The notes under the pieces were generated by a model. It had not been told where the DNA came from. It saw only the letters and a program-made list of their open reading frames with translations, and did no database searches. Below, piece after piece: positions 1 through 64,000 of a DNA stretch of 64,000 nt. Origin of the DNA: Ruegeria lacuscaerulensis (GTDB lineage: Bacteria; Pseudomonadota; Alphaproteobacteria; Rhodobacterales; Rhodobacteraceae); the NCBI RefSeq assembly GCF_013033355.1, contig NZ_WQDY01000007.1, positions 1 through 64,000 of the forward strand, in the 5' to 3' direction. Numbering within the stretch: position 1 is the stretch's first letter; each line of letters starts with the position of its first letter. The position numbers were made by a program, and so were the translations under genes.

Positions 1-55
1 CAATCGTGCCGATGTTGACGTGCGGTTTTGTACGCTCAAACTTTTCCTTTGCCAT
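1..55 (-). CDS. tuf: Elongation factor Tu, N-terminal 18 codons only
   Basis: The complement reads MAKEKFERTKPHVNIGTI, the invariant N-terminus of EF-Tu, and runs off the left edge of the window. A strong Shine-Dalgarno (AGGAGG, 6 nt before the ATG) supports the start. EF-Tu delivers aminoacyl-tRNA to the ribosome. It is the last visible gene of the str operon rpsL-rpsG-fusA-tuf, 60 bp downstream of fusA. The rest of the protein is not in the window. Confidence 0.95.
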   Translation of the reverse strand, partial: MAKEKFERTKPHVNIGTI

Positions 56-115
56 GATGGCCTCCTTTTTCGGTAATGAAGGGAGCCCGTGAACCGGACC
101 CCCTCAAATCTTTGG

Positions 116-2233
<2,118 letters not shown>

Positions 2234-2251
2234 TTTGGATAAGCCTCTGGA

Positions 2252-2737
<486 letters not shown>

Positions 2738-3109
2738 TTACTTGGGACGCTTCGCGCCGTATTTCGAACGACGTTGCTTACGATCTTTGACGCCCTGAGT
2801 ATCCAGAACACCGCGCAGGATGTGGTAACGCACACCGGGAAGGTCTTTTACACGGCCGCCACGGATCAGAACAACCGAGTGTTCCTGCAAGTTGTGGCTT
2901 TCACCGGGGATGTACGAGATGACCTCGAACCCGTTGGTCAGGCGCACTTTGGCAACCTTACGCATAGCCGAGTTCGGCTTTTTCGGTGTGGTGGTGTACA
3001 CACGGGTGCAGACGCCGCGTTTCTGCGGGCACTGCTCCAGGTGCATGGACTTCGAGCGTTTTACTTTGGGCTGCCGCGGCTTGCGGATCAGCTGTTGAAT
3101 AGTTGGCAT
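2738..3109 (-). CDS. rpsL: 30S ribosomal protein S12
   Basis: The product is 123 residues when started at [15 protein letters not shown], the universal S12 start. An upstream in-frame extension to 3358 exists but has no family support. S12 is the decoding-centre protein. The [10 protein letters not shown] and KDLPGVRYH segments, where streptomycin-resistance substitutions occur in other bacteria, carry the ordinary residues. It is first in rpsL-rpsG-fusA-tuf and has a promoter about 230 bp upstream, which gives an unusually long leader. Confidence 0.97.
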
Positions 3110-3507
3110 TCCGGTTTCTTCCCCGTTTTGCAACACACATGACATGCACGCGCATTGCGTGCGGTTAAACTTTGCTGCACTCATGCGTCCACAAGCGCAA
3201 AACCCGCGAGCGTTCCCATTCCGAGGTGAACGTCGCGGTTGGTTATCAGAGGACGCGAACTGCAAAATTGTTCGGGTCTTGACCAGTCCATTACTGAGAT
3301 CGGTTTTGAGGCGGCCCCCGGTACCGAGATGGGCGCGTATTAAGGGGAGTCGGCGCAAGTGTCAACAGTACACCGGACCCGTCGCATATCAGCCTGCATT
3401 CCGTTGACTTATACGGTCCGATCGTCGGCCGCCAGTGCTGCTTGCCATTGCGGGTTCGGGGGCGCAGGGGCATAGTCGGGGACAACGCCACGCACCACGG
3501 ATGACCC
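3110..3507. other. Intergenic region with the rpsL leader and divergent upstream region
   Basis: This 398-bp stretch contains no convincing gene. On the minus strand it holds the str-operon promoter (3337-3365) and a leader of about 220 nt. The leader has a 6-bp hairpin (GCACGC at 3146-3151 with GCGTGC at 3157-3162, loop GCATT) 37 bp before rpsL. The part nearest 3508 must hold the promoter of the divergent plus-strand gene, but I could not identify a clear one. Confidence 0.6.
3337..3365 (-). promoter_or_regulatory. Probable sigma-70 promoter of rpsL-rpsG-fusA-tuf
   Basis: On the minus strand there is a perfect -35 box TTGACA (3360-3365), a 17-bp spacer and a -10 box TAATAC (3337-3342). The predicted transcript starts near 3330, about 220 nt before the rpsL start codon. 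It is the best promoter match in the interval. Confidence 0.65.
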
Positions 3508-4314
3508 ATGCAAATCATCGGCCTGTGCCGCTTTTCCTACCCCGCCCATGGCGGCTTTCAGGTCGAACATGACACGATCGAGGAACGGCGCGCCTATCTC
3601 TACCACCCTACCCGGCTGGAAGAGAGGTTTCGCCTGTTTGAAACCACCACCCTGCCCTGTCTGCGCGAACAGACGGATGGAGATTTCCAATTGCTCATCG
3701 TGATCGGGGATTGCCTGCCGAAACCCGCATTTGATCGGCTGCACGACCTGACCGCAGGCATGAAACAGGTGCAGATCATCGCCCGTCGCCCCATGCGCCA
3801 CCGCCGGGTGATGAAAGAGATCCTGAACGCTGCGCGTCACGACCCCAACGCGCCCTGTATCCAGTTTCGCCATGACGACGACGACGCCGTGTCGGTGGAT
3901 TTCGTCGAACGGCTACGTATCGCCGCTGACGAAGGCGGTGCGCTGATGCGCAACCACAAAACGGTCGCCATCGACTATAACCAAGGGTTCCTGGCGCGGT
4001 TCGGGCCCGAGGGCATTCACGCCGCGCAGGTGTTTCAACCGCTGCTGGGGATCGGGTTTGCCATGTACGTGCGGGGTGGAAGTGACCTGACAATCATGAA
4101 TTTTGGGCATCACCGGATCGGTAACTACATGCCAGTGATCAGCTATCCAGACGCGCCGATGTGGGTGCGCACGCTGAATTCGTTCAACGATTCACCCCAT
4201 GCCCGCAAAAGCAACACCCAGCTTGCACCCCTGACCCCCGAACAAGAGGGCGAGTTCATCGCCCGCTTTGCCATCGATCAGGACGCCGTGCGTCGAGTTC
4301 ACTCGGCTGCATGA
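3508..4314 (+). CDS. Putative rhamnosyltransferase-like glycosyltransferase
   Basis: The 268-residue product begins MQIIGLCRFSYPAHGGFQ and resembles the 'putative rhamnosyl transferase' family (PF11316). Those proteins are GT-A-like and are usually found in surface polysaccharide loci. The segment FRHDDDDAVSVDFVERL near residue 115 contains an acidic run that could be the metal/nucleotide-sugar site. No signal peptide or membrane segment is visible, so it is probably cytoplasmic. It is alone here with no other sugar genes, so the acceptor is unknown. Its 3' end overlaps the converging transporter gene by 16 bp. The family call is from memory of the motif pattern; the substrate is not inferable. 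Confidence 0.7.
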   Translation: MQIIGLCRFSYPAHGGFQVEHDTIEERRAYLYHPTRLEERFRLFETTTLPCLREQTDGDFQLLIVIGDCLPKPAFDRLHDLTAGMKQVQIIARRPMRHRRVMKEILNAARHDPNAPCIQFRHDDDDAVSVDFVERLRIAADEGGALMRNHKTVAIDYNQGFLARFGPEGIHAAQVFQPLLGIGFAMYVRGGSDLTIMNFGHHRIGNYMPVISYPDAPMWVRTLNSFNDSPHARKSNTQLAPLTPEQEGEFIARFAIDQDAVRRVHSAA

Positions 4315-5168
4315 GCCGCACGTTCGCGGAATAGAGTAAACAGGCCGGCGCCGACGACCAAAACAGCGCCAGCCATGGTGACGGCATCAGGCCAATCTCC
4401 GAACACGACCCAGCCCAATGCCAGCGCCCACAGTAGACTGGAATAACGGAATGGCGCGATGAAACCCACATCGCCCTCGCGCATGACCATAACGCTGCAC
4501 AGATACCCGATCAGCACAAACACCGCAGCGCAGGCGATCATCACCCCCGCGTCGAATGGGACAGGTTGCCAGCCCGTGGTCGCAGAGGCGATCCCGGCCG
4601 ACACCGTAATAGTAACCGATGTCGCCAGCGTCACCGTCAGCGAAGGCACATGAACGGACATGCGCCGCGTGATCAGATCCCTCACAGTGACGGACAATAC
4701 CGCAATCAGAGCGTAGATGGCATAGATACTGAAACCTTCGGGACCCGGCCGGACAATCAGTAGCATGCCAGTAAAGCCCAACCCGATAGCCACGATCCGG
4801 CGCCAGCCGATTTGCTCCCGAAAGAACAGCACCGCGCCTAAAGTCACTGTCAGTGGTAGCGCCTGCAACACGGCGGTCACATTGGCCAATGGCATGTGCA
4901 ACAACGCAGTCAAAAAGAAGAACGTGGCCGACAACTCGGCCAAACAACGCGCGGCGATCAGCCATTTGTCGTGGCGTGGAAAGTTCAGATGCAAAGCCCC
5001 CAAATGCCGCGCCAAGAGATAGACCAGAACCGTCGCCAAAGCCCCGCGCATCGCCACCATCTGGAACAAAGGCACCTGCTCCCCTGCCAGCTTGATCAGC
5101 GTATCATTGATGGTAAAGCCCGCCATGCTGCCCATCATCAGCAGGGCGCCTTTTATGTTTGGAGACAT
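4299..5168 (-). CDS. DMT-superfamily transporter (EamA, 10 TM)
   Basis: The 289-residue product is very hydrophobic and has the two-repeat EamA layout of the drug/metabolite exporter superfamily, with about ten predicted membrane helices. The first repeat begins at KGALLMMGSMAGFTINDTLIK. The conserved stretch VTAVLQALPLTVTLGAVLFF near residue 95 ends the first half. Substrates of this group range from amino acids to nucleotide precursors and cannot be told from sequence. Its stop codon lies inside the converging glycosyltransferase gene. It has no visible operon partner. Confidence 0.85.
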   Translation of the reverse strand: MSPNIKGALLMMGSMAGFTINDTLIKLAGEQVPLFQMVAMRGALATVLVYLLARHLGALHLNFPRHDKWLIAARCLAELSATFFFLTALLHMPLANVTAVLQALPLTVTLGAVLFFREQIGWRRIVAIGLGFTGMLLIVRPGPEGFSIYAIYALIAVLSVTVRDLITRRMSVHVPSLTVTLATSVTITVSAGIASATTGWQPVPFDAGVMIACAAVFVLIGYLCSVMVMREGDVGFIAPFRYSSLLWALALGWVVFGDWPDAVTMAGAVLVVGAGLFTLFRERAAHAAE

Positions 5169-5460
5169 GGAAACCGAACTCAGATATTTTCGTGCTCATT
5201 CGCGGGGATGACGCGCTGCAAGTCAATAGACGTGGCTGGAAAAGTGAATTGCAGATCGCACCAATGTGTTGAACGGTTTGACCATTCTAAAGCTAATTTT
5301 CTGGAGACATTGTGTTTGAGAAGAATTCTCAAGGTTTTGGTCAGCGACCACATCGCTACCAAACCCGTGGTGATCAGCCGCAACCAAAGGCGCGCGTGAC
5401 ACAGTCGAAAACCCGCAGACCTCAGCCTGGCCCGACCCCTATCAGATTTGACTTAGTGTT

Positions 5461-5739
5461 TTGGGGCGCTCTCAGCTCGTTGTTGTGTTTTTCCTATTTT
5501 TCAACCTTCAAGCAATTTCTGATCTGGCACCGGAATCCGTGAAAAACGGTGACACGCCGGGCGCGTTTGGAGTGCCTGTTGCCATATTGACCATTGTTTG
5601 GATCGCCGCCATTCCAGTCTTGTTTGTTCGCGGCGTCTATCGAAGTGCGCTAAGCGGAAAACTACTTCTTAATTGGTTTGCGACGGGCGCGTTTGTGGAG
5701 GTTGCGCTTGGCGTTCTGTTCCTGAATCTGAGCACTTGA
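5461..5739 (+). CDS. Small hydrophobic protein, possible 3-TM membrane protein
   Basis: This is an open frame of 92 codons with a TTG start and no clear ribosome binding site. It has hydrophobic stretches near residues 7-20, 40-60 and 67-90 (for example VAILTIVWIAAIPVLFVRG). I recognise no family. An overlapping frame ending at 5542 also encodes a good membrane helix (LVFWGALSSLLCFSYF), so the true N-terminus may be in the other frame, or one base may be wrong or lost here. The 292 bp upstream (5169-5460) hold nothing else I can support. Confidence 0.4.
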   Translation: MGRSQLVVVFFLFFNLQAISDLAPESVKNGDTPGAFGVPVAILTIVWIAAIPVLFVRGVYRSALSGKLLLNWFATGAFVEVALGVLFLNLST

Positions 5740-5821
5740 ACGCACATCTGTCGCATTGCCTGAGCCCACCGTGCGCCTTTTTTGATACGATCGGCGCTCT
5801 GTTCGGCAAGACCACAACAAC

Positions 5822-5850
5822 AAAAAAAGGCCCCGCGTTTCCGCAGGGCC
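5822..5850 (-). terminator. Rho-independent terminator of rpoBC
   Basis: On the minus strand an interrupted GC-rich hairpin, GGCCC-GCG stem with loop GAAA (5829-5850), is followed by a run of seven T (complement of 5822-5828). It lies 24 bp after the rpoC stop. Confidence 0.85.
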
Positions 5851-5873
5851 TGTTCTTTGCTCTGAAACCGCGT

Positions 5874-8800
5874 TTATTCGCGGCTTTCGGGGGCGTCGAC
5901 CACGATGTCCAGCTCATCACCGACCATGTCGTCGTCAATAACCGGAGCAGCCAGAGCAGCGGCTGCTTCGGCCTCTTCCCGGCGCGCCTCGATGACGACG
6001 TTGTCGCGACCTTGGGCCACCTGACGCACGGCCTGAGTCGCGCCACCGGTACCAGCGGGGATCAGACGACCAACGATGACGTTCTCTTTCAGGCCAACCA
6101 GCTTGTCTTTCTTGCCCTGAACCGAGGCTTCGGTCAGCACGCGAGTGGTTTCCTGGAACGACGCCGCCGAGATGAACGAACGCGTTTGCAGCGAGGCTTT
6201 GGTGATCCCCAGAAGGATCGGCTCGCCCTGTGCCGGACGACCACCGCGGGCGATGGTCTTCTCGTTGGCCGCGTCGAACTCTTGCTTGTCGACATGCTCG
6301 CCTTTCAGCAGGGTGGTGTCGCCTGAATCCAAAATCTCCCACTTCTGCAGCATCTGGCGCACGATAACCTCGATGTGCTTATCGTTGATCTTCACGCCCT
6401 GCAGACGATACACGTCCTGCACCTCGTCGATCATGTAATCCGCCAGCGCTTCGACACCCATGATGGACAGGATGTCATGCGGAGCAGGGTTACCGTCCAT
6501 CAGGTACTCACCCTTCTGGATGAAGTCCCCTTCGGCGACCGGGATGTGCTTGCCCTTGGGCACCATGTATTCAATGGTCTCCATGGACTCGTCAGCCGGC
6601 TCGATGCTGATGCGGCGCTTGTTCTTGTAGTCGCGGCCAAAGCGCACGTAACCATCGGCTTCTGCGATGATCGCGTGATCTTTCGGACGACGGGCTTCGA
6701 ACAGTTCGGCCACACGCGGCAGACCACCGGTGATGTCCTTGGTCTTGGCGCCTTCACGCGGGATACGCGCGACAACGTCACCAGCTTCGACAGTTTGACC
6801 ATCTTCGACCGACAGGATCGCATCCACCGACATCGGATAGTGAACCGGGTTGCCCGCATCGTTGCGGACTGGTTCGCCATCTTCACCGACCAGAATGATC
6901 TCGGGCTTGAGGTCGCTGCCTTTGGGGGCGGCGCGCCAGTCGATCACGATCTTCTGGGTCATACCGGTTGCATCGTCGGTCTCATCCCGGACAGCGATGC
7001 CCGAAACAAGGTCGACATATTTCGCGGTACCGGCTTTCTCGGCGATGATCGGCAGAGTGTAGGGATCCCATTCATACAGCTTGTCGCCGCGAGCAACCTT
7101 GGCGCCATCCTTGACGAACAGCTTGGAGCCGTAGCCCAGCTTGAAGCTGGCACGCTCTTCGCCGTGTTCGTCGTTGATCACCAGCTTCATGTTCCGGCCC
7201 ATGACCAGGCTTTCGCCTGCGGCATTGATCAGAATCTGCGGGTTCTCGAACGCGACAACACCTTCTTGGTTCGCTTCCTGGAACGACTGCTGACCACCTT
7301 GCGCAACGCCACCGATGTGGAAGGTCCGCATGGTCAGCTGTGTACCGGGTTCACCGATCGACTGCGCGGCGATGATGCCGACAGCCTCACCCGTGTTCAC
7401 CATGGTACCGCGTGCAAGGTCACGGCCGTAGCAGGTGGCACAAACGCCTTCCTCGGACTCACAGGTCAGAGGCGAGCGGATGCGCATCGAGGCAACGCCA
7501 GCTTCGTCAATGGTGTCGGCCATGCGTTCGTCGATCAACTGACCGGCTGCAACCAGAACCTCATCGGTGCCCGGACGCAGAACGTCGTCGGCAGATACAC
7601 GGCCCAGCACGCGCTCGGCCAGCGAGGCAACAACCTCACCGTCATTCACGGCGGCTTCGGCAGTGATCGCACGTTCGGTGCCACAGTCGATCTCACGAAC
7701 GATACAGTCTTGCGCCACATCCACCAGACGACGGGTCAGGTAACCCGAGTTCGCCGTCTTCAGAGCGGTATCCGAAAGACCCTTACGGGCACCGTGGGTC
7801 GAGTTGAAGTACTCGAGAACGGTCAGACCTTCTTTAAAGTTCGAGATGATCGGCGTCTCGATGATGTCACCGTTCGGCTTGGCCATCAGGCCGCGCATAC
7901 CGCCCAGCTGTTTCATCTGAGTGACCGAGCCACGCGCGCCCGAGTGGGCCATCATGTAGACCGAGTTCGGTTCCTGCTCAGAGCCGTCCGCTGCCCGATC
8001 CGACGACGAAATCGTCGACATCATGGCCTCGGTTACGCGGTCGTTACACTTCGACCAGGCATCGACAACTTTGTTGTACTTTTCGCCCTGAGTAATCAGG
8101 CCGTCCATGTACTGCTGTTCAAAGTCCTTCACCTGACCGCGGGTGTCATCAACAATGCCCCACTTGTCGTCCGGAATGACCATGTCGTCCTTACCGAACG
8201 AGATGCCCGCCTTGAACGCTTCTTTGAAGCCCATCGACATGATCTGGTCACAGAAGATAACCGACTCTTTCTGACCGCAGTAACGGTAGACGGTGTCGAT
8301 CACCTGCTGCACTTCTTTCTTCCGCAGCAGGCGGTTGACCAGTTCGAACGGCGCTTTGTTGTTCATCGGCAGCAACGCACCCAGACGCAGACGGCCCGGA
8401 GTGGTTTCATAACGCTTCTGAACTTCGTTGCCTTCGTCGTCGATCTGCGTGATCCGCGCGGTGATTTTAGAGTGCAGATGCACCTCACCCGCGTCCAGCG
8501 CGTGCTGAACTTCTTCGATCGAACCAAAGACTTTGCCTTCACCCGGCATGCCTTCGCGTTCCAGGGTCACGTAGTAAAGACCCAGGATCATATCCTGCGA
8601 CGGAACGATGATAGGCGCGCCGTTAGCAGGCGACAGAACGTTGTTCGTCGACATCATCAGCACTCGCGCTTCCAACTGGGCCTCAAGGCTCAGCGGGACG
8701 TGAACGGCCATCTGGTCCCCGTCGAAGTCGGCGTTAAAGGCCGAACAGACCAGCGGGTGCAGCTGGATGGCTTTACCTTCGATCAGAACGGGCTCGAACG

Positions 8801-10115
8801 CCTGAATGCCAAGACGGTGCAGCGTCGGCGCACGGTTCAGCATGACAGGGTGTTCGCGGATCACCTCGTCGAGGATATCCCACACTTCGGGACGTTCTTT
8901 TTCGACCAGTTTCTTCGCCTGTTTCACGGTCGAAGACAGACCTTTGGCTTCAAGGCGCGAGTAGATGAACGGCTTGAACAGCTCCAGCGCCATCTTCTTG
9001 GGCAGACCACACTGGTGCAGCTTGAGTTCCGGACCTGTCACAATGACCGAACGGCCCGAGAAGTCGACGCGTTTACCCAGAAGGTTCTGACGGAAGCGAC
9101 CCTGTTTCCCTTTCAGCATGTCCGACAGCGATTTCAGCGGACGCTTGTTGGCGCCGGTGATCACGCGGCCACGACGGCCGTTGTCGAACAGAGCGTCCAC
9201 GGATTCCTGCAACATCCGCTTTTCGTTGCGGACGATGATGTCAGGCGCGCGCAGTTCGATCAGACGCTTCAGACGGTTGTTCCGGTTAATGACGCGGCGA
9301 TACAGATCGTTCAGATCCGAGGTCGCGAAACGGCCACCATCCAGCGGAACCAGCGGACGCAGTTCCGGCGGAATGACCGGGATCACGGTCATCACCATCC
9401 ACTCGGGACGGTTGCCCGACTCGAGGAAGGATTCAACAACTTTCAGACGCTTGATGATCTTCTTGGGCTTCAACTCGCCGGTCGCTTCGGCCAGATCAGC
9501 GCGCAGTTGCTCGGCTTCGGCTTCCAGATCGATTTGGGCCAGCATCTCACGGATGGCTTCGGCACCGATATTGGCGGTGAACGCGTCCATGCCATAGGCA
9601 TCCTGCGCATCCATGTACTCTTCTTCGGTCAGCATTTGGCCGTAAGTCAGGTCAGTCAGACCGGGCTCGATGACGACATAGTTTTCAAAGTACAGAACAC
9701 GTTCCAGATCGCGCAGCGTCATATCCAGCATCAGACCGATGCGGGACGGCAGCGATTTCAGGAACCAAATATGTGCGACGGGCGCGGCCAGTTCGATGTG
9801 GCCCATACGCTCACGGCGGACTTTTTGCAGGGTGACTTCCACACCGCATTTCTCGCAGACAACGCCGCGATATTTCATCCGCTTATATTTGCCGCACAGA
9901 CATTCGTAATCTTTGATCGGGCCAAAAATACGCGCGCAGAACAGGCCGTCACGTTCAGGCTTGAACGTCCGGTAGTTGATGGTTTCGGGTTTCTTGATCT
10001 CGCCATAGGACCAAGACAGAATCCGCTCGGGCGACGCCAACGAGACCTTGATCTCGTCAAAGACCTTCGGGGGCGTCAGCGGGTTGAACGGGTTGTTGGT
10101 GATTTCCTGGTTCAT
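5874..10115 (-). CDS. rpoC: DNA-directed RNA polymerase subunit beta'
   Basis: The 1413-residue product is a full-length bacterial RpoC. It has the N-terminal zinc site with [20 protein letters not shown] near residue 73. The catalytic magnesium loop NADFDGDQM lies near residue 465, and the second zinc site (CGTE..., [13 protein letters not shown]) lies near residues 820-905. It forms the active site and DNA clamp of RNA polymerase. It follows rpoB by 50 bp and ends at a strong terminator. Unlike many proteobacteria it is not directly followed by rpsL; about 2.8 kb of unrelated genes intervene. Confidence 0.99.
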
Positions 10116-10165
10116 TTGTTACCTCAAATCTTGCGGAAGGGGGGACGGGAGAAAGGGCAGCGCCC

Positions 10166-14302
<4,137 letters not shown>

Positions 14303-14482
14303 GTCAGATGTCACCTTTCAAGTTCTCAGCGGGCAAAGACACCGTCGGGCCCCGGCATCCTGCACATTCGAGACGACACGTCCGGATCAATTCGTGGCCA
14401 CCGTCCCGAAGGCAGCCTCCCGATCCACGAACCGCGTCTTAGAAAACGCCCCAACATATGAGGCCCTTTCTAAGACAGGTTC

Positions 14483-14512
14483 GGCTGGACCCGGATTTCT
14501 CCGGGCCCAGCC
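14483..14512 (-). other. Strong hairpin in the rplL-rpoB gap
   Basis: A near-perfect 13-bp stem (14483-14495 with 14500-14512, one mismatch) encloses a 4-base loop. On the minus strand it is not followed by a T run, so it is not a classic terminator for rplJL. It may be an attenuator or an RNase processing site; E. coli has both between rplL and rpoB. That parallel is an inference. Confidence 0.5.
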
Positions 14513-14551
14513 TGAATTTTCGGCACATCAGCGATGCACCTGTCGGTTGGC

Positions 14552-14926
14552 TTAGGCCAGCTCGACTTCGGCGCCAGCTGCTTCCAGCTTGGCTTTGACT
14601 TCTTCGGCTTCTGCCTTGTCAACGCCTTCTTTGATCTTGCCGCCAGCTTCAACCAGCTCTTTGGCTTCTTTCAGGCCCAGACCGGTGATGCCGCGAACTT
14701 CTTTGATCACGTTGATTTTCGAAGCGCCGGCGTTCTTCAGAACGACGTCGAATTCGGTTTTTTCTTCCTCAGCTGCGCCGCCGGCGTCGCCACCAGCTGC
14801 CATGACAACTGCGCCGCCTGCTGCGGGCTCGATGCCGTATTCGTCTTTGAGGATGGTTTTCAGTTCTTGTGCTTCCAGCAGGGTCAGACCCACGATGCTT
14901 TCTGCGAGTGCTTTCAGATCAGCCAT
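14552..14926 (-). CDS. rplL: 50S ribosomal protein L7/L12
   Basis: The 124-residue product has the L7/L12 layout: an N-terminal dimerisation part ([20 protein letters not shown]), an Ala/Gly-rich hinge near residues 38-55 and the C-terminal factor-binding domain ([20 protein letters not shown]). It forms the stalk that recruits translational GTPases and binds L10, encoded 79 bp upstream. Length and composition are normal. Confidence 0.98.
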
Positions 14927-15005
14927 TTTATCAGCTCTTTCCGTTTACAGTGTGTGTTCCAACGTCAGGGTGTTCACCCTACGCAGATCATTCAGTGCCA
15001 ACCGC

Positions 15006-15524
15006 TTACGCAGCTTCCGCCTTCTCTTCGATGGTGGAAAGGATGCTTGCGATGTTGCTTGCAGGTGCGCCAATTGCACCGGCGATGTTCGAAGCAGGCG
15101 CGCCAAGCATACCCGCGATCGTAGCAATAAGCTCTTCACGCGACGGCATTTTCGACACGGCTGTAACACCAGCCCGGTCCAGAGCGTTCTCGCCCATTGC
15201 ACCGCCAAGGATTTCGAACTTTTGGTTCTCTTTGGCGAAGTCCTCGGCCACCTTGGCTGCTGCCACGGGATCCTCGGAATAGGTCAGAACGGTCATACCC
15301 GTCAGCAGGTCACCAATGCTTTCACATGGCTTTCCGTCGAGGGCGATTTTGGCGAGCCTGTTCTTGGCAACACGCACGGCACCACCCGCGTCACGAGCAC
15401 GTGCGCGAAGGTCCTGCATCTCGGCAACTGTCAGACCGGCGTAATGGGCAACCACTACGACGCCAGAGCTTTCGAAGATTTGGCCGAGTTCCTCGACCAC
15501 TTTCTCTTTCTGGGCTCTATCCAC
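15006..15524 (-). CDS. rplJ: 50S ribosomal protein L10
   Basis: L10 anchors the L7/L12 stalk to 23S rRNA. I place the start at a GTG (product 172 residues, [19 protein letters not shown]), because GGAGA lies 4 nt before it and relatives start here. An ATG at 15554 would add ten residues. Near the C-terminus the octapeptide GAPASNIA occurs twice in the L12-binding tail. Unusually, the gene upstream is not rplA; the rplA-rplJ gap is filled by three plus-strand genes, so rplJ needs its own promoter and leader. Confidence 0.95.
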
Positions 15525-15925
15525 AGTTCTCTCCAAGTTTGGGATGTTGGACATCCCGGCTCATATTTGCCGAGGCCGAAACCCCAGCGTTCAGGTCCGT
15601 TGTTACGGGATTGGCCAAAATGCGCCCGAGGAATGCGACCCTCAGAATTCTTTGGTCTTACCCGTCTCAGGCAGGGAATTAAGACCTTTCGCAAGGTCAC
15701 CCACCGTCTTGGACGAAACGAAATAAAGCGCACGACGAATCGCACGCTTTACTCCGCAAGTCTCTTTAGGGCAGATAGGCGGGGTTTCCAAGAGGTAAAT
15801 CACATCAAATCGCTGCAATCCCTTCCCAGCGAGGCACCCTGTCCAAACTGTATTGTGCGGCATTGACATGTCATTCACGCTAAGGTCCTGTCTCGCGCAC
15901 CCAAACCCCGGATAACACGCTGCAA
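15525..15925. other. Intergenic region: rplJ leader and divergent promoter zone
   Basis: This 401-bp stretch has no convincing gene. It must contain the rplJLrpoBC promoter on the minus strand and the promoter of the phosphotransferase on the plus strand. I see a perfect TTGACA (15863-15868, plus) but no good -10 at the right distance. On the minus strand only weak candidates are visible, such as TTGGAA-17-TAAAGA. A stable leader hairpin is annotated separately. Confidence 0.55.
15654..15686 (-). promoter_or_regulatory. Probable L10-binding leader hairpin of rplJ
   Basis: In the presumed rplJ 5' leader, GGTCTTA and TAAGACC pair perfectly (15680-15686 with 15654-15660). They close an internal segment, CCCTGCCTGAGACGGG, that can form a short inner stem with an asymmetric purine-rich loop. 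This position and shape fit the L10 leader, where free L10(L12)4 represses translation of rplJL. The match to the family is from memory and is not scored. Confidence 0.55.
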
Positions 15926-16897
15926 ATGCCGAAACTCTCCCCGCAAGAACACCGATTTGCGACAGGTTGCGTCGAAGAATTCTCGGCACATGGCAGGAAC
16001 CTAAGCTTATCCGGGTTTGAATGCGTCTACCGATCGCATGATTTTGCTGACACCCGGTACCTATTGCGCCTGAGAACCGGTTCAGGGGAGTACGCCCTAA
16101 AGATTGATACAACCTCTCCGGAAACGGGTCGGTTGCAGAAGGAATATGACCTTCTGACGACCCTGTCGGCTTATTTCGAAGACACGCAGACTTTGCAAGT
16201 TGTTCGCCCTGTCTACATCTCACCCTCGCAGACGTTCTTCGTGACAGAGTATATCGACCGTCCAACCGCAGCGGATCTTATTCACAAAAGTCCTGATGCG
16301 GATCAGGTCGCCCAGATTTATCGACGCGCCGGAGAATGGCTGCACCATTTGCACGCGTACCGCCCGCTACAGCAATACGGATTTCGACCGAAATGGATGC
16401 TCGACAACATTCAGGCCGCAGCGGCGCATGTCCCACAAGAGATTCAACGCGAAAGCGCGGCAATGCTGGATGTGCTGACAAACGAAGCATGGAGCCTCAG
16501 GGGCACTCTGGAAACGCAGGTGTTTTCACATGGTGATTTCCATGCACAGAACCTGATCGTCGGCCGAGGGCATATGATCGGTTTGGATTTCACCGAGGTC
16601 AGGGTGAAACTGGCCCCCTATGACATCGTGGACTTCCTGAAGTCCGATGTGTTTCGCGACGCTCCCCCTCAGGAAGTGGATCGCAGTGGCATTTTGAAAA
16701 CAAACAAAGAGATGTTTTTCCGGCGTTACGCACACCCCATCCATATGGGCATTCTGGACACCTGCATCCGAGGACGGTTGATTTTGGACTGGTTGGCACT
16801 GTGGCACTTAAACCATCGCTGCAGCCCGTACGAGGAAGACAAACGGCACAGGCTGGGCAACCGACTGCGCATCGCATTTCAGGACCGTTTTGATTAA
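15926..16897 (+). CDS. APH-fold phosphotransferase (kinase-like), first copy
   Basis: The 323-residue product has the core of the aminoglycoside phosphotransferase/choline kinase superfamily: catalytic loop HGDFHAQNLI near residue 201 (Asp base, Asn metal ligand) and metal-binding GLDF near residue 217. An N-lobe lysine (ALKID) lies near residue 57. No signal peptide is visible. It resembles the third gene of this cassette (18199-19212): both share EYI..-T-A.L, AG.WL...H, F.PK.....Q and HGDFH..NLI. The substrate is unknown; sugar, lipid or small-molecule kinases are all possible. It interrupts the usual rplA-rplJ junction. Confidence 0.75.
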   Translation: MPKLSPQEHRFATGCVEEFSAHGRNLSLSGFECVYRSHDFADTRYLLRLRTGSGEYALKIDTTSPETGRLQKEYDLLTTLSAYFEDTQTLQVVRPVYISPSQTFFVTEYIDRPTAADLIHKSPDADQVAQIYRRAGEWLHHLHAYRPLQQYGFRPKWMLDNIQAAAAHVPQEIQRESAAMLDVLTNEAWSLRGTLETQVFSHGDFHAQNLIVGRGHMIGLDFTEVRVKLAPYDIVDFLKSDVFRDAPPQEVDRSGILKTNKEMFFRRYAHPIHMGILDTCIRGRLILDWLALWHLNHRCSPYEEDKRHRLGNRLRIAFQDRFD

Positions 16898-17061
16898 CGC
16901 AACTTTCGCGCTGCTAACAAAATTGTGTGATCGGAGCTGAAGAAATGGCTAGCAAAATCAGACTCAAGCAAATTAAATTGCGCACTGGATATAGGTTTTG
17001 CCGGTTTCCAACCTAAAGCCTCCGCCTGGTTAACAAGTTTCTGTAAGGTTAAGTCGAGCAC

Positions 17062-18087
17062 ATGGTACTTCGCAGTTTTTTCGCTCAGGACAGCTCCAGC
17101 CTGATTGTGACCTCCAGTTCTTCTGGCGGCATCGTAGGCAACTCGATTATCAACAACTCGGATACGCCGGACGGGACCATCTTTTCCTTTTCTGGCGGCG
17201 GCGGGACGACCGTCACGCTGGATGACACCAGCGGCAGCCCGGATATTTTCAACGACGACCAGGCGGGCGGACATATCATTACGGATGGCGGTGGGATTGT
17301 CGCCGACGGTACGCCGGTCGAGTCAGAATCCATTATCGTCCTGCGCGCCCTGGACGGTGATGGCAACCCGGTCGGACCCGAAATCGAGGTCTACGTTTTT
17401 TCGCAAAACGGCGTCACCTCGGACGTTTGGGGATTTGCAACGTCTGCACCACTGGACCCCGGAACATCCTATATCAAGGTTTCAGGATCCAACGCAGGCA
17501 GTTCGGCTTATGACGACTACATCCCCTGTTTTGGCCCAGGCACTCTGATCGCAACATCCGAAGGGGATGTCGATATCGCGCAACTCAGCCGTGGTCAGAA
17601 CATCTGGACCCGCGATGCCGGTTTTCAGCCAATCATGTGGATCGACACGACCACAGTCCCCGGGCGCGGCGCCTTTGCACCTGTTGTGATTGAACAGGGG
17701 GCCATCGGAAACACCAAAAAACTTATTCTGTCACAGCAACATCGGGTTCTGGTCGCTTCGCCCGCGATAAGCATGCTGTTCGGGTCTTCTGAGGTTTTCG
17801 TTGCGGCCAAGCATCTTTGCAGCCTGCCGGGTGTTGAAATCCGCGAGATGGACAGGATCACCTACACGCATTTCATGTTCGACCAGCATCACATCGTTCG
17901 GTCGAACGGAGCGTTGACAGAAAGCTATTTCTTTGGCGAAAGCGCGAAACATGCCTTGTCCTCGGCGCAGCGAGCCGAGATTTTGGCCCTGTTCCCCTCG
18001 CTTGACCACGCAAGGGACGCCTTCCGTCACACCGCAGCCGCGACGATCAACGCCCGTGAAGCAGCAGTTCTAAGCGCGTATATGTGA
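17062..18087 (+). CDS. Hint (hedgehog/intein) domain protein
   Basis: The 341-residue product has two parts. Residues 1-153 are rich in Gly, Ser, Asp and Thr, look beta-rich and match nothing I know. From residue 154 there is a Hint_2-type domain: CFGPGTLIATSEGDV with the nucleophile-position cysteine, then WTRDAGFQPIMWI, LILSQQHRVLV and AAKHL. Hint domains catalyse an N-to-S acyl shift and can self-cleave. Members of this class are common in Rhodobacteraceae and are often secreted by type I or unknown routes. No Sec signal peptide is visible. It lies between two related phosphotransferase genes on the same strand, with gaps of 164 and 111 bp. Confidence 0.8.
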   Translation: MVLRSFFAQDSSSLIVTSSSSGGIVGNSIINNSDTPDGTIFSFSGGGGTTVTLDDTSGSPDIFNDDQAGGHIITDGGGIVADGTPVESESIIVLRALDGDGNPVGPEIEVYVFSQNGVTSDVWGFATSAPLDPGTSYIKVSGSNAGSSAYDDYIPCFGPGTLIATSEGDVDIAQLSRGQNIWTRDAGFQPIMWIDTTTVPGRGAFAPVVIEQGAIGNTKKLILSQQHRVLVASPAISMLFGSSEVFVAAKHLCSLPGVEIREMDRITYTHFMFDQHHIVRSNGALTESYFFGESAKHALSSAQRAEILALFPSLDHARDAFRHTAAATINAREAAVLSAYM

Positions 18088-18198
18088 CCTGACAGGATGC
18101 GGGATGCCGCCAATCCCGGCATTTGCGCAACGCACCCGAACGCTGCATTGTCTGCAAATACGAATGCGGACGATTAATGCGAAGAGAAAAACCTTGGC

Positions 18199-19212
18199 AT
18201 GTGGTGGAACTTTCAGGACTCGACCCTCGACAAAACAGCCTTGAAACTTTGGCCAGGTTTCGCCGCCCAGGCGGGGTTGTCGCGCCATGGCTGGACGCTG
18301 ACCAAACTGTCCCGCCGAGACGATCCGGAAAACTCTCGGATTGTTCTTCGCGCAAAACACAGGTCGGGTTTGTCTTACGCCTACAAGTTCCAGCTTAAAC
18401 CCGAGTCGCAACAGGGGTTTGTCGCCCACCACATGCTCCAGGAACGAGCGTTTCATGCTCTGGGGGAAGACGCCACCCTGACCGCGCCCAAACCTATCCA
18501 GGTGTCACAGGACGCTCAAACAAGCCTCTTTGAATACATAAGGGGTCACACCTTCGCTGAACTCGTCCGCAAGGCTGAGGGTCGGCCTGTCCAACAATTG
18601 GACCTTTTAAAACAAGCCGGGGTCTGGCTGGATGCCTATCACCGCACACAGATCGAAGAGCGCCGCATCTTTCAGCCCAAATACACGGTCTGTTACTATC
18701 AGGAGCTGGAAAAACAGATCACCGCAGGCACTGCAGCCGTACCCGCACGGCAACTGTTTCTCGCCGGTATCCGACGGATCATTGAGCTGGCGCCACAGTT
18801 CGAGGGCCAGCAAACGATTTCGGCAATTCAGCACGGCGACTTTCACCTATCCAATCTGATACGAGACGACCAGCGGACACTCGGGCTTGACTTTTCCAGC
18901 GATCAAATGGCGCCGGTCGGACATGACATTTCAAAAGTCTTGCTGGATTTTACCACCCTGACCCGTTCTGCAAACGAGGTGGCGCCCGGCCGAGTCGTCC
19001 CCGACGATGTCACGTCAGCTTTTTTCGAAGGGTATAAACTGGTCGGTCCAAATGATCCCAGCCTGGCTTTTCTTCTTTATCCACGCGTCTTGTCGACTTT
19101 GGCCCGCGTGCCACAGAAAAAGGCGCTGCGCACTGCGGCTAAGCAAAGAACTCTGCGGCGGCTACGACCCTTTGCGAAAAGGGCTTTTCAGCCGGATCAC
19201 TTTACCAATTGA
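18199..19212 (+). CDS. APH-fold phosphotransferase (kinase-like), second copy
   Basis: The 337-residue product has the catalytic loop HGDFHLSNLI near residue 214 and the metal-binding GLDFS near residue 230. The N-lobe has AYKFQLKPESQQG, whose lysine could bind ATP. It is a diverged paralog of the gene at 15926-16897 with the same order of motifs. The C-terminal 30 residues are strongly basic (RTAAKQRTLRRLRPFAKRAF), a possible nucleic-acid or membrane contact that the first copy lacks. Start ATG at 18199 has only a weak ribosome binding site. The substrate is unknown. Confidence 0.75.
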   Translation: MWWNFQDSTLDKTALKLWPGFAAQAGLSRHGWTLTKLSRRDDPENSRIVLRAKHRSGLSYAYKFQLKPESQQGFVAHHMLQERAFHALGEDATLTAPKPIQVSQDAQTSLFEYIRGHTFAELVRKAEGRPVQQLDLLKQAGVWLDAYHRTQIEERRIFQPKYTVCYYQELEKQITAGTAAVPARQLFLAGIRRIIELAPQFEGQQTISAIQHGDFHLSNLIRDDQRTLGLDFSSDQMAPVGHDISKVLLDFTTLTRSANEVAPGRVVPDDVTSAFFEGYKLVGPNDPSLAFLLYPRVLSTLARVPQKKALRTAAKQRTLRRLRPFAKRAFQPDHFTN

Positions 19213-19214
19213 CA

Positions 19215-19248
19215 CAAAAAATCCCGGGCAGTTCTCACCACCCGGGAT
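19215..19248 (-). terminator. Rho-independent terminator of rplKA
   Basis: A perfect 8-bp stem, ATCCCGGG (19221-19228) with CCCGGGAT (19241-19248), is followed on the minus strand by six T. It lies 28 bp after the rplA stop and separates rplKA from rplJL. On the plus strand the tail is poor in T, so it is a weaker terminator for the phosphotransferase gene. Confidence 0.85.
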
Positions 19249-19275
19249 CAATTCTTTGTAGTCGTGCGTCAGGGC

Positions 19276-19974
19276 TTATTCGCCCGCCGCAGCCGCCACA
19301 TCCAGAGTCACGCCTGGGCCCATGGTCGAGCTCAGCGCGATTTTCTTCATGTAGGTGCCTTTTGCGCCCGACGGCTTGGCTTTGGCCACAGCCGAAACGA
19401 ATGCGCGCACGTTTTCGGCCAGCTTAGCTTCGTCGAACGACGCTTTGCCAACGCCAGCGTGCACAACGCCGCCTTTTTCCGCCTTGAACTGAACTTCACC
19501 GCCCTTGGCGGCTTCCACGGCTGCTTTGACGTCCATGGTCACGGTGCCAACCTTGGGGTTCGGCATCAGGTTGCGGGGGCCCAGAACCTTACCCAGACGG
19601 CCAACGATGGGCATCATGTCCGGGGTGGCAATGCAGCGATCGAATTCGATGGTGCCGCCCTGAATGGTTTCCATCAGGTCCTCTGCGCCAACGATATCCG
19701 CGCCTGCTTCTTTCGCTTCGTCAGCCTTGGGGCCACGAGCGAATACCGCAACGCGCATCGCTTTACCGGTGCCGTTGGGCAGGCCAACAACGCCGCGAAC
19801 CATCTGGTCAGCGTGACGGGTGTCAACGCCCAGGTTCATCGCGATTTCGATGGTCTCGTCGAATTTCGAGGTTGCGTTGGCTTTGACCAGGGCAACTGCG
19901 TCTTCGATCGACAGATTTTCCTTGCCGGCGACAGCTTCGCGCGCAGCGCGGGTGCGTTTACCAAGTTTTGCCAT
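19276..19974 (-). CDS. rplA: 50S ribosomal protein L1
   Basis: The 232-residue product starts [20 protein letters not shown] and has the L1 signatures [12 protein letters not shown] near residue 67 and [14 protein letters not shown] near residue 131. L1 binds the mobile stalk of 23S rRNA and in many bacteria represses its own mRNA. It starts 1 bp after the rplK stop, so the two are translationally close. It ends at a terminator. Confidence 0.98.
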
Positions 19975-19975
19975 C

Positions 19976-20425
19976 TTACTTCACCTCGATGCCCATAGAG
20001 CGGGCCGAGCCCAGGATGATCTGCATTGCGCCTTCGACGTCGTTGGCGTTCAGATCTTTCATTTTGGCTTCGGCGATTTCACGAACCTGCTTCGAGGTCA
20101 CGGTTGCCACGGTCTCACGACCTGGGTTTTCCGCGCCACGGGGGCGGTTACGCTTGCCAACCGGCTTCAGACCAGCTGCTTTTTTCAGGTAATAAGACGC
20201 GGGCGGCGTCTTGATGTCCATGGTGAAGGACTTGTCCTGATAATAAGTGATCACGGTGGGGCATGGGGCGCCGGGCTCCATGTCTGCAGTCTTGGCATTG
20301 AACGCCTTGCAGAATTCCATGATGTTGATGCCGCGCTGACCCAGCGCCGGACCAACTGGCGGCGACGGGTTCGCCTGACCTGCAGGAACCTGCAGTTTCA
20401 TTGTACCAGCAAGCTTCTTGGCCAT
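19976..20425 (-). CDS. rplK: 50S ribosomal protein L11
   Basis: The 149-residue product starts [20 protein letters not shown] and carries the conserved [22 protein letters not shown] segment in two adjoining parts. L11 shapes the GTPase-associated centre of 23S rRNA and is needed for RelA activation in E. coli. It is normally preceded directly by nusG. Here a pair of plus-strand genes separates the two, and rplK has its own promoter candidate. Confidence 0.98.
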
Positions 20426-20735
20426 TTGGTTTTCCTTTCAACGTAGGTGAAACGCGTTCCACCCGGTTTATGTTGCGTGGTCCGATCCGGGATCGCGATC
20501 CCAGCAACCTCCCACGAGAGAATCTCGCCCGAAGACGATAGAGGCGGCATTTACAGGGGAACGATGGGGTTGGCAAGTAGATGTCACCTTATTCCCAATT
20601 GACCCTTTTTGTCTTGGTCCGACCTCAGTGTCAGTTAGAAAAGCCAAACAGAATAATTTACTTGAATACATAAGTTGCGCCAGAGAACAAGACGGGTATC
20701 TTGGAACTGCTTGATTGCAAAAGAGGTGATCGGGG
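20426..20735. other. Divergent intergenic region rplK / exported protein pair
   Basis: These 310 bp contain no gene I can support. The minus-strand rplK promoter candidate lies at 20548-20576. The plus-strand part is AT-richer (20625-20710) and precedes the exported protein gene, but no clear -35/-10 pair is visible there. Confidence 0.5.
20548..20576 (-). promoter_or_regulatory. Candidate promoter of rplKA
   Basis: The minus strand has -35 TTGCCA (20571-20576), a 17-bp spacer and -10 TAAATG (20548-20553). Predicted transcription starts about 115 bp before rplK. The ffs promoter in this window has the same -35 hexamer. Confidence 0.45.
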
Positions 20736-21596
20736 ATGGCATCATCTCGGCTGAACAAGGGGCTACTGATCTGCGTTTTCCTAGCGATGCTGCCGGGATG
20801 TGGCAGCAAGGCTCAGGATCAGGACGCCGCGTCCGAGACTACCGGCCAATCCAACGGGTCCAACAGTCCCGCGTCAACCGTCACGACGGGGATTGATCCT
20901 GCCAACTATGCCGGTCGGTTTCAGATAAAACTGACCAAGGAAGTTCCCCTGCGCGACATTCCCGTTCCTTTCACGGTTTACAGTGGCCTTGAAGAAGCCA
21001 GCCCCACAAGGTTGCAAATAAGGGCGTTCATGGACTTGCGCGGATTACAGGAAAAGGCGCCGCAGATTCTGACTGGCCCTCTGGAAGAAAGCTGCAAACG
21101 TCAGATCTATCTTGAGGTCCGCGATGTCACTGCCATAGGCGATACTGTAAAGGTCGAGGGTTCGGCCCGCGCTCAATTTACCAGGTGCAACCGGCGTGAA
21201 GAAGCTGGCATTCGTTATTTTGGCGCTACAGTCGATGCCGTTGCTGTCGCCAAGGCGGAAGTTAAAGGCCAGTGCCTGACATTCAGTATCGAAAATGTTG
21301 ACCTCAACCCGCGTGGCTTTATCGGCGCCGTCAGCAATCTTTTTGGTTTGACCAACCGCATCAACGAAGCCGTGCTAGAAAAGGGTGGAGAGTTTTTGGC
21401 CGCAAACCCGGTCTGCCCGCCACTGCCCGAAGAATTCGCAGTTCTCGACCCAATCTACGAATCCGGCGGCACACGCGAAATTGCTCCGGGCGGGATGGGA
21501 GCCGCAGTTGTCGGATCGGCTGATGTCAGCGCCGAGACAATCGTCAAAGTCCTTGCGGGCCTAAAAGCGCTTGGTGTTTTGGAGTTTGCTGAATGA
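20736..21596 (+). CDS. Putative lipoprotein, paralog of the next gene
   Basis: The 286-residue product has a type II signal peptide: MASSRLNKGLLICVFLAM followed by the lipobox LPGC, so Cys-22 would be lipidated. After a Ser/Thr/Asn-rich linker to about residue 50 comes a domain of about 230 residues with no family I recognise. Distinctive motifs are PTRLQIRAFMDLRGLQ near 88, paired cysteines near 117 and 145, and LDPIYESGGTREIAPGGMG near 232. The next gene repeats this plan. The start has GAGGTGA 7 nt upstream. The two genes overlap by 4 bp (ATGA), so they are likely made together. It probably sits at the outer or inner membrane facing the periplasm. Confidence 0.75.
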   Translation: MASSRLNKGLLICVFLAMLPGCGSKAQDQDAASETTGQSNGSNSPASTVTTGIDPANYAGRFQIKLTKEVPLRDIPVPFTVYSGLEEASPTRLQIRAFMDLRGLQEKAPQILTGPLEESCKRQIYLEVRDVTAIGDTVKVEGSARAQFTRCNRREEAGIRYFGATVDAVAVAKAEVKGQCLTFSIENVDLNPRGFIGAVSNLFGLTNRINEAVLEKGGEFLAANPVCPPLPEEFAVLDPIYESGGTREIAPGGMGAAVVGSADVSAETIVKVLAGLKALGVLEFAE

Positions 21597-22357
21597 GACA
21601 TTGGTTCATGATCTTGGTCTTGGCGGCAGCAGTTCCCGGCGTTCGCGCTCCTAGCGCTCAGCAGGTGAACTTTCTGATCGACGCTACCTTACCGGTGCGC
21701 GAAACAAAGCTCCCCTACACGCTGGACATGAAAATCACTGCCGCTGCCCCTACACGGATCGGGGTAAACGCCCTTCTCGATCTCCGAGAGATACAAAAAA
21801 CAGTGCCAGAGCAGTTGGCTGACAACGCGATCATCGACAATTGCGGCCTGCAGGCCCGGCTGGATGACTTAAGCCTCAAAGCCCAAGACGACGCGATTGA
21901 CTTGAATGGAGATGTAACCATCACAATCTTCGAATGCAGTCGAACCAGCGAGCGCGACTTTCAGCGGGGCGAACAAAAAAGAGCCATCCTGGCGAATATG
22001 TCCACCGCGGCGACCGTCGAGCTGCGCGACAATTGTGCTTATTTCAAACTCATTGATCTTACACTTACGGCCCCTGAAGAACAGCGCGAGCAACTTCTGA
22101 AGGACGACACTCTGGACTCTGTTAAGGAATTGATGCTGGCCGCTGTGGACCTTGTTTTGAACGAAACCCCATTGTGTCCGGAATTACCAGCAGAACTCGC
22201 TTCACTCGATCCGGTTTACGACAATGGCGGCCCGAAAGAAATCGGAGAAGGCGGGCTGGGTGTCTTTCTTGACGGATCGGTGGATTTCAGCCCGTCGACA
22301 ATCCTCGACATTCTGACAGCCCTTCAACAAAATGAACTGATCCCCGGACCGCCATAG
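21593..22357 (+). CDS. Putative periplasmic protein, paralog of the upstream lipoprotein
   Basis: The 254-residue product begins MRHWFMILVLAAAVPGVRAPSAQ, a Sec signal peptide with no lipobox. The mature part mirrors the upstream lipoprotein: PTRIGVNALLDLREIQ, cysteines near residues 84 and 115, TPLCPELP, and LDPVYDNGGPKEIGEGGLG near the C-terminus. Translation starts within the upstream stop (4-bp overlap). The pair is therefore a tandem duplication in which one copy is lipid-anchored and one is soluble, which suggests a periplasmic complex. No function is known to me. Confidence 0.75.
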   Translation: MRHWFMILVLAAAVPGVRAPSAQQVNFLIDATLPVRETKLPYTLDMKITAAAPTRIGVNALLDLREIQKTVPEQLADNAIIDNCGLQARLDDLSLKAQDDAIDLNGDVTITIFECSRTSERDFQRGEQKRAILANMSTAATVELRDNCAYFKLIDLTLTAPEEQREQLLKDDTLDSVKELMLAAVDLVLNETPLCPELPAELASLDPVYDNGGPKEIGEGGLGVFLDGSVDFSPSTILDILTALQQNELIPGPP

Positions 22358-22427
22358 CTACACAGTTCTTTCCCTGCCACCGAAGTAGCCTGCCCCTTGC
22401 CTCCGGCTGCTAGAACTGGTTTGAAAC

Positions 22428-22460
22428 AAAAAAACGCCGCGTTGCTCAAGGCATCGCGGC
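22428..22460 (-). terminator. Rho-independent terminator of secE-nusG
   Basis: GCCGCG (22436-22441) pairs with CGCGGC (22455-22460). On the minus strand the stem is followed by G and seven T. It lies 26 bp after nusG and shows that nusG is not transcribed into rplK. Confidence 0.8.
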
Positions 22461-22485
22461 ACTTCGAATCTCGCAGCAGGTTAAG

Positions 22486-23019
22486 TCAGCTCTGCTTGGT
22501 CACCTGCGTAAAGTCCAGCTCGACCGGGGTTTCGCGACCGAAGATCGAAACCGAAACCTTCAGCTTCTGATTCTCGTCGTCCACGCCTTCGACCATGCCG
22601 TCGAAATCCTCGAACGGGCCGTCGTTGACCTTGACCTTCTCGCCGACCTCGAAGGAGATCATCAGCTTGGGCGCTTCTTCGCCTTCCTGAACGCGGTTGA
22701 GGATCTGGTTCACCTCGGCATCACGCATCGGCATCGGACGGCCTTGCGGGCCCAGGAAGCCGGTGACGCGGTTGATCGAGTTCACAAGGTGGTAGCCCTG
22801 ATCCGACATCTCCATATGCACCAGCACATAGCCGGGCATGAAACGGCGTTCGGTGGTGACCTTTTTGCCCCGGCGCACTTCGATCACCTCTTCGGTGGGC
22901 ACCAGCACTTCGTCGATATCGTCCTCAAGGCCGTGCTCTGCCACCGACGTGCGGATCTGTTCTGCGATCTTCTTTTCGAAATTCGAAAGAACGCTGACCG
23001 AGTACCACCGTTTCGCCAT
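22486..23019 (-). CDS. nusG: Transcription termination/antitermination protein NusG
   Basis: The 177-residue product has the NGN domain ([34 protein letters not shown]) and a C-terminal KOW domain ([19 protein letters not shown] near residue 124). NusG binds the RNA polymerase clamp and couples to Rho or ribosomal S10. It follows secE with a 194-bp gap that holds no gene. It ends at its own terminator rather than running into rplK, as it does in many bacteria. Confidence 0.97.
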
Positions 23020-23213
23020 GAACCTGTCGTCCTTGTTTTTCTAAGGCAGCGGCAACGCGTGCCCGTGATTGAAATTCCATTACGTTACCCGGAATAAAAA
23101 GCGGCGCGCGGTCCGAATCGCCGCACGCCCATTCCGAATAGTTCCGCGTGACCTACAAGGACATCGCGTGCTGTGCAAGGGGGAAGCGGTGTTTCCACCC
23201 TGCCCGCGCGGGT

Positions 23214-23411
23214 TTAGCCGAACATGCCCAGGATCAGTTGCAGACCGCCACGAATGCCCAGATCGACCAGCGCAAAGAACACAGCGGTAAGGGCCGCCAT
23301 GATGAACACCATGACCGTGGTCAGCAGAACCTCGCGACGCGTCGGCCAGACGACCTTTGCAACTTCGGCGCGGACTTGCTGAATGAACTGGATCGGATTC
23401 ATGGTAGCCAT
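23214..23411 (-). CDS. secE: Preprotein translocase subunit SecE
   Basis: The 65-residue product has the single-TM bacterial SecE layout: a short amphipathic N-terminus with the hallmark VAKVVWPTRREVLLTT, then one membrane helix (VMVFIMAALTAVFFALVDLG). It stabilises SecY in the Sec channel. The usual secE-nusG order is kept. No tRNA-Trp gene is visible upstream. Confidence 0.95.
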   Translation of the reverse strand: MATMNPIQFIQQVRAEVAKVVWPTRREVLLTTVMVFIMAALTAVFFALVDLGIRGGLQLILGMFG

Positions 23412-23479
23412 TTGGCGGTGTTCTCTCTGCTAGCGGATGGGCCGGACATAACCGGGCATTGCGGCAATTTCAAGGGCTG

Positions 23480-23638
23480 TCAGGGCTTGGGCTTGTCGTC
23501 CCATTCATCGCTAAGGATGCGCCGCGCGTCGCCCTCGGGATCGTCATACTGGTTCGAGCGGACAGTATAGACAAACGCCACCAGCCCAACCCCTCCCAGA
23601 AACAGGGAAATCGGTATCAGATAGGCCAGAACTTCCAT
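23480..23638 (-). CDS. ccoS: cbb3 oxidase maturation protein CcoS
   Basis: This short gene encodes 52 residues starting MEVLAYLIPISLFLGGVGLV. It has one N-terminal membrane helix, the typical TVRSNQYDDPEGDARRIL motif and an acidic tail. CcoS is needed for cofactor insertion into cbb3 oxidase. It starts 4 bp after the ccoI stop and closes the ccoGHIS operon. Confidence 0.95.
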   Translation of the reverse strand: MEVLAYLIPISLFLGGVGLVAFVYTVRSNQYDDPEGDARRILSDEWDDKPKP

Positions 23639-23642
23639 CGCT

Positions 23643-25817
23643 TTACCTTACCCGCAATGCGTTCAAAGACACGGTGATAGACGATGTCGACATCGCCAGT
23701 GCCGCAATCAGCGGCGTAGCCAGACCAACCACAGCCAACGGCACTGCGATGATATTATAGACGGTGGCGATGCGAAAGTTTTCGCGAATCCGTTTGGTTG
23801 CTTTGACTGCGGTGTCGCAGGCGTCGGCGATGGGTGACAGATCATTCCCCAGAAGCACAATGTCCGAGGCCACCCGCGCCGCATCCAGCGCCGAGGCCGG
23901 TGAGATCGACACATGCGCCGCCGCCAGCGCCGCCGTGTCGTTCAGCCCGTCGCCCACCATCAGCACGTGATGGCCCTGATCGCGCAGAGCCTCAACATGC
24001 GTGGCCTTGTCCTGCGGCAGGGCCTGCGCAATCCAGTTCTGAATCCCCAGCTTGCCCGCCAGCGCCTGAACCGCGCCTTGCGTATCGCCCGAGATCAGGA
24101 TGACCTCTTTACCCGCATCACGCAGCGCCTGCACCGCCTCCACCGCGCCGGGGCGCAGAGCGTCCGAGAACAGGAATGCCGACGGCGCTTGCCCGGCGAT
24201 GGCCAGCCATGCGGCGGTTTGATCGCCTTCTTCTGCGCCGGTCCATGCCGCCCGGCCCAAACGCACGCGTTGGCCACGATAGGTACCCTCAGTACCGTAG
24301 CCCGGAACCTCTGTGACCTCTTTCAGCGTGGCAGGCTTGATCCCTGCCTCGCGAGCGGCCTTGGTCAAAGCAACCGACAACGGGTGCGAGGACGCTTCGG
24401 CCAGTGCCAGCGCGACCTCAAGGTCGGATCTCGAATGATCGCCCAGATTGGTCAGTTCCGGAGTGCCAGAGGTCAGCGTGCCGGTCTTGTCGAAAACAAC
24501 CGTATCAACCTCGGCCAGACGTTCCAGCGCGGTGGAGTGTTTGATCAGCATCCCTTTGCGGAACAACCGCCCCGAGGCCGCCGTGGTCACCGCAGGAACC
24601 GCCAGCCCCAGCGCACATGGGCAGGTGATGATCAGCACGGCGGCGGCGATGTTCAGCGCGGTGCGGATATCGCCGGAATAGATATACCACCCTACAAAGC
24701 TGAGCGCCGACAGGATATGAACCCCCGGCGCATAAAGCTTGGCGGCCTTGTCGGCCAGCGAAGTATAGCGCGAGCGCCCCGATTCAGCGATGGCCACCAG
24801 ATCGGCCATACGGTGCAGAGAAGTGTCCTCACCCACCGCCGTCGCGCGGATGGTCAGAGGGCCGGTCAGGTTGACCTCACCGGCGCTGACAGTCGTACCT
24901 GCCTCGGCAAAGACCGGCAGGGTTTCTCCGGTCAGCAGCGACCGGTCGAGCTCCGATTGACCCGAGACAATCTCGCCATCCACGGGCATCCGCCCGCCGG
25001 GGCGGATCAAGATCAGGTCGCCTACGCTCAGCGTGGCAACGGCGACCTCTTCCTCGATGCCATCCACGACCCGAATGGCGCGGGGGACTTCCAGCGCGGT
25101 CAGCTCCTCGGCCGCAGATCGAGCAGCAGCGCGAGTGCGATAATCCAGATAGCGACCGGCCAGCAAAAAGAAGGTCAGCGTCAGGGCGGCGTCGAAATAG
25201 GCATGTTCACCGCTCAGCGCAGTTTCCCACAGCGATGTGACCAGCGCCAACAGGATCGCCAGTACGATTGGCACATCCATATTCAGACGACGCACGCGCA
25301 AGGCCGACCACGCATTCGCAAAGAAGGGCTGCGCAGAGAAAGCAATCGCAGGCAGCGCAATCGCCGCCGAAATCCAGTGGAACATGTCCCGCGTTGCATC
25401 CGCTGCCCCGGACCAGACCGAGACCGACAGCAGCATCACGTTCATCGAGGCAAACCCGGCCACCGCCAGCCGCATAAGCAGATTACGCCCCGCCTTGTCA
25501 GCCTGCGTGGCGGACAGGGCGCCGGGGTCCAGCTCATGCGCCTCAAAACCCGCGTTTTCCAGCACCGGGATCAGATCGGCAGCACGCAGATCGGGCGCGG
25601 CTTTGATCATGGCGCGTTTCAGGGTCAGGTTGACGCGCGCATCCTCGACGCCGGGCGTGGCGTTCAGCGCGCGCTCGACCGTCGAGATACAAGCCGAGCA
25701 ATGGATACCTGGCAACGACAGCGCAATCTGTACGTCCTGAGGGATCGGCCGTGCGGGTTCTGCTGGGGCTGCGACACAACCCGGACAAGCCGCCGTACCG
25801 GAACTCATCTGCGCCAC
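23643..25817 (-). CDS. ccoI: Copper-translocating P1B-type ATPase CcoI
   Basis: This 724-residue P-type ATPase has a Cys-rich N-terminus (ACPGC), a heavy-metal-associated domain with GIHCSAC near residue 37, the membrane CPC motif (ITCPCALGLA near 400) and the phosphorylation site DKTGT near 442. The hinge GDGLNDTAAL lies near residue 635. Family members in cco clusters export Cu(I) to the periplasm for assembly of the CuB centre. It lies between ccoH (6-bp gap) and ccoS (4-bp gap). Confidence 0.96.
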   Translation of the reverse strand: MAQMSSGTAACPGCVAAPAEPARPIPQDVQIALSLPGIHCSACISTVERALNATPGVEDARVNLTLKRAMIKAAPDLRAADLIPVLENAGFEAHELDPGALSATQADKAGRNLLMRLAVAGFASMNVMLLSVSVWSGAADATRDMFHWISAAIALPAIAFSAQPFFANAWSALRVRRLNMDVPIVLAILLALVTSLWETALSGEHAYFDAALTLTFFLLAGRYLDYRTRAAARSAAEELTALEVPRAIRVVDGIEEEVAVATLSVGDLILIRPGGRMPVDGEIVSGQSELDRSLLTGETLPVFAEAGTTVSAGEVNLTGPLTIRATAVGEDTSLHRMADLVAIAESGRSRYTSLADKAAKLYAPGVHILSALSFVGWYIYSGDIRTALNIAAAVLIITCPCALGLAVPAVTTAASGRLFRKGMLIKHSTALERLAEVDTVVFDKTGTLTSGTPELTNLGDHSRSDLEVALALAEASSHPLSVALTKAAREAGIKPATLKEVTEVPGYGTEGTYRGQRVRLGRAAWTGAEEGDQTAAWLAIAGQAPSAFLFSDALRPGAVEAVQALRDAGKEVILISGDTQGAVQALAGKLGIQNWIAQALPQDKATHVEALRDQGHHVLMVGDGLNDTAALAAAHVSISPASALDAARVASDIVLLGNDLSPIADACDTAVKATKRIRENFRIATVYNIIAVPLAVVGLATPLIAALAMSTSSITVSLNALRVR

Positions 25818-25823
25818 AGTCCC

Positions 25824-26282
25824 CTACCCCTTCACATAGAGCGGTACGCGCTGCGCGAATTCCGCTCCGCTATGGTCTTTGGCAACCAGACGGATGTTCC
25901 AGTTGCCCTTGCCCAGCGACGCGGGCGTTGCATAGGCGATGCCGTCAAAGGTGAAATCGGGAGCGAAATCCTCTTTGACATGCGTGGCCCGACCCACGAC
26001 GGCCTGCAGCTCGGCCACCTGAACCGGCGCACCGGTCTTGTCGATGATATGCAGGATCAGCAATCCGCCGGAAACCTCTGCCCGGATCTCCCAACCCAGA
26101 GCCTGCTGTTCCTGCAGGCGTTCGTTGAACTCCTGACTGGCCACGTAGGAGTTTTTAACCTCAAGCCCCGGAAAGGTCTTCACAGCACTGTAGGCCAGCA
26201 CCAGATTGACGGCGATGATCACGCTGAAGGCCCCAACAAACACGGCCAGCGCGTGTTTTCCGGTGAATTGACGTTCTGCCAT
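25824..26282 (-). CDS. ccoH: cbb3 oxidase assembly protein CcoH (FixH)
   Basis: The 152-residue product has one N-terminal membrane helix (ALAVFVGAFSVIIAVNLVLAY) and a periplasmic FixH-type domain ending in NWNIRLVAKDHSGAEFAQRV. CcoH interacts with CcoN and is required for oxidase stability in relatives. It starts 1 bp after the ccoG stop. Confidence 0.93.
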   Translation of the reverse strand: MAERQFTGKHALAVFVGAFSVIIAVNLVLAYSAVKTFPGLEVKNSYVASQEFNERLQEQQALGWEIRAEVSGGLLILHIIDKTGAPVQVAELQAVVGRATHVKEDFAPDFTFDGIAYATPASLGKGNWNIRLVAKDHSGAEFAQRVPLYVKG

Positions 26283-26283
26283 C

Positions 26284-27711
26284 TTACTGCCCTCGTCCGT
26301 TGAAGGTCGTGTCTTTATAAGCGCGCTCGCCGCTTTGCAGGTCTTCGACCCATATGCGCACAGGCGTCACATCCTCTGCCGCTGGACCAGTCTCTTTACG
26401 CGCAACGATATAGACGCGCTCAAGCTGGGCAGTATCGGCTGTGACATTCACTGTATCAAGATTCGTACCCTCAATCACGATCCGCATGGCCGGATCGCCG
26501 GTCAGCGACAATTTGAACAAGCGATCCTCGCCATGCTTATTGCGCAGCCGCACGTCGTAGGTGTTGCGGATCGTCCCGTCGGACAGGGTCACAAAGGTCG
26601 GGTTCCGCACAGGCGCGACGGTCAGGTCGATTTCCGAGCGGATGAACAACGCGAACAGCAGCGCAAAGCCCACCGCCGACCACATGGCCGTATACATGAT
26701 GGTTCGCGGGCGCAGAATGTGCTTCCAGATGTTCTTGGGCGGCTGACCAGCGCGTTCGCGGGTCTCGTCGCTCAGCGCCATATAATCGATCAGACCGCGC
26801 GGTTTGCCGATCTTGGCCATCATGTCGTCACAGGCGTCAATGCAAAGCGCGCAGGTGATGCATTCCAACTGCTGGCCATCACGGATGTCGATCCCCACCG
26901 GGCAGACATTGACGCAGGCCATACAGTCGATGCAATCGCCAAGCTCGGAATCCGCCGTGCGCTTGCCTTTGCCGCGCGGCTCGCCCCGCCATTCGCGGTA
27001 GCCCACGACCAGAGTATCCTCGTCCATCATTGCGGCCTGAATGCGCGGCCACGGGCAGGCATAGATACAAATCTGTTCGCGCGCGAAGCCGCCAAACAAA
27101 AAGGTGGTGCCGGTCAGAATCAACACGGTCGTATAGGCCACGGGATGCGCATTCCCAGTCACCAGATCGCGCAGCAATGTGGGCGCATCGGCAAAGTAAA
27201 ACACCCATGCCCCGCCGGTCGCGAGACCAATCAGGAGCCAAACCGCCCACTTCGTGACTCGCAGACGCGCCTTGCGCAAATCCATCTTTTCCTGCCGGTG
27301 CAGACGCAGACGCGCGTTGCGGTCGCCTTCGATCCAGCGTTCGACCAGAATGTAGAGGTCGGTCCACACCGTCTGTGGACAGGCATAACCGCACCACACG
27401 CGCCCTAAAGCCGAGGTGAAAAGGAAAAGGCCCAAACCGGCCATGATCAACAGACCGGCCACGAAATAGAACTCGTGCGGCCAGATCTCAATCCAGAAGA
27501 AATAGAACCGGCGGTTTGCCAGATCCAGCAGCACCGCCTGATCCGGCAGGCTGGGGCCACGGTCCCATCTGATCCACGGAGTGACGTAGTAGATCCCCAG
27601 AGTAACCGCGAGGATGATCCATTTCAGATTTCTGAACGGGCCGGATACACGACGGGGGAAAATAGGCTCCCTTGCAGCATATAGGCTGGGGGCGGGGTCG
27701 GAATCGCTCAC
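26284..27711 (-). CDS. ccoG: Cytochrome c oxidase accessory protein CcoG
   Basis: The 475-residue product starts at a GTG (MSDSDPAPSLYAAREP). It has several membrane helices, CGYACPQTVWTDLYI near residue 108, and a cytoplasmic double 4Fe-4S ferredoxin part CIDCMACVNVCPVG plus CITCALCIDACDD near 265-305. The C-terminal third forms the periplasmic Ig-like domain. Work on CcoG in Rhodobacter links it to reduction of Cu(II) for the oxidase. An FNR/FixK-type box lies 63 bp upstream. First gene of ccoGHIS. Confidence 0.96.
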   Translation of the reverse strand: MSDSDPAPSLYAAREPIFPRRVSGPFRNLKWIILAVTLGIYYVTPWIRWDRGPSLPDQAVLLDLANRRFYFFWIEIWPHEFYFVAGLLIMAGLGLFLFTSALGRVWCGYACPQTVWTDLYILVERWIEGDRNARLRLHRQEKMDLRKARLRVTKWAVWLLIGLATGGAWVFYFADAPTLLRDLVTGNAHPVAYTTVLILTGTTFLFGGFAREQICIYACPWPRIQAAMMDEDTLVVGYREWRGEPRGKGKRTADSELGDCIDCMACVNVCPVGIDIRDGQQLECITCALCIDACDDMMAKIGKPRGLIDYMALSDETRERAGQPPKNIWKHILRPRTIMYTAMWSAVGFALLFALFIRSEIDLTVAPVRNPTFVTLSDGTIRNTYDVRLRNKHGEDRLFKLSLTGDPAMRIVIEGTNLDTVNVTADTAQLERVYIVARKETGPAAEDVTPVRIWVEDLQSGERAYKDTTFNGRGQ

Positions 27712-27773
27712 GAGCTGGCTCCAGATTTGGCTTTATTTTTTGTGTCTTGTCCCAGATCACACAGATAAGCTCT

Positions 27774-27787
27774 TTGACATGGGTCAA
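27774..27787 (-). promoter_or_regulatory. FNR/FixK-type box upstream of ccoGHIS
   Basis: TTGAC-ATGG-GTCAA is a perfect 5-4-5 palindrome of the FixK-like form of the FNR site. Its centre lies about 70 bp upstream of the ccoG start. A class II promoter with the box at -41.5 would start transcription about 28 nt before the gene. Confidence 0.75.
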
Positions 27788-27812
27788 AAGCGCATCGTGC
27801 AGACACCTTTTG

Positions 27813-28688
27813 TCACATGCGACCGGATTGCCGCCGCAGCCAGGACACGAAGGTTCTGACGGCCGGACGCATAGAGTTTTCAGTGGTTACAATATGATAT
27901 CCGCTGTTGCCCGGCTGGCAGAACAGTTCGACCAGCCGTCCGTCGGCGATATCGGATTCGACAAAATGCCGCGCCGTCACCGTGACGCCCTGACCCGCGC
28001 GGAGCCCGTCAAGCAGCAGGTTTCCGGGCAATGCAATTCGCCCGGCACGGGGGCCGTGCTCTACTCCTTGTCCAGCAAGCCATGTCGTTGCTTCAGTGGT
28101 CCCGAACTCTTCCAGCCAAGGCAGCTGACTTAACTCGGCAGCAGTCCAGTCCGTCTTGTCCCCCAGCAATGAGGGTGCGGCCACTATGGTAATCGGGCTT
28201 GGCAGTAAAAGCTCGGATGTCACTCCGGGCCAACCTCCCGCTCCATAACGAAGAGCCACATCCACCCCGCCGGGCCCGAGAGTCACAAGCTTTGGGGTAG
28301 GGTCCAACGCTAAATCAATATCCGGATGTTCCGCCTGAAAAGCCGGCAGCCTTGGCATCAGCCACGATGCAGCGAAAGACGGGGTTAGAGAAACATGAAC
28401 CGGTCGATCAAGGCCCGATTGCACCAGATCGGTCACTGCCGCGCCAATTGCACGAAACCCAAGGTGTAAAGCTTGGGCCAGGTGCTCACCCTCGGGAGTT
28501 AGAACCATTGACTTGCCCGACCGGTCCAGAAGGCTGGTACCTAAGTGCTTTTCCAACGCCCGCAGCTGCTGGCTGATTGCAGCGTGGCTGACATTCAACA
28601 TCGAACCCGCCTGCACGACATTGCCCGTTTCCGCAAAGGCAGAAAAAGCCCTGAGCGCCGCAAGGGGCGGCATCTTCATCCAATCCAT
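27813..28688 (-). CDS. LysR-family regulator, GcvA-like
   Basis: The 291-residue product has an N-terminal winged HTH (PPLAALRAFSAFAETGNVVQ, then SHAAISQQLRALEKHLG) and a C-terminal LysR substrate domain with a Pro/Gly-rich core typical of the GcvA/AmpR subgroup. Length is standard. It separates ccoGHIS from ccoNOQP, but nothing shows it controls either. The obvious target is the small gene that starts 100 bp away in the opposite direction. The effector is unknown. Confidence 0.9.
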   Translation of the reverse strand: MDWMKMPPLAALRAFSAFAETGNVVQAGSMLNVSHAAISQQLRALEKHLGTSLLDRSGKSMVLTPEGEHLAQALHLGFRAIGAAVTDLVQSGLDRPVHVSLTPSFAASWLMPRLPAFQAEHPDIDLALDPTPKLVTLGPGGVDVALRYGAGGWPGVTSELLLPSPITIVAAPSLLGDKTDWTAAELSQLPWLEEFGTTEATTWLAGQGVEHGPRAGRIALPGNLLLDGLRAGQGVTVTARHFVESDIADGRLVELFCQPGNSGYHIVTTENSMRPAVRTFVSWLRRQSGRM

Positions 28689-28787
28689 CTGTAAGCCTTA
28701 CTTACACACTGACAAGGTAATTGATTCGCATTTTAGGGCCCACAGGGCAATCCTCAAATAAGCTACAAACAGCAAAGGAGTGCAAAA

Positions 28788-28955
28788 ATGCTTTCGATCC
28801 TAGCGCGCAGTTTCATGACCGCGACCCAAAGCGTGGACCGCAATCAGCAAGAAAAGCAACACCGTCAGAATTGGCTGCCGGACGCGCATTGGTGGAAACA
28901 AAAAAGCGATGCGCGCGAAAAGGTGAGTCTGGACCACACCTTTTTTCGTCTGTAG
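28788..28955 (+). CDS. Small 55-residue protein divergent from the LysR gene
   Basis: An ATG at 28788 is preceded by a near-ideal AAAGGAG at 7-nt spacing and opens 55 codons to a TAG. The product begins MLSILARSFMTATQSVDRNQ and ends KVSLDHTFFRL. It is Gln-, Trp- and charge-rich (WLPDAHWWKQK in the middle) with no membrane helix or signal peptide. I do not recognise a family. Its start is 99 bp from the LysR start, a typical layout for a LysR-controlled target. Confidence 0.6.
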   Translation: MLSILARSFMTATQSVDRNQQEKQHRQNWLPDAHWWKQKSDAREKVSLDHTFFRL

Positions 28956-28961
28956 TCTAAA

Positions 28962-29040
28962 AAGTCAGCACCGGCTGTTCTGGAAACGCGCGAACAGATG
29001 GAACAGCCGGTGCTTCAACCTTCGGACGGCGAACCGTCCG
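28962..29040 (-). terminator. Tandem hairpins terminating ccoNOQP
   Basis: After ccoP the minus-strand RNA first forms CGGACGG-UUCG-CCGTCCG (29023-29040), a very stable UUCG hairpin. It then forms a 13-bp perfect stem (29001-29013 with 28968-28980) followed a few bases later by TTTTT. The second is a conventional terminator. The first may protect the 3' end or back it up. Confidence 0.75.
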
Positions 29041-29057
29041 GAGGTATTCTTTTCGCC

Positions 29058-29921
29058 TTACTGACCGCCACCCAGCTGGTGGACATAAGCGGTCACGGCG
29101 CGGATCTGCGCCTGAGTCAGGCGGTTTTCCCACGGAGGCATAACGCCGAAGCGGCTGTAGGTGACCGTCTCGGTCAAAGCCTCTTCACTGCCACCGTACA
29201 ACCAGATCGCGTCGGTCAGGTTCGGCGCGCCCTGGAAGACATCGCCTTTGCCGTCTTCGCCGTGGCAGGCTGCGCAATTGTCTTCGAAGACAACCTTACC
29301 GGCTTCAGCCGCTGCGTCATCCGACTGGGCGTTGGTCAGGGACATCACGTACTGAACGACCTGAGTGATCTCATCCTTTTCAAGAAGCTCGCCAAAGGCC
29401 GGCATCTCGGAATAGCGCGCATCGTCGCTTTCTTCATTCCGGATACCATAGGCAACGGTATATTCGATATCCTCAAGCGAACCGCCCCAAAGCCAGGCGT
29501 CATCCAGAAGGTTCGGGAAGCCGGTGGCCCCCTGCGCGCCCGAGCCGTGGCACTGCGCACACCAGGTGCGGAATACGGCACCACCCGAGTTCACAGCGTA
29601 TTGCTGCAATTCGGCGTCCGCCGAGATTTCCTCAAGCGGCGTTTCCACCAGCCGCGCATTCCAAGGCGCGTTGGCTTCTTCGAAGGACACGATATCCTGC
29701 TGCACTTCCCCGCGCGAGGACCAGCCAACAACACCAGCGGTTGCCGATTGAACCAGCGGCCATGCCGGATACATGATGGTGTAGATCACGCCCCAGAAGA
29801 TACAGGCGTAAAAAGTCCACAGCCACCAGCGAGGCATCGGATTGTCGAATTCTTCGATACCGTCCCAGCTGTGACCCGTGGTATTCGGATCTCCCGGCTG
29901 TTTATCAGGTGTCTTGCTCAT
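29058..29921 (-). CDS. ccoP: cbb3 oxidase diheme subunit CcoP
   Basis: Started at MSKTPDKQPGDPNTTGHSWD (GGAGG 7 nt upstream) the product has 287 residues. One membrane helix (WWLWTFYACIFWGVIYTIMY) is followed by two cytochrome c domains with CAQCHG near residue 122 and CAACHG near 215. CcoP passes electrons from soluble or membrane cytochrome c to CcoO and CcoN. It overlaps ccoQ by 4 bp (ATGA) and is followed by strong terminators. Confidence 0.96.
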   Translation of the reverse strand: MSKTPDKQPGDPNTTGHSWDGIEEFDNPMPRWWLWTFYACIFWGVIYTIMYPAWPLVQSATAGVVGWSSRGEVQQDIVSFEEANAPWNARLVETPLEEISADAELQQYAVNSGGAVFRTWCAQCHGSGAQGATGFPNLLDDAWLWGGSLEDIEYTVAYGIRNEESDDARYSEMPAFGELLEKDEITQVVQYVMSLTNAQSDDAAAEAGKVVFEDNCAACHGEDGKGDVFQGAPNLTDAIWLYGGSEEALTETVTYSRFGVMPPWENRLTQAQIRAVTAYVHQLGGGQ

Positions 29922-30103
29922 GGCCGCGCCTCCTTGGATTCGGCGGGTTTGTCTTGATGCCGGAAGGGGATGTTGGCGGTGTCGTTGTATTCCTTGCTGG
30001 AACCGGGGCGGAAAACCCACACCACGATGCCAATGAAGAAAGTGAACAACAGCAGCAGCATCCAGCTATCCGCGAACTGTCTGAGGAGTGTGTATTCTTC
30101 CAT
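29918..30103 (-). CDS. ccoQ: cbb3 oxidase small subunit CcoQ
   Basis: The 61-residue product starts MEEYTLLRQFADSWMLLLLF, has a single membrane helix and ends in a charged tail. A longer upstream frame has no family support. CcoQ stabilises the oxidase and in Rhodobacter has been tied to signalling of oxidase activity. It sits 10 bp after ccoO and overlaps ccoP by 4 bp. Confidence 0.93.
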   Translation of the reverse strand: MEEYTLLRQFADSWMLLLLFTFFIGIVVWVFRPGSSKEYNDTANIPFRHQDKPAESKEARP

Positions 30104-30113
30104 AACGCCCTCC

Positions 30114-30842
30114 TTAGCGGCTTGCGTCCGGGGTGAAGGTCGAGAAATCGACCAGCGTGCCCAGCATCTGAAGATAAGCCACCAACGCATCCGCTTCGGT
30201 CAGTTCTGGCTGACCGTCGAAGTTGCGCACGCTGACCTTGTCGCCATAGCGCTCAAGCAGCCCGTCATAGTCGCTGTCGGGATCGGCCTGCGCGCGGAAG
30301 TCAGCCTCGGCATTGGCCAGCATGTCTTCGGTGTAAGGCGTGCCGACAACCGCGTTCGCCTGCATGATGTCACCGATATACTTGCCGTCCAGCTTGCGGT
30401 TTTCGAGGAAGCCGTATTTCGGCATCACCGATTCTGGCACAACCGACTGCGGATCACGCAGGTGGTCCACATGCCACTGGTCCGAATAGCGGCCTCCCAC
30501 ACGGGCCAGATCAGGACCGGTCCGCTTGGAACCCCACTGGAACGGGTGATCATACATCGATTCAGCCGCCAATGAGTAGTGGCCATAGCGTTCGACCTCG
30601 TCCCGCATGGGGCGGATCATCTGGCTGTGGCAGACATAGCAGCCTTCGCGAATGTAGATTTCACGCCCTGCCATTTCGAGAGGGGTGTAAGGGCGCATGC
30701 CCTCCACCTTCTCGATGGTGTTCTCAAGATAGAACAGCGGGGTGATCTGCACGATGCCACCGATGGTCACGACCAAAAAGCTGAATACCAGCAGGAGGGT
30801 CGCGTTGGTCTCGAGGATCTTATGTTTGTCGAGAATTGCCAT
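30114..30842 (-). CDS. ccoO: cbb3 oxidase monoheme subunit CcoO
   Basis: The 242-residue product has an N-terminal membrane anchor ([20 protein letters not shown]) and one c-type heme site [11 protein letters not shown] near residue 69. The axial methionine is probably in a segment such as [11 protein letters not shown] near residue 137. CcoO relays electrons from CcoP to CcoN. It lies 14 bp downstream of ccoN. Confidence 0.96.
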
Positions 30843-30856
30843 TGCTCCGGCCCTCC

Positions 30857-32464
30857 TTATTCAGCCGGGACCGCGACGGACAGGCTGGCCTCTTTGGCCG
30901 GCGCTTTCCGCACAGTCATCCACAGGTTGTAGCACATGATCACGGCACCAGCGACGAACATCACGCCACCCAGAGCACGCACCACATACATCGGGAACTT
31001 AGCGGCCACGGTGTCAGCGAACGAGTTCACCAGGAAGCCGTTGGCATCCACTTCGCGCCACATCAGACCTTCCATGATACCAGTGACCCACATCGACGCG
31101 GCGTACAGAACGATGCCGATCGTGGCGAGCCAGAAGTGCCAGCTGACCATCTGCAGTGAATACAGACGCTCGCGCTTCCACAGGACGGGAACCAGGAAGT
31201 ACAGCGCACCAAAGGTGATCATGCCGTTCCAGCCCAGCGCGCCCGAGTGCACGTGACCAATGGTCCAGTCCGTGTAGTGAGACAGCGAGTTCACAGCGCG
31301 GATCGACATCATCGGACCCTCAAATGTGGACATGCCGTAGAAGCCGACCGAGATTACCATCATACGGATCACTGGATCGGTGCGCAGCTTGTCCCATGCG
31401 CCCGACAGGGTCATCAGACCGTTGATCATACCACCCCAGGACGGCATCCACAGCACGACCGAGAACACCATGCCCAGCGTCGAAGCCCAATCCGGCAGCG
31501 CGGTATAGTGCAGGTGGTGCGGACCGGCCCAGATATACAGGAAGATCAGTGCCCAGAAGTGGATGATCGACAGCTTGTAGCTGAAAACCGGACGCTCAGC
31601 CTGTTTCGGGATGAAGTAATACATCATGCCCAGGAAACCTGCAGTCAGGAAGAAGCCCACAGCGTTGTGACCGTACCACCACTGGATCATGGCGTCTTGC
31701 ACGCCCGACCAGACGATGACCGATTTCGAACCCCAGATGCTGACCGGGATGGTGATGTTGTTCACCACGTGCAGCATTGCAACGGTCACGATAAAGGCCA
31801 GGTAGAACCAGTTGGCCACGTAGATATGCCGCTCTTTCCGCTTGATCACGGTGCCCAGATACACGGCCAGATAGGCGACCCAGACGATGGTCAGCCACAG
31901 GTCAACATACCATTCGGGTTCGGCATATTCTTTGGATTGCGTGCCACCCAGAACATAGCCGGTTGCAGCCAGAACGATGAACAGCTGATAGCCCCAGAAC
32001 ACGAACCACGCCAGATTGCCCCCCCACAAGCGCGCGGCGCTGGTGCGTTGCACCACGTAGAATGAGGTCGCAATCAGTGCGTTACCACCAAATGCAAAAA
32101 TCACAGCCGAGGTGTGCAGCGGACGCAAACGGCCAAAGTTCAGATAACCCTGCGCCCATTCAAAGTTCAGCGCCGGAAAGGCCAACTGGAACGCGATAAA
32201 GGTTCCTGCGACGAAACCGATCACCCCCCAAAAGGCGGTTGCGATCACGCCATAGCGGATGACCCCATCCATGTACTCACCGGAATGATCCACGAAAGTC
32301 TCTGGCTCATCCGTGTTTCTCAGCGTCCAGATGAACAAACCACCGGCGATCAACATCACCAGAATTGCATGCACCTGATACGCCAAATCGCGTGCATAAT
32401 TGGTTGCGATCGCGGCGAATACCGCAATCACACCAAGCACGATCAGCTTGATATAATTTGACAT
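30857..32464 (-). CDS. ccoN: cbb3 oxidase catalytic subunit CcoN
   Basis: Started at [20 protein letters not shown] the product has 535 residues; AAGGGA 6 nt upstream supports this over longer frames. It is a 12-TM heme-copper oxidase. Heme and copper ligands are visible in [29 protein letters not shown] (CuB His), GPHHLHYT and [14 protein letters not shown]. It reduces O2 with high affinity and pumps protons. An FNR box lies 94 bp upstream, shared with the divergent usp gene. Confidence 0.97.
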
Positions 32465-32557
32465 ATTGCGTCCCTTTGCCATGCCCCGCGCGATTCTTTG
32501 GTGTCGCGAGACCCATTTGACTGGCAGCTGTTTTCTACGACAGCTGCTCAAATTGCT

Positions 32558-32571
32558 TTGATCTGTGTCAA
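32558..32571. promoter_or_regulatory. FNR box between ccoN and usp
   Basis: TTGAT-CTGT-GTCAA matches the FNR consensus TTGATNNNNATCAA with one mismatch. For ccoN a -10-like TAGAAA on the minus strand (32532-32537) places the box near -40, right for class II activation. An 8-bp perfect inverted repeat, GCAGCTGT/ACAGCTGC (32524-32531, 32540-32547), flanks that -10. The same box could also serve the divergent usp gene. Confidence 0.8.
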
Positions 32572-32657
32572 GACAGAGCTCCGCATACTATGACAATGCT
32601 GAGGAAACGAATGGGCTGGAACGTCGCAGGGAACCGGCCCGTAAGCACGAGGTCAAC

Positions 32658-33497
32658 ATGGCTTACAAATCTCTCCTCACTGTTATGACAGAAACCACGC
32701 AATCTGACTCGGCACTTGCACAGGTCGTGGCGCTGGCGGGGGCTCAGGACGCGCATGCTGAAGCACTGTGTCTTGGCGTCGACCGCAGCCAGACAGGGTA
32801 TTATTATGCGGGCGCTAACGCTTTGATTCTTCAAGAAACCCTAAACCGAGCCAATGCTGAAGCCGAAGAGATTCTGGCATTCGCAAAAGACTTCTTTACC
32901 AAGTCAGGAGTGCGATGGTCTGCCGAATCCGGTGTTGCGCAAATCGCCGATTTGGGGCGACATGTTGCGCATCGCGCCCGGTTTTCCGACCTTGTCGTTT
33001 TGCCGCAGCCCTACGGTGAAAACCGCGGCGTCGAAGCGGAACCCATTGTCGAAGCCGCGATGTTCGAAGGGCACACCCCTGTGTTAATTGTTCCGGACTC
33101 GGCTAAAATCTTCAGCAAGCCCGGCACCATTTTGATCGGCTGGAATGAAAGTGTCGAGGCCATGCGCGCCATTCGCCGGGCTTTGCCTTTCCTTATTGCG
33201 GCAACCCAAGTGCGTATCGTTGTAATTGACCCGCCTCGGCATGGCCCGGATCGTTCGGACCCCGGCGGGATGCTGTCACAGATGCTATCGCGCCATGGGG
33301 TCAAGTGTGAAATCGATGTTCTCAGCAAAACCATGCCACGGGTATCAGATATCCTGAACCGTCACGCTGTGGATACTCAGGCTGACATGATCGTCATGGG
33401 GGCTTACGGCCACTCGCGCTTCCGCGAAGCCATTCTTGGCGGCGCAACTCGCAACATGTTGGAACAATCCTCGGTTCCGGTCTTTCTGGCGCACTGA
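32658..33497 (+). CDS. Universal stress protein, tandem UspA domains
   Basis: From MAYKSLLTVMTETTQSDSAL the product has 279 residues, enough for two Usp domains. GAGG is 6 nt upstream. The second domain ends with the nucleotide-site pattern GAYGHSRFREAILGGATRNML near residue 253. The first shows no such motif and is probably structural. Genes of this type are often FNR-controlled beside cco clusters, and the FNR box 87 bp upstream fits. Its stop is 6 bp from the converging fnrL stop. Confidence 0.88.
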   Translation: MAYKSLLTVMTETTQSDSALAQVVALAGAQDAHAEALCLGVDRSQTGYYYAGANALILQETLNRANAEAEEILAFAKDFFTKSGVRWSAESGVAQIADLGRHVAHRARFSDLVVLPQPYGENRGVEAEPIVEAAMFEGHTPVLIVPDSAKIFSKPGTILIGWNESVEAMRAIRRALPFLIAATQVRIVVIDPPRHGPDRSDPGGMLSQMLSRHGVKCEIDVLSKTMPRVSDILNRHAVDTQADMIVMGAYGHSRFREAILGGATRNMLEQSSVPVFLAH

Positions 33498-33503
33498 AAG
33501 GCC

Positions 33504-34241
33504 TCAGACCAGAAAGCCACCATCCGAGTCGTCACCCGCCTCTTCCATAAGGCGGCCCATATCGGGGATCGTCACGTGGCGCTTGCCTTCCAACAGGATG
33601 ACCTCATCTTTTTTGAGCGCCGAGATCTGACGGCTGACCGTTTCCAGCGTCAGGCCAAGGTAATCGGCCATCGCCTCGCGGGTCAGCGGCAGGTCGAAGA
33701 CGATGGCCCCCCCTTTTTGGTTGATTGAGGCATCGCGGCGCGCGATGATCGACAGCAGGCTCGCGATCTTCTCGCGCGCGGTCTTGCGCCCCAGCACCAG
33801 CATCCATTCGCGGGCCGCGTCCAGTTCGTCAAGCGTCATCTGCAGCAACCGATGCGCGATGTGCGGCGTGGTGTTCATCAGTTCTTCGAAAGGCTTTTTC
33901 CGGAAGCAACACATGACAACATCTGTGGTCGCCTGCACATCGTAAGGCGCCGATTCGCGCCCCGGGCGCCCGACGAAATCGCTTGGCAGCAACAGTCCGA
34001 CCATCTGAGTGCGCCCGTCTTCCATCGTCTGCGTCAAAGACGCAATCCCCGACACGACCGAGCCAACAAAATTCATCTGATCGCCGGACCATATGACAGT
34101 CTGACCGGCCTCGAAACTGCGATAATACTTAATGCTTTCAAGCTCTTCCAGCTCATCAGCATCGCAATGGGCACAAACGGCCCGATGTCGGATCGGGCAG
34201 TCTGCACAGTTCGTATGGTCGATCTTGAATGTGGGTGTCAT
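33504..34241 (-). CDS. fnrL: Oxygen-sensing transcription regulator FnrL
   Basis: Started at MTPTFKIDHTNCADCPIRHR the product has 245 residues. A GTG start 12 bp upstream is less likely because GGAA is well placed for the ATG. The Fe-S cysteines are visible (CADC...C..C near residues 12-26, and VVMCCF near 115). The C-terminal HTH is TREAMADYLGLTLETVSRQI. It is a CRP/FNR-type activator of micro-aerobic genes. A perfect FNR box 12 bp upstream suggests autoregulation, probably repression because it overlaps the expected promoter. Confidence 0.95.
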   Translation of the reverse strand: MTPTFKIDHTNCADCPIRHRAVCAHCDADELEELESIKYYRSFEAGQTVIWSGDQMNFVGSVVSGIASLTQTMEDGRTQMVGLLLPSDFVGRPGRESAPYDVQATTDVVMCCFRKKPFEELMNTTPHIAHRLLQMTLDELDAAREWMLVLGRKTAREKIASLLSIIARRDASINQKGGAIVFDLPLTREAMADYLGLTLETVSRQISALKKDEVILLEGKRHVTIPDMGRLMEEAGDDSDGGFLV

Positions 34242-34253
34242 GCGCGCTTCCAC

Positions 34254-34267
34254 TTGATCTCTATCAA
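34254..34267. promoter_or_regulatory. Perfect FNR box between fnrL and hemN
   Basis: TTGAT-CTCT-ATCAA matches the FNR consensus exactly. Measured from its centre, -41.5 positioning toward hemN puts the transcript start at about 34302, next to the first good hemN ATG (34303). Toward fnrL the box is too close to the start codon for activation, so repression is more plausible. Confidence 0.9.
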
Positions 34268-34302
34268 AGCATCTGTTCGTGGCGTCCTCTAACCGTACCG
34301 TT

Positions 34303-35658
34303 ATGATAGTAAAACCACAACTGGCACGGCTTGGACTATTTGACGCGAAAGTCCCGCGTTACACAAGCTATCCCACCGCCCCCCACTTCAGCAATGACGT
34401 AGGGTCAGAGCTTTTTGGAGACTGGATTTCCGGCATCACACCTGGCAGCGAGATCTCGTTGTATATCCACGTTCCTTTCTGCCGCAGGCTATGCTGGTTC
34501 TGCGCCTGCCGGACGCAAGGCACCCAAACGGACAATCCGGTCATCGCCTATGTGGATGTCCTCAAAGCCGAGCTGGACCTGCTGGCTGCGCGCTTGCCCC
34601 AGGGCGTGACCCTGTCTCGCCTGCATTGGGGCGGCGGTACGCCGACCTTGCTGAACGCGGATCTGATGCGCGAACTGGCGGCGCGAATTCTGGACGTGGT
34701 GCCTTTGGGGCCGAACGCCGAATTCTCGGTCGAGATCGACCCCAACGAGATTGACGAGGCACGTTTGGATGCCTTGGCCGAGGCCGGGATGAACCGCGCC
34801 TCAATCGGGGTGCAGGATTTCGACGACGAGATACAGAAGACCATCGGCCGCATCCAAAGCTATGACACCACGCGCAAGGCCGTGGACATGATCCGCGAAC
34901 GCGGCATCACCAGCTTGAACGCCGATATCCTCTATGGTCTGCCGCATCAGACCAAGACCCGGATGACGGAAAGCGTGCAAAAACTGCTGTCGCTCAACCC
35001 CGATCGCGTGGCGCTGTACGGCTATGCGCATGTGCCGTGGATGGCCAAACGGCAGCAGATGATCCCCTCGGACGCGCTGCCTACTCCGGAACAGCGTCTG
35101 GATCTGTTCGACACCGCCCGCCGTCTGTTCATGTGGGACAATTACGCCGAGATCGGCATCGACCACTTCGCCACGCAGGAAGACGGCCTGACCCGCGCGT
35201 TGAACGCCGGTAAGCTCAAGCGCAATTTCCAGGGCTATACCGACGATCAGGCCGAGGTTCTGATTGGTGTCGGGGCCAGCTCGATCTCGCGCTTTCCGCA
35301 GGGCTATGCGCAGAACGCGCCCGCCACGTCGGCTCATACTAAGGCCGTCCGAGAGGGGCGATTCTCAACCTCGCGCGGACACCTGTTCAAAGGTCAGGAC
35401 GTACTGCGCGCGCGCTTGATCGAGGCGCTGATGTGCGATTTTCAGGTCAACACGGCCGAGATTCTGCGTGACCATGGTATCACTGTCGCCGAATTGCAGG
35501 GCATGTATGCGGATGCCAATACCGCCTTTGACGGGCTGCTGCGCATCACCGAGGATGGTCTTTTCATCCCGCACGAGGCCCGCGCCCTGACCCGCATGAT
35601 CGCGCGCAGCTTTGACGCCTATGACCTGAGCAAGGCAGGCCACAGTTCGGCGATCTGA
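34303..35658 (+). CDS. hemN: Oxygen-independent coproporphyrinogen III dehydrogenase
   Basis: From the ATG at 34303 the product has 451 residues (MIVKPQLARLGLFDAKVPRY), close to E. coli HemN. A GTG at 34279 would add 8. The radical-SAM cluster motif is CRRLCWFCAC near residue 56, with the extra cysteine found in true HemN, then HWGGGTPTLL near 107. It converts coproporphyrinogen III to protoporphyrinogen IX without O2, feeding heme for the cbb3 oxidase. No good ribosome binding site is visible and the FNR geometry predicts a leaderless message. Confidence 0.93.
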   Translation: MIVKPQLARLGLFDAKVPRYTSYPTAPHFSNDVGSELFGDWISGITPGSEISLYIHVPFCRRLCWFCACRTQGTQTDNPVIAYVDVLKAELDLLAARLPQGVTLSRLHWGGGTPTLLNADLMRELAARILDVVPLGPNAEFSVEIDPNEIDEARLDALAEAGMNRASIGVQDFDDEIQKTIGRIQSYDTTRKAVDMIRERGITSLNADILYGLPHQTKTRMTESVQKLLSLNPDRVALYGYAHVPWMAKRQQMIPSDALPTPEQRLDLFDTARRLFMWDNYAEIGIDHFATQEDGLTRALNAGKLKRNFQGYTDDQAEVLIGVGASSISRFPQGYAQNAPATSAHTKAVREGRFSTSRGHLFKGQDVLRARLIEALMCDFQVNTAEILRDHGITVAELQGMYADANTAFDGLLRITEDGLFIPHEARALTRMIARSFDAYDLSKAGHSSAI

Positions 35659-35861
35659 CCTCTTTCCGGCGGGCCGGGTTCACGGTCTGCCGACCCCCAA
35701 CCCGCACAGGGGCTTGACGCAGGCCTCTGGTTTTCTCCACACTCAGGGGTGCAATCGCACCCCGAGGCAGGCGAATTCGCAGACAGCTTTTACCGACGCA
35801 ACCGCGCCGGACAGCCCTTTTCGTGCAGGTATATCTGCAACCTGAAAGAGGGACAGCACCC

Positions 35862-37790
35862 ATGCGCGTTTTCACCGTCCTCGGCCCCAGCCAATCGGGC
35901 AAAACCACTCTGGTCGAGGCCATCAGCCGCCTCGACGGGCGGCCCACCACATTCGACGTGTCCGGGACCGTGCATTTGCACGGTTTTTCTTACCTGGATG
36001 AACCCTGGTGCGCCATCGACGTCGACGGGGGCGGCGATAACCTGGCCTATGTTGGGCCAGCCATGGCGATCTCGGACGCGGCGGTCGTGGTCGTTCCACC
36101 TGATCCCAACGCGGCCGTCCTGTGTGCGCCCTATTTGCGTTTGGTGGAAGAGGCCGGTATCCCCTGTTTCCTGTTCATCAACCGCATGGACAGCCCCAAT
36201 GGCCGCATCCGCGACATCATCTCGGCGCTGCAAACCTATTGCACCCAGCACATCGCCTTGCGACAGGTGCCAATCCGCGAAGGTGACACGATTGTTGGTG
36301 CGGTCGATCTGATTTCGGAACGGGCGTGGAAATACCAAGAGGGCCAGCCCTCGGCCCTGATCGAACTGCCGCAATCGGTTGAGGATCGCGAGCAAGAGGC
36401 CCGCACTGAACTGCTGGAAACGCTGTCGGATTTCGACGATCACCTGCTGGAACAATTGATCGAAGACAAACAGCCCCCCAGCGGTGAGATTTACGATCTG
36501 GCCGCGCAGGTCCTGCAGAACCACCAGCTGATCCCGGCCTGTCTGGGCGCGGCCAGCCATGGCAACGGGCTGACCCGCCTGATGAAAGCCCTGCGGCACG
36601 AAGCACCCGAATTCGACATCGCTGCCGACCGGGACGAGGCCGCCGAGAATGCACGCGCCATCGCAGGCTTTGCGGATGTGAAAAAGCATATCGGCAAGAT
36701 TGTAGTCCTGCGGGGCCTGGGTGACGGCGTCAAAGCGCATGAAGCATTGGGCGGTGAGACCGTCGGCAATCTGACCACGCTGGACGCCAAGACCCAGATC
36801 ACTGACTTGCCCGCCGGGCAAATCGGGCTGGCGGTGAAATCCGATCACCTGAACCCCGGCAACATCTATGACAGCAAAGGCGCGACACCGCTGCCCGAAT
36901 GGGCCTCGTCACACCCGGCGGGGCACCGTCAGGTCGTCTCACCCGCGCATGAGCGCGACGACGTGCGCCTGTCCAACGCCCTGTCGCGTCTGGTCGAGAT
37001 CGACCCCGGCCTGCATCTGGGACAAGACGACCTGAGCGGCCACGCCGTTCTAGGCTCGCAAGGTCCGCAGCATATGCGCCGCGTGACGGCGAAGCTGGCT
37101 GAGGATTTCGGGATCGAGATCGCCACCGACACCGTCGAAACAGCCTATCGCGAGACGATCCGCGCACCCGTCGAACATCGCCACCGTCACCGCAAGCAAT
37201 CAGGCGGCGCGGGGCAGTTTGCCGACGTGGTGATCTCAGTCGCGCCAATGCCACGCGGGGCGGGGTTCCAGTTCGAAGAGGTGGTCAAAGGCGGCGCGGT
37301 GCCGCGTAACTATATCCCCTCGGTCGAACATGGGGCCAAAGACGCGCTGGAACAGGGGCCCGAAGGCTTTCCCGTGGTTGATGTCAAAGTCACGCTGAGC
37401 GACGGCAAGCACCACAACGTCGACAGTTCCGACTATGCCTTCCGCACGGCAGGCAAGAACGCAGTGCGCGAGGCGCTGCCCCAAGCCAAGCCCGTGGTGC
37501 TGCAACCGATCCTGAGTGCGGAGATTCACCTGCCCTCGGATTTCGTGGGAGATCTGGTGCCCACAATCAGTTCACTACAGGGGCAAGTTCTTGGGTTTGA
37601 GGGCAATCCAAACGCCTCGGGTTGGGAAATATTCAATGCCCAGCTTCCCGCCGTAGCGCAGGATGAGCTGCACCGCACCCTGGCCAGCGCCACGCGCGGC
37701 ACCGGCTGGGTCAAGCTGAGCTTTGATCACTACGAGGAACTGCGCGGCCCGGTGCCAAAACCAGCCGCCAAGGAGAAAGCCAGCGCTTAA
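35862..37790 (+). CDS. EF-G-like protein with degenerate GTPase domain
   Basis: The 642-residue product aligns with EF-G over its length but has a broken G domain. The P-loop GPSQSGKTT is kept. However, only about 36 residues separate it from the DxxG site, against about 67 in this window's FusA. The switch I effector loop (RGITI) is therefore missing. DTPGH is replaced by DVDGG, which removes the catalytic histidine, and NKMD is NRMD. Domains III-V look intact, including HRHRKQSGGAGQF and GGAVPRNYIPSVE. An upstream in-frame ATG (35823) is less likely. It may bind GTP or the ribosome without normal turnover. It follows hemN with a 203-bp gap and is alone. Confidence 0.88.
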   Translation: MRVFTVLGPSQSGKTTLVEAISRLDGRPTTFDVSGTVHLHGFSYLDEPWCAIDVDGGGDNLAYVGPAMAISDAAVVVVPPDPNAAVLCAPYLRLVEEAGIPCFLFINRMDSPNGRIRDIISALQTYCTQHIALRQVPIREGDTIVGAVDLISERAWKYQEGQPSALIELPQSVEDREQEARTELLETLSDFDDHLLEQLIEDKQPPSGEIYDLAAQVLQNHQLIPACLGAASHGNGLTRLMKALRHEAPEFDIAADRDEAAENARAIAGFADVKKHIGKIVVLRGLGDGVKAHEALGGETVGNLTTLDAKTQITDLPAGQIGLAVKSDHLNPGNIYDSKGATPLPEWASSHPAGHRQVVSPAHERDDVRLSNALSRLVEIDPGLHLGQDDLSGHAVLGSQGPQHMRRVTAKLAEDFGIEIATDTVETAYRETIRAPVEHRHRHRKQSGGAGQFADVVISVAPMPRGAGFQFEEVVKGGAVPRNYIPSVEHGAKDALEQGPEGFPVVDVKVTLSDGKHHNVDSSDYAFRTAGKNAVREALPQAKPVVLQPILSAEIHLPSDFVGDLVPTISSLQGQVLGFEGNPNASGWEIFNAQLPAVAQDELHRTLASATRGTGWVKLSFDHYEELRGPVPKPAAKEKASA

Positions 37791-37808
37791 ACAAGGAGCG
37801 GGCTGGGA

Positions 37809-39386
37809 TCAGCCCGCCGCCGCAATCAGCTCGCGGGTATAGTCTGTCTGCGCGTTCTCGAACAAATCCTTAGCCGTGCCCATCTCGACCACATCGCCGT
37901 TGCGCATGACGATCACGTTGTGGGACATGGCGCGTACGACCTTCAGGTCGTGGCTGATGAAAAGATAGGCCAGCCCGTATTTCCGCTGCAGATCGCGCAA
38001 CAGATCAACGATCTGAACTTGAACCGTCATGTCCAGCGCGCTGGTCGGTTCGTCTAGAACCAACAGCTTGGGCCGCAGCACCATAGCGCGCGCGATGGCG
38101 ATCCGTTGACGCTGCCCGCCCGAGAATTCGTGGGGATATCGGTCCATTGCGGCGGGGTCGAGGCCCACTTCGGTCATCACCTCGGCCACCAGATCGCGCG
38201 GGGCGCGGTGCGGGTCGACCTTGTGAATGGCCAGCCCCTCGGCAATGATCTGCATACAGGTCATCCGAGGGCTGAGGCTGCCGAACGGGTCTTGAAACAC
38301 GATCTGCATATCCTTGCGCAGCCGTCGCAATTCCCGCGTGGACCAGCGGCGCACATCCTGATCGCGGAAGGTGATCCCTCCCTCGGACGCGATCAGCCGC
38401 ATGATCGCCAGCGCCAGCGTCGTCTTACCCGAGCCGCTTTCGCCGACGATCCCCAGCGTCTCACCCGCGCGTACGCTGAGCGTGGCGTCATTAACCGCCT
38501 TCACATGCCCAACGGTGCGTTTCAGAAATCCGCGCTGGATCGGGAACCAGACCTTCAGGTGATCTGTCCGTGCAACCTCTTCGGCATCCGACGCCACCGG
38601 ATCAGGCTGGCCTGAGGGCTCGGCGCCCAGCAGTTTGCGCGTATAGGGGTGTTGGGGGTTGTCAAAAATCTCGGTCGTGACGCCGGTCTCGACAATCTCA
38701 CCGTCTTTCATCACGCAAACCCGGTCCGCTATGCGGCGCACGATGCCAAGGTCATGGGTGATGAACAGCATCCCCATGTCTTCGGATTTCTGCAGCTCGG
38801 CCAGCAGTTCAAGGATTTGCGCCTGAATGGTCACGTCCAGAGCCGTTGTGGGTTCATCCGCGATCAGAATATCGGGCTTGTTGGCCAGCGCCATGGCGAT
38901 CATCACACGTTGCCGCTGTCCGCCTGACAACTGATGCGGATAGCTGTCCAGCCGGTCACGCGGATCACGGATGCCTACCTTGGTCAGCAGTTCCACAATC
39001 CGGTCTCGTGCAGCATCCCCAGTAACGCCCTGATGCAGCGCCAGCGATTCCGCCATCTGTTTCTGAATCGTATGCAGCGGGTTCAGCGAGGTCATCGGTT
39101 CCTGGAAGATAAAGCTGATGTCGTTTCCACGCACATCCATCAACTTGTCCTCTGACGCTCCGATCATTTCATCGCCGTCATACTTGACCGAACCTTCAAC
39201 GATCGCACTGTCGCCCAGCAACGACACCGTGGACAGCGCCGTCACCGATTTGCCCGACCCGGATTCGCCCACCAAAGCCACGGTTTCCCCACGATCAACG
39301 GTAAAGGACACGCCCTTGACCGCCGCCGAGACCTGACCGTCCTGCTTGAACGAGACCTTCAGGTTGTTCACATCCAAAAGGCTCAT
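37809..39386 (-). CDS. yejF: Peptide ABC importer, double ATPase YejF
   Basis: This 525-residue protein fuses two ABC ATPases. The first has Walker A GESGSGKS, signature LSGGQRQRV and Walker [13 protein letters not shown]. The second has [17 protein letters not shown] and [12 protein letters not shown]. Each half carries the oligopeptide-transporter tail ([12 protein letters not shown] and [11 protein letters not shown]). It powers uptake through YejB and YejE. It overlaps yejE by 4 bp and closes a four-gene minus-strand operon. Confidence 0.93.
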
Positions 39387-40489
39387 GAGAAGGTCTTTCT
39401 GGGATCAAACGCATCGCGGACGCCTTCGAAAATGAAGACCAGAAGCGACAGCATGATGGCAAAGGTGAAAAACGCGGTAAAGGCCAACCACGGGGCCTGC
39501 AGGTTCTGTTTCGCCTGCAAGGTCAGCTCACCAAGTGATGGGGCCGAGGACGGCAGGCCGAAGCCAAGGAAATCCAGCGAGGCCAGACCGCCAATTGTAC
39601 CCGTCACGATGAACGGCATGAAGGTCAGCGTCGCCACCATGGCATTGGGCAGCATGTGGCGGAACATGATCGTCATGTTGCCCACGCCCAACGCCCGTGC
39701 GGCGCGCACGTATTCAAGGTTTCGCGCCCGCAGGAATTCAGCCCGGACGACACCGACCAAGCCCGTCCAACTGAACAGGATCATCAGGATCACCAGCAGC
39801 CAGAAACTTCGCCCCAACACCGCAAACATGATGATGATGACATAGAGCGAGGGCGTCGCTGACCAGATCTCAATCACACGCTGAAATATCAGGTCCAGCC
39901 AACCGCCAAAGAAGCCCTGAATGGCCCCTGCAAAGATACCAACAATGCTGGCAGCGCCAGTTACCATCAGCGTGAACAGAATGGACAAACGGAAACCATA
40001 GATCACCCGCGCCAGCACATCGCGCTTGGTATCATCGGTACCCAGCAGGTTCTGCCCATTGGGCGGCAGCGGCGCGGCACCTGCGCGATCCACGCTGGTG
40101 TTGAAGGAATACGGGATCAGCGGCCAGATTGCCCAGCCGCGTTCGAATCCGTCAGCTTCATAGGTGCCGGCCTCGATCTGTTCGATGATGCCTTCGGGGT
40201 CGTCGAAACAGTCTTCAATCCCGCCGCTGTCGATCAGGCACATGACCTCGGGGTCGCGATAGATCGCCTCGGTCTGGAAATCTCCTCCGAACTCCGTTTC
40301 GGCGTAGAAATTGAAGATCGGCGTGTAGAATTCGCCTCGGTACTTCAAAAGGATCGGTTTGTCATTGGCGATGAACTCGGCGAACAGCGACAGGCCGAAC
40401 AGGATCGAAAAGATGATCAGTGACCAGAAGGCCCGGCCATTGCGGCGGAAGTTGCGCCAGCGGCGCTGATTGAGCGGAGAAAGAGCCAT
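39383..40489 (-). CDS. yejE: Peptide ABC importer permease YejE
   Basis: The 368-residue product starts MALSPLNQRRWRNFRRNGRA. After the first helix it has the long periplasmic insert characteristic of YejE. It then has the binding-protein-dependent permease core, with EAA-like loop RALGVGNMTIMFRHMLPNAM near residue 265. It pairs with YejB. Its start codon directly abuts the yejB stop. Confidence 0.92.
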   Translation of the reverse strand: MALSPLNQRRWRNFRRNGRAFWSLIIFSILFGLSLFAEFIANDKPILLKYRGEFYTPIFNFYAETEFGGDFQTEAIYRDPEVMCLIDSGGIEDCFDDPEGIIEQIEAGTYEADGFERGWAIWPLIPYSFNTSVDRAGAAPLPPNGQNLLGTDDTKRDVLARVIYGFRLSILFTLMVTGAASIVGIFAGAIQGFFGGWLDLIFQRVIEIWSATPSLYVIIIMFAVLGRSFWLLVILMILFSWTGLVGVVRAEFLRARNLEYVRAARALGVGNMTIMFRHMLPNAMVATLTFMPFIVTGTIGGLASLDFLGFGLPSSAPSLGELTLQAKQNLQAPWLAFTAFFTFAIMLSLLVFIFEGVRDAFDPRKTFS

Positions 40490-41584
40490 TTACCCCTCGC
40501 GCTTTTCAAAGTCGATGCGCGGGTCGACCAGCACATACATCAGGTCACTGATGATGCCCACAACCAGACCCATCAGGCCAAAGATAAACAGGGTGCCAAA
40601 GATCACCGGATAGTCGCGCGCCACGGCGGCCTCAAAGCCAAGTCTGCCCAGACCATCCAGCGAGAAGATCGTCTCGATAATGATCGAGCCACCAAAGAAC
40701 ACACCGATGAACACGGCTGGAAAACCGGCGATCACGATCAGCATCGCGTTGCGGAACACATGGCCATACAGCACCTTCCGCTCGCTCAGTCCCTTGGCGC
40801 GGGCGGTCATGACGTATTGCTTTTTGATCTCGTCCAGAAACGAGTTCTTGGTCAGCAGCGTCAGCGTCGCAAAAGCCGAAATCGTAAGCGCTATGATCGG
40901 CAAAGCGATGTGCCAGAAATAGTCCGTAATCTTGCCGAACAGGCTAAGGCTGTCCCAATTGTCCGAGGTCAGCCCCCGCAGTGGGAATATCTGCCAGTAG
41001 GACCCACCTGCAAAAAGCACCAGCAACAGGATCGCGAACAGGAAACCGGGTATGGCATAGGCAACAATAATCGCCCCGCTGGTCACGGTATCAAACCGCG
41101 ATCCGTCCTTGACGGCCTTGCGAATGCCCAGCGGGATCGAGACCAGATAGGCAATCAGGGTCGACCAAAGACCCAGCGAGATCGACACGGGCATCTTTTC
41201 CAACACCAGATCGATCACACTGATCGACCGGAAATAGCTCTCGCCAAAATCCAATGTCAGGTAGTTGCCCATCATGGATAGAAACCGCTCGACCGGCGGT
41301 TTGTCGAACCCAAACTCTTTCTCAAGCTCGGCGATGAATTCAGGCGGAAGGCCGCGGGCGCCGACGTATTTGTCGTCAAAGGCCCCTCCGGCGGGTTCAG
41401 CGGCCGCTCCGGCGTCACCACTGCCTGCAAAACCGGCAAAGACGTCACCCTGCCCTTCGATTTGAGCAATGATCTGTTCGATCGGTCCACCGGGCACGAA
41501 CTGAACCAGCGTGAAATTGACAATCATGATGCCCAGAAGGGTCGGAATAACCAGCAACAGGCGTCTTAGAATATAGGCGCCCAT
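40490..41584 (-). CDS. yejB: Peptide ABC importer permease YejB
   Basis: The 364-residue product starts [20 protein letters not shown], typical of DppB/YejB permeases. A Gly/Ala-rich periplasmic loop (residues 45-75) precedes the conserved permease core, with EAA-like loop [20 protein letters not shown] near residue 262. It forms the channel with YejE. Only 1 bp separates it from the binding protein gene. Confidence 0.92.
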
Positions 41585-41585
41585 G

Positions 41586-43490
41586 TTAACGCAGTGCGCC
41601 TTTTGCCTTCAGGCCAGCCTCTTTTTCAGGGTTTACCCACCAAAGATCCAGATAACCGAGTGTGAAAGGCGGCAGGTTTTCAGGGTATTCGTACATGTCG
41701 TAGTAAGCCGTCCAGTAGTCCGCGACATAACCGTCAGGGATGATAAAGAACTCATACCTCAGGACACGGTCCAATGCCATAAGCGCTGCGTCTTGTTCTT
41801 CCTGATTTGTCGTATCGAATGAGGATTCGATGACCGCGTCAACCAAAGGGCTGGCCAAACCCGCAGGGTTGAACAGGCTAAAGGCGGCTTCTTCCGAACC
41901 GTACATCTGACTAAGACCGCCGCCCGTCGACAAAAACGATCCATACCGGTTCGAATAAACCATGTCGTAGTCGCGTTCACGGCGGCGCAGTGTGAACTGT
42001 GACGGATCAACCTTCTCGGCCGAGGCATCCACGCCAATCGCCTGCAGGTTCTGAACGAAAGTCTCGATCATCGTGGCCGTTGATGTGGGAATGCTTGAGG
42101 CGTAAGGGATGTTAACCTTCAGCGTCTGCCCTTCAGCGTTGCGCCGCAGATTGCCGTCACCAACCGGCCAACCGGCCTCGTCCAATAATTTCGACGCCTT
42201 GCGCAGATTTCGACGATCATTCAGGCGCGCCGAATTGGATTCATGAGTCACCAAGGCAGGTTCGCTCAGGACTTCGGCCGGCACAACATCGCCCAGCGCC
42301 TCGAGGAAGGCAAGCTCAGCCCCTTCTGGTGCGCCTGTCGCTTCGAGATGAGTACCCTGCACAAACGAGCTGCGCGGTGAATTGAGACCGAACATCAGCG
42401 ATTCATTGGCCCATTCGAAATTGAAGGCCAGCGCTATGGCTTTGCGGACATTCTTATCCTCGAACTGCGGCTTTCCCAGATTGAACACGAAACCCGATGG
42501 CGTCGGCGGGCTGCCATCCGTAATCTCATCACGAACGACCGACCCTTGGGTCAACTTCGGAAAGTCATACCCCGAAGCCCAAAGCTTGGGGTCGCTTTCA
42601 ATGCGCATTGTGTATTCCCCGGCCTTGAACCCTTCGAACGCGGCGGTCTGGTCGGCGAAATACTCGACCCGAATGGTATCATAGTTGTTGCGCCCGACAT
42701 TGATCGGCAAATCCTGCCCCCAATAATCGTCGCGCCGCTTGTAAACGATGCGGCGGTTAATGTCATAGCTATCCAGCTTGTACGGCCCCGACCCAACTGC
42801 AACTTCAAGCCGCGGTTCGTCCAGGCGGCGGCTCTCATCGGCCTCGAACCACGCTTTTGAAAACACCGGTGTCGAGCCAACCGTTTCGATCAACCCACGC
42901 CGTGTCACTTCGGGACTAAACGTAAACTTGACCGTATGATCATCCAATGCTTCGGCACCGGTGACCATCCGGCCAACGGCCTGCGCATAAGATGGAAGAC
43001 CCTGTTCGATAAACAGTCGGTGGCTATAGACCACATCTTCGGCAGTTACTGGCGATCCGTCCCAGAATGTTGCTTCGGGCCGGATGTGAAAGATCACGTA
43101 GTTGCGGCCTTCGTCATATTCCATGCTTTCCGCAAGCAGGCCATAGTATTGACCCACACTATCCGAGGTGCTGTCGATCAACGAGTCGTACTGCAGGGTC
43201 GTCAATGCACCGGCACGCCCTTTGCGCGAATACGGGTTCAGAGAGTCGAAAGTGCCTGATCCAGCCAGCGACAGCTCGCCACCCTTTGGGGCTTCGGGAT
43301 TCACATAACCCAGATGCGGATAATCCGCCGGGTAGTCCAGATTACCAAAATAAGAGTACCCATGGCTGCGCATCACATTTTCTTCTGCGGCGCTGACGGC
43401 GCTGCTTGCCCCCATAACAAGCGCTATTCCCAATGCTGCCGCCCAAGGTCGCATATTCGAAACGCGCAGTGCAGGCAGGAGGGGTGTCAT
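41586..43490 (-). CDS. yejA: Peptide-binding periplasmic protein, YejA-like
   Basis: The 634-residue product is an SBP family 5 extracellular binding protein of the YejA/microcin C type. I use the ATG at 43490 because AGAGG overlaps the ATG at 43499 but is 9 nt from this one. A signal peptide ends near [12 protein letters not shown]. The mature start [20 protein letters not shown] and [13 protein letters not shown] are typical. It delivers oligopeptides or peptide-like molecules to YejBEF; the real ligand is unknown. Confidence 0.92.
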
Positions 43491-43602
43491 GTGGCTCATC
43501 CTCTGGATCGTTGTCGTCTTTATTTTCGTACGCGAAGGCTAAAAGACCAGCGCTGACAGATTCAAGTTTAGAATGCGTGAGCGCTTTGTGAAGTTCTGTT
43601 TA

Positions 43603-43641
43603 GACAAAAAAAGCCGCTGCACAAAGCAGCGGCTTTCAATT
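43603..43641 (-). terminator. Hairpin terminator after the cytochrome c gene
   Basis: AAAGCCGCTGC (43610-43620) pairs perfectly with GCAGCGGCTTT (43626-43636) around the loop ACAAA. On the minus strand it ends in a T run, and on the plus strand in CAATTTTT. It lies 27 bp past the cytochrome gene stop and insulates the yej operon. Confidence 0.9.
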
Positions 43642-43663
43642 TTTGGAATATCCAAGGACTGGA

Positions 43664-44188
43664 TCAGTTGCCGATTGTCTGCAGATAGGCAATCAGGTCA
43701 GCGCGCTCTTGCGGTTTTTTCAAACCAGCAAAGCTCATCGAAGTGCCCGAGATGTAAGCACTTGGGCGCTCGAGGAATGCATCCAGTGCTTCTGGTGTCC
43801 AGTTGCCACCATGCGCTTGCATCGAAGCCGAATAGCCGGTGAAACCCTTGGCCGATGCAACAGGGCGGTCAACAACGGCGTAAAGGTAGGGTCCGGTTCC
43901 GTTGGCTCCGTCTTCCAGTTTGTGGCAAGCGGTGCATTTGCGGAAAACGCGTGCGCCTTTTTCCGGATCGGCGGCGGCCAGCAGGTCTTCGAACACCACT
44001 TCTTCGGCGTTGGCGCTTTCACCAGAGCTTTCGGTTTCAATGATGTAAGAGGCCGTCTCGCCATGACCATCGGCATGGTACAGGCCTTCGGCGGCCCATT
44101 TGGCCAGAAGCAGCACCAGGAAGGTGCCAAACAGGCCTGCGGCGGCCTTGGTAACTGTCATCGTGTCGAACATTGATCGCGAGTCCAT
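43664..44188 (-). CDS. Membrane-anchored cytochrome c (class I)
   Basis: The 174-residue product has an N-terminal uncleaved anchor (AAAGLFGTFLVLLLAKWAAE). An acidic linker rich in E, S and A follows to about residue 70. The class I cytochrome c domain has CTACHK near residue 84 and the distal methionine segment GTSMSFAG near 147. It resembles CycM/CycY, which links the bc1 complex to terminal oxidases, so the cbb3 oxidase above is a likely acceptor. It is monocistronic with its own terminator and is divergent from pheA. Confidence 0.9.
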   Translation of the reverse strand: MDSRSMFDTMTVTKAAAGLFGTFLVLLLAKWAAEGLYHADGHGETASYIIETESSGESANAEEVVFEDLLAAADPEKGARVFRKCTACHKLEDGANGTGPYLYAVVDRPVASAKGFTGYSASMQAHGGNWTPEALDAFLERPSAYISGTSMSFAGLKKPQERADLIAYLQTIGN

Positions 44189-44291
44189 TTAGCTGTCTTG
44201 GGGGTGTCTAAGGCTTCCCCTGACAAGAGGCAAGGTATAGACACCGCGACTAAACGCCCAATCTTGGAACTTGTTGCACGGAATCGACCAA

Positions 44292-45125
44292 ATGACCAAA
44301 CGTATCGCATTTCAGGGGGAACCCGGCGCCTATAGCCACGAGGCTTGCCGCAACGCGCGCCCCGATATGGAGGCCCTGCCCTGCCGTACCTTCGAGGATG
44401 TGATCGAATCGGTTCGGTCAGGTGAAGCCGAACTTGCGATGTTGCCGGTTGAGAATACGACCTACGGCCGAGTGGCCGATATTCACCGCTTGCTGCCCCA
44501 TAGCGGGCTGCACATTATCGACGAGGCCTTCGTGCGGGTGCATATCAACTTGTTGGCCGTTCCGGGTGCGACGCTGGAGGATGTTACCGAGGCGCATTCC
44601 CATCTAGTCTTGCTGCCACAATGCGCGGGCTTCCTGAAACAACACGGCATCCGTGGCCGCGTCAGCCCAGACAATGCCCGCGCCGCGCGCGAAGTGTCCG
44701 AACAGGGCGAGGTTCACTCGGCGGCGTTGGCCAGCGAATTGGCCGGAGAGATCTACGGCTTGGACGTTCTGGCCCGCCATATCGAGGATAACGACGACAA
44801 CACCACTCGTTTTCTGGTGATGTCACGCGAAGCGGACGACGCTCGGCGCGGCGAAAATGGGATGATCACCAGCTTCGTCTTTCAGGTCCGGAATATTCCG
44901 GCGGCGCTTTACAAGGCGATGGGCGGATTTGCGACCAACGGTATCAACATGACCAAACTGGAAAGCTATATGGTCGACGGATCCTTTACGGCGACCCAGT
45001 TCTACGCTGATATCGTTGGCCACCCAGATGACCGCAACGTGCAACTGGCGATGGACGAGCTGCAGCACTTTACCACCAATGTCGAAGTTCTGGGCGTTTA
45101 CCCGGCAGCGCAACCGCGCGGTTAG
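44292..45125 (+). CDS. pheA: Prephenate dehydratase
   Basis: From MTKRIAFQGEPGAYSHEACR the product has 277 residues. It is a stand-alone dehydratase without a chorismate mutase domain. The active-site motif is NTTRFLVM near residue 172. The C-terminal ACT domain (FVFQVRNIPAALYKAMGGFA, then KLESYMV) should bind phenylalanine for feedback inhibition. The enzyme turns prephenate into phenylpyruvate. An upstream TTG start would add 7 residues but has no support. Confidence 0.96.
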   Translation: MTKRIAFQGEPGAYSHEACRNARPDMEALPCRTFEDVIESVRSGEAELAMLPVENTTYGRVADIHRLLPHSGLHIIDEAFVRVHINLLAVPGATLEDVTEAHSHLVLLPQCAGFLKQHGIRGRVSPDNARAAREVSEQGEVHSAALASELAGEIYGLDVLARHIEDNDDNTTRFLVMSREADDARRGENGMITSFVFQVRNIPAALYKAMGGFATNGINMTKLESYMVDGSFTATQFYADIVGHPDDRNVQLAMDELQHFTTNVEVLGVYPAAQPRG

Positions 45126-45155
45126 TCAGGCAGATGAACGTTTGTTGCCGGTATT

Positions 45156-45620
45156 TCAGCCGTGATGATATCGTTCTTCTATCTCTCTCGAGAACTCGCT
45201 GAGCCGTGATTGGAAACGACGCTTGAAGCGTGACTTTCCCAGTCTGATAGACTGCAGGAACAGGCGTGCAGGCAATGATTTTGCAGCCAGGCTCAGGTCC
45301 ACACTCAACCGGGTTCGGCGTTGCGATAAGGCCAGGAAATCAACAGTCGTCGTACCACTTACGCCCTTTCCTGCCGCGTTGAACTGCATACTTGCTGGCG
45401 GATCACACTCGGCCATCTCGATAGAGACGCGACGCGGCTTGCCCCGAAGCTTGAAATCCGCCTGCCATGTGGTACCCGGCACAACACCCATGTGGCCCGA
45501 AAGGCGTCTGACTTCGATCCCGCGACGCATTGCCATACGCTCGAAACGTTCAAAATCAGCGACCATTTCAAACACTGCGTTGATGGGTGCGTCGATATCT
45601 TCATGTGCTGTGAATTGCAT
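45156..45620 (-). CDS. SRPBCC-fold protein (START-like)
   Basis: The 154-residue product starts MQFTAHEDIDAPINAVFEMV, the typical opening of SRPBCC/polyketide-cyclase-like proteins with a hydrophobic ligand pocket. The C-terminal helix is basic (LGKSRFKRRFQSRLSEFSRE). No catalytic residues can be assigned and the ligand is unknown. It is convergent with pheA (30-bp gap) and 39 bp downstream of nudC on the same strand, so it could share its transcript. Confidence 0.8.
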   Translation of the reverse strand: MQFTAHEDIDAPINAVFEMVADFERFERMAMRRGIEVRRLSGHMGVVPGTTWQADFKLRGKPRRVSIEMAECDPPASMQFNAAGKGVSGTTTVDFLALSQRRTRLSVDLSLAAKSLPARLFLQSIRLGKSRFKRRFQSRLSEFSREIEERYHHG

Positions 45621-45659
45621 GGTGTCCGAGGCTCTTACCTTTGATTCCCCAATATTCTG

Positions 45660-46640
45660 TCAATCCAGCGTATCCGCCAGCCAGTGCTGCAAAAGAAAAT
45701 GCGCGATGGCACCCTTCCGCGCAGGCATCAATGTCGGATGTTCACCAGCAAAGGCCTGCATCATTTCCGACTTGCTGACCCAGATGGCGTCTTCGATTTC
45801 AATCGGGTCGATTGTAATATCGCGTGACAGCGCCAGACCTGCACACCCAAACATCAACGACGCGGGAAAGGGCCAGGGTTGGCTGGACAGATAAGTGACT
45901 GCTCCGACGGGTACTCCGGCCTCTTCCATCACTTCGCGGCGCACGGCGGCTTCGAGCGTTTCACCGGGTTCGACAAAGCCCGCAAGCAGGGAATACATCC
46001 CGTCCGGCCAACCCGGAGACCGCCCCATCAGCACCGAATCTCCATGCGTGATCAACATGATGACAACCGGGTCCGTGCGCGGGAAATGCTGACCCCCGCA
46101 AGACGGACAGCTGCGCTGCCATCCCGCCTGCGCCAAATCACTGGCGGCACCGCAGCGGGCGCAGAAACGGTGCGTCTCGTGCCAGCCGATCACCGCCTTG
46201 GCTGTTGCCGCCAGCTCCGCATCCCGAGGGTTCAGACGGGTCATGATCCGGCGCAATTCGACAAAAACATGCCCGGTGGACAACGCGGGGTGCTGTTGCT
46301 CGGAACGGTCGAAGAATGCCCCAACCTCGGACAGGTCCAGCCCCTCGGCGTCCCACCCCGAGATGTCCAAAGCGAACAGCGGAACGTGATCCGAAATACC
46401 TAGAAAGACTGGTTCTTCAACAATTCCGCCCGGTCCATTGCGCAACAGATCGTGCGTCAGCGGCAGCAACGCCAGCCGATCCAGAGCTTCGCCCTCGACC
46501 AGCACCTTACCGCGCCACAACATAAGGCATCTTGCCTCCGGGTCGTTTGCGACTTGCGCAAGCCCCCCGGGATCGTTGCGCAGATGTGCTGCGCGATCCA
46601 GTCCCGACCCGCCAAACGTCACGGTTTCCGCGTATTTCAT
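45660..46640 (-). CDS. nudC: NADH pyrophosphatase / NAD-RNA decapping NUDIX enzyme
   Basis: From MKYAETVTFGGSGLDRAAHL the product has 326 residues. The central zinc ribbon is CARCG...CPSCGG near residues 155-175. The Nudix box is GFVEPGETLEAAVRREVMEE near 216, followed by the NudC-specific SQPWPFPASLM. The enzyme hydrolyses NADH to NMNH and AMP, and the E. coli homolog removes NAD caps from RNA. Longer upstream frames lack family support. Confidence 0.94.
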   Translation of the reverse strand: MKYAETVTFGGSGLDRAAHLRNDPGGLAQVANDPEARCLMLWRGKVLVEGEALDRLALLPLTHDLLRNGPGGIVEEPVFLGISDHVPLFALDISGWDAEGLDLSEVGAFFDRSEQQHPALSTGHVFVELRRIMTRLNPRDAELAATAKAVIGWHETHRFCARCGAASDLAQAGWQRSCPSCGGQHFPRTDPVVIMLITHGDSVLMGRSPGWPDGMYSLLAGFVEPGETLEAAVRREVMEEAGVPVGAVTYLSSQPWPFPASLMFGCAGLALSRDITIDPIEIEDAIWVSKSEMMQAFAGEHPTLMPARKGAIAHFLLQHWLADTLD

Positions 46641-46818
46641 TGCAATCCCTTCAGGTTGTCGGCACAGGGCTGCCACGAGCGCCGGATCGTTGCAACGACA
46701 TTTCTGCCTGGTGGGAAATTGAGGAGATAATGTGATCAACTCAAACTCTGCCTTGAAACTTGCGTCAAATACTCTTTTTGTTGAAATAGGTTAACCAAAA
46801 ACGTCTAAAAGCAGAGTA

Positions 46819-48678
46819 TTGCAACATCCCCCTTCCTCTCTAAGCGCAACGATCAGGATTTTGGGAACCTCGGATCTGCATATGAATGTGACCGGGTTTG
46901 ACTATTATCGGGATGCGCCGGAACCCATGATTGGGTTTACCCGCACAGCCACACTGATCCGCCAAGCTCGAACCGAGGTCAAAGATGCCCTGACCATCTT
47001 GCTGGATAACGGGGATTCACTGCAGGGAACGCCTATTGGGGAATGGGCCGTAACACAAACCCAGACCCGTCATCCTCTGATGGAGGCTTTCGAAGCGCTG
47101 GATTACGATGCCATCGGACTGGGAAACCATGATTTCGGCTTCGGCTTGCAGGTTCTGGACCGTATCCTGCGCCAATCCCCCTGCCCTGTCTTATGCAGCA
47201 ACGCGCACCGGTTGGACCGCCCCGGTGCTTGGAGCAGGCAGGCAGTGCTAAGCCGAACCATGAAAGCCGGAGGCCGCGAATATCCGATCAAAATCGGCGT
47301 TTTTTCAGCCCTGCCGCCGCAAACTGCGAACTGGGAGGCGCACCGGCTAGAGCAAAAGGTCCGCATCGACGATATCCTGTCCACGGCACGACACGTGTCG
47401 CAAGAGCTGAAGGCCGCTGGCTGCGATCTTGTGATCGCGCTTGCGCATTCCGGGATCGGCACCGCGCAACCGGAGCCGAATCTGGAAAACGCCGTGATTC
47501 CCCTTGCGGCCATCGGACCGATCGATGCGATCATAGCGGGACATTCACATCTGACTTTGCCGGGCGCGTCGCATGAAGGGTTTGCGTTCGTGGACAGTGC
47601 CAAAGGTCAAGTGCACGGAAAGCCGGCTGTCATGCCGGGCAGCGCTGGGTCGCATCTTGGTGTGATTGACCTGACAATGAAACTTGGTGACGACGGAAAA
47701 TGGCAGGTAGAAACGCACCGTTCACACCTGAAGGCAATCGCACCCGGCTTTGTTGGCGCTGAGGTTCCGGAAGACCCCGAACTGTCGCGGATTTTTGCCA
47801 AGGCGCACCGCGAAACTCGCGCGCAGTGCAACACGCCCGTTGGACACACGTCGCATCATCTGCACAGCTATTTCAGCTTTTGCGCCTGGGATCGCGGTCT
47901 GGCGCTTGTGGCTGCCGCGCAAGCTGCAGCATTGCGGCAGCATATGCAGGGAACTGCCTATGCAGGGCTACCCGTCTTGTCGGCAGTTGCACCGTCAAAA
48001 TTCGGCGGTCGTGCAGGACCTCGGTTTTTCACCGATATCCCACCCGGGCAGATATGTACGCGCCATGTTGCCGACCTGAACGTGTTTCCGAACGAGATGC
48101 AGGCCGTCATTGTCTCAGGCACTGAAATCAAGGATTGGCTGGAAATGTCCGCTGGCGTGCTGAACCAGATGCGCCCGGGTGAACAATCGGACCTTGTGGA
48201 TACGAATCGCGCCGGACATAATTTTGACGTGCTGCACGGGCTAACTTACGCACTAGATCTAGCATCTCCGGCGCGGTTCGACGCAGCTGGCGCAATACTT
48301 CATCCCAACAGCCATCGGGTTCACGAATTGCGATTCAACGGCCGCCCTATCGACGCAGATCAGCGCTTTGTTGTCGCGTTGAACAACTATCGCGCCAACG
48401 GAGGCGGGAATTTCCCGTTTGCCGAAAACGCGACCCGAATTCCTCTGCCGGTCCTTCCGATTCAACATATTGTACGGGATTACCTGTCGGGCGTCTTACC
48501 GATGGACCCTTTGGAAGAGGCACTCCAGCCTTTTCGGTTGTCACCCATACCCGGTGCCCATGCGCTTGTGAAAACCGGAGCGGCCGCTGACCAACACCTG
48601 GAAGAACTGGCACGCTACCGCGCCAAAGTCATCGGTCCGGATGCGAAAGGTTTTCTGAGTATTCAGCTCTCCCTCTGA
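46819..48678 (+). CDS. 5'-nucleotidase / cyclic phosphodiesterase family, no signal peptide
   Basis: The 619-residue product has the metallophosphatase core ILGTSDLHMN near residue 14, DNGDSLQG near 63, GNHDF near 101 and GHSHLT near 240. The C-terminal nucleotidase domain has NNYRANGGGNFPF near 527. This is the CpdB/UshA arrangement. Such proteins are normally exported, but the frame starts at a TTG (46819) about 13 residues before the first metal motif. There is no room for a signal peptide and no good ribosome binding site. It may be cytoplasmic, or the start may be wrong. The ffs promoter begins directly after it. Confidence 0.85.
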   Translation: MQHPPSSLSATIRILGTSDLHMNVTGFDYYRDAPEPMIGFTRTATLIRQARTEVKDALTILLDNGDSLQGTPIGEWAVTQTQTRHPLMEAFEALDYDAIGLGNHDFGFGLQVLDRILRQSPCPVLCSNAHRLDRPGAWSRQAVLSRTMKAGGREYPIKIGVFSALPPQTANWEAHRLEQKVRIDDILSTARHVSQELKAAGCDLVIALAHSGIGTAQPEPNLENAVIPLAAIGPIDAIIAGHSHLTLPGASHEGFAFVDSAKGQVHGKPAVMPGSAGSHLGVIDLTMKLGDDGKWQVETHRSHLKAIAPGFVGAEVPEDPELSRIFAKAHRETRAQCNTPVGHTSHHLHSYFSFCAWDRGLALVAAAQAAALRQHMQGTAYAGLPVLSAVAPSKFGGRAGPRFFTDIPPGQICTRHVADLNVFPNEMQAVIVSGTEIKDWLEMSAGVLNQMRPGEQSDLVDTNRAGHNFDVLHGLTYALDLASPARFDAAGAILHPNSHRVHELRFNGRPIDADQRFVVALNNYRANGGGNFPFAENATRIPLPVLPIQHIVRDYLSGVLPMDPLEEALQPFRLSPIPGAHALVKTGAAADQHLEELARYRAKVIGPDAKGFLSIQLSL

Positions 48679-48682
48679 CGGG

Positions 48683-48711
48683 TTGCCAAGCATGAACCAA
48701 ATGCCTATATC
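48683..48711 (+). promoter_or_regulatory. Promoter of the SRP RNA gene
   Basis: TTGCCA (48683-48688), a 17-bp spacer and TATATC (48706-48711) predict a start at about 48718, exactly where the SRP RNA helix begins. Confidence 0.7.
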
Positions 48712-48717
48712 CACCGT

Positions 48718-48813
48718 TGAGAGGTTGGCGCGGGCGAGCGCCTCGCCAACCTGGTCAGGTCCGGAAGGAAGCAGCCACAACGAGCCCCGCTTGGGTCGAT
48801 GTCCAACCTCTCA
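48718..48813 (+). ncRNA. ffs: Signal recognition particle RNA, small bacterial type (4.5S)
   Basis: The conserved SRP RNA apical region is present: GGTCAGGTCCGGAAGGAAGC followed by AGCC, with its GGAA tetraloop and asymmetric internal loop. The two ends pair (GAGAGGTTGG at 48719-48728 with CCAACCTCTC at 48803-48812). This gives a hairpin of about 96 nt. It forms the SRP with Ffh for co-translational membrane targeting. It has its own promoter. Confidence 0.96.
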
Positions 48814-48854
48814 CTTCATCCCCGACAGTTTTGACCGGTTTAGACACGCAGCAC

Positions 48855-49712
48855 TTATGCGATCAAGCGCGGCCATAGGGACGCGTTGCGACGCGCGAAC
48901 GCGCCGATATGGCCAATGTCCTTCAGTCCGAATTCCTGCGGTGACAGTACATGACGCCGAGCGCTGGAGCCGTACAGATCTGCCAACCGCCAAACGGCTT
49001 CGGGCGGAACCATCTGGTCGTCCTCGAAAGTGAACAGATCGACCGGTTTGCCTTTCTCTGCCCAGGTTGCGGCTGGTAGCGTTTTTCCGATTTCAGGCAG
49101 ATAGTTTTGGGGCGCCGTGCACCACTTGCGCCACTGCCAGTAAACCAGTGCAGGCAGGTCGGCCCCAAATCCCACTGCCTTTCCTGGCAGGTATCCAACA
49201 GTTTTTACCGCCAGCGGAACATGTCCATACCAGAACAAGGACGCCAGCGCGCGATAAGGCCATGGGTGATCACTGATTGTCACCAGCCCCGAACACACAC
49301 AGATCATGCGATCTAAATGGTCGATATCAGGTTGTATTGGCCCCAACATCCCTCCGACCGAGTGCCCTATGCTCCAGTGTTCTGCGTGTGGGTAACGTTG
49401 GCGCATTTCGGCTCTGGCGGCAGGCATGTCGGTCAGCGCCCAATCCGCCATCTTTACCCGCGATTCCTGCAGTAGTCCGGTCAGTGAGTGGCCAAAGTCA
49501 CGATAGTCGTAGGTCAGGCAAGCGATCCCCTGATCCGCTGCCAGCCAATGCGCGAAATGCTGATAGTAATCCCTCGGGACACCGGTCGCACCATGTACAA
49601 CCACAGCGACTTTGGGATCGGTCACGGGCCGGTACAGGCGCGCCGACAGCATTGCCGAACCGGCAGAAAACCGAAAATCCTCGGTCAGGACGGGGGGTGT
49701 ATCATCCAGCAT
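48855..49712 (-). CDS. Alpha/beta hydrolase
   Basis: From MLDDTPPVLTEDFRFSAGSA (AGGTGAG 7 nt upstream) the product has 285 residues. It has the oxyanion region VVVHGATGVPRDYY near residue 43. The nucleophile elbow GHSVGG lies near 122, a likely acid in FEDDQMVPP near 234 and the catalytic histidine in DIGHIGAF near 269. No signal peptide is visible. The substrate is unknown; the fold is shared by esterases, lipases and acyltransferases. Confidence 0.82.
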   Translation of the reverse strand: MLDDTPPVLTEDFRFSAGSAMLSARLYRPVTDPKVAVVVHGATGVPRDYYQHFAHWLAADQGIACLTYDYRDFGHSLTGLLQESRVKMADWALTDMPAARAEMRQRYPHAEHWSIGHSVGGMLGPIQPDIDHLDRMICVCSGLVTISDHPWPYRALASLFWYGHVPLAVKTVGYLPGKAVGFGADLPALVYWQWRKWCTAPQNYLPEIGKTLPAATWAEKGKPVDLFTFEDDQMVPPEAVWRLADLYGSSARRHVLSPQEFGLKDIGHIGAFARRNASLWPRLIA

Positions 49713-49855
49713 AGCGTTGCTCACCTGATCTGAACTGTTCGGTTCACCCCTTATCCCCACTTCTTTGGCCGGGCTGAGTCAAGGGCGCATCAAGATGACC
49801 AAACGTCCACTTTGCGCGCGCGCCCGCTTGACTCAAAGCCCGCTCAACCGCTAGC

Positions 49856-50054
49856 GATGGCGTGATGGTTCTTGTCCCGTGTCGGGACAAGATGAAAAGG
49901 GAACACGGTGCGGTTCTGCCCGGTCATGCCGGAACGATCCAATGCCGCGACTGCCCCCGCAACTGTAAGCGGTGAGCAATGCCGAAATACCACTGGCCCG
50001 CAAGGCTGGGAAGGTCGGCAACGCGATGACCCGCAAGTCAGGAGACCTGCCATC
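49856..50054 (+). promoter_or_regulatory. Cobalamin (B12) riboswitch
   Basis: The segment contains the hallmark blocks of the AdoCbl riboswitch in order. These are GAAAAGGGAACACGGTG, GCGACTGCCCCCGCAACTGT with AAGCGG following, CCACTGG, GGGAAGG, GATGACCCGCAAGTCAGG and the B12 box AGTCAGGAGACCTGCC (50036-50051). GATGGC (49856-49861) pairs with GCCATC (50049-50054) as the closing stem. It controls the gene starting at 50151. A promoter candidate TTGACT lies at 49828-49833. The expression platform between 50055 and 50150 shows no T-rich terminator, so control of translation is likely. Confidence 0.95.
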
Positions 50055-50150
50055 AAAGCAAAACTGTAACTCGGGCGGGGTGTCCGGGCGGGATTGTCAG
50101 CGCGCTGTCACACCTGATCCATGCCCCGTTCCCCGCGCGGAGGGCGCATT

Positions 50151-50558
50151 ATGATCTGGAAGACAAAAACGCACCAATTCAGTGCAACCCTATGTCAGAA
50201 AACCGGCAAGACCTGCCCGGCTCTGGCGCAGATGGCACGGGCTATTGTGCAGGCGATGGAATCCGCAGTGCCTGCCACGTCGGATGACTTCGCGTTGGAC
50301 GGCAGCGGAGAGCTGGGCCATTGCCCACAGGGCTGCATCGCCCGATTCCGCGCCCAGAAAGATCAAATTCGCATCTTCTGCGGCACCAGCACGGACGCCT
50401 CGCTCGACGCGTTGGATGGTTATGCGGATATGGTGTTCGGCCTCGATGCTGCGGCCCGTCCGGCCAGCCTTTTGCCAGCGCCGCCCTGTGCCATGCTTGA
50501 AGTGTCAGAACTGGCCCCGGCGCACCCCGCGCAGCCCGAGCAGCATCTGGCCCTGTAG
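50151..50558 (+). CDS. Small cysteine-rich protein under a B12 riboswitch (DUF1636-like)
   Basis: From the ATG at 50151 (GGAGG 8 nt upstream) the product has 135 residues. Cysteines are arranged as ATLCQKTGKTCP, then GHCPQGCIARF near residue 62 and IRIFCGTSTD near 79. This pattern resembles DUF1636-type predicted metal-binding proteins, though the match is loose. The riboswitch implies a role in cobalamin or cobalt metabolism or in a B12-independent alternative. It has no partner on the same strand; the next gene converges from 1 bp away. Confidence 0.7.
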   Translation: MIWKTKTHQFSATLCQKTGKTCPALAQMARAIVQAMESAVPATSDDFALDGSGELGHCPQGCIARFRAQKDQIRIFCGTSTDASLDALDGYADMVFGLDAAARPASLLPAPPCAMLEVSELAPAHPAQPEQHLAL

Positions 50559-50559
50559 C

Positions 50560-51048
50560 TCAGCCCGGAGCGCAGGTGGCCCAGCGCATCTGCCCGTCGG
50601 TTTCAACCGCACAGGGCCGCACGGCGCGCAAGCGACGCAACGCCGCGTCGGGTGCCATACCTTGTTCTACCATCAGCCGCAGGACGATCATCCCCGACCG
50701 CCCGCACCCGCCCCGGCAATGCACCAGCACCCGCCCTCCACGCGCCAGAATATGCCCGGCGGACTGGCTGATCTGCGGCCACGCGGCCTCGGTGTCCGGC
50801 GACGGCGCGCCAAAATCTTCAATCGGCAGGTGCGTCCAGGTTATGCCCTCGGCGTGCAGGTCATCTCCCAGTTTTCCCGCCCCGGCCTGCTCCATCTCGG
50901 AGCTTGTGGTCATCGAAATCACAAGATCGGGCCGCCAGCGGCGGATAACATCCAAATCCCGCGCATACTCCCCCGCGCGCCCCGGCAACGGCGACAGCGC
51001 GACGTGACCGGCCCCGACCTCGACCACGTGAATTGCAAATGGCTCCAT
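50560..51048 (-). CDS. Dual-specificity / tyrosine phosphatase family protein
   Basis: From MEPFAIHVVEVGAGHVALSP (AAGGAGG 6 nt upstream) the product has 162 residues. The phosphatase loop HCRGGCGRSG near residue 118 fits HCxxGxxRS, with the nucleophile Cys and the phosphate-binding Arg. A general-acid Asp is plausible in LPIEDFGAPSPD near 82. It is probably cytoplasmic. The substrate is unknown; such proteins dephosphorylate proteins, nucleotides or inositol-like molecules. It is divergent from dnaX. Confidence 0.82.
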   Translation of the reverse strand: MEPFAIHVVEVGAGHVALSPLPGRAGEYARDLDVIRRWRPDLVISMTTSSEMEQAGAGKLGDDLHAEGITWTHLPIEDFGAPSPDTEAAWPQISQSAGHILARGGRVLVHCRGGCGRSGMIVLRLMVEQGMAPDAALRRLRAVRPCAVETDGQMRWATCAPG

Positions 51049-51181
51049 CCCCGGCCTCCTTCTCACATAGCTTCTATGCTGTGCAAACTGACCTGCAAAC
51101 CGAATTTCCCCCAAGGCGGCGGTGGACGCGGGCGGCGGGGGTCTCTACGCTGCATAGGAACCCGAATCCGACAGAGCAGAT

Positions 51182-52933
51182 ATGACCGACACGCCCAGCC
51201 CCGCCTATCAGGTTCTTGCCCGCAAATACCGCCCGGAAACCTTCGCCGATCTGGTCGGTCAGGACGCCATGGTACGCACGCTGAAAAACGCATTCGAGGC
51301 GGATCGGATCGCGCAAGCCTTTATCATGACCGGCATTCGCGGCACCGGCAAAACCACCACGGCCAGGATCATCGCCAAGGGCATGAACTGCATCGGCCCC
51401 GATGGCGAGGGCAAACCCACGACCGAGCCCTGCGGCCAATGCGAACATTGCGTTGCCATTATGGAGGGCCGCCATGTGGACGTGATGGAGATGGACGCCG
51501 CCAGTCGCACAGGCGTCAATGATATTCGCGAGATTATCGACAGCGTGCGTTATCGCGCGGCCTCGGCCCGCTACAAGATTTACATCATCGACGAGGTCCA
51601 CATGCTCTCGACCAGCGCCTTCAACGCGCTGCTCAAGACGCTTGAGGAACCGCCCGAGCATGTGAAGTTTATCTTTGCCACCACCGAGATTCGCAAAGTG
51701 CCGGTGACGGTCCTGTCCCGATGTCAGCGCTTTGACCTGCGACGGATCGAGCCCGAGGACATGATCGGCCTGCTGCGCAAGATCGCCGATGCCGAAGGCG
51801 CACAGATCGCCGAAGACGCGATGGCACTAATCACCCGCGCGGCCGAAGGTTCGGCGCGGGATGCGACCTCGCTACTGGATCAGGCGATTTCACACGGCGC
51901 CGGGGAAACCAGCGCCGATCAGGTGCGTGCGATGCTGGGTCTGGCCGACCGGGGCCGGGTGCTGGACCTGATGGACATGATCCTGCGTGGCGATGCCGCC
52001 GGGGCGCTGACCGAACTTGGCGCACAATATGCCGAAGGCGCCGACCCGCTGGCCGTGCTGCGCGATCTGGCCGAGATCACTCATTGGGTGTCGGTGGTAA
52101 AGATCACGCCGGATGCCGCCGAAGACCCGACCGTTTCCCCTGATGAACGCGCGCGGGGTCAGCAAATGGCCGAGGCCCTGCCGATGCGGGTCCTGACCCG
52201 CATGTGGCAGATGTTGTTGAAAGCGCTCGAGGAAGTCTCAGCCGCGCCCAACGCCATGATGGCCGCCGAGATGGCCGTGATCCGCCTGACCCATGTGTCT
52301 GACCTGCCCAGCCCAGAAGAACTGATCAAACGGTTGCAAGACGCGCCTCCCCCACCGCCAAACGGCGGGCCCGGCGGCGGAATGACCGCACAATCACACG
52401 CCGCGCAGGCCCCGGTGGCCTCCACTTATGCGCCGCCCATTCGCGGCGGGGCCGGAGCGCCCACGGCCGCACTGGCGCAGGATGTGCAAACGGCATTGGC
52501 CCGCTACCCGAGTTTTGAACATGTGGTCGAACTGATCCGCACCAACCGGGATGTGAAACTGCTGGTTGAGGTCGAAAACGGCGTCCGGTTGGTGTCTTAC
52601 CAACCCGGTCGGATCGAGTTCACGCCAACAGACTCAGCCCCAACCGATCTGGCCGCCCGCATGGGTACCGCACTACAACGCTGGACCGGCAACCGCTGGG
52701 CGGTGACCATTGTGGCCAACGGCGAGGCGGCAACCATCGCCGAAATCCGAGATGCCGCCGATCTGGCGTTAAAGGCCGAGGCCGAACAGCACCCTCTGGT
52801 ACAGGCGGTGCTGGCTCAATTCCCCAAAGCCAAGATCAAACGCATCGAAACTCCCGAAGAACGCGCCGCCAAGGTCGAAACCGAAGCCCTGCCCGAGGTC
52901 GAAGACGAATGGGACCCGTTCGAGGAGGACTAA
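51182..52933 (+). CDS. dnaX: DNA polymerase III subunit gamma/tau
   Basis: The 583-residue product has the AAA+ clamp-loader module: Walker A GIRGTGKTT near residue 44, the zinc site CGQCEHC near 80, DEVHMLS near 139 and the SRC arginine-finger motif near 182. A Pro/Gly-rich linker (residues 385-420) precedes the tau-specific C-terminus. It loads the beta clamp and bridges polymerase and helicase. I did not see an A-rich slippery site like that of E. coli dnaX. It heads dnaX-ybaB-recR. Confidence 0.96.
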   Translation: MTDTPSPAYQVLARKYRPETFADLVGQDAMVRTLKNAFEADRIAQAFIMTGIRGTGKTTTARIIAKGMNCIGPDGEGKPTTEPCGQCEHCVAIMEGRHVDVMEMDAASRTGVNDIREIIDSVRYRAASARYKIYIIDEVHMLSTSAFNALLKTLEEPPEHVKFIFATTEIRKVPVTVLSRCQRFDLRRIEPEDMIGLLRKIADAEGAQIAEDAMALITRAAEGSARDATSLLDQAISHGAGETSADQVRAMLGLADRGRVLDLMDMILRGDAAGALTELGAQYAEGADPLAVLRDLAEITHWVSVVKITPDAAEDPTVSPDERARGQQMAEALPMRVLTRMWQMLLKALEEVSAAPNAMMAAEMAVIRLTHVSDLPSPEELIKRLQDAPPPPPNGGPGGGMTAQSHAAQAPVASTYAPPIRGGAGAPTAALAQDVQTALARYPSFEHVVELIRTNRDVKLLVEVENGVRLVSYQPGRIEFTPTDSAPTDLAARMGTALQRWTGNRWAVTIVANGEAATIAEIRDAADLALKAEAEQHPLVQAVLAQFPKAKIKRIETPEERAAKVETEALPEVEDEWDPFEED

Positions 52934-52956
52934 CCCTCCCGCGCCCGCCACGGGCC

Positions 52957-53086
52957 ATCGGCTGACGCCGATACCCCTGAGCGACCTTGGGCCCGGCAGA
53001 GCGCGGGCGTTGCCCGCGCTCTGCCGGGCCCAACGGGAGGAGAGGTCTTGCAAAAGACCGCGACGACGGGCGGGAGGGCACTGCCC
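52957..53086. repeat. Hairpin-rich palindromic element between dnaX and ybaB
   Basis: Four inverted repeats follow each other: ATCGGC-tgac-GCCGAT (52957-52972); a perfect 22-bp palindrome with a 3-base loop (52987-53008 with 53012-53033); GGTCTT-gcaa-AAGACC (53044-53059); and GGGC-act-GCCC (53076-53086). No T run follows the large stem. The composite build resembles dispersed extragenic palindromic repeats (REP-like). Whether it recurs in the genome cannot be seen here. Confidence 0.6.
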
Positions 53087-53148
53087 CCTTGTGCCGCACG
53101 GGCGCTGTCCGTATCTAGGCGACAAACCGATTAGCAGGAGAAAACGTA

Positions 53149-53493
53149 ATGCTTAAAGGACTCGGCGGTCTGGGCGATATGGCCAAGATGATGAAATCCG
53201 CGCAGGATCTGCAGACCAAGATGACCGGCATGCAGGAAGAACTGAACAATCTGATGGTTGTCGGCGAATCCGGAGCTGGACTGGTCAAAGCCACTGCCAC
53301 CGCCAAGGGCGAACTCAAAGGTCTGGACATCGACCCCTCGATCTTCAACGGCGACGACAAAGAGGTCGTCGAAGACCTGATCCTCGCCGCTATCAAGGAC
53401 GCGCAGACCAAAGCCGCCGAACGCGCGCAGGCCGAGATGGCCAAGCTGACCGAAAGCATGGGTTTGCCCGCAGACATCAAGCTGCCGTTCTGA
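53149..53493 (+). CDS. ybaB: Nucleoid-associated protein YbaB/EbfC
   Basis: The 114-residue product starts MLKGLGGLGDMAKMMKSAQD with GCAGGAG upstream. It has the YbaB coiled-coil N-terminus followed by the DNA-binding core (GELKGLDIDPSIFNGDDKEV). It binds DNA as a dimer. The dnaX-ybaB-recR order is widespread in bacteria. Here a large palindromic element separates it from dnaX. Confidence 0.95.
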   Translation: MLKGLGGLGDMAKMMKSAQDLQTKMTGMQEELNNLMVVGESGAGLVKATATAKGELKGLDIDPSIFNGDDKEVVEDLILAAIKDAQTKAAERAQAEMAKLTESMGLPADIKLPF

Positions 53494-53515
53494 TAGACAC
53501 TCCTGACGGTCCAAA

Positions 53516-53548
53516 GGCCGGGCACCCTGCCCGGCCCCTGTGCAGGGG
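53516..53548 (+). other. Two adjacent hairpins just before recR
   Basis: GGCCGGGCA-ccc-TGCCCGGCC (53516-53536) partly overlaps CCCCTG-tg-CAGGGG (53535-53548). Neither is followed by T residues. They end 8 bp before the recR TTG and may modulate recR translation or mark a processing point. That role is an inference. Confidence 0.4.
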
Positions 53549-53556
53549 TACGCGCG

Positions 53557-54150
53557 TTGAGTTCGAACAGCGACATCGACAATCTGATCGACCTGATGGC
53601 CAAACTGCCGGGGCTTGGGCCCCGCTCGGCCCGTCGCGCGGTGCTGCACCTGATCCGCAAACGTGCGCTGCTGCTGACACCCCTGTCGGACGCCATGCAG
53701 CAGGTCGCCATCACCGCCCGCGAATGCTTGAACTGCGGCAACGTGGGCACCACGGACATCTGTGACATCTGCAACGCCGAGGCCCGCGCCACCGGAGAGC
53801 TGTGCGTAGTAGAAGACGTCGCCGACCTCTGGGCGATGGAACGCGCAGGCGTGTTCAAAGGCCGCTATCACGTGCTGGGTGGGACACTCTCGGCACTGGA
53901 CGGCGTCGGCCCGGACGAACTGCGCATCCCGCGCCTCAAAGATCGCGTCACTGCAGAAGGGATCACCGAGGTCATCCTCGCCCTGAACGCCACCGTCGAT
54001 GGCCAGACTACGGCCCATTACATCGCCGACCAGCTAGAGGGTCAGGTGCGCCTGACCTCACTCGCTCAGGGTGTGCCGATTGGTGGCGAGTTGGATTATC
54101 TGGATGACGGAACGATCACGGCAGCGCTGCGGGCGCGCAAGGAGATCTAG
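53557..54150 (+). CDS. recR: Recombination mediator RecR
   Basis: The 197-residue product begins at a TTG and has the helix-hairpin-helix [20 protein letters not shown] near residue 7. The zinc finger is [16 protein letters not shown] near 53, and the Toprim domain ([19 protein letters not shown]) starts near 82. RecR works with RecO to load RecA at gaps. No better start is visible and hairpins lie just upstream. Confidence 0.95.
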
Positions 54151-54185
54151 CGAACCATACCAGACCTAAATAGCAGGTTAAGAGG

Positions 54186-55034
54186 TCAGGACAGCTCGCG
54201 CCTCGACAGGAAAACATCGGCCCATCTGCGGTCTGTACCGGATAGATAATGCATGCATTGTTCCGCGTCTGTCCGCTGCAGTCTTTTGTTCCTGCTACCC
54301 ATGATATAAACAAAGTCAAACGCCTTCAGGACCGCGGCAAAGGCCTGGGCGTCGAATTCAGGCTTTGGTATCCGCCACCCTTCGAACACCGCCAAATCAA
54401 CGCGCTGCCAGAATCCGAGTGGAAGTTCGCTCATCAGCACCTCATCCAAACCTTGGGTATCAGATTTCCAAATCAACCGTCGCTTTCGGGCCTCATCCCC
54501 CATGCAATCGTCAAGCAACTGCTCCGATATCTTGCGGATCGGGGCTTTGATCACGTGATGGTTTCTGCCCGCTACTGCATTCTCATTGAACGAAAAATTT
54601 CCTCCGTTCACATCGTCAGTAAAAAAGGTCAACTCACCATCTGTCGTTCCCAGACCGAAGTTATGGACCGTCGCAGTTGGCATCCCGCCGATATTTCGCT
54701 CAAGATGCTCGACATTGTCCGGGCTGGGTTCGAAACAGGAAGCGGAATGCACGTTCTGGTAATTGAGCAGCACCTGCCGCGTATAGAGCCCGACATTCGC
54801 CCCGACATCAATAAGATGGTAAGAGGCTGCATCGCAAACCTGACCAATGAAGCGTGTTTCGTTGAAATTCCACTCGTACTGCTGCGCGACATGAGGAAAG
54901 ATCGAGCCATCGGTCAGAAGCGAGATCTCGTCCCCCCGCTCAAACGTTCCACGAAGAGGGCTTTCCTCGGATAGCCGCATTTGCACCGAGGTGCAGGTAC
55001 GTCGAAGAAAACGTATCTGTTGACGGTTCATCAT
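54186..55034 (-). CDS. FkbM-family methyltransferase
   Basis: The 282-residue product has the SAM-binding loop LIDVGANVGLYTRQ near residue 74, CFEPSPDNVEHLERNI near 98 and the FkbM hallmark IWKSDTQGLDEVLM near 187. FkbM proteins methylate hydroxyl groups of sugars or small molecules. It is isolated, converges with recR (35-bp gap) and has no sugar-biosynthesis neighbours. Codon use looks less GC-rich than dnaX-recR, which hints at acquisition but does not prove it. Confidence 0.85.
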   Translation of the reverse strand: MMNRQQIRFLRRTCTSVQMRLSEESPLRGTFERGDEISLLTDGSIFPHVAQQYEWNFNETRFIGQVCDAASYHLIDVGANVGLYTRQVLLNYQNVHSASCFEPSPDNVEHLERNIGGMPTATVHNFGLGTTDGELTFFTDDVNGGNFSFNENAVAGRNHHVIKAPIRKISEQLLDDCMGDEARKRRLIWKSDTQGLDEVLMSELPLGFWQRVDLAVFEGWRIPKPEFDAQAFAAVLKAFDFVYIMGSRNKRLQRTDAEQCMHYLSGTDRRWADVFLSRRELS

Positions 55035-55243
55035 GTGATCCTGAATAGTGAAAACATCTAATCTCGAACAACGGCCACCACCGGCATTACCCGATCGCGC
55101 ACAAAATGGAACAATTGCGCCTGCTTCTCAAGATTTGATAGAAACGTTCGGCACATTTGGCGCTTTAGATGCGCCGGACTTTGGTATCAACTCGATTCCG
55201 AATGCGAGCGTCCGTTATTCGACATATTTCAGGAGCTTAACCA

Positions 55244-55732
55244 ATGCCACGTCTTCTTGCTCTTTTGTTAACGGTAGTCACAACAACAACAGCGTTTGCA
55301 CAAGACCTCATCGACAAGGGTTTCGTCGAGGGTTGGAACATCATGATGGACCCTGCGCTTGGGAATGGGTGCCTGATCCAGACGATTTATCAGGATCTCT
55401 CGGTCGTGCGTATCGGGTATGACGCGTTGGACAAACGCGGTTATTTCGCCGTCTACAACAAGGCCTGGGGCGAGATCGAACAGGGCGAGAGCTATCCGAT
55501 CCGTTTTGAACTGGATGGCAAAAGCTACGATGGCACCGCAATCGGATTCAACGAACGCGATGTGCCCGGTGCAACGGTGTTTTTCACTGACCCCAAATTC
55601 GTTGATGCGATTGCACAGAACAAGACCTTGACCATCTACAACCCGCAAGGTGAAACCGTGATGGCCATTGATCTGAAAGGCACCGCCAAGGCGCTGGGCT
55701 ATGCGCGGGAGTGCCAGAACCGCGAGCTTTAA
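55244..55732 (+). CDS. Secreted protein of unknown function
   Basis: The 162-residue product has a clear Sec signal peptide (MPRLLALLLTVVTTTTAFA, cut before QDL). The mature domain of about 140 residues has two widely spaced cysteines that could form a disulfide. AGGAG lies 9 nt before the ATG. I do not recognise the family. Its stop overlaps the stop of the converging RNase T2 gene, so the two are tightly packed; both products are exported. The 209 bp upstream are AT-richer and empty. Confidence 0.75.
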   Translation: MPRLLALLLTVVTTTTAFAQDLIDKGFVEGWNIMMDPALGNGCLIQTIYQDLSVVRIGYDALDKRGYFAVYNKAWGEIEQGESYPIRFELDGKSYDGTAIGFNERDVPGATVFFTDPKFVDAIAQNKTLTIYNPQGETVMAIDLKGTAKALGYARECQNREL

Positions 55733-56370
55733 CGAATCGGATCGAACAGAGCATCCTTGGCCGTGCAGTCGCGGATCACATCTCGGCCACATGGCACCGG
55801 TTTCAGGTCGCGCGACAGGCAAAGGCGTACCTCTTCGATATAGCCCTGTTTGCAGGTGACGGTGATCATGTCGCGCTCTAGCGCAGGGTTTTCCTTTAGA
55901 AACGCCTCTTCCACCACTGAGGCGGGCAGTTTGACCGCCCCGTCCAGCTTGCGGAACACAGGCGGGCGGGTGACACCCTCATAGGCCGCGCGCGACAAAG
56001 CGTAGTAGTCCGCCGCAGACAGGCCCGAACAGGTTCCGTGCTTCTTCCACTGGTGCCACGCCAGCCCAGAGGTGCCTTGAATATCCGCCATCTCGCGCGT
56101 CATCGCGCGCGACGGCGGCGCCTTGACCGTCGGGCAATAAGACGGCCAGCCTTGATGATATTGCGGCCAAAGCCCGTGCAGGATCCACCCATGATCGTGC
56201 CGCGCATCGCATTGATCAGAGCCGCGCGCATCACCTTCGCGGGCACACCAGTTGGGCGACCAGCTCAGCGACAGGACGTAATAGTCGAAAACGCCCGCCT
56301 TCTCTCCATCGGCCAGTGCGACCAGCCCGCTGAACGCCCACATGACCAGCGCTAGAATCCCGTGACGCAT
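55729..56370 (-). CDS. Ribonuclease T2 family, secreted
   Basis: From MRHGILALVMWAFSGLVALA the product has 213 residues with a signal peptide. Both catalytic segments are present: CAS-I WILHGLWPQ near residue 61 and CAS-II WHQWKKHGTC near 104, each with its histidine. Several cysteines suggest disulfides. T2 enzymes cut single-stranded RNA through a 2',3'-cyclic intermediate and act in the periplasm or outside, probably in RNA scavenging. AGAGG supports the start. Confidence 0.93.
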   Translation of the reverse strand: MRHGILALVMWAFSGLVALADGEKAGVFDYYVLSLSWSPNWCAREGDARGSDQCDARHDHGWILHGLWPQYHQGWPSYCPTVKAPPSRAMTREMADIQGTSGLAWHQWKKHGTCSGLSAADYYALSRAAYEGVTRPPVFRKLDGAVKLPASVVEEAFLKENPALERDMITVTCKQGYIEEVRLCLSRDLKPVPCGRDVIRDCTAKDALFDPIR

Positions 56371-56500
56371 TCGCCTCTTCCCTTCTTGCCTTTGCGCGAC
56401 TATATAGGCCCGAAGTTCCCCGACAACGGAAACCTGCCCCAAGATCACGGGGCCGCCGAATTCCGGCGACGGGACAGATGTATTTACAGGAGACGGGCTG

Positions 56501-57262
56501 ATGGCAAAACCGCTTATGGCCAAAGCAACCGCCGTTTGGCTGGTGGACAACACCACGATCAGCTTCAAGCAGATCGCGGATTTCGTAGGAATGCACGAGC
56601 TTGAAGTGCAGGGTATCGCGGACGGTGACGTGGCCGCCGGCGTCAAAGGCTTTGACCCCATCGCCAACAACCAGCTGACCCAGGATGAGATCGACGCGGC
56701 GCAGAACAACCCGCTGCACAAGCTGAAGCTCAAGTTCAACGCCGCTGCGGCAGGCGAGGAAAAGCGCCGTGGCCCGCGCTATACCCCTCTGTCCAAGCGT
56801 CAGGACCGTCCGAACTCGATCCTGTGGCTGGTCAAATTTCACCCGGAACTCAGCGACGGCCAGATCGCCAAGCTGGTCGGCACCACCAAGCCCACCATCC
56901 AGTCGATCCGTGAGCGTACCCATTGGAACATCGCCAACATGCAGCCGATCGACCCGGTTGCGCTGGGCCTGTGCAAACAGTCCGAGCTGGACGCGATTGT
57001 CCAAAAAGCCGCCGCGAAGAAGGCCGCCGAAGGTGGCGTCATGAGCGATGATGAGCGCCGCAAGCTGGTCTCGACCGAGCAGTCGCTGGAAATGGACGCC
57101 GCACCGAAAATCCCGACGGCCATCGAGGGGCTCGAAACCTTCTCGCTGTCCGATGATCCGGTCGAGGAAAAAGACGATGAACCGATCATCGACGCCGATA
57201 GCTTCTTCAACCTGCCCAAAGGTGGCGGCGACGAGGAAGAAGACGAAGATCCGCGCTTCTGA
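56501..57262 (+). CDS. DUF1013 family cell-cycle/transcription regulator
   Basis: The 253-residue product begins MAKPLMAKATAVWLVDNTTI and belongs to DUF1013, conserved in alphaproteobacteria. In Caulobacter a member has, as I recall, been reported as the RNA-polymerase-associated factor TrcR. HTH-like segments are visible near residue 22 (FKQIADFVGMHELEVQGIA) and near 120 (SDGQIAKLVGTTKPTIQSIR). The last 25 residues are acidic (GGGDEEEDEDPRF). CAGGAG lies 9 nt upstream. A terminator follows directly. Confidence 0.88.
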   Translation: MAKPLMAKATAVWLVDNTTISFKQIADFVGMHELEVQGIADGDVAAGVKGFDPIANNQLTQDEIDAAQNNPLHKLKLKFNAAAAGEEKRRGPRYTPLSKRQDRPNSILWLVKFHPELSDGQIAKLVGTTKPTIQSIRERTHWNIANMQPIDPVALGLCKQSELDAIVQKAAAKKAAEGGVMSDDERRKLVSTEQSLEMDAAPKIPTAIEGLETFSLSDDPVEEKDDEPIIDADSFFNLPKGGGDEEEDEDPRF

Positions 57263-57271
57263 TACCCAATC

Positions 57272-57302
57272 AGCCCCGGTCCGAAACGGCCGGGGCTTTT
57301 TT
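57272..57302 (+). terminator. Rho-independent terminator of the DUF1013 gene
   Basis: AGCCCCGG (57272-57279) pairs with CCGGGGCT (57290-57297) and six T follow. It lies 10 bp after the stop. Confidence 0.9.
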
Positions 57303-57315
57303 GCCCGAGATACCT

Positions 57316-57708
57316 ATGCTGAATGTCTTGTCCTCTGTCTTCGGCCCGCACCGTGCGGTGTCGATCTATGCGTTTCTGAAAACATGGGGCCTGCTGATGG
57401 TGGCGATCGTCGGCACAGTCTCGGTCGCGGCAGCACTGCTGGTACTCAACGATGATGGCGCGCATGAACACGACTCGTACCTGACGGTTGCGGTTCTGAC
57501 GGCGACCCCAATGAACGGGGACTTGAAACACGGCGTTATCGCGTCGGTTAAGCTGCCCGACGGGTCCACCATTTCGATCGACGAATCCAAGGAACACGTC
57601 GCGCGCACCGTCGGCGATACGGCCTGCGTCGAAAAACGCGTTTACGTCAATAGCGGGGAAGCAAGGTACCGCTTCAAAATGCCGAGCCTCTGCGAGGCCA
57701 ACCAATAA
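57316..57708 (+). CDS. Small membrane-anchored protein of unknown function
   Basis: From MLNVLSSVFGPHRAVSIYAF the product has 130 residues. One membrane helix (WGLLMVAIVGTVSVAAALLV) near residue 25 is followed by a soluble domain of about 85 residues with two cysteines. It lies between two terminators, so it is likely monocistronic, with a promoter that must lie in or just after the preceding terminator. No family recognised. A TTG at 57301 would add 5 residues but lies in the terminator tail. Confidence 0.7.
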   Translation: MLNVLSSVFGPHRAVSIYAFLKTWGLLMVAIVGTVSVAAALLVLNDDGAHEHDSYLTVAVLTATPMNGDLKHGVIASVKLPDGSTISIDESKEHVARTVGDTACVEKRVYVNSGEARYRFKMPSLCEANQ

Positions 57709-57711
57709 GCA

Positions 57712-57745
57712 AAACCGCCCGGAGGCATCTCCGGGCGGTTTTTCC
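57712..57745. terminator. Bidirectional terminator between converging genes
   Basis: A perfect 13-bp stem AAACCGCCCGGAG (57712-57724) with its complement (57729-57741) around the loop GCAT has T-rich tails in both directions. It serves the small membrane protein and the permease. Confidence 0.9.
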
Positions 57746-57746
57746 T

Positions 57747-58778
57747 TTAGATCATCTGGAAGACGATCCCTGAGATGATCGCGCCAGTAATCCCCAATCC
57801 AAGATAGGTCGCAAAGACCCGTGGCTTGACCAGCGACCATACGGCAGCCATCGCCGGGATCGAGCTGACCGCGCCTGCGATCATGAACGACATGGCAGCG
57901 CCTGCGCTCATGCCCTGCTCGGTCAGACCCGCTAGCAACGGCGGTGCGACGTAAGAGTTCAGATAGGCAGGCATTCCGACCAGCGCCGCGATGACAATCG
58001 GCACGACGCCTTCGCCCCCAACCACACGCGCGATCAGGTCGGCGGGCACATAGCTGACCAGAAGCGCCTCGAGCACATAGGCCAAAGCTAGCCATTTCAG
58101 CAGGAACATCCCGTTCTGGACAAACTCAGCCCGGAACCGCGTGCGGCGTTCCGGTTCCTGCCAGAATTTCCAGACCGGCTTGTCGTCCTGTTTCGGACCA
58201 CAGCCGCAGCACCCGGCGGGTTTGTAAACACGCAGAGGCTCGGCGAACGCCCCACCGCGCATCAAGGCACGCACCACGAAGCCTCCGAACAGGCCCAAAG
58301 CGACGGCGGCGACGGCCTTACCGATGGCAAACGGCCAACCCAGCGCGCCCGCCGTGATCAGCAGGGTCGGCGGGTCGATCAGCGGTGAGCTCAACCAAAA
58401 CGCCATCACCGCCGACAAAGGCGCGCCCAGCGCCAGCAGACCGGCGATGAAGGGGATCACCTCGCATGAACAGAACGGGGCAAGGCCACCGAACAGGGCG
58501 GCGAGGAAAATCATCCGCGTCTCGCGCCCCTCAAATGCACGGGCGACCATGACTTCGGCACCGGTGGCCCTGAGGTAGGATAGGAGCAGAACTGCGAACA
58601 GAATATACTGCCCGGTATGCGCCAGCGCTTTGCCCGCGAAGACTACCACCTCACCCCAGTTTCCGGGGTCCAGAACGGCAACCGCGATCAGAATAGCCAC
58701 GATCACTGCCCAGGGCGTTTTGATCAACTCCAGCGCAGCTTTGGCTTGGACCTTCGGGTTTTGCGTTAACTCAGCCAT
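57747..58778 (-). CDS. ArsP-like permease (DUF318)
   Basis: From MAELTQNPKVQAKAALELIK the product has 343 residues and about 8-10 membrane helices. The family motif PFCSCEVIPFIAGLLALGAP lies near residue 85. A cytoplasmic loop contains a CCGCGPK cysteine cluster near residue 173 that could bind metal. ArsP-type permeases export trivalent organoarsenicals or related metal compounds; the substrate here is unknown. It overlaps the ArsR gene by 8 bp, so the two are co-expressed. Confidence 0.85.
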   Translation of the reverse strand: MAELTQNPKVQAKAALELIKTPWAVIVAILIAVAVLDPGNWGEVVVFAGKALAHTGQYILFAVLLLSYLRATGAEVMVARAFEGRETRMIFLAALFGGLAPFCSCEVIPFIAGLLALGAPLSAVMAFWLSSPLIDPPTLLITAGALGWPFAIGKAVAAVALGLFGGFVVRALMRGGAFAEPLRVYKPAGCCGCGPKQDDKPVWKFWQEPERRTRFRAEFVQNGMFLLKWLALAYVLEALLVSYVPADLIARVVGGEGVVPIVIAALVGMPAYLNSYVAPPLLAGLTEQGMSAGAAMSFMIAGAVSSIPAMAAVWSLVKPRVFATYLGLGITGAIISGIVFQMI

Positions 58779-59079
58779 CGTTTGCAGCCTTTCCGACTTC
58801 GTCGGCGCAGCACTCGGACAGAATGAACTGCGCCAAAGCGCGCAGCTCGTCATAGCTGGCGCGGTTGATGGTGGTGCGACCGATCTTTTCCTGCTGCACG
58901 ACCCCTCCTGCGGCCAGAAAGCGCAGATGATGGGCAAGAGTAGACGGCGCAATTCCGGTGCGTTCCTGAATCTCACCAACCGTCAGCCCGGCCTGACCGG
59001 CGCGGACCAGCGTTTTGAGAACCTTCAACCGGGCCTCGGACCCCATGGCGGAAAATCCTGCTGCTGCAGTTTCCCACAT
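58771..59079 (-). CDS. ArsR-family metal-responsive repressor
   Basis: The 102-residue product has the ArsR winged HTH (LKTLVRAGQAGLTVGEIQER, TGIAPSTLAHHLRFL). A Cys pair lies near the C-terminus (LSECCADE), a possible arsenite or metal site as in other ArsR subtypes. A perfect palindrome 15 bp upstream is the likely operator. It probably represses itself and the overlapping permease gene. Confidence 0.9.
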   Translation of the reverse strand: MWETAAAGFSAMGSEARLKVLKTLVRAGQAGLTVGEIQERTGIAPSTLAHHLRFLAAGGVVQQEKIGRTTINRASYDELRALAQFILSECCADEVGKAANDG

Positions 59080-59094
59080 ATCGCAACTCCATTA

Positions 59095-59110
59095 AACTAG
59101 ATTTCTAGTT
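59095..59110. promoter_or_regulatory. Palindromic operator, probably for ArsR
   Basis: AACTAGA-TT-TCTAGTT is a perfect 7-2-7 inverted repeat 15 bp upstream of the arsR start, the usual place for an ArsR operator. It also lies in the divergent region shared with tauR, about 85 bp from that gene. Confidence 0.7.
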
Positions 59111-59149
59111 ATTTAGGTTAATGTCGCGTACCCGTCAATGACAAAATGC

Positions 59150-59181
59150 GTAAGTCCAGATTGCTCACCGCATAAGTCCAC
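59150..59181 (-). promoter_or_regulatory. Pair of TauR-type repeats upstream of tauR
   Basis: On the minus strand there are CTGGACTTAC (59150-59159) and GTGGACTTAT (59172-59181), 22 bp apart. They match the TauR direct-repeat sequence CTGGACYTAA known from Rhodobacter capsulatus at 9 and 8 of 10 positions. The second lies between the -35 and -10 of the tauR promoter, so autorepression is likely. Confidence 0.7.
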
Positions 59182-59189
59182 CCTATAAG
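59161..59189 (+). promoter_or_regulatory. Promoter of tauR
   Basis: TTGCTC (59161-59166), a 17-bp spacer and TATAAG (59184-59189) predict transcription from about 59196. That is the first base of the tauR start codon, which points to a leaderless message. Confidence 0.6.
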
Positions 59190-59195
59190 ACTTGA

Positions 59196-60656
59196 ATGGG
59201 CATCTCAGTCGACACCTTCTTTCTGGAACTCAACGGTCAGGGCACGTTGCAGGCGCAGATCCAGCAAATGATTGCCGAAGGCATCCTGTCGGGTCGTTTT
59301 CATGTGGGCGAGAAGCTGCCCTCGTCCCGCAAACTGGCGGCCCATCTGGGCGTCAGCCGGATCACGGTGACACTGGCCTATACGGAACTGCTGGCCAATG
59401 ACTATCTGACCGCCAAGGGCCGGTCGGGGTATTACGTGTCGGAAAACGCGCCAGTGCCCCCGAAATACACGCCCACCCCGCGCGGCGACGAGACGGTTGA
59501 CTGGACCACGGCACTGGCCCGCCGATTCTCGGACGGGGACACCCTGACCAAGCCTGCTGACTGGCGCGACTACCGCTATCCGTTCATCTACGGTCAGGCC
59601 GACCGGTCGCTGTTCGATCATGCCAACTGGCGCCTTTGCGCAGTTAGGGCGCTGGGGCACAAGGATTTCGATTCTCTGACCGGCGATTACGTGGATCAGG
59701 ATGACCCGCTGCTGGTCGAATTCATCGCCCGCCACACCCTGCCCCGCCGCGGCATCGCCGCCCGCCCCGAAGAGATTTTGATCACCATGGGCGCACAGAA
59801 CGCGCTTTGGCTGGCCTCTCGCATTCTGTTGAACCACAACCGAACTGCTGTGATCGAAGACCCATGTTATTACGCCCTGCGCGATCTTCTGAACCATTCC
59901 GATTGCAAAGTGGCTCCGGTCGCAGTGGATCGCGATGGTTTGCCACCCGAGGCGCTGCCCGATCAGACCGATGTGATCTTTACCACCCCCAGCCACCAAA
60001 GCCCGACCACAGCCACCATGCCCGTGGACCGGCGCACCACCCTGCTGGCCCGCGCCCGCGAATTGGACGCCATGGTGGTCGAGGATGACTATGAATTCGA
60101 AATGGCCTTTCTGGGTGCGCCCTCGCCCGCGCTCAAATCGATGGACCGGGATGGGCGGGTGATCTATGTGGGCAGCTTTTCCAAATCGCTGTTCCCTGGC
60201 CTGCGCCTTGGCTACATGGTCGGGTCCGAGCCGTTCATCCGCGAGGCCCGCGCCCTGCGGTCGCTGGTTCTGCGCCACCCGCCGGGGCATATCCAGCGCA
60301 CGGCGGCCTATTTCCTGTCCCTTGGCCATTATGACGCGCAGATCCGGCGGATGTCCAAAGCACTGGCGCAGCGGCGCGCGGCGCTGGATCAGGCCGTTGA
60401 ACAGCACGGCCTGACCGTGGCCGGGCGCGGCGTGCTGGGCGGCTCATCCATCTGGATGTCGGCACCGGATCATATGGACACGGCCCGGCTAGCTCAGGAA
60501 TTACAGGGCCAGAGCGTTCATATCGAGCCCGGCGCGCCCTTTTTTTCCAGCCCTGACCGGCCGCAGAATTTCTACCGTCTGGGATATTCCTCGATCGCGC
60601 CGGATCGCATCAATCCGGGCATAAAACGCATCGCCGAGGCAATCCACGCCTGTTAG
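59196..60656 (+). CDS. tauR: MocR/GntR-family taurine regulator TauR
   Basis: The 486-residue product joins an N-terminal GntR winged HTH (KLPSSRKLAAHLGVSRITVT near residue 47) to an aminotransferase-like PLP domain from about residue 110. The PLP lysine is in SFSKSLFPGLRLGY near residue 329. The predicted transcript starts at or next to the ATG. It sits directly upstream of xsc, and TauR-type repeats lie before both genes. In relatives it activates taurine-use genes and represses itself. Confidence 0.92.
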   Translation: MGISVDTFFLELNGQGTLQAQIQQMIAEGILSGRFHVGEKLPSSRKLAAHLGVSRITVTLAYTELLANDYLTAKGRSGYYVSENAPVPPKYTPTPRGDETVDWTTALARRFSDGDTLTKPADWRDYRYPFIYGQADRSLFDHANWRLCAVRALGHKDFDSLTGDYVDQDDPLLVEFIARHTLPRRGIAARPEEILITMGAQNALWLASRILLNHNRTAVIEDPCYYALRDLLNHSDCKVAPVAVDRDGLPPEALPDQTDVIFTTPSHQSPTTATMPVDRRTTLLARARELDAMVVEDDYEFEMAFLGAPSPALKSMDRDGRVIYVGSFSKSLFPGLRLGYMVGSEPFIREARALRSLVLRHPPGHIQRTAAYFLSLGHYDAQIRRMSKALAQRRAALDQAVEQHGLTVAGRGVLGGSSIWMSAPDHMDTARLAQELQGQSVHIEPGAPFFSSPDRPQNFYRLGYSSIAPDRINPGIKRIAEAIHAC

Positions 60657-60663
60657 CGCAACA

Positions 60664-60696
60664 CTGGACCTATTCCGCCGCGCATTCTGGCCCTAA
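60664..60696 (+). promoter_or_regulatory. Pair of TauR-type repeats upstream of xsc
   Basis: CTGGACCTAT (60664-60673) and CTGGCCCTAA (60687-60696) each match CTGGACYTAA at 9 of 10 positions and are 23 bp apart. A -10-like TATCTA (60725-60730) with no good -35 lies downstream. This places the repeats near -73 and -50, a normal activator position. Confidence 0.75.
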
Positions 60697-60781
60697 CGCC
60701 GCCCCGCGCCATCCGTCAAAACCGTATCTAAAGGCAGGGCAAGAGACCCGGCCATTCCACATATGCGCGGAGATCACTCAG

Positions 60782-62560
60782 ATGAAAATGACCACGGAAG
60801 AGGCCTTTGTTAAGGTTCTGCAAATGCACGGGATCGAACATGCGTTCGGGATCATTGGCTCGGCCATGATGCCGATCTCGGACCTGTTCCCCAAAGCGGG
60901 GATCATGTTCTGGGACTGCGCACACGAAGGCAGCGCCGGTATGATGGCCGACGGCTACACCCGCGCTACCGGCAAGATGTCGATGATGATCGCGCAGAAC
61001 GGCCCCGGTATCACCAACTTTGTCACCGCCGTCAAAACCGCCTATTGGAACCACACCCCGCTGCTGCTGGTCACGCCGCAGGCCGCGAACAAGACCATCG
61101 GTCAGGGTGGTTTCCAGGAAGTCGAGCAGATGAAACTGTTCGAAGACATGGTCGCCTATCAGGAAGAGGTCCGCGATCCGACCCGCGTGTGCGAGGTTCT
61201 GAACCGCGTGATCATGCAGGCCAAACGCGCCAGCGCTCCTGCGCAGCTGAACATCCCGCGCGATATGTGGACTCAGGTTATCGACGTGGACCTGCCCGCG
61301 ATTGTAGAATTCGAACGTCCCTCGGGCGGCGAAAGCGCCGTAGCGCAGGCGGCCGAGCTGCTGTCGAACGCCAAGAATCCAGTGATCCTGAACGGTGCGG
61401 GCGTGGTTCTTTCCGAAGGTGGAATCGAGGCGTCCAAGGCACTGGCCGAGCGTCTGGATGCGCCGGTCTGCGTCGGCTACCAGCACAATGACGCCTTCCC
61501 CGGCTCGCACCCTCTGTTTGCTGGCCCGCTGGGCTATAACGGCTCAAAGGCGGGGATGGAGCTGATCAGCGAGGCCGATGTGGTTCTGTGCCTCGGCACC
61601 CGTCTGAACCCGTTCTCGACCCTGCCGGGCTACGGCATGGAATACTGGCCTGCGGATGCCAAGATCATTCAGGTCGACATCAACCCGGATCGGATCGGCC
61701 TGACCAAAAAGGTCTCGGTTGGCATCATCGGCGACGCGGCCAAGGTGGCCAATGGCATTCTAGCAAATCTCGGCGATACAGCTGGCGACGCCGGTCGCGA
61801 TGAGCGAAAGGCGAAAATCGCTCAGAAGAAATCCGCTTGGGCGCAGCAACTGTCCAGCATGGACCACGAGGATGACGATCCGGGCACCACATGGAACCAG
61901 CGCGCCCGCGCGGCCAAGCCCGACTGGATGAGCCCCCGCATGGCGTGGCGCGCGATCCAGTCCGCCCTGCCGAAAGAGGCGATCATCTCGTCCGATATCG
62001 GCAACAACTGCGCCATCGGCAACGCTTATCCTTCCTTCGAGGATGGCCGCAAATATCTGGCCCCGGGCCTGTTCGGCCCCTGCGGCTATGGCCTGCCGTC
62101 GATCATGGGTGCCAAGATCGGCTGCCCGGATGTGCCGGTTGTGGGCTTTGCTGGTGACGGTGCATTTGGCATCGCCGTGAACGAACTGACCGCCATTGGG
62201 CGCGAAGAATGGCCCGCGATTACGCAGATCGTCTTCCGCAACTATCAGTGGGGGGCGGAGAAACGGAACTCGACCCTGTGGTTCGACGACAACTTTGTGG
62301 GCACCGAGCTGGACACCAAGGTCTCTTACGCCGGTATCGCGCAGGCCTGCGGCCTGAAAGGCGTGGTGGCACGCACCATGGACGAGCTGACAGCAGCCCT
62401 GAATCAGGCCATCGAGGACCAGAAGAACGGCATCACTACCCTGATCGAAGCCATGATCAATCAGGAACTGGGCGAGCCCTTCCGCCGCGACGCGATGAAG
62501 AAACCGGTGGCCGTTGCAGGCGTCACCGCCGATGACATGACCCCGCAGGCCGGGGCGTAA
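60782..62560 (+). CDS. xsc: Sulfoacetaldehyde acetyltransferase
   Basis: The 592-residue product is a thiamine-diphosphate enzyme. It has the glutamate region FWDCAHEGSAGMMADGYTRA near residue 42, FNPFSTLPGYG-like ligand segments (RLNPFSTLPGYGMEYWP near 278) and the ThDP/Mg motif GDGAFGIAVNEL near 458. The Xsc-typical stretch RNYQWGAEKRNSTLWFDDNF follows. It converts sulfoacetaldehyde and phosphate to acetyl phosphate and sulfite. GGAG lies 9 nt before the ATG. It is followed by pta after 5 bp. Confidence 0.96.
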   Translation: MKMTTEEAFVKVLQMHGIEHAFGIIGSAMMPISDLFPKAGIMFWDCAHEGSAGMMADGYTRATGKMSMMIAQNGPGITNFVTAVKTAYWNHTPLLLVTPQAANKTIGQGGFQEVEQMKLFEDMVAYQEEVRDPTRVCEVLNRVIMQAKRASAPAQLNIPRDMWTQVIDVDLPAIVEFERPSGGESAVAQAAELLSNAKNPVILNGAGVVLSEGGIEASKALAERLDAPVCVGYQHNDAFPGSHPLFAGPLGYNGSKAGMELISEADVVLCLGTRLNPFSTLPGYGMEYWPADAKIIQVDINPDRIGLTKKVSVGIIGDAAKVANGILANLGDTAGDAGRDERKAKIAQKKSAWAQQLSSMDHEDDDPGTTWNQRARAAKPDWMSPRMAWRAIQSALPKEAIISSDIGNNCAIGNAYPSFEDGRKYLAPGLFGPCGYGLPSIMGAKIGCPDVPVVGFAGDGAFGIAVNELTAIGREEWPAITQIVFRNYQWGAEKRNSTLWFDDNFVGTELDTKVSYAGIAQACGLKGVVARTMDELTAALNQAIEDQKNGITTLIEAMINQELGEPFRRDAMKKPVAVAGVTADDMTPQAGA

Positions 62561-62565
62561 TCCGC

Positions 62566-63579
62566 GTGAAGCCTCTGCGCGCCATTCTCGGGACAGCAAG
62601 CGCGTCGGACAAGATCATCGCCCTGTCCGAGGGCGACGATCCCCGCGTTGTCGAAGGGGCCGTCAAGGCCGTGAAAGAGAGTGTTGCGCGGATCATACTG
62701 ATCGGAGACAGGGCCGAGGTTTCGGCCCTTCTCAACGCACATGAGGGATATGACCCGGATTGGATCGACATTCATGACCCGGCCACCTCTGACCTGACGC
62801 CCGGCCTTGCGCAGGCCCTGTATGAGCGGCGCAAGCACAAGGGCTTGACGCTGGATGAGGCGCGCCAGCAGATTACTAACCGCCTGACCTATGCTGCCAT
62901 GCTGGTGCAACAGGACATCGCCGACGGCACGGTCGGCGGCGCGGTCGAGACCACGTCGGACACTGTGCGCGCCGCGTTGCAGATCATTGGGACCGCACCC
63001 GAGGCGGCGATGGTGTCCAGCTTCTTCCTGATGCTGTTCTGTCAGGACCACCACGACGTCAAAGGCGCCCGCATCTTCGCCGATTGCGGTCTGGTCGTGG
63101 ACCCCGACGCGCAAGAGATGGCGGAAATCGCCCGTGCCTCGGCTGAGTCCTACACCACCCTGACCGGCGATACGGCGCGCGTAGCGATGCTGTCCTTCTC
63201 CACCTCGGGCAGCGCAGAACATCCCAAAGTGTCCAAAGTCGTCGAGGCCACACAGATCGCACGCGCCAAGGACCCAACCCTGTTGATCGACGGAGAGCTG
63301 CAATTCGACGCCGCCTTCGTTCCCGAAGTCGCCGCCACCAAAGCCACAGAGTCGCCGCTCAAAGGTGAGGCAAATGTCTTTGTCTTCCCCAGCCTGAATG
63401 CTGGGAACCTCGGCTATAAGATCGCCCAGCGCATCGGCGGGGTCGAGGCCATCGGCCCAGTACTGCAAGGGCTGGCGAAACCCGCGAACGACCTGTCGCG
63501 CGGTTGTTCGTCCGAAGACATCCTGCACATGATCGCCGTCACCGCCGTTCAGGCGCAACACAATGATGCCGGGACATAA
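62566..63579 (+). CDS. pta: Phosphate acetyltransferase
   Basis: The 337-residue product starts at a GTG (VKPLRAILGTASASDKIIAL) and has the Pta fold without regulatory N-terminal domains. Motifs are FSTSGSAEHPKVSKV near residue 206 and FPSLNAGNLGYKIAQRIGG near 273. It converts acetyl phosphate made by Xsc to acetyl-CoA. The 5-bp gap implies co-transcription with xsc. A different gene for general Pta may exist elsewhere. Confidence 0.94.
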   Translation: MKPLRAILGTASASDKIIALSEGDDPRVVEGAVKAVKESVARIILIGDRAEVSALLNAHEGYDPDWIDIHDPATSDLTPGLAQALYERRKHKGLTLDEARQQITNRLTYAAMLVQQDIADGTVGGAVETTSDTVRAALQIIGTAPEAAMVSSFFLMLFCQDHHDVKGARIFADCGLVVDPDAQEMAEIARASAESYTTLTGDTARVAMLSFSTSGSAEHPKVSKVVEATQIARAKDPTLLIDGELQFDAAFVPEVAATKATESPLKGEANVFVFPSLNAGNLGYKIAQRIGGVEAIGPVLQGLAKPANDLSRGCSSEDILHMIAVTAVQAQHNDAGT

Positions 63580-63668
63580 GTCGTCCTAAGACGTGACAAC
63601 GAAAAAATTATTCCGATTTTTCTCAAAACGTGGGAATGATCGGGTCGCAAGCTGAAAAGGGGGCGCAT

Positions 63669-64000
63669 TTGAGCCAGCCAGTGATCGACACCTCGCCCAA
63701 GGTTTCCGACGAGGTCCGCAAGACCACCTGCTACATGTGCGCCTGCCGCTGCGGCATCAATGTCCACATGAAGGACGGCAAGGTTGCCTATATTGAAGGC
63801 AACCGCGACCACCCTGTGAACAAGGGCGTTCTGTGCGCAAAAGGCAGCGCCGGGATCATGCAGGTCAACGCGCCCTCGCGCCTGCGCAAACCGCTGCGCC
63901 GAGTTGGCCCACGCGGATCGGGCGAATTCCGCGAGATCGAGTGGGACGAGGCGATCAGCACCGCAGTCGGCTGGCTGAACGAGCTGCACGAGACTGCCCC
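63669..64000 (+). CDS. Molybdopterin oxidoreductase (formate dehydrogenase-like), 5' part
   Basis: A TTG start preceded by AAGGGGG opens a frame that runs off the window after 110 codons. The N-terminus has the Fe-S/Mo-bis-PGD cluster region TTCYMCACRCGINVHM, then GNRDHPVNKGVLCAKG with the fourth cysteine. This is the start of the large formate dehydrogenase/nitrate reductase family. It is 89 bp after pta and on the same strand, as in other roseobacters as I recall. Substrate cannot be told from this part. Confidence 0.85.
   Translation, partial: MSQPVIDTSPKVSDEVRKTTCYMCACRCGINVHMKDGKVAYIEGNRDHPVNKGVLCAKGSAGIMQVNAPSRLRKPLRRVGPRGSGEFREIEWDEAISTAVGWLNELHETA

Follow-up and report, generated by a model that had tools for sequence, protein, structure and literature searches.

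Background

The closest described counterparts of the locus analyzed here are hotspots of gene turnover driven by homologous recombination (Oliveira 2017, PMC5635113), and the interval between rplJ and rplA in Ruegeria is very likely a hotspot of this known kind. The Ruegeria slot shares with these hotspots its position between core genes, a turnover of content, the lack of any recognised mobile-element gene and a recombination-like signal in one flank. Unlike them, it is seen across the species of a genus, is a slot of 1-4 kb between two ribosomal-protein operons that is long in all 50 genomes in which its flanks are linked, and contains one family, K1, that was confined to this slot among the 148 genomes searched. 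A literature search covering titles and the beginnings of abstracts found no description of the slot or of the three genes that it holds in R. lacuscaerulensis.

The proteins encoded in the slot also have described relatives. K1 shares its fold, the ATP-lysine, the HxDxxxxN motif and a second Asp with the APH/choline-kinase-like kinases (PF01636), while no close relative of known substrate was seen and identity to the 50 solved structures listed was 10-18%. The Hint protein has the fold, the Cys nucleophile and the conserved His of BIL and Hedgehog Hint domains and of PF13403, from which it differs by a fused N-terminal region, by having no visible His-Asn at the domain end and by a predicted helical tail after the domain. 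Type B BIL domains are defined (PMC4031507) by a Hint fold with an N-terminal Cys and no C-terminal His-Asn.

Three genes between rplJ and rplA

The analyzed window comprises 64,000 nucleotides of Ruegeria lacuscaerulensis. Within it, three plus-strand ORFs lie between the minus-strand genes rplJ (L10; 15006..15554), which is the left fixed flank and served as anchor for cross-genome comparisons, and rplA (L1; 19276..19974), the right fixed flank. The variable slot, whose sequence differs among species, spans 15801..19270 (no strand). It begins just past the conserved box of a presumed rplJ promoter region (15763..15800, minus strand), which was recognised by eye in the aligned left edges and ends at 15800, with a -35-like TTGGAA (15786-15791) and a -10-like TAAAGA (15763-15768) separated by a 17-nt spacer. 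Downstream of a TTGACA box picked out by eye as a putative promoter element (15863..15868, plus strand) follow K1, an APH-fold kinase of 323 aa identified by ORF, Pfam match, fold and residues (15926..16897), a Hint_2 protein of 341 aa with its Hint domain at residues 155-292 (17062..18087), and K2, a diverged APH-type kinase of 337 aa identified by ORF, Pfam match and residues (18199..19212). A GC-rich hairpin of 13 pairs followed by a T run (19220..19249, minus strand) resembles a terminator and lies between K2 and rplA.

The kinase-Hint-kinase ORFs proposed by the first-pass annotation proved real, with the stated gaps of 164 bp between K1 and Hint and 111 bp between Hint and K2. Pfam matches agreed with two APH-fold proteins around a Hint_2 protein (APH 2.4e-16 for K1, Hint_2 3.2e-42, APH 2e-8 for K2), and the proposed relatedness of K1 and K2 was supported by 30% identity across K1 residues 35-238. 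Adjacent rplA and rplJ genes are indeed the norm in most of the other genera seen, with gaps no longer than 516 bp in 18 of 29 genomes from the same family and no longer than 410 bp in 11 of 12 examined from elsewhere in the class, but not in Ruegeria.

Promoter-like boxes were noted by eye upstream of K1 in 28 of 29 genomes and upstream of Hint in 13 of 16, the Hint box being missing in the R. lacuscaerulensis genome. A consensus scan returned three promoter-like sites where 2.1 were expected and called neither the rplJ box nor those of K1 and Hint, so the boxes seen by eye are candidates. Ten terminator-like sites were found in the region where 5.0 were expected, and hairpins resembling the one at 19220..19249 were visible by eye in many of the aligned right edges.

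Content of the slot across Ruegeria

We compared 54 genomes of the genus, one per species and mostly drafts, in 50 of which rplJ has remained next to rplA. All 50 intervals were long, ranging from 790 to 3751 bp, and accessory genes thus occupy one position between core genes, although two linked slots (G001 and G024) were without a convincing intact gene. Recombination alone does not account for the absence of any short slot. Nearby control spacers, compared across 21 genomes, were nearly constant, at 82-83 bp (rplL-rplJ), 238-243 bp (rpoB-rplL), 4 bp (rplA-rplK) and 191-250 bp (nusG-secE). The cargo consisted of K1 followed by Hint in 16 genomes (one Hint broken), K1 alone in 13, GATase_4 and SnoaL in four each, DUF2254 in three, an inverted Hint in three (one a remnant) and singletons in seven; the names GATase_4, SnoaL and DUF2254 come from one scanned member each, to which the others were joined by blastp.

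Slot content tracks kinship weakly. With K1 and K1+Hint merged, 12 cargo classes (seven of them singletons) required 18 changes on the gyrB tree, where 11 is the minimum possible, a pattern of turnover rather than nested loss; this species tree is based on gyrB alone and leaves 16 of 51 inner branches open. In 200 shuffles of the cargo the mean was 20.6 changes and the minimum 19. The observed count falls below all of them, so the cargo keeps a signal of kinship, which speaks against the explanation that we consider best, and the K1+Hint class was clustered on the tree. Inspection by eye showed that the G030 slot carries a minus-strand SnoaL-like gene, and this slot was placed with SnoaL in the count of 18 changes and in the flank-similarity test, while a count with eight cargo groups (28 changes) kept it as "other". 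The sister species G037/G052 and G001/G025 have wholly different cargo between flanks that are 95-97% identical.

Slot boundaries and flank similarity

In most genomes the cargo is bounded on one side by the presumed rplJ promoter, beginning immediately upstream of it, and on the other by the stop codon of rplA, a few bases beyond which it stops. Five genome pairs whose cargo is unrelated were compared: homology on the left ended at +244 to +260 from rplJ in all five, and on the right it ended 1-4 bases past the rplA stop codon in four. One pair with unrelated cargo, G028/G042, shares 66-69 bp beside rplA. The rplA 3' ends of genomes that share cargo were more similar than expected from gyrB (partial r -0.27, p 0.0035); this signal had faded by the 5' end of rplA (-0.16, p 0.045) and was weak or absent on the rplJ side, where significance was not reached (leader p 0.056, rplJ p 0.26, rplL p 0.08). 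These approximate partial Mantel tests covered six regions, all of them slot flanks, with uncorrected p values, and kinship missed by gyrB could mimic the rplA signal.

The kinases and the Hint protein

K1 was present in 29 of the 54 genus genomes and every copy was located in the rplJ-rplA slot. The residues K59, H202, D204, N209 and D221 (K1 numbering) were found in all 29 K1 rows, including the 13 from slots without Hint, and in K2 of the window; together with the modelled fold of K1 they place the kinases in the APH family (PF01636). Purifying selection acts on K1 (dN/dS 0.07-0.19 in ten of 12 pairs, the other two being saturated). K1 looks like an active small-molecule kinase, and K1, as well as K2 in this genome, would be ATP-dependent O-kinases of some small molecule. 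K2 was found in only two of the 54 genomes, in the order K1-Hint-K2 in R. lacuscaerulensis (G000) and K2-K1-Hint in G041, where its catalytic Asp is replaced by Tyr. A search of named genomes with exact peptide patterns, which does not measure distribution, retrieved K1 from two Ruegeria records and gave a single weak match in a MAG. K1 was not found in plasmid and phage collections at the limits used, and none of 53 candidates retrieved from viral contigs with one short K1 pattern was a K1 relative. A defence or phage origin was considered and set aside: in PADLOC only K1 had matches, all of them weak (E 0.008-0.01), and PHROGs gave no match for any of the three.

The Hint protein scored 144.8 bits with the Hint_2 profile (PF13403; cut-off 28.4), and its predicted fold resembled BIL 2lwy (TM 0.72 by target) and Hedgehog 1at0 (TM 0.55). 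The cysteine motif noticed by the first-pass annotation is present, but the candidate nucleophile is Cys156 (codon 17527-17529, plus strand) and not Cys154. Cys156 was conserved in 41 of 42 aligned Hint proteins and His227 in all 42. Glu287-Ser288 near the domain end (Glu in 42 and Ser in 41 of 42) probably occupies the site of the His-Asn of inteins; given this placement, the alignment lacks the C-terminal His-Asn of a self-splicing intein and the protein agrees in sequence and fold with a type B BIL. It is probably an intein-like domain with cleavage driven by Cys156 and no splicing. Hint is under purifying selection as well (dN/dS 0.08-0.13 in seven pairs). Its N-terminal half, initially reported as unmatched, has low-identity matches, starting at residues 10-19, to several of the other Ruegeria Hint_2 proteins; its structure prediction gave pLDDT below 50 over residues 1-38, 42-88, 115-123 and 144-152, so we make no claim on its fold. 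Hint occurred outside the slot in three of 37 genomes searched, and in three slots without K1, in all of which it was inverted and in one a remnant. Relatives in 136 plasmid records were all below 60% identity and none covered 80%.

Association of K1 and Hint

The suggestion that the three genes form one system survives only as some linkage between K1 and Hint; K2 is rare and varies in position, and the trio does not behave as one fixed machine of three parts. In the 29 linked slots with K1, Hint followed on the same strand in 16 and was lacking in 13. All Hint proteins adjacent to K1 fell on one side of a single tree branch (support 80/94), and K1 and Hint distances correlated at 0.87 in 15 genomes, while their correlations with gyrB distances were only 0.39 and 0.29, respectively. 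Linkage alone would also produce such covariation, which fits a functional pair too. The adjacency of K1 and Hint probably arose a single time and was then inherited, yet Hint has repeatedly been lost or moved. On the K1 tree, the presence of Hint changes six times. The two genes would be separately transcribed, non-obligate partners.

Probable exchange of slot cargo and alternative explanations

The interval between rplKA and rplJL-rpoBC is very likely a cargo slot, a hotspot of gene turnover with recombination in its flanks, in which K1-Hint represent alleles and K2 a rarer addition. The three genes appear to be co-located mainly because slot cargo is exchanged between species, a reading drawn across species with one genome each. 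Since the similarity of rplA tracks the sharing of cargo, homologous recombination through the flanks is favoured, and we infer this to be the mechanism. Donor DNA from other members of the genus would carry closely similar ribosomal-protein genes on either side, so that a double crossover in these flanks could replace everything from the rplJ promoter to the rplA stop codon. The K1-Hint block would probably have arisen once in the genus and would circulate as alleles of the slot, with K2 as extra cargo in this genome. It is highly improbable that the cargo genes are passengers of a transposing or site-specific element directed at the 3' end of rplA, even though most of the compared pairs have a sharp right edge at the stop codon of rplA and a displaced 83-bp rplA 3' end, which fits flank recombination as well, lies inside the slot of G043. 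No integrase- or transposase-like Pfam match was obtained for 20 of the 22 cargo representatives (16 from the genus and four from other genera), words shared between the two slot edges had a mean length of 6.74 against 6.54 between edges of different genomes, so that no edge repeats exceeded this background, the slot limits coincide with functional limits (promoter and stop codon), and K1 was absent from the mobile collections described above.

Exchange by recombination was also weighed against readings based on function. K1 and Hint may constitute a functional pair with K2 as accessory, in which K1 would phosphorylate a small molecule or Hint product and the Hint thioester would then couple to or release the phosphorylated substrate. 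Conserved order and strand in 16 of the 29 K1 slots, the co-inheritance, purifying selection on both genes and their co-occurrence in the slot (Fisher p 0.0039, kinship ignored) are consistent with such a pair, which we nevertheless consider unlikely: the catalytic residues of K1 stay intact where Hint is lacking, six changes of Hint presence are needed, Hint is found without K1, the promoter-like boxes seen by eye are separate, and no APH neighbour was detected for Hint genes outside the slot, nor the reverse, in the loci checked (flanks of about 1.5-4 kb). It is similarly doubtful that the kinases confer antibiotic resistance and that the slot serves resistance or competition. Most of the top fold and profile matches of K1 were to kinases of antibiotics (APH(9)-Ia, APH(3')-Ia and those of amicoumacin and corramycin), but its low identity to the listed structures, which also include homoserine, GlcNAc, choline and methylthioribose kinases, and a score of 17.9 bits with the NCBIfam APH(3') equivalog model for aminoglycoside phosphotransferases, far below its curated cut-off of 205, argue against resistance, as does the scanned cargo, which is mostly of other kinds.

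A possible role of gene transfer agents, and implications

A wider and improbable extension of cargo exchange holds that there are exchange slots on both sides of rplKA (rplJ-rplA and rplK-nusG), served across species by gene transfer agents (GTA), with gene families such as K1 living only as alleles of one chromosomal position common to the whole genus and the load kept by selection. Similar ribosomal flanks would let particle-sized DNA swap cargo across species; the interval never exceeds 3.75 kb in linked genus genomes, which would fit a particle, and selection for a load in the rplJ-rplA slot is suggested by the lack of any linked genome with a short slot. The two slots without a convincing intact gene and an rplK-nusG spacer without an ORF of 80 aa in two of 21 genomes lower its odds. 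The GTA marker PF13547 was found in 48 of the 54 genus genomes, which indicates only that a vehicle may exist.

With exchange of slot cargo, the apparent three-gene system becomes an address for gene exchange amid highly conserved ribosomal genes, at which cargo varies among species and both the promoter and the stop codon are preserved. Co-location in a single genome is accordingly a poor guide to function, and K1 and Hint matter also as genes under selection. For Ruegeria, the slot would offer a clean place for measuring recombination between species, including that mediated by gene transfer agents.

A variable slot between rplJ and rplA

The first-pass annotation had suggested, from their co-location, that three ORFs between rplA and rplJ, two phosphotransferases flanking a Hint protein, form one system. 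The plus-strand ORFs and their gaps of 164 and 111 bp were confirmed, and Pfam assigned APH, Hint_2 and APH domains in order to K1 (15926-16897), Hint (17062-18087) and the diverged K2 (18199-19212), while the Hint cysteine placed at residue 154 is Cys156. The observation of the three genes stands and the single system does not; the real feature here is the slot, a variable interval with its cargo genes between rplJ and rplA, both on the minus strand.

The rplA-to-rplJ interval was retrieved for all 53 other Ruegeria genomes (one per species). The two genes were linked in 49 of these as well as in the window, with an interval of 790 to 3751 bp, while rplJ was located elsewhere in G015, G027, G038 and G049. 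In G049, rplA and rplJ lie approximately 1.3 Mb apart on the same contig. By eye, a similar transporter-like gene is found near rplA in G015, G038 and G049, even though G049 is not the sister of the other two on the gyrB tree. Among the 50 linked genomes, the cargo was K1 with Hint in 16 (including K2 in two and a 280-aa ORF of unknown kind in two), K1 without Hint in 13 (some with other ORFs), GATase_4 or SnoaL in four each, and DUF2254 or an inverted Hint in three each. Seven singletons included NUDIX plus DUF1508, a glycosyltransferase, and a methyltransferase with a weak LicD-like match. The slot of G001 held no convincing ORF and that of G024 only a Hint remnant. Within the slot of G043 (L143), a displaced 83-bp fragment of the rplA 3' end, 94% identical to G051, adjoins a 642-aa ORF without Pfam match.

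Distribution and relationship of K1, Hint and K2

K1 orthologs (51-63% identity to window K1) were present in 29 of the 54 genus genomes, the window's included, and all 29 sit between rplJ and rplA; the 94 other genomes searched gave weak matches in seven and none in the rest. Of 37 genus genomes searched for Hint, 14, the window's among them, have a full-length ortholog (59-77%), and reading the slots supplied further ones. The Hint genes of G018 (L071) and G021 (L080) contain an in-frame stop and are apparently pseudogenes. Within the genus, K2 orthologs were confined to the window genome and G041 (58% identity), and relatives at 30-36% identity occur in three other genera.

Loci checked for both domains had Hint in 41 cases, APH in 27 and both in 11, several being one place fetched twice; all 11 with both come from the slot. 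A branch (80/94) separates the 15 intact Hints that adjoin K1 from the four other orthologs tested, which makes a single origin of the adjacency probable. On the K1 tree, the presence of Hint changes six times, by loss or transfer, and K1 thus seems able to do without Hint. Across 15 genomes, K1 distances correlated with Hint distances (r 0.87; partial r 0.86 when gyrB was controlled for), which either linkage or partnership would give. By eye, a TTGACA box precedes K1 in 28/29 cases and Hint has its own GTTGAC/ATTGAC-type box in 13/16, with none seen in the window genome, G004 and G034. Purifying selection acts on both genes, with dN/dS values of 0.07-0.19 for ten K1 pairs (two further pairs being saturated) and 0.08-0.13 for seven Hint pairs; the single K2 pair was saturated.

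Predicted protein functions

The K1 structure model (pLDDT 94.8) had matches of 10-18% identity to APH(9)-Ia, APH(2''), APH(3')-Ia and to amicoumacin, homoserine and hexosamine kinases, and the K1 catalytic residues are invariant in 29/29 orthologs. Most likely, K1 is a functional kinase that acts on a small hydroxylated molecule. Window K2 retains the catalytic residues, while the G041 protein (L013/L040) may be catalytically dead because Tyr replaces the catalytic Asp (HGYFH versus HGDFH). In its fold, the Hint domain matches BIL and Hedgehog domains. In the alignment, Cys156 is kept in 41/42 and His227 in 42/42 sequences, and we infer that a conserved Glu-Ser close to the domain end occupies the site of the intein His-Asn. 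The domain therefore probably cleaves without splicing, as do type B BIL domains (PMC4031507).

Cargo turnover and slot edges

On a gyrB tree of the 54 genomes, the 12 cargo classes of the linked genomes, seven of them singletons, required 18 changes, with a least possible number of 11 and a shuffle mean of 20.6. None of the 200 shuffles needed so few (their minimum was 19), and therefore some kinship signal is left in the cargo, though it is weak. K1 presence alone changes seven times, and the nearest K1 relative was the nearest gyrB relative in 9/29 K1-bearing genomes. G034, the sister of the window genome, shares 94% gyrB nucleotide identity, yet K1 is only 58% and Hint 77% identical.

In five pairs with unrelated cargo, flank identity was 87-97% as far as the edges of the slot. 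The left edge comes after a conserved minus-strand box (-35-like TTGGAA, 17 nt, -10-like TAAAGA) read by eye as a putative rplJ promoter, at which a consensus promoter scan made no call. The right edge lies 1-4 bases beyond the rplA stop codon in four pairs, while the fifth (G028/G042), like some related-cargo pairs, has 66-69 bp in common next to rplA. Slot-edge repeats did not exceed null expectation. Genomes with the same cargo were closer to each other at the rplA 3' end than expected from gyrB (partial r -0.27, p 0.0035; six regions tested), an effect that was smaller deeper into rplA and weak or absent on the rplJ side. Cargo was probably swapped by double crossovers in the rplA/rplJ flanks, the mechanism that Oliveira et al. 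(PMC5635113) propose for hotspots without mobile elements. Particle-borne transfer is possible because a GTA marker occurs in 48/54 genus genomes, marker presence being no evidence of its happening at the slot.

Neighboring spacers and other genera

Control spacers were measured in 21 genomes, the window's and 20 chosen of the 53. The rplL-rplJ, rpoB-rplL, rplA-rplK and nusG-secE spacers were almost constant and rpoC-rpoB spanned 49-109 bp in 20 genomes and 280 in one. Among the spacers measured, only rplJ-rplA (1169-3739 bp) and rplK-nusG (149-3734 bp) were hypervariable, so the variation is confined to either end of rplKA. The window rplK-nusG spacer (20426-22485) contains ORFs 20736-21596 and 21593-22357, which clustered together by similarity and are present in 7/21 genomes; G006 and G017 lack any ORF of 80 aa in this spacer, and the others of the 21 carry different ORFs. 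No similarity was found between ORFs of the two spacers.

Among 29 same-family genomes examined (of 37), the rplJ-rplA spacer was short (at most 516 bp) in 18 and long (1195 bp or more) in nine, while two had no rplJ within reach; of 57 other same-class genomes, 12 were examined and 11 of these had a short spacer. In G088 (L159), from another genus, the interval contains a distant, inverted Hint_2-like gene (32%), an FkbM-domain methyltransferase gene and one further ORF.

The slot is notable in that it spans a genus beside ribosomal operons, is never short in genomes where it is intact, and houses a gene family that occurred nowhere else in the 148 genomes searched.
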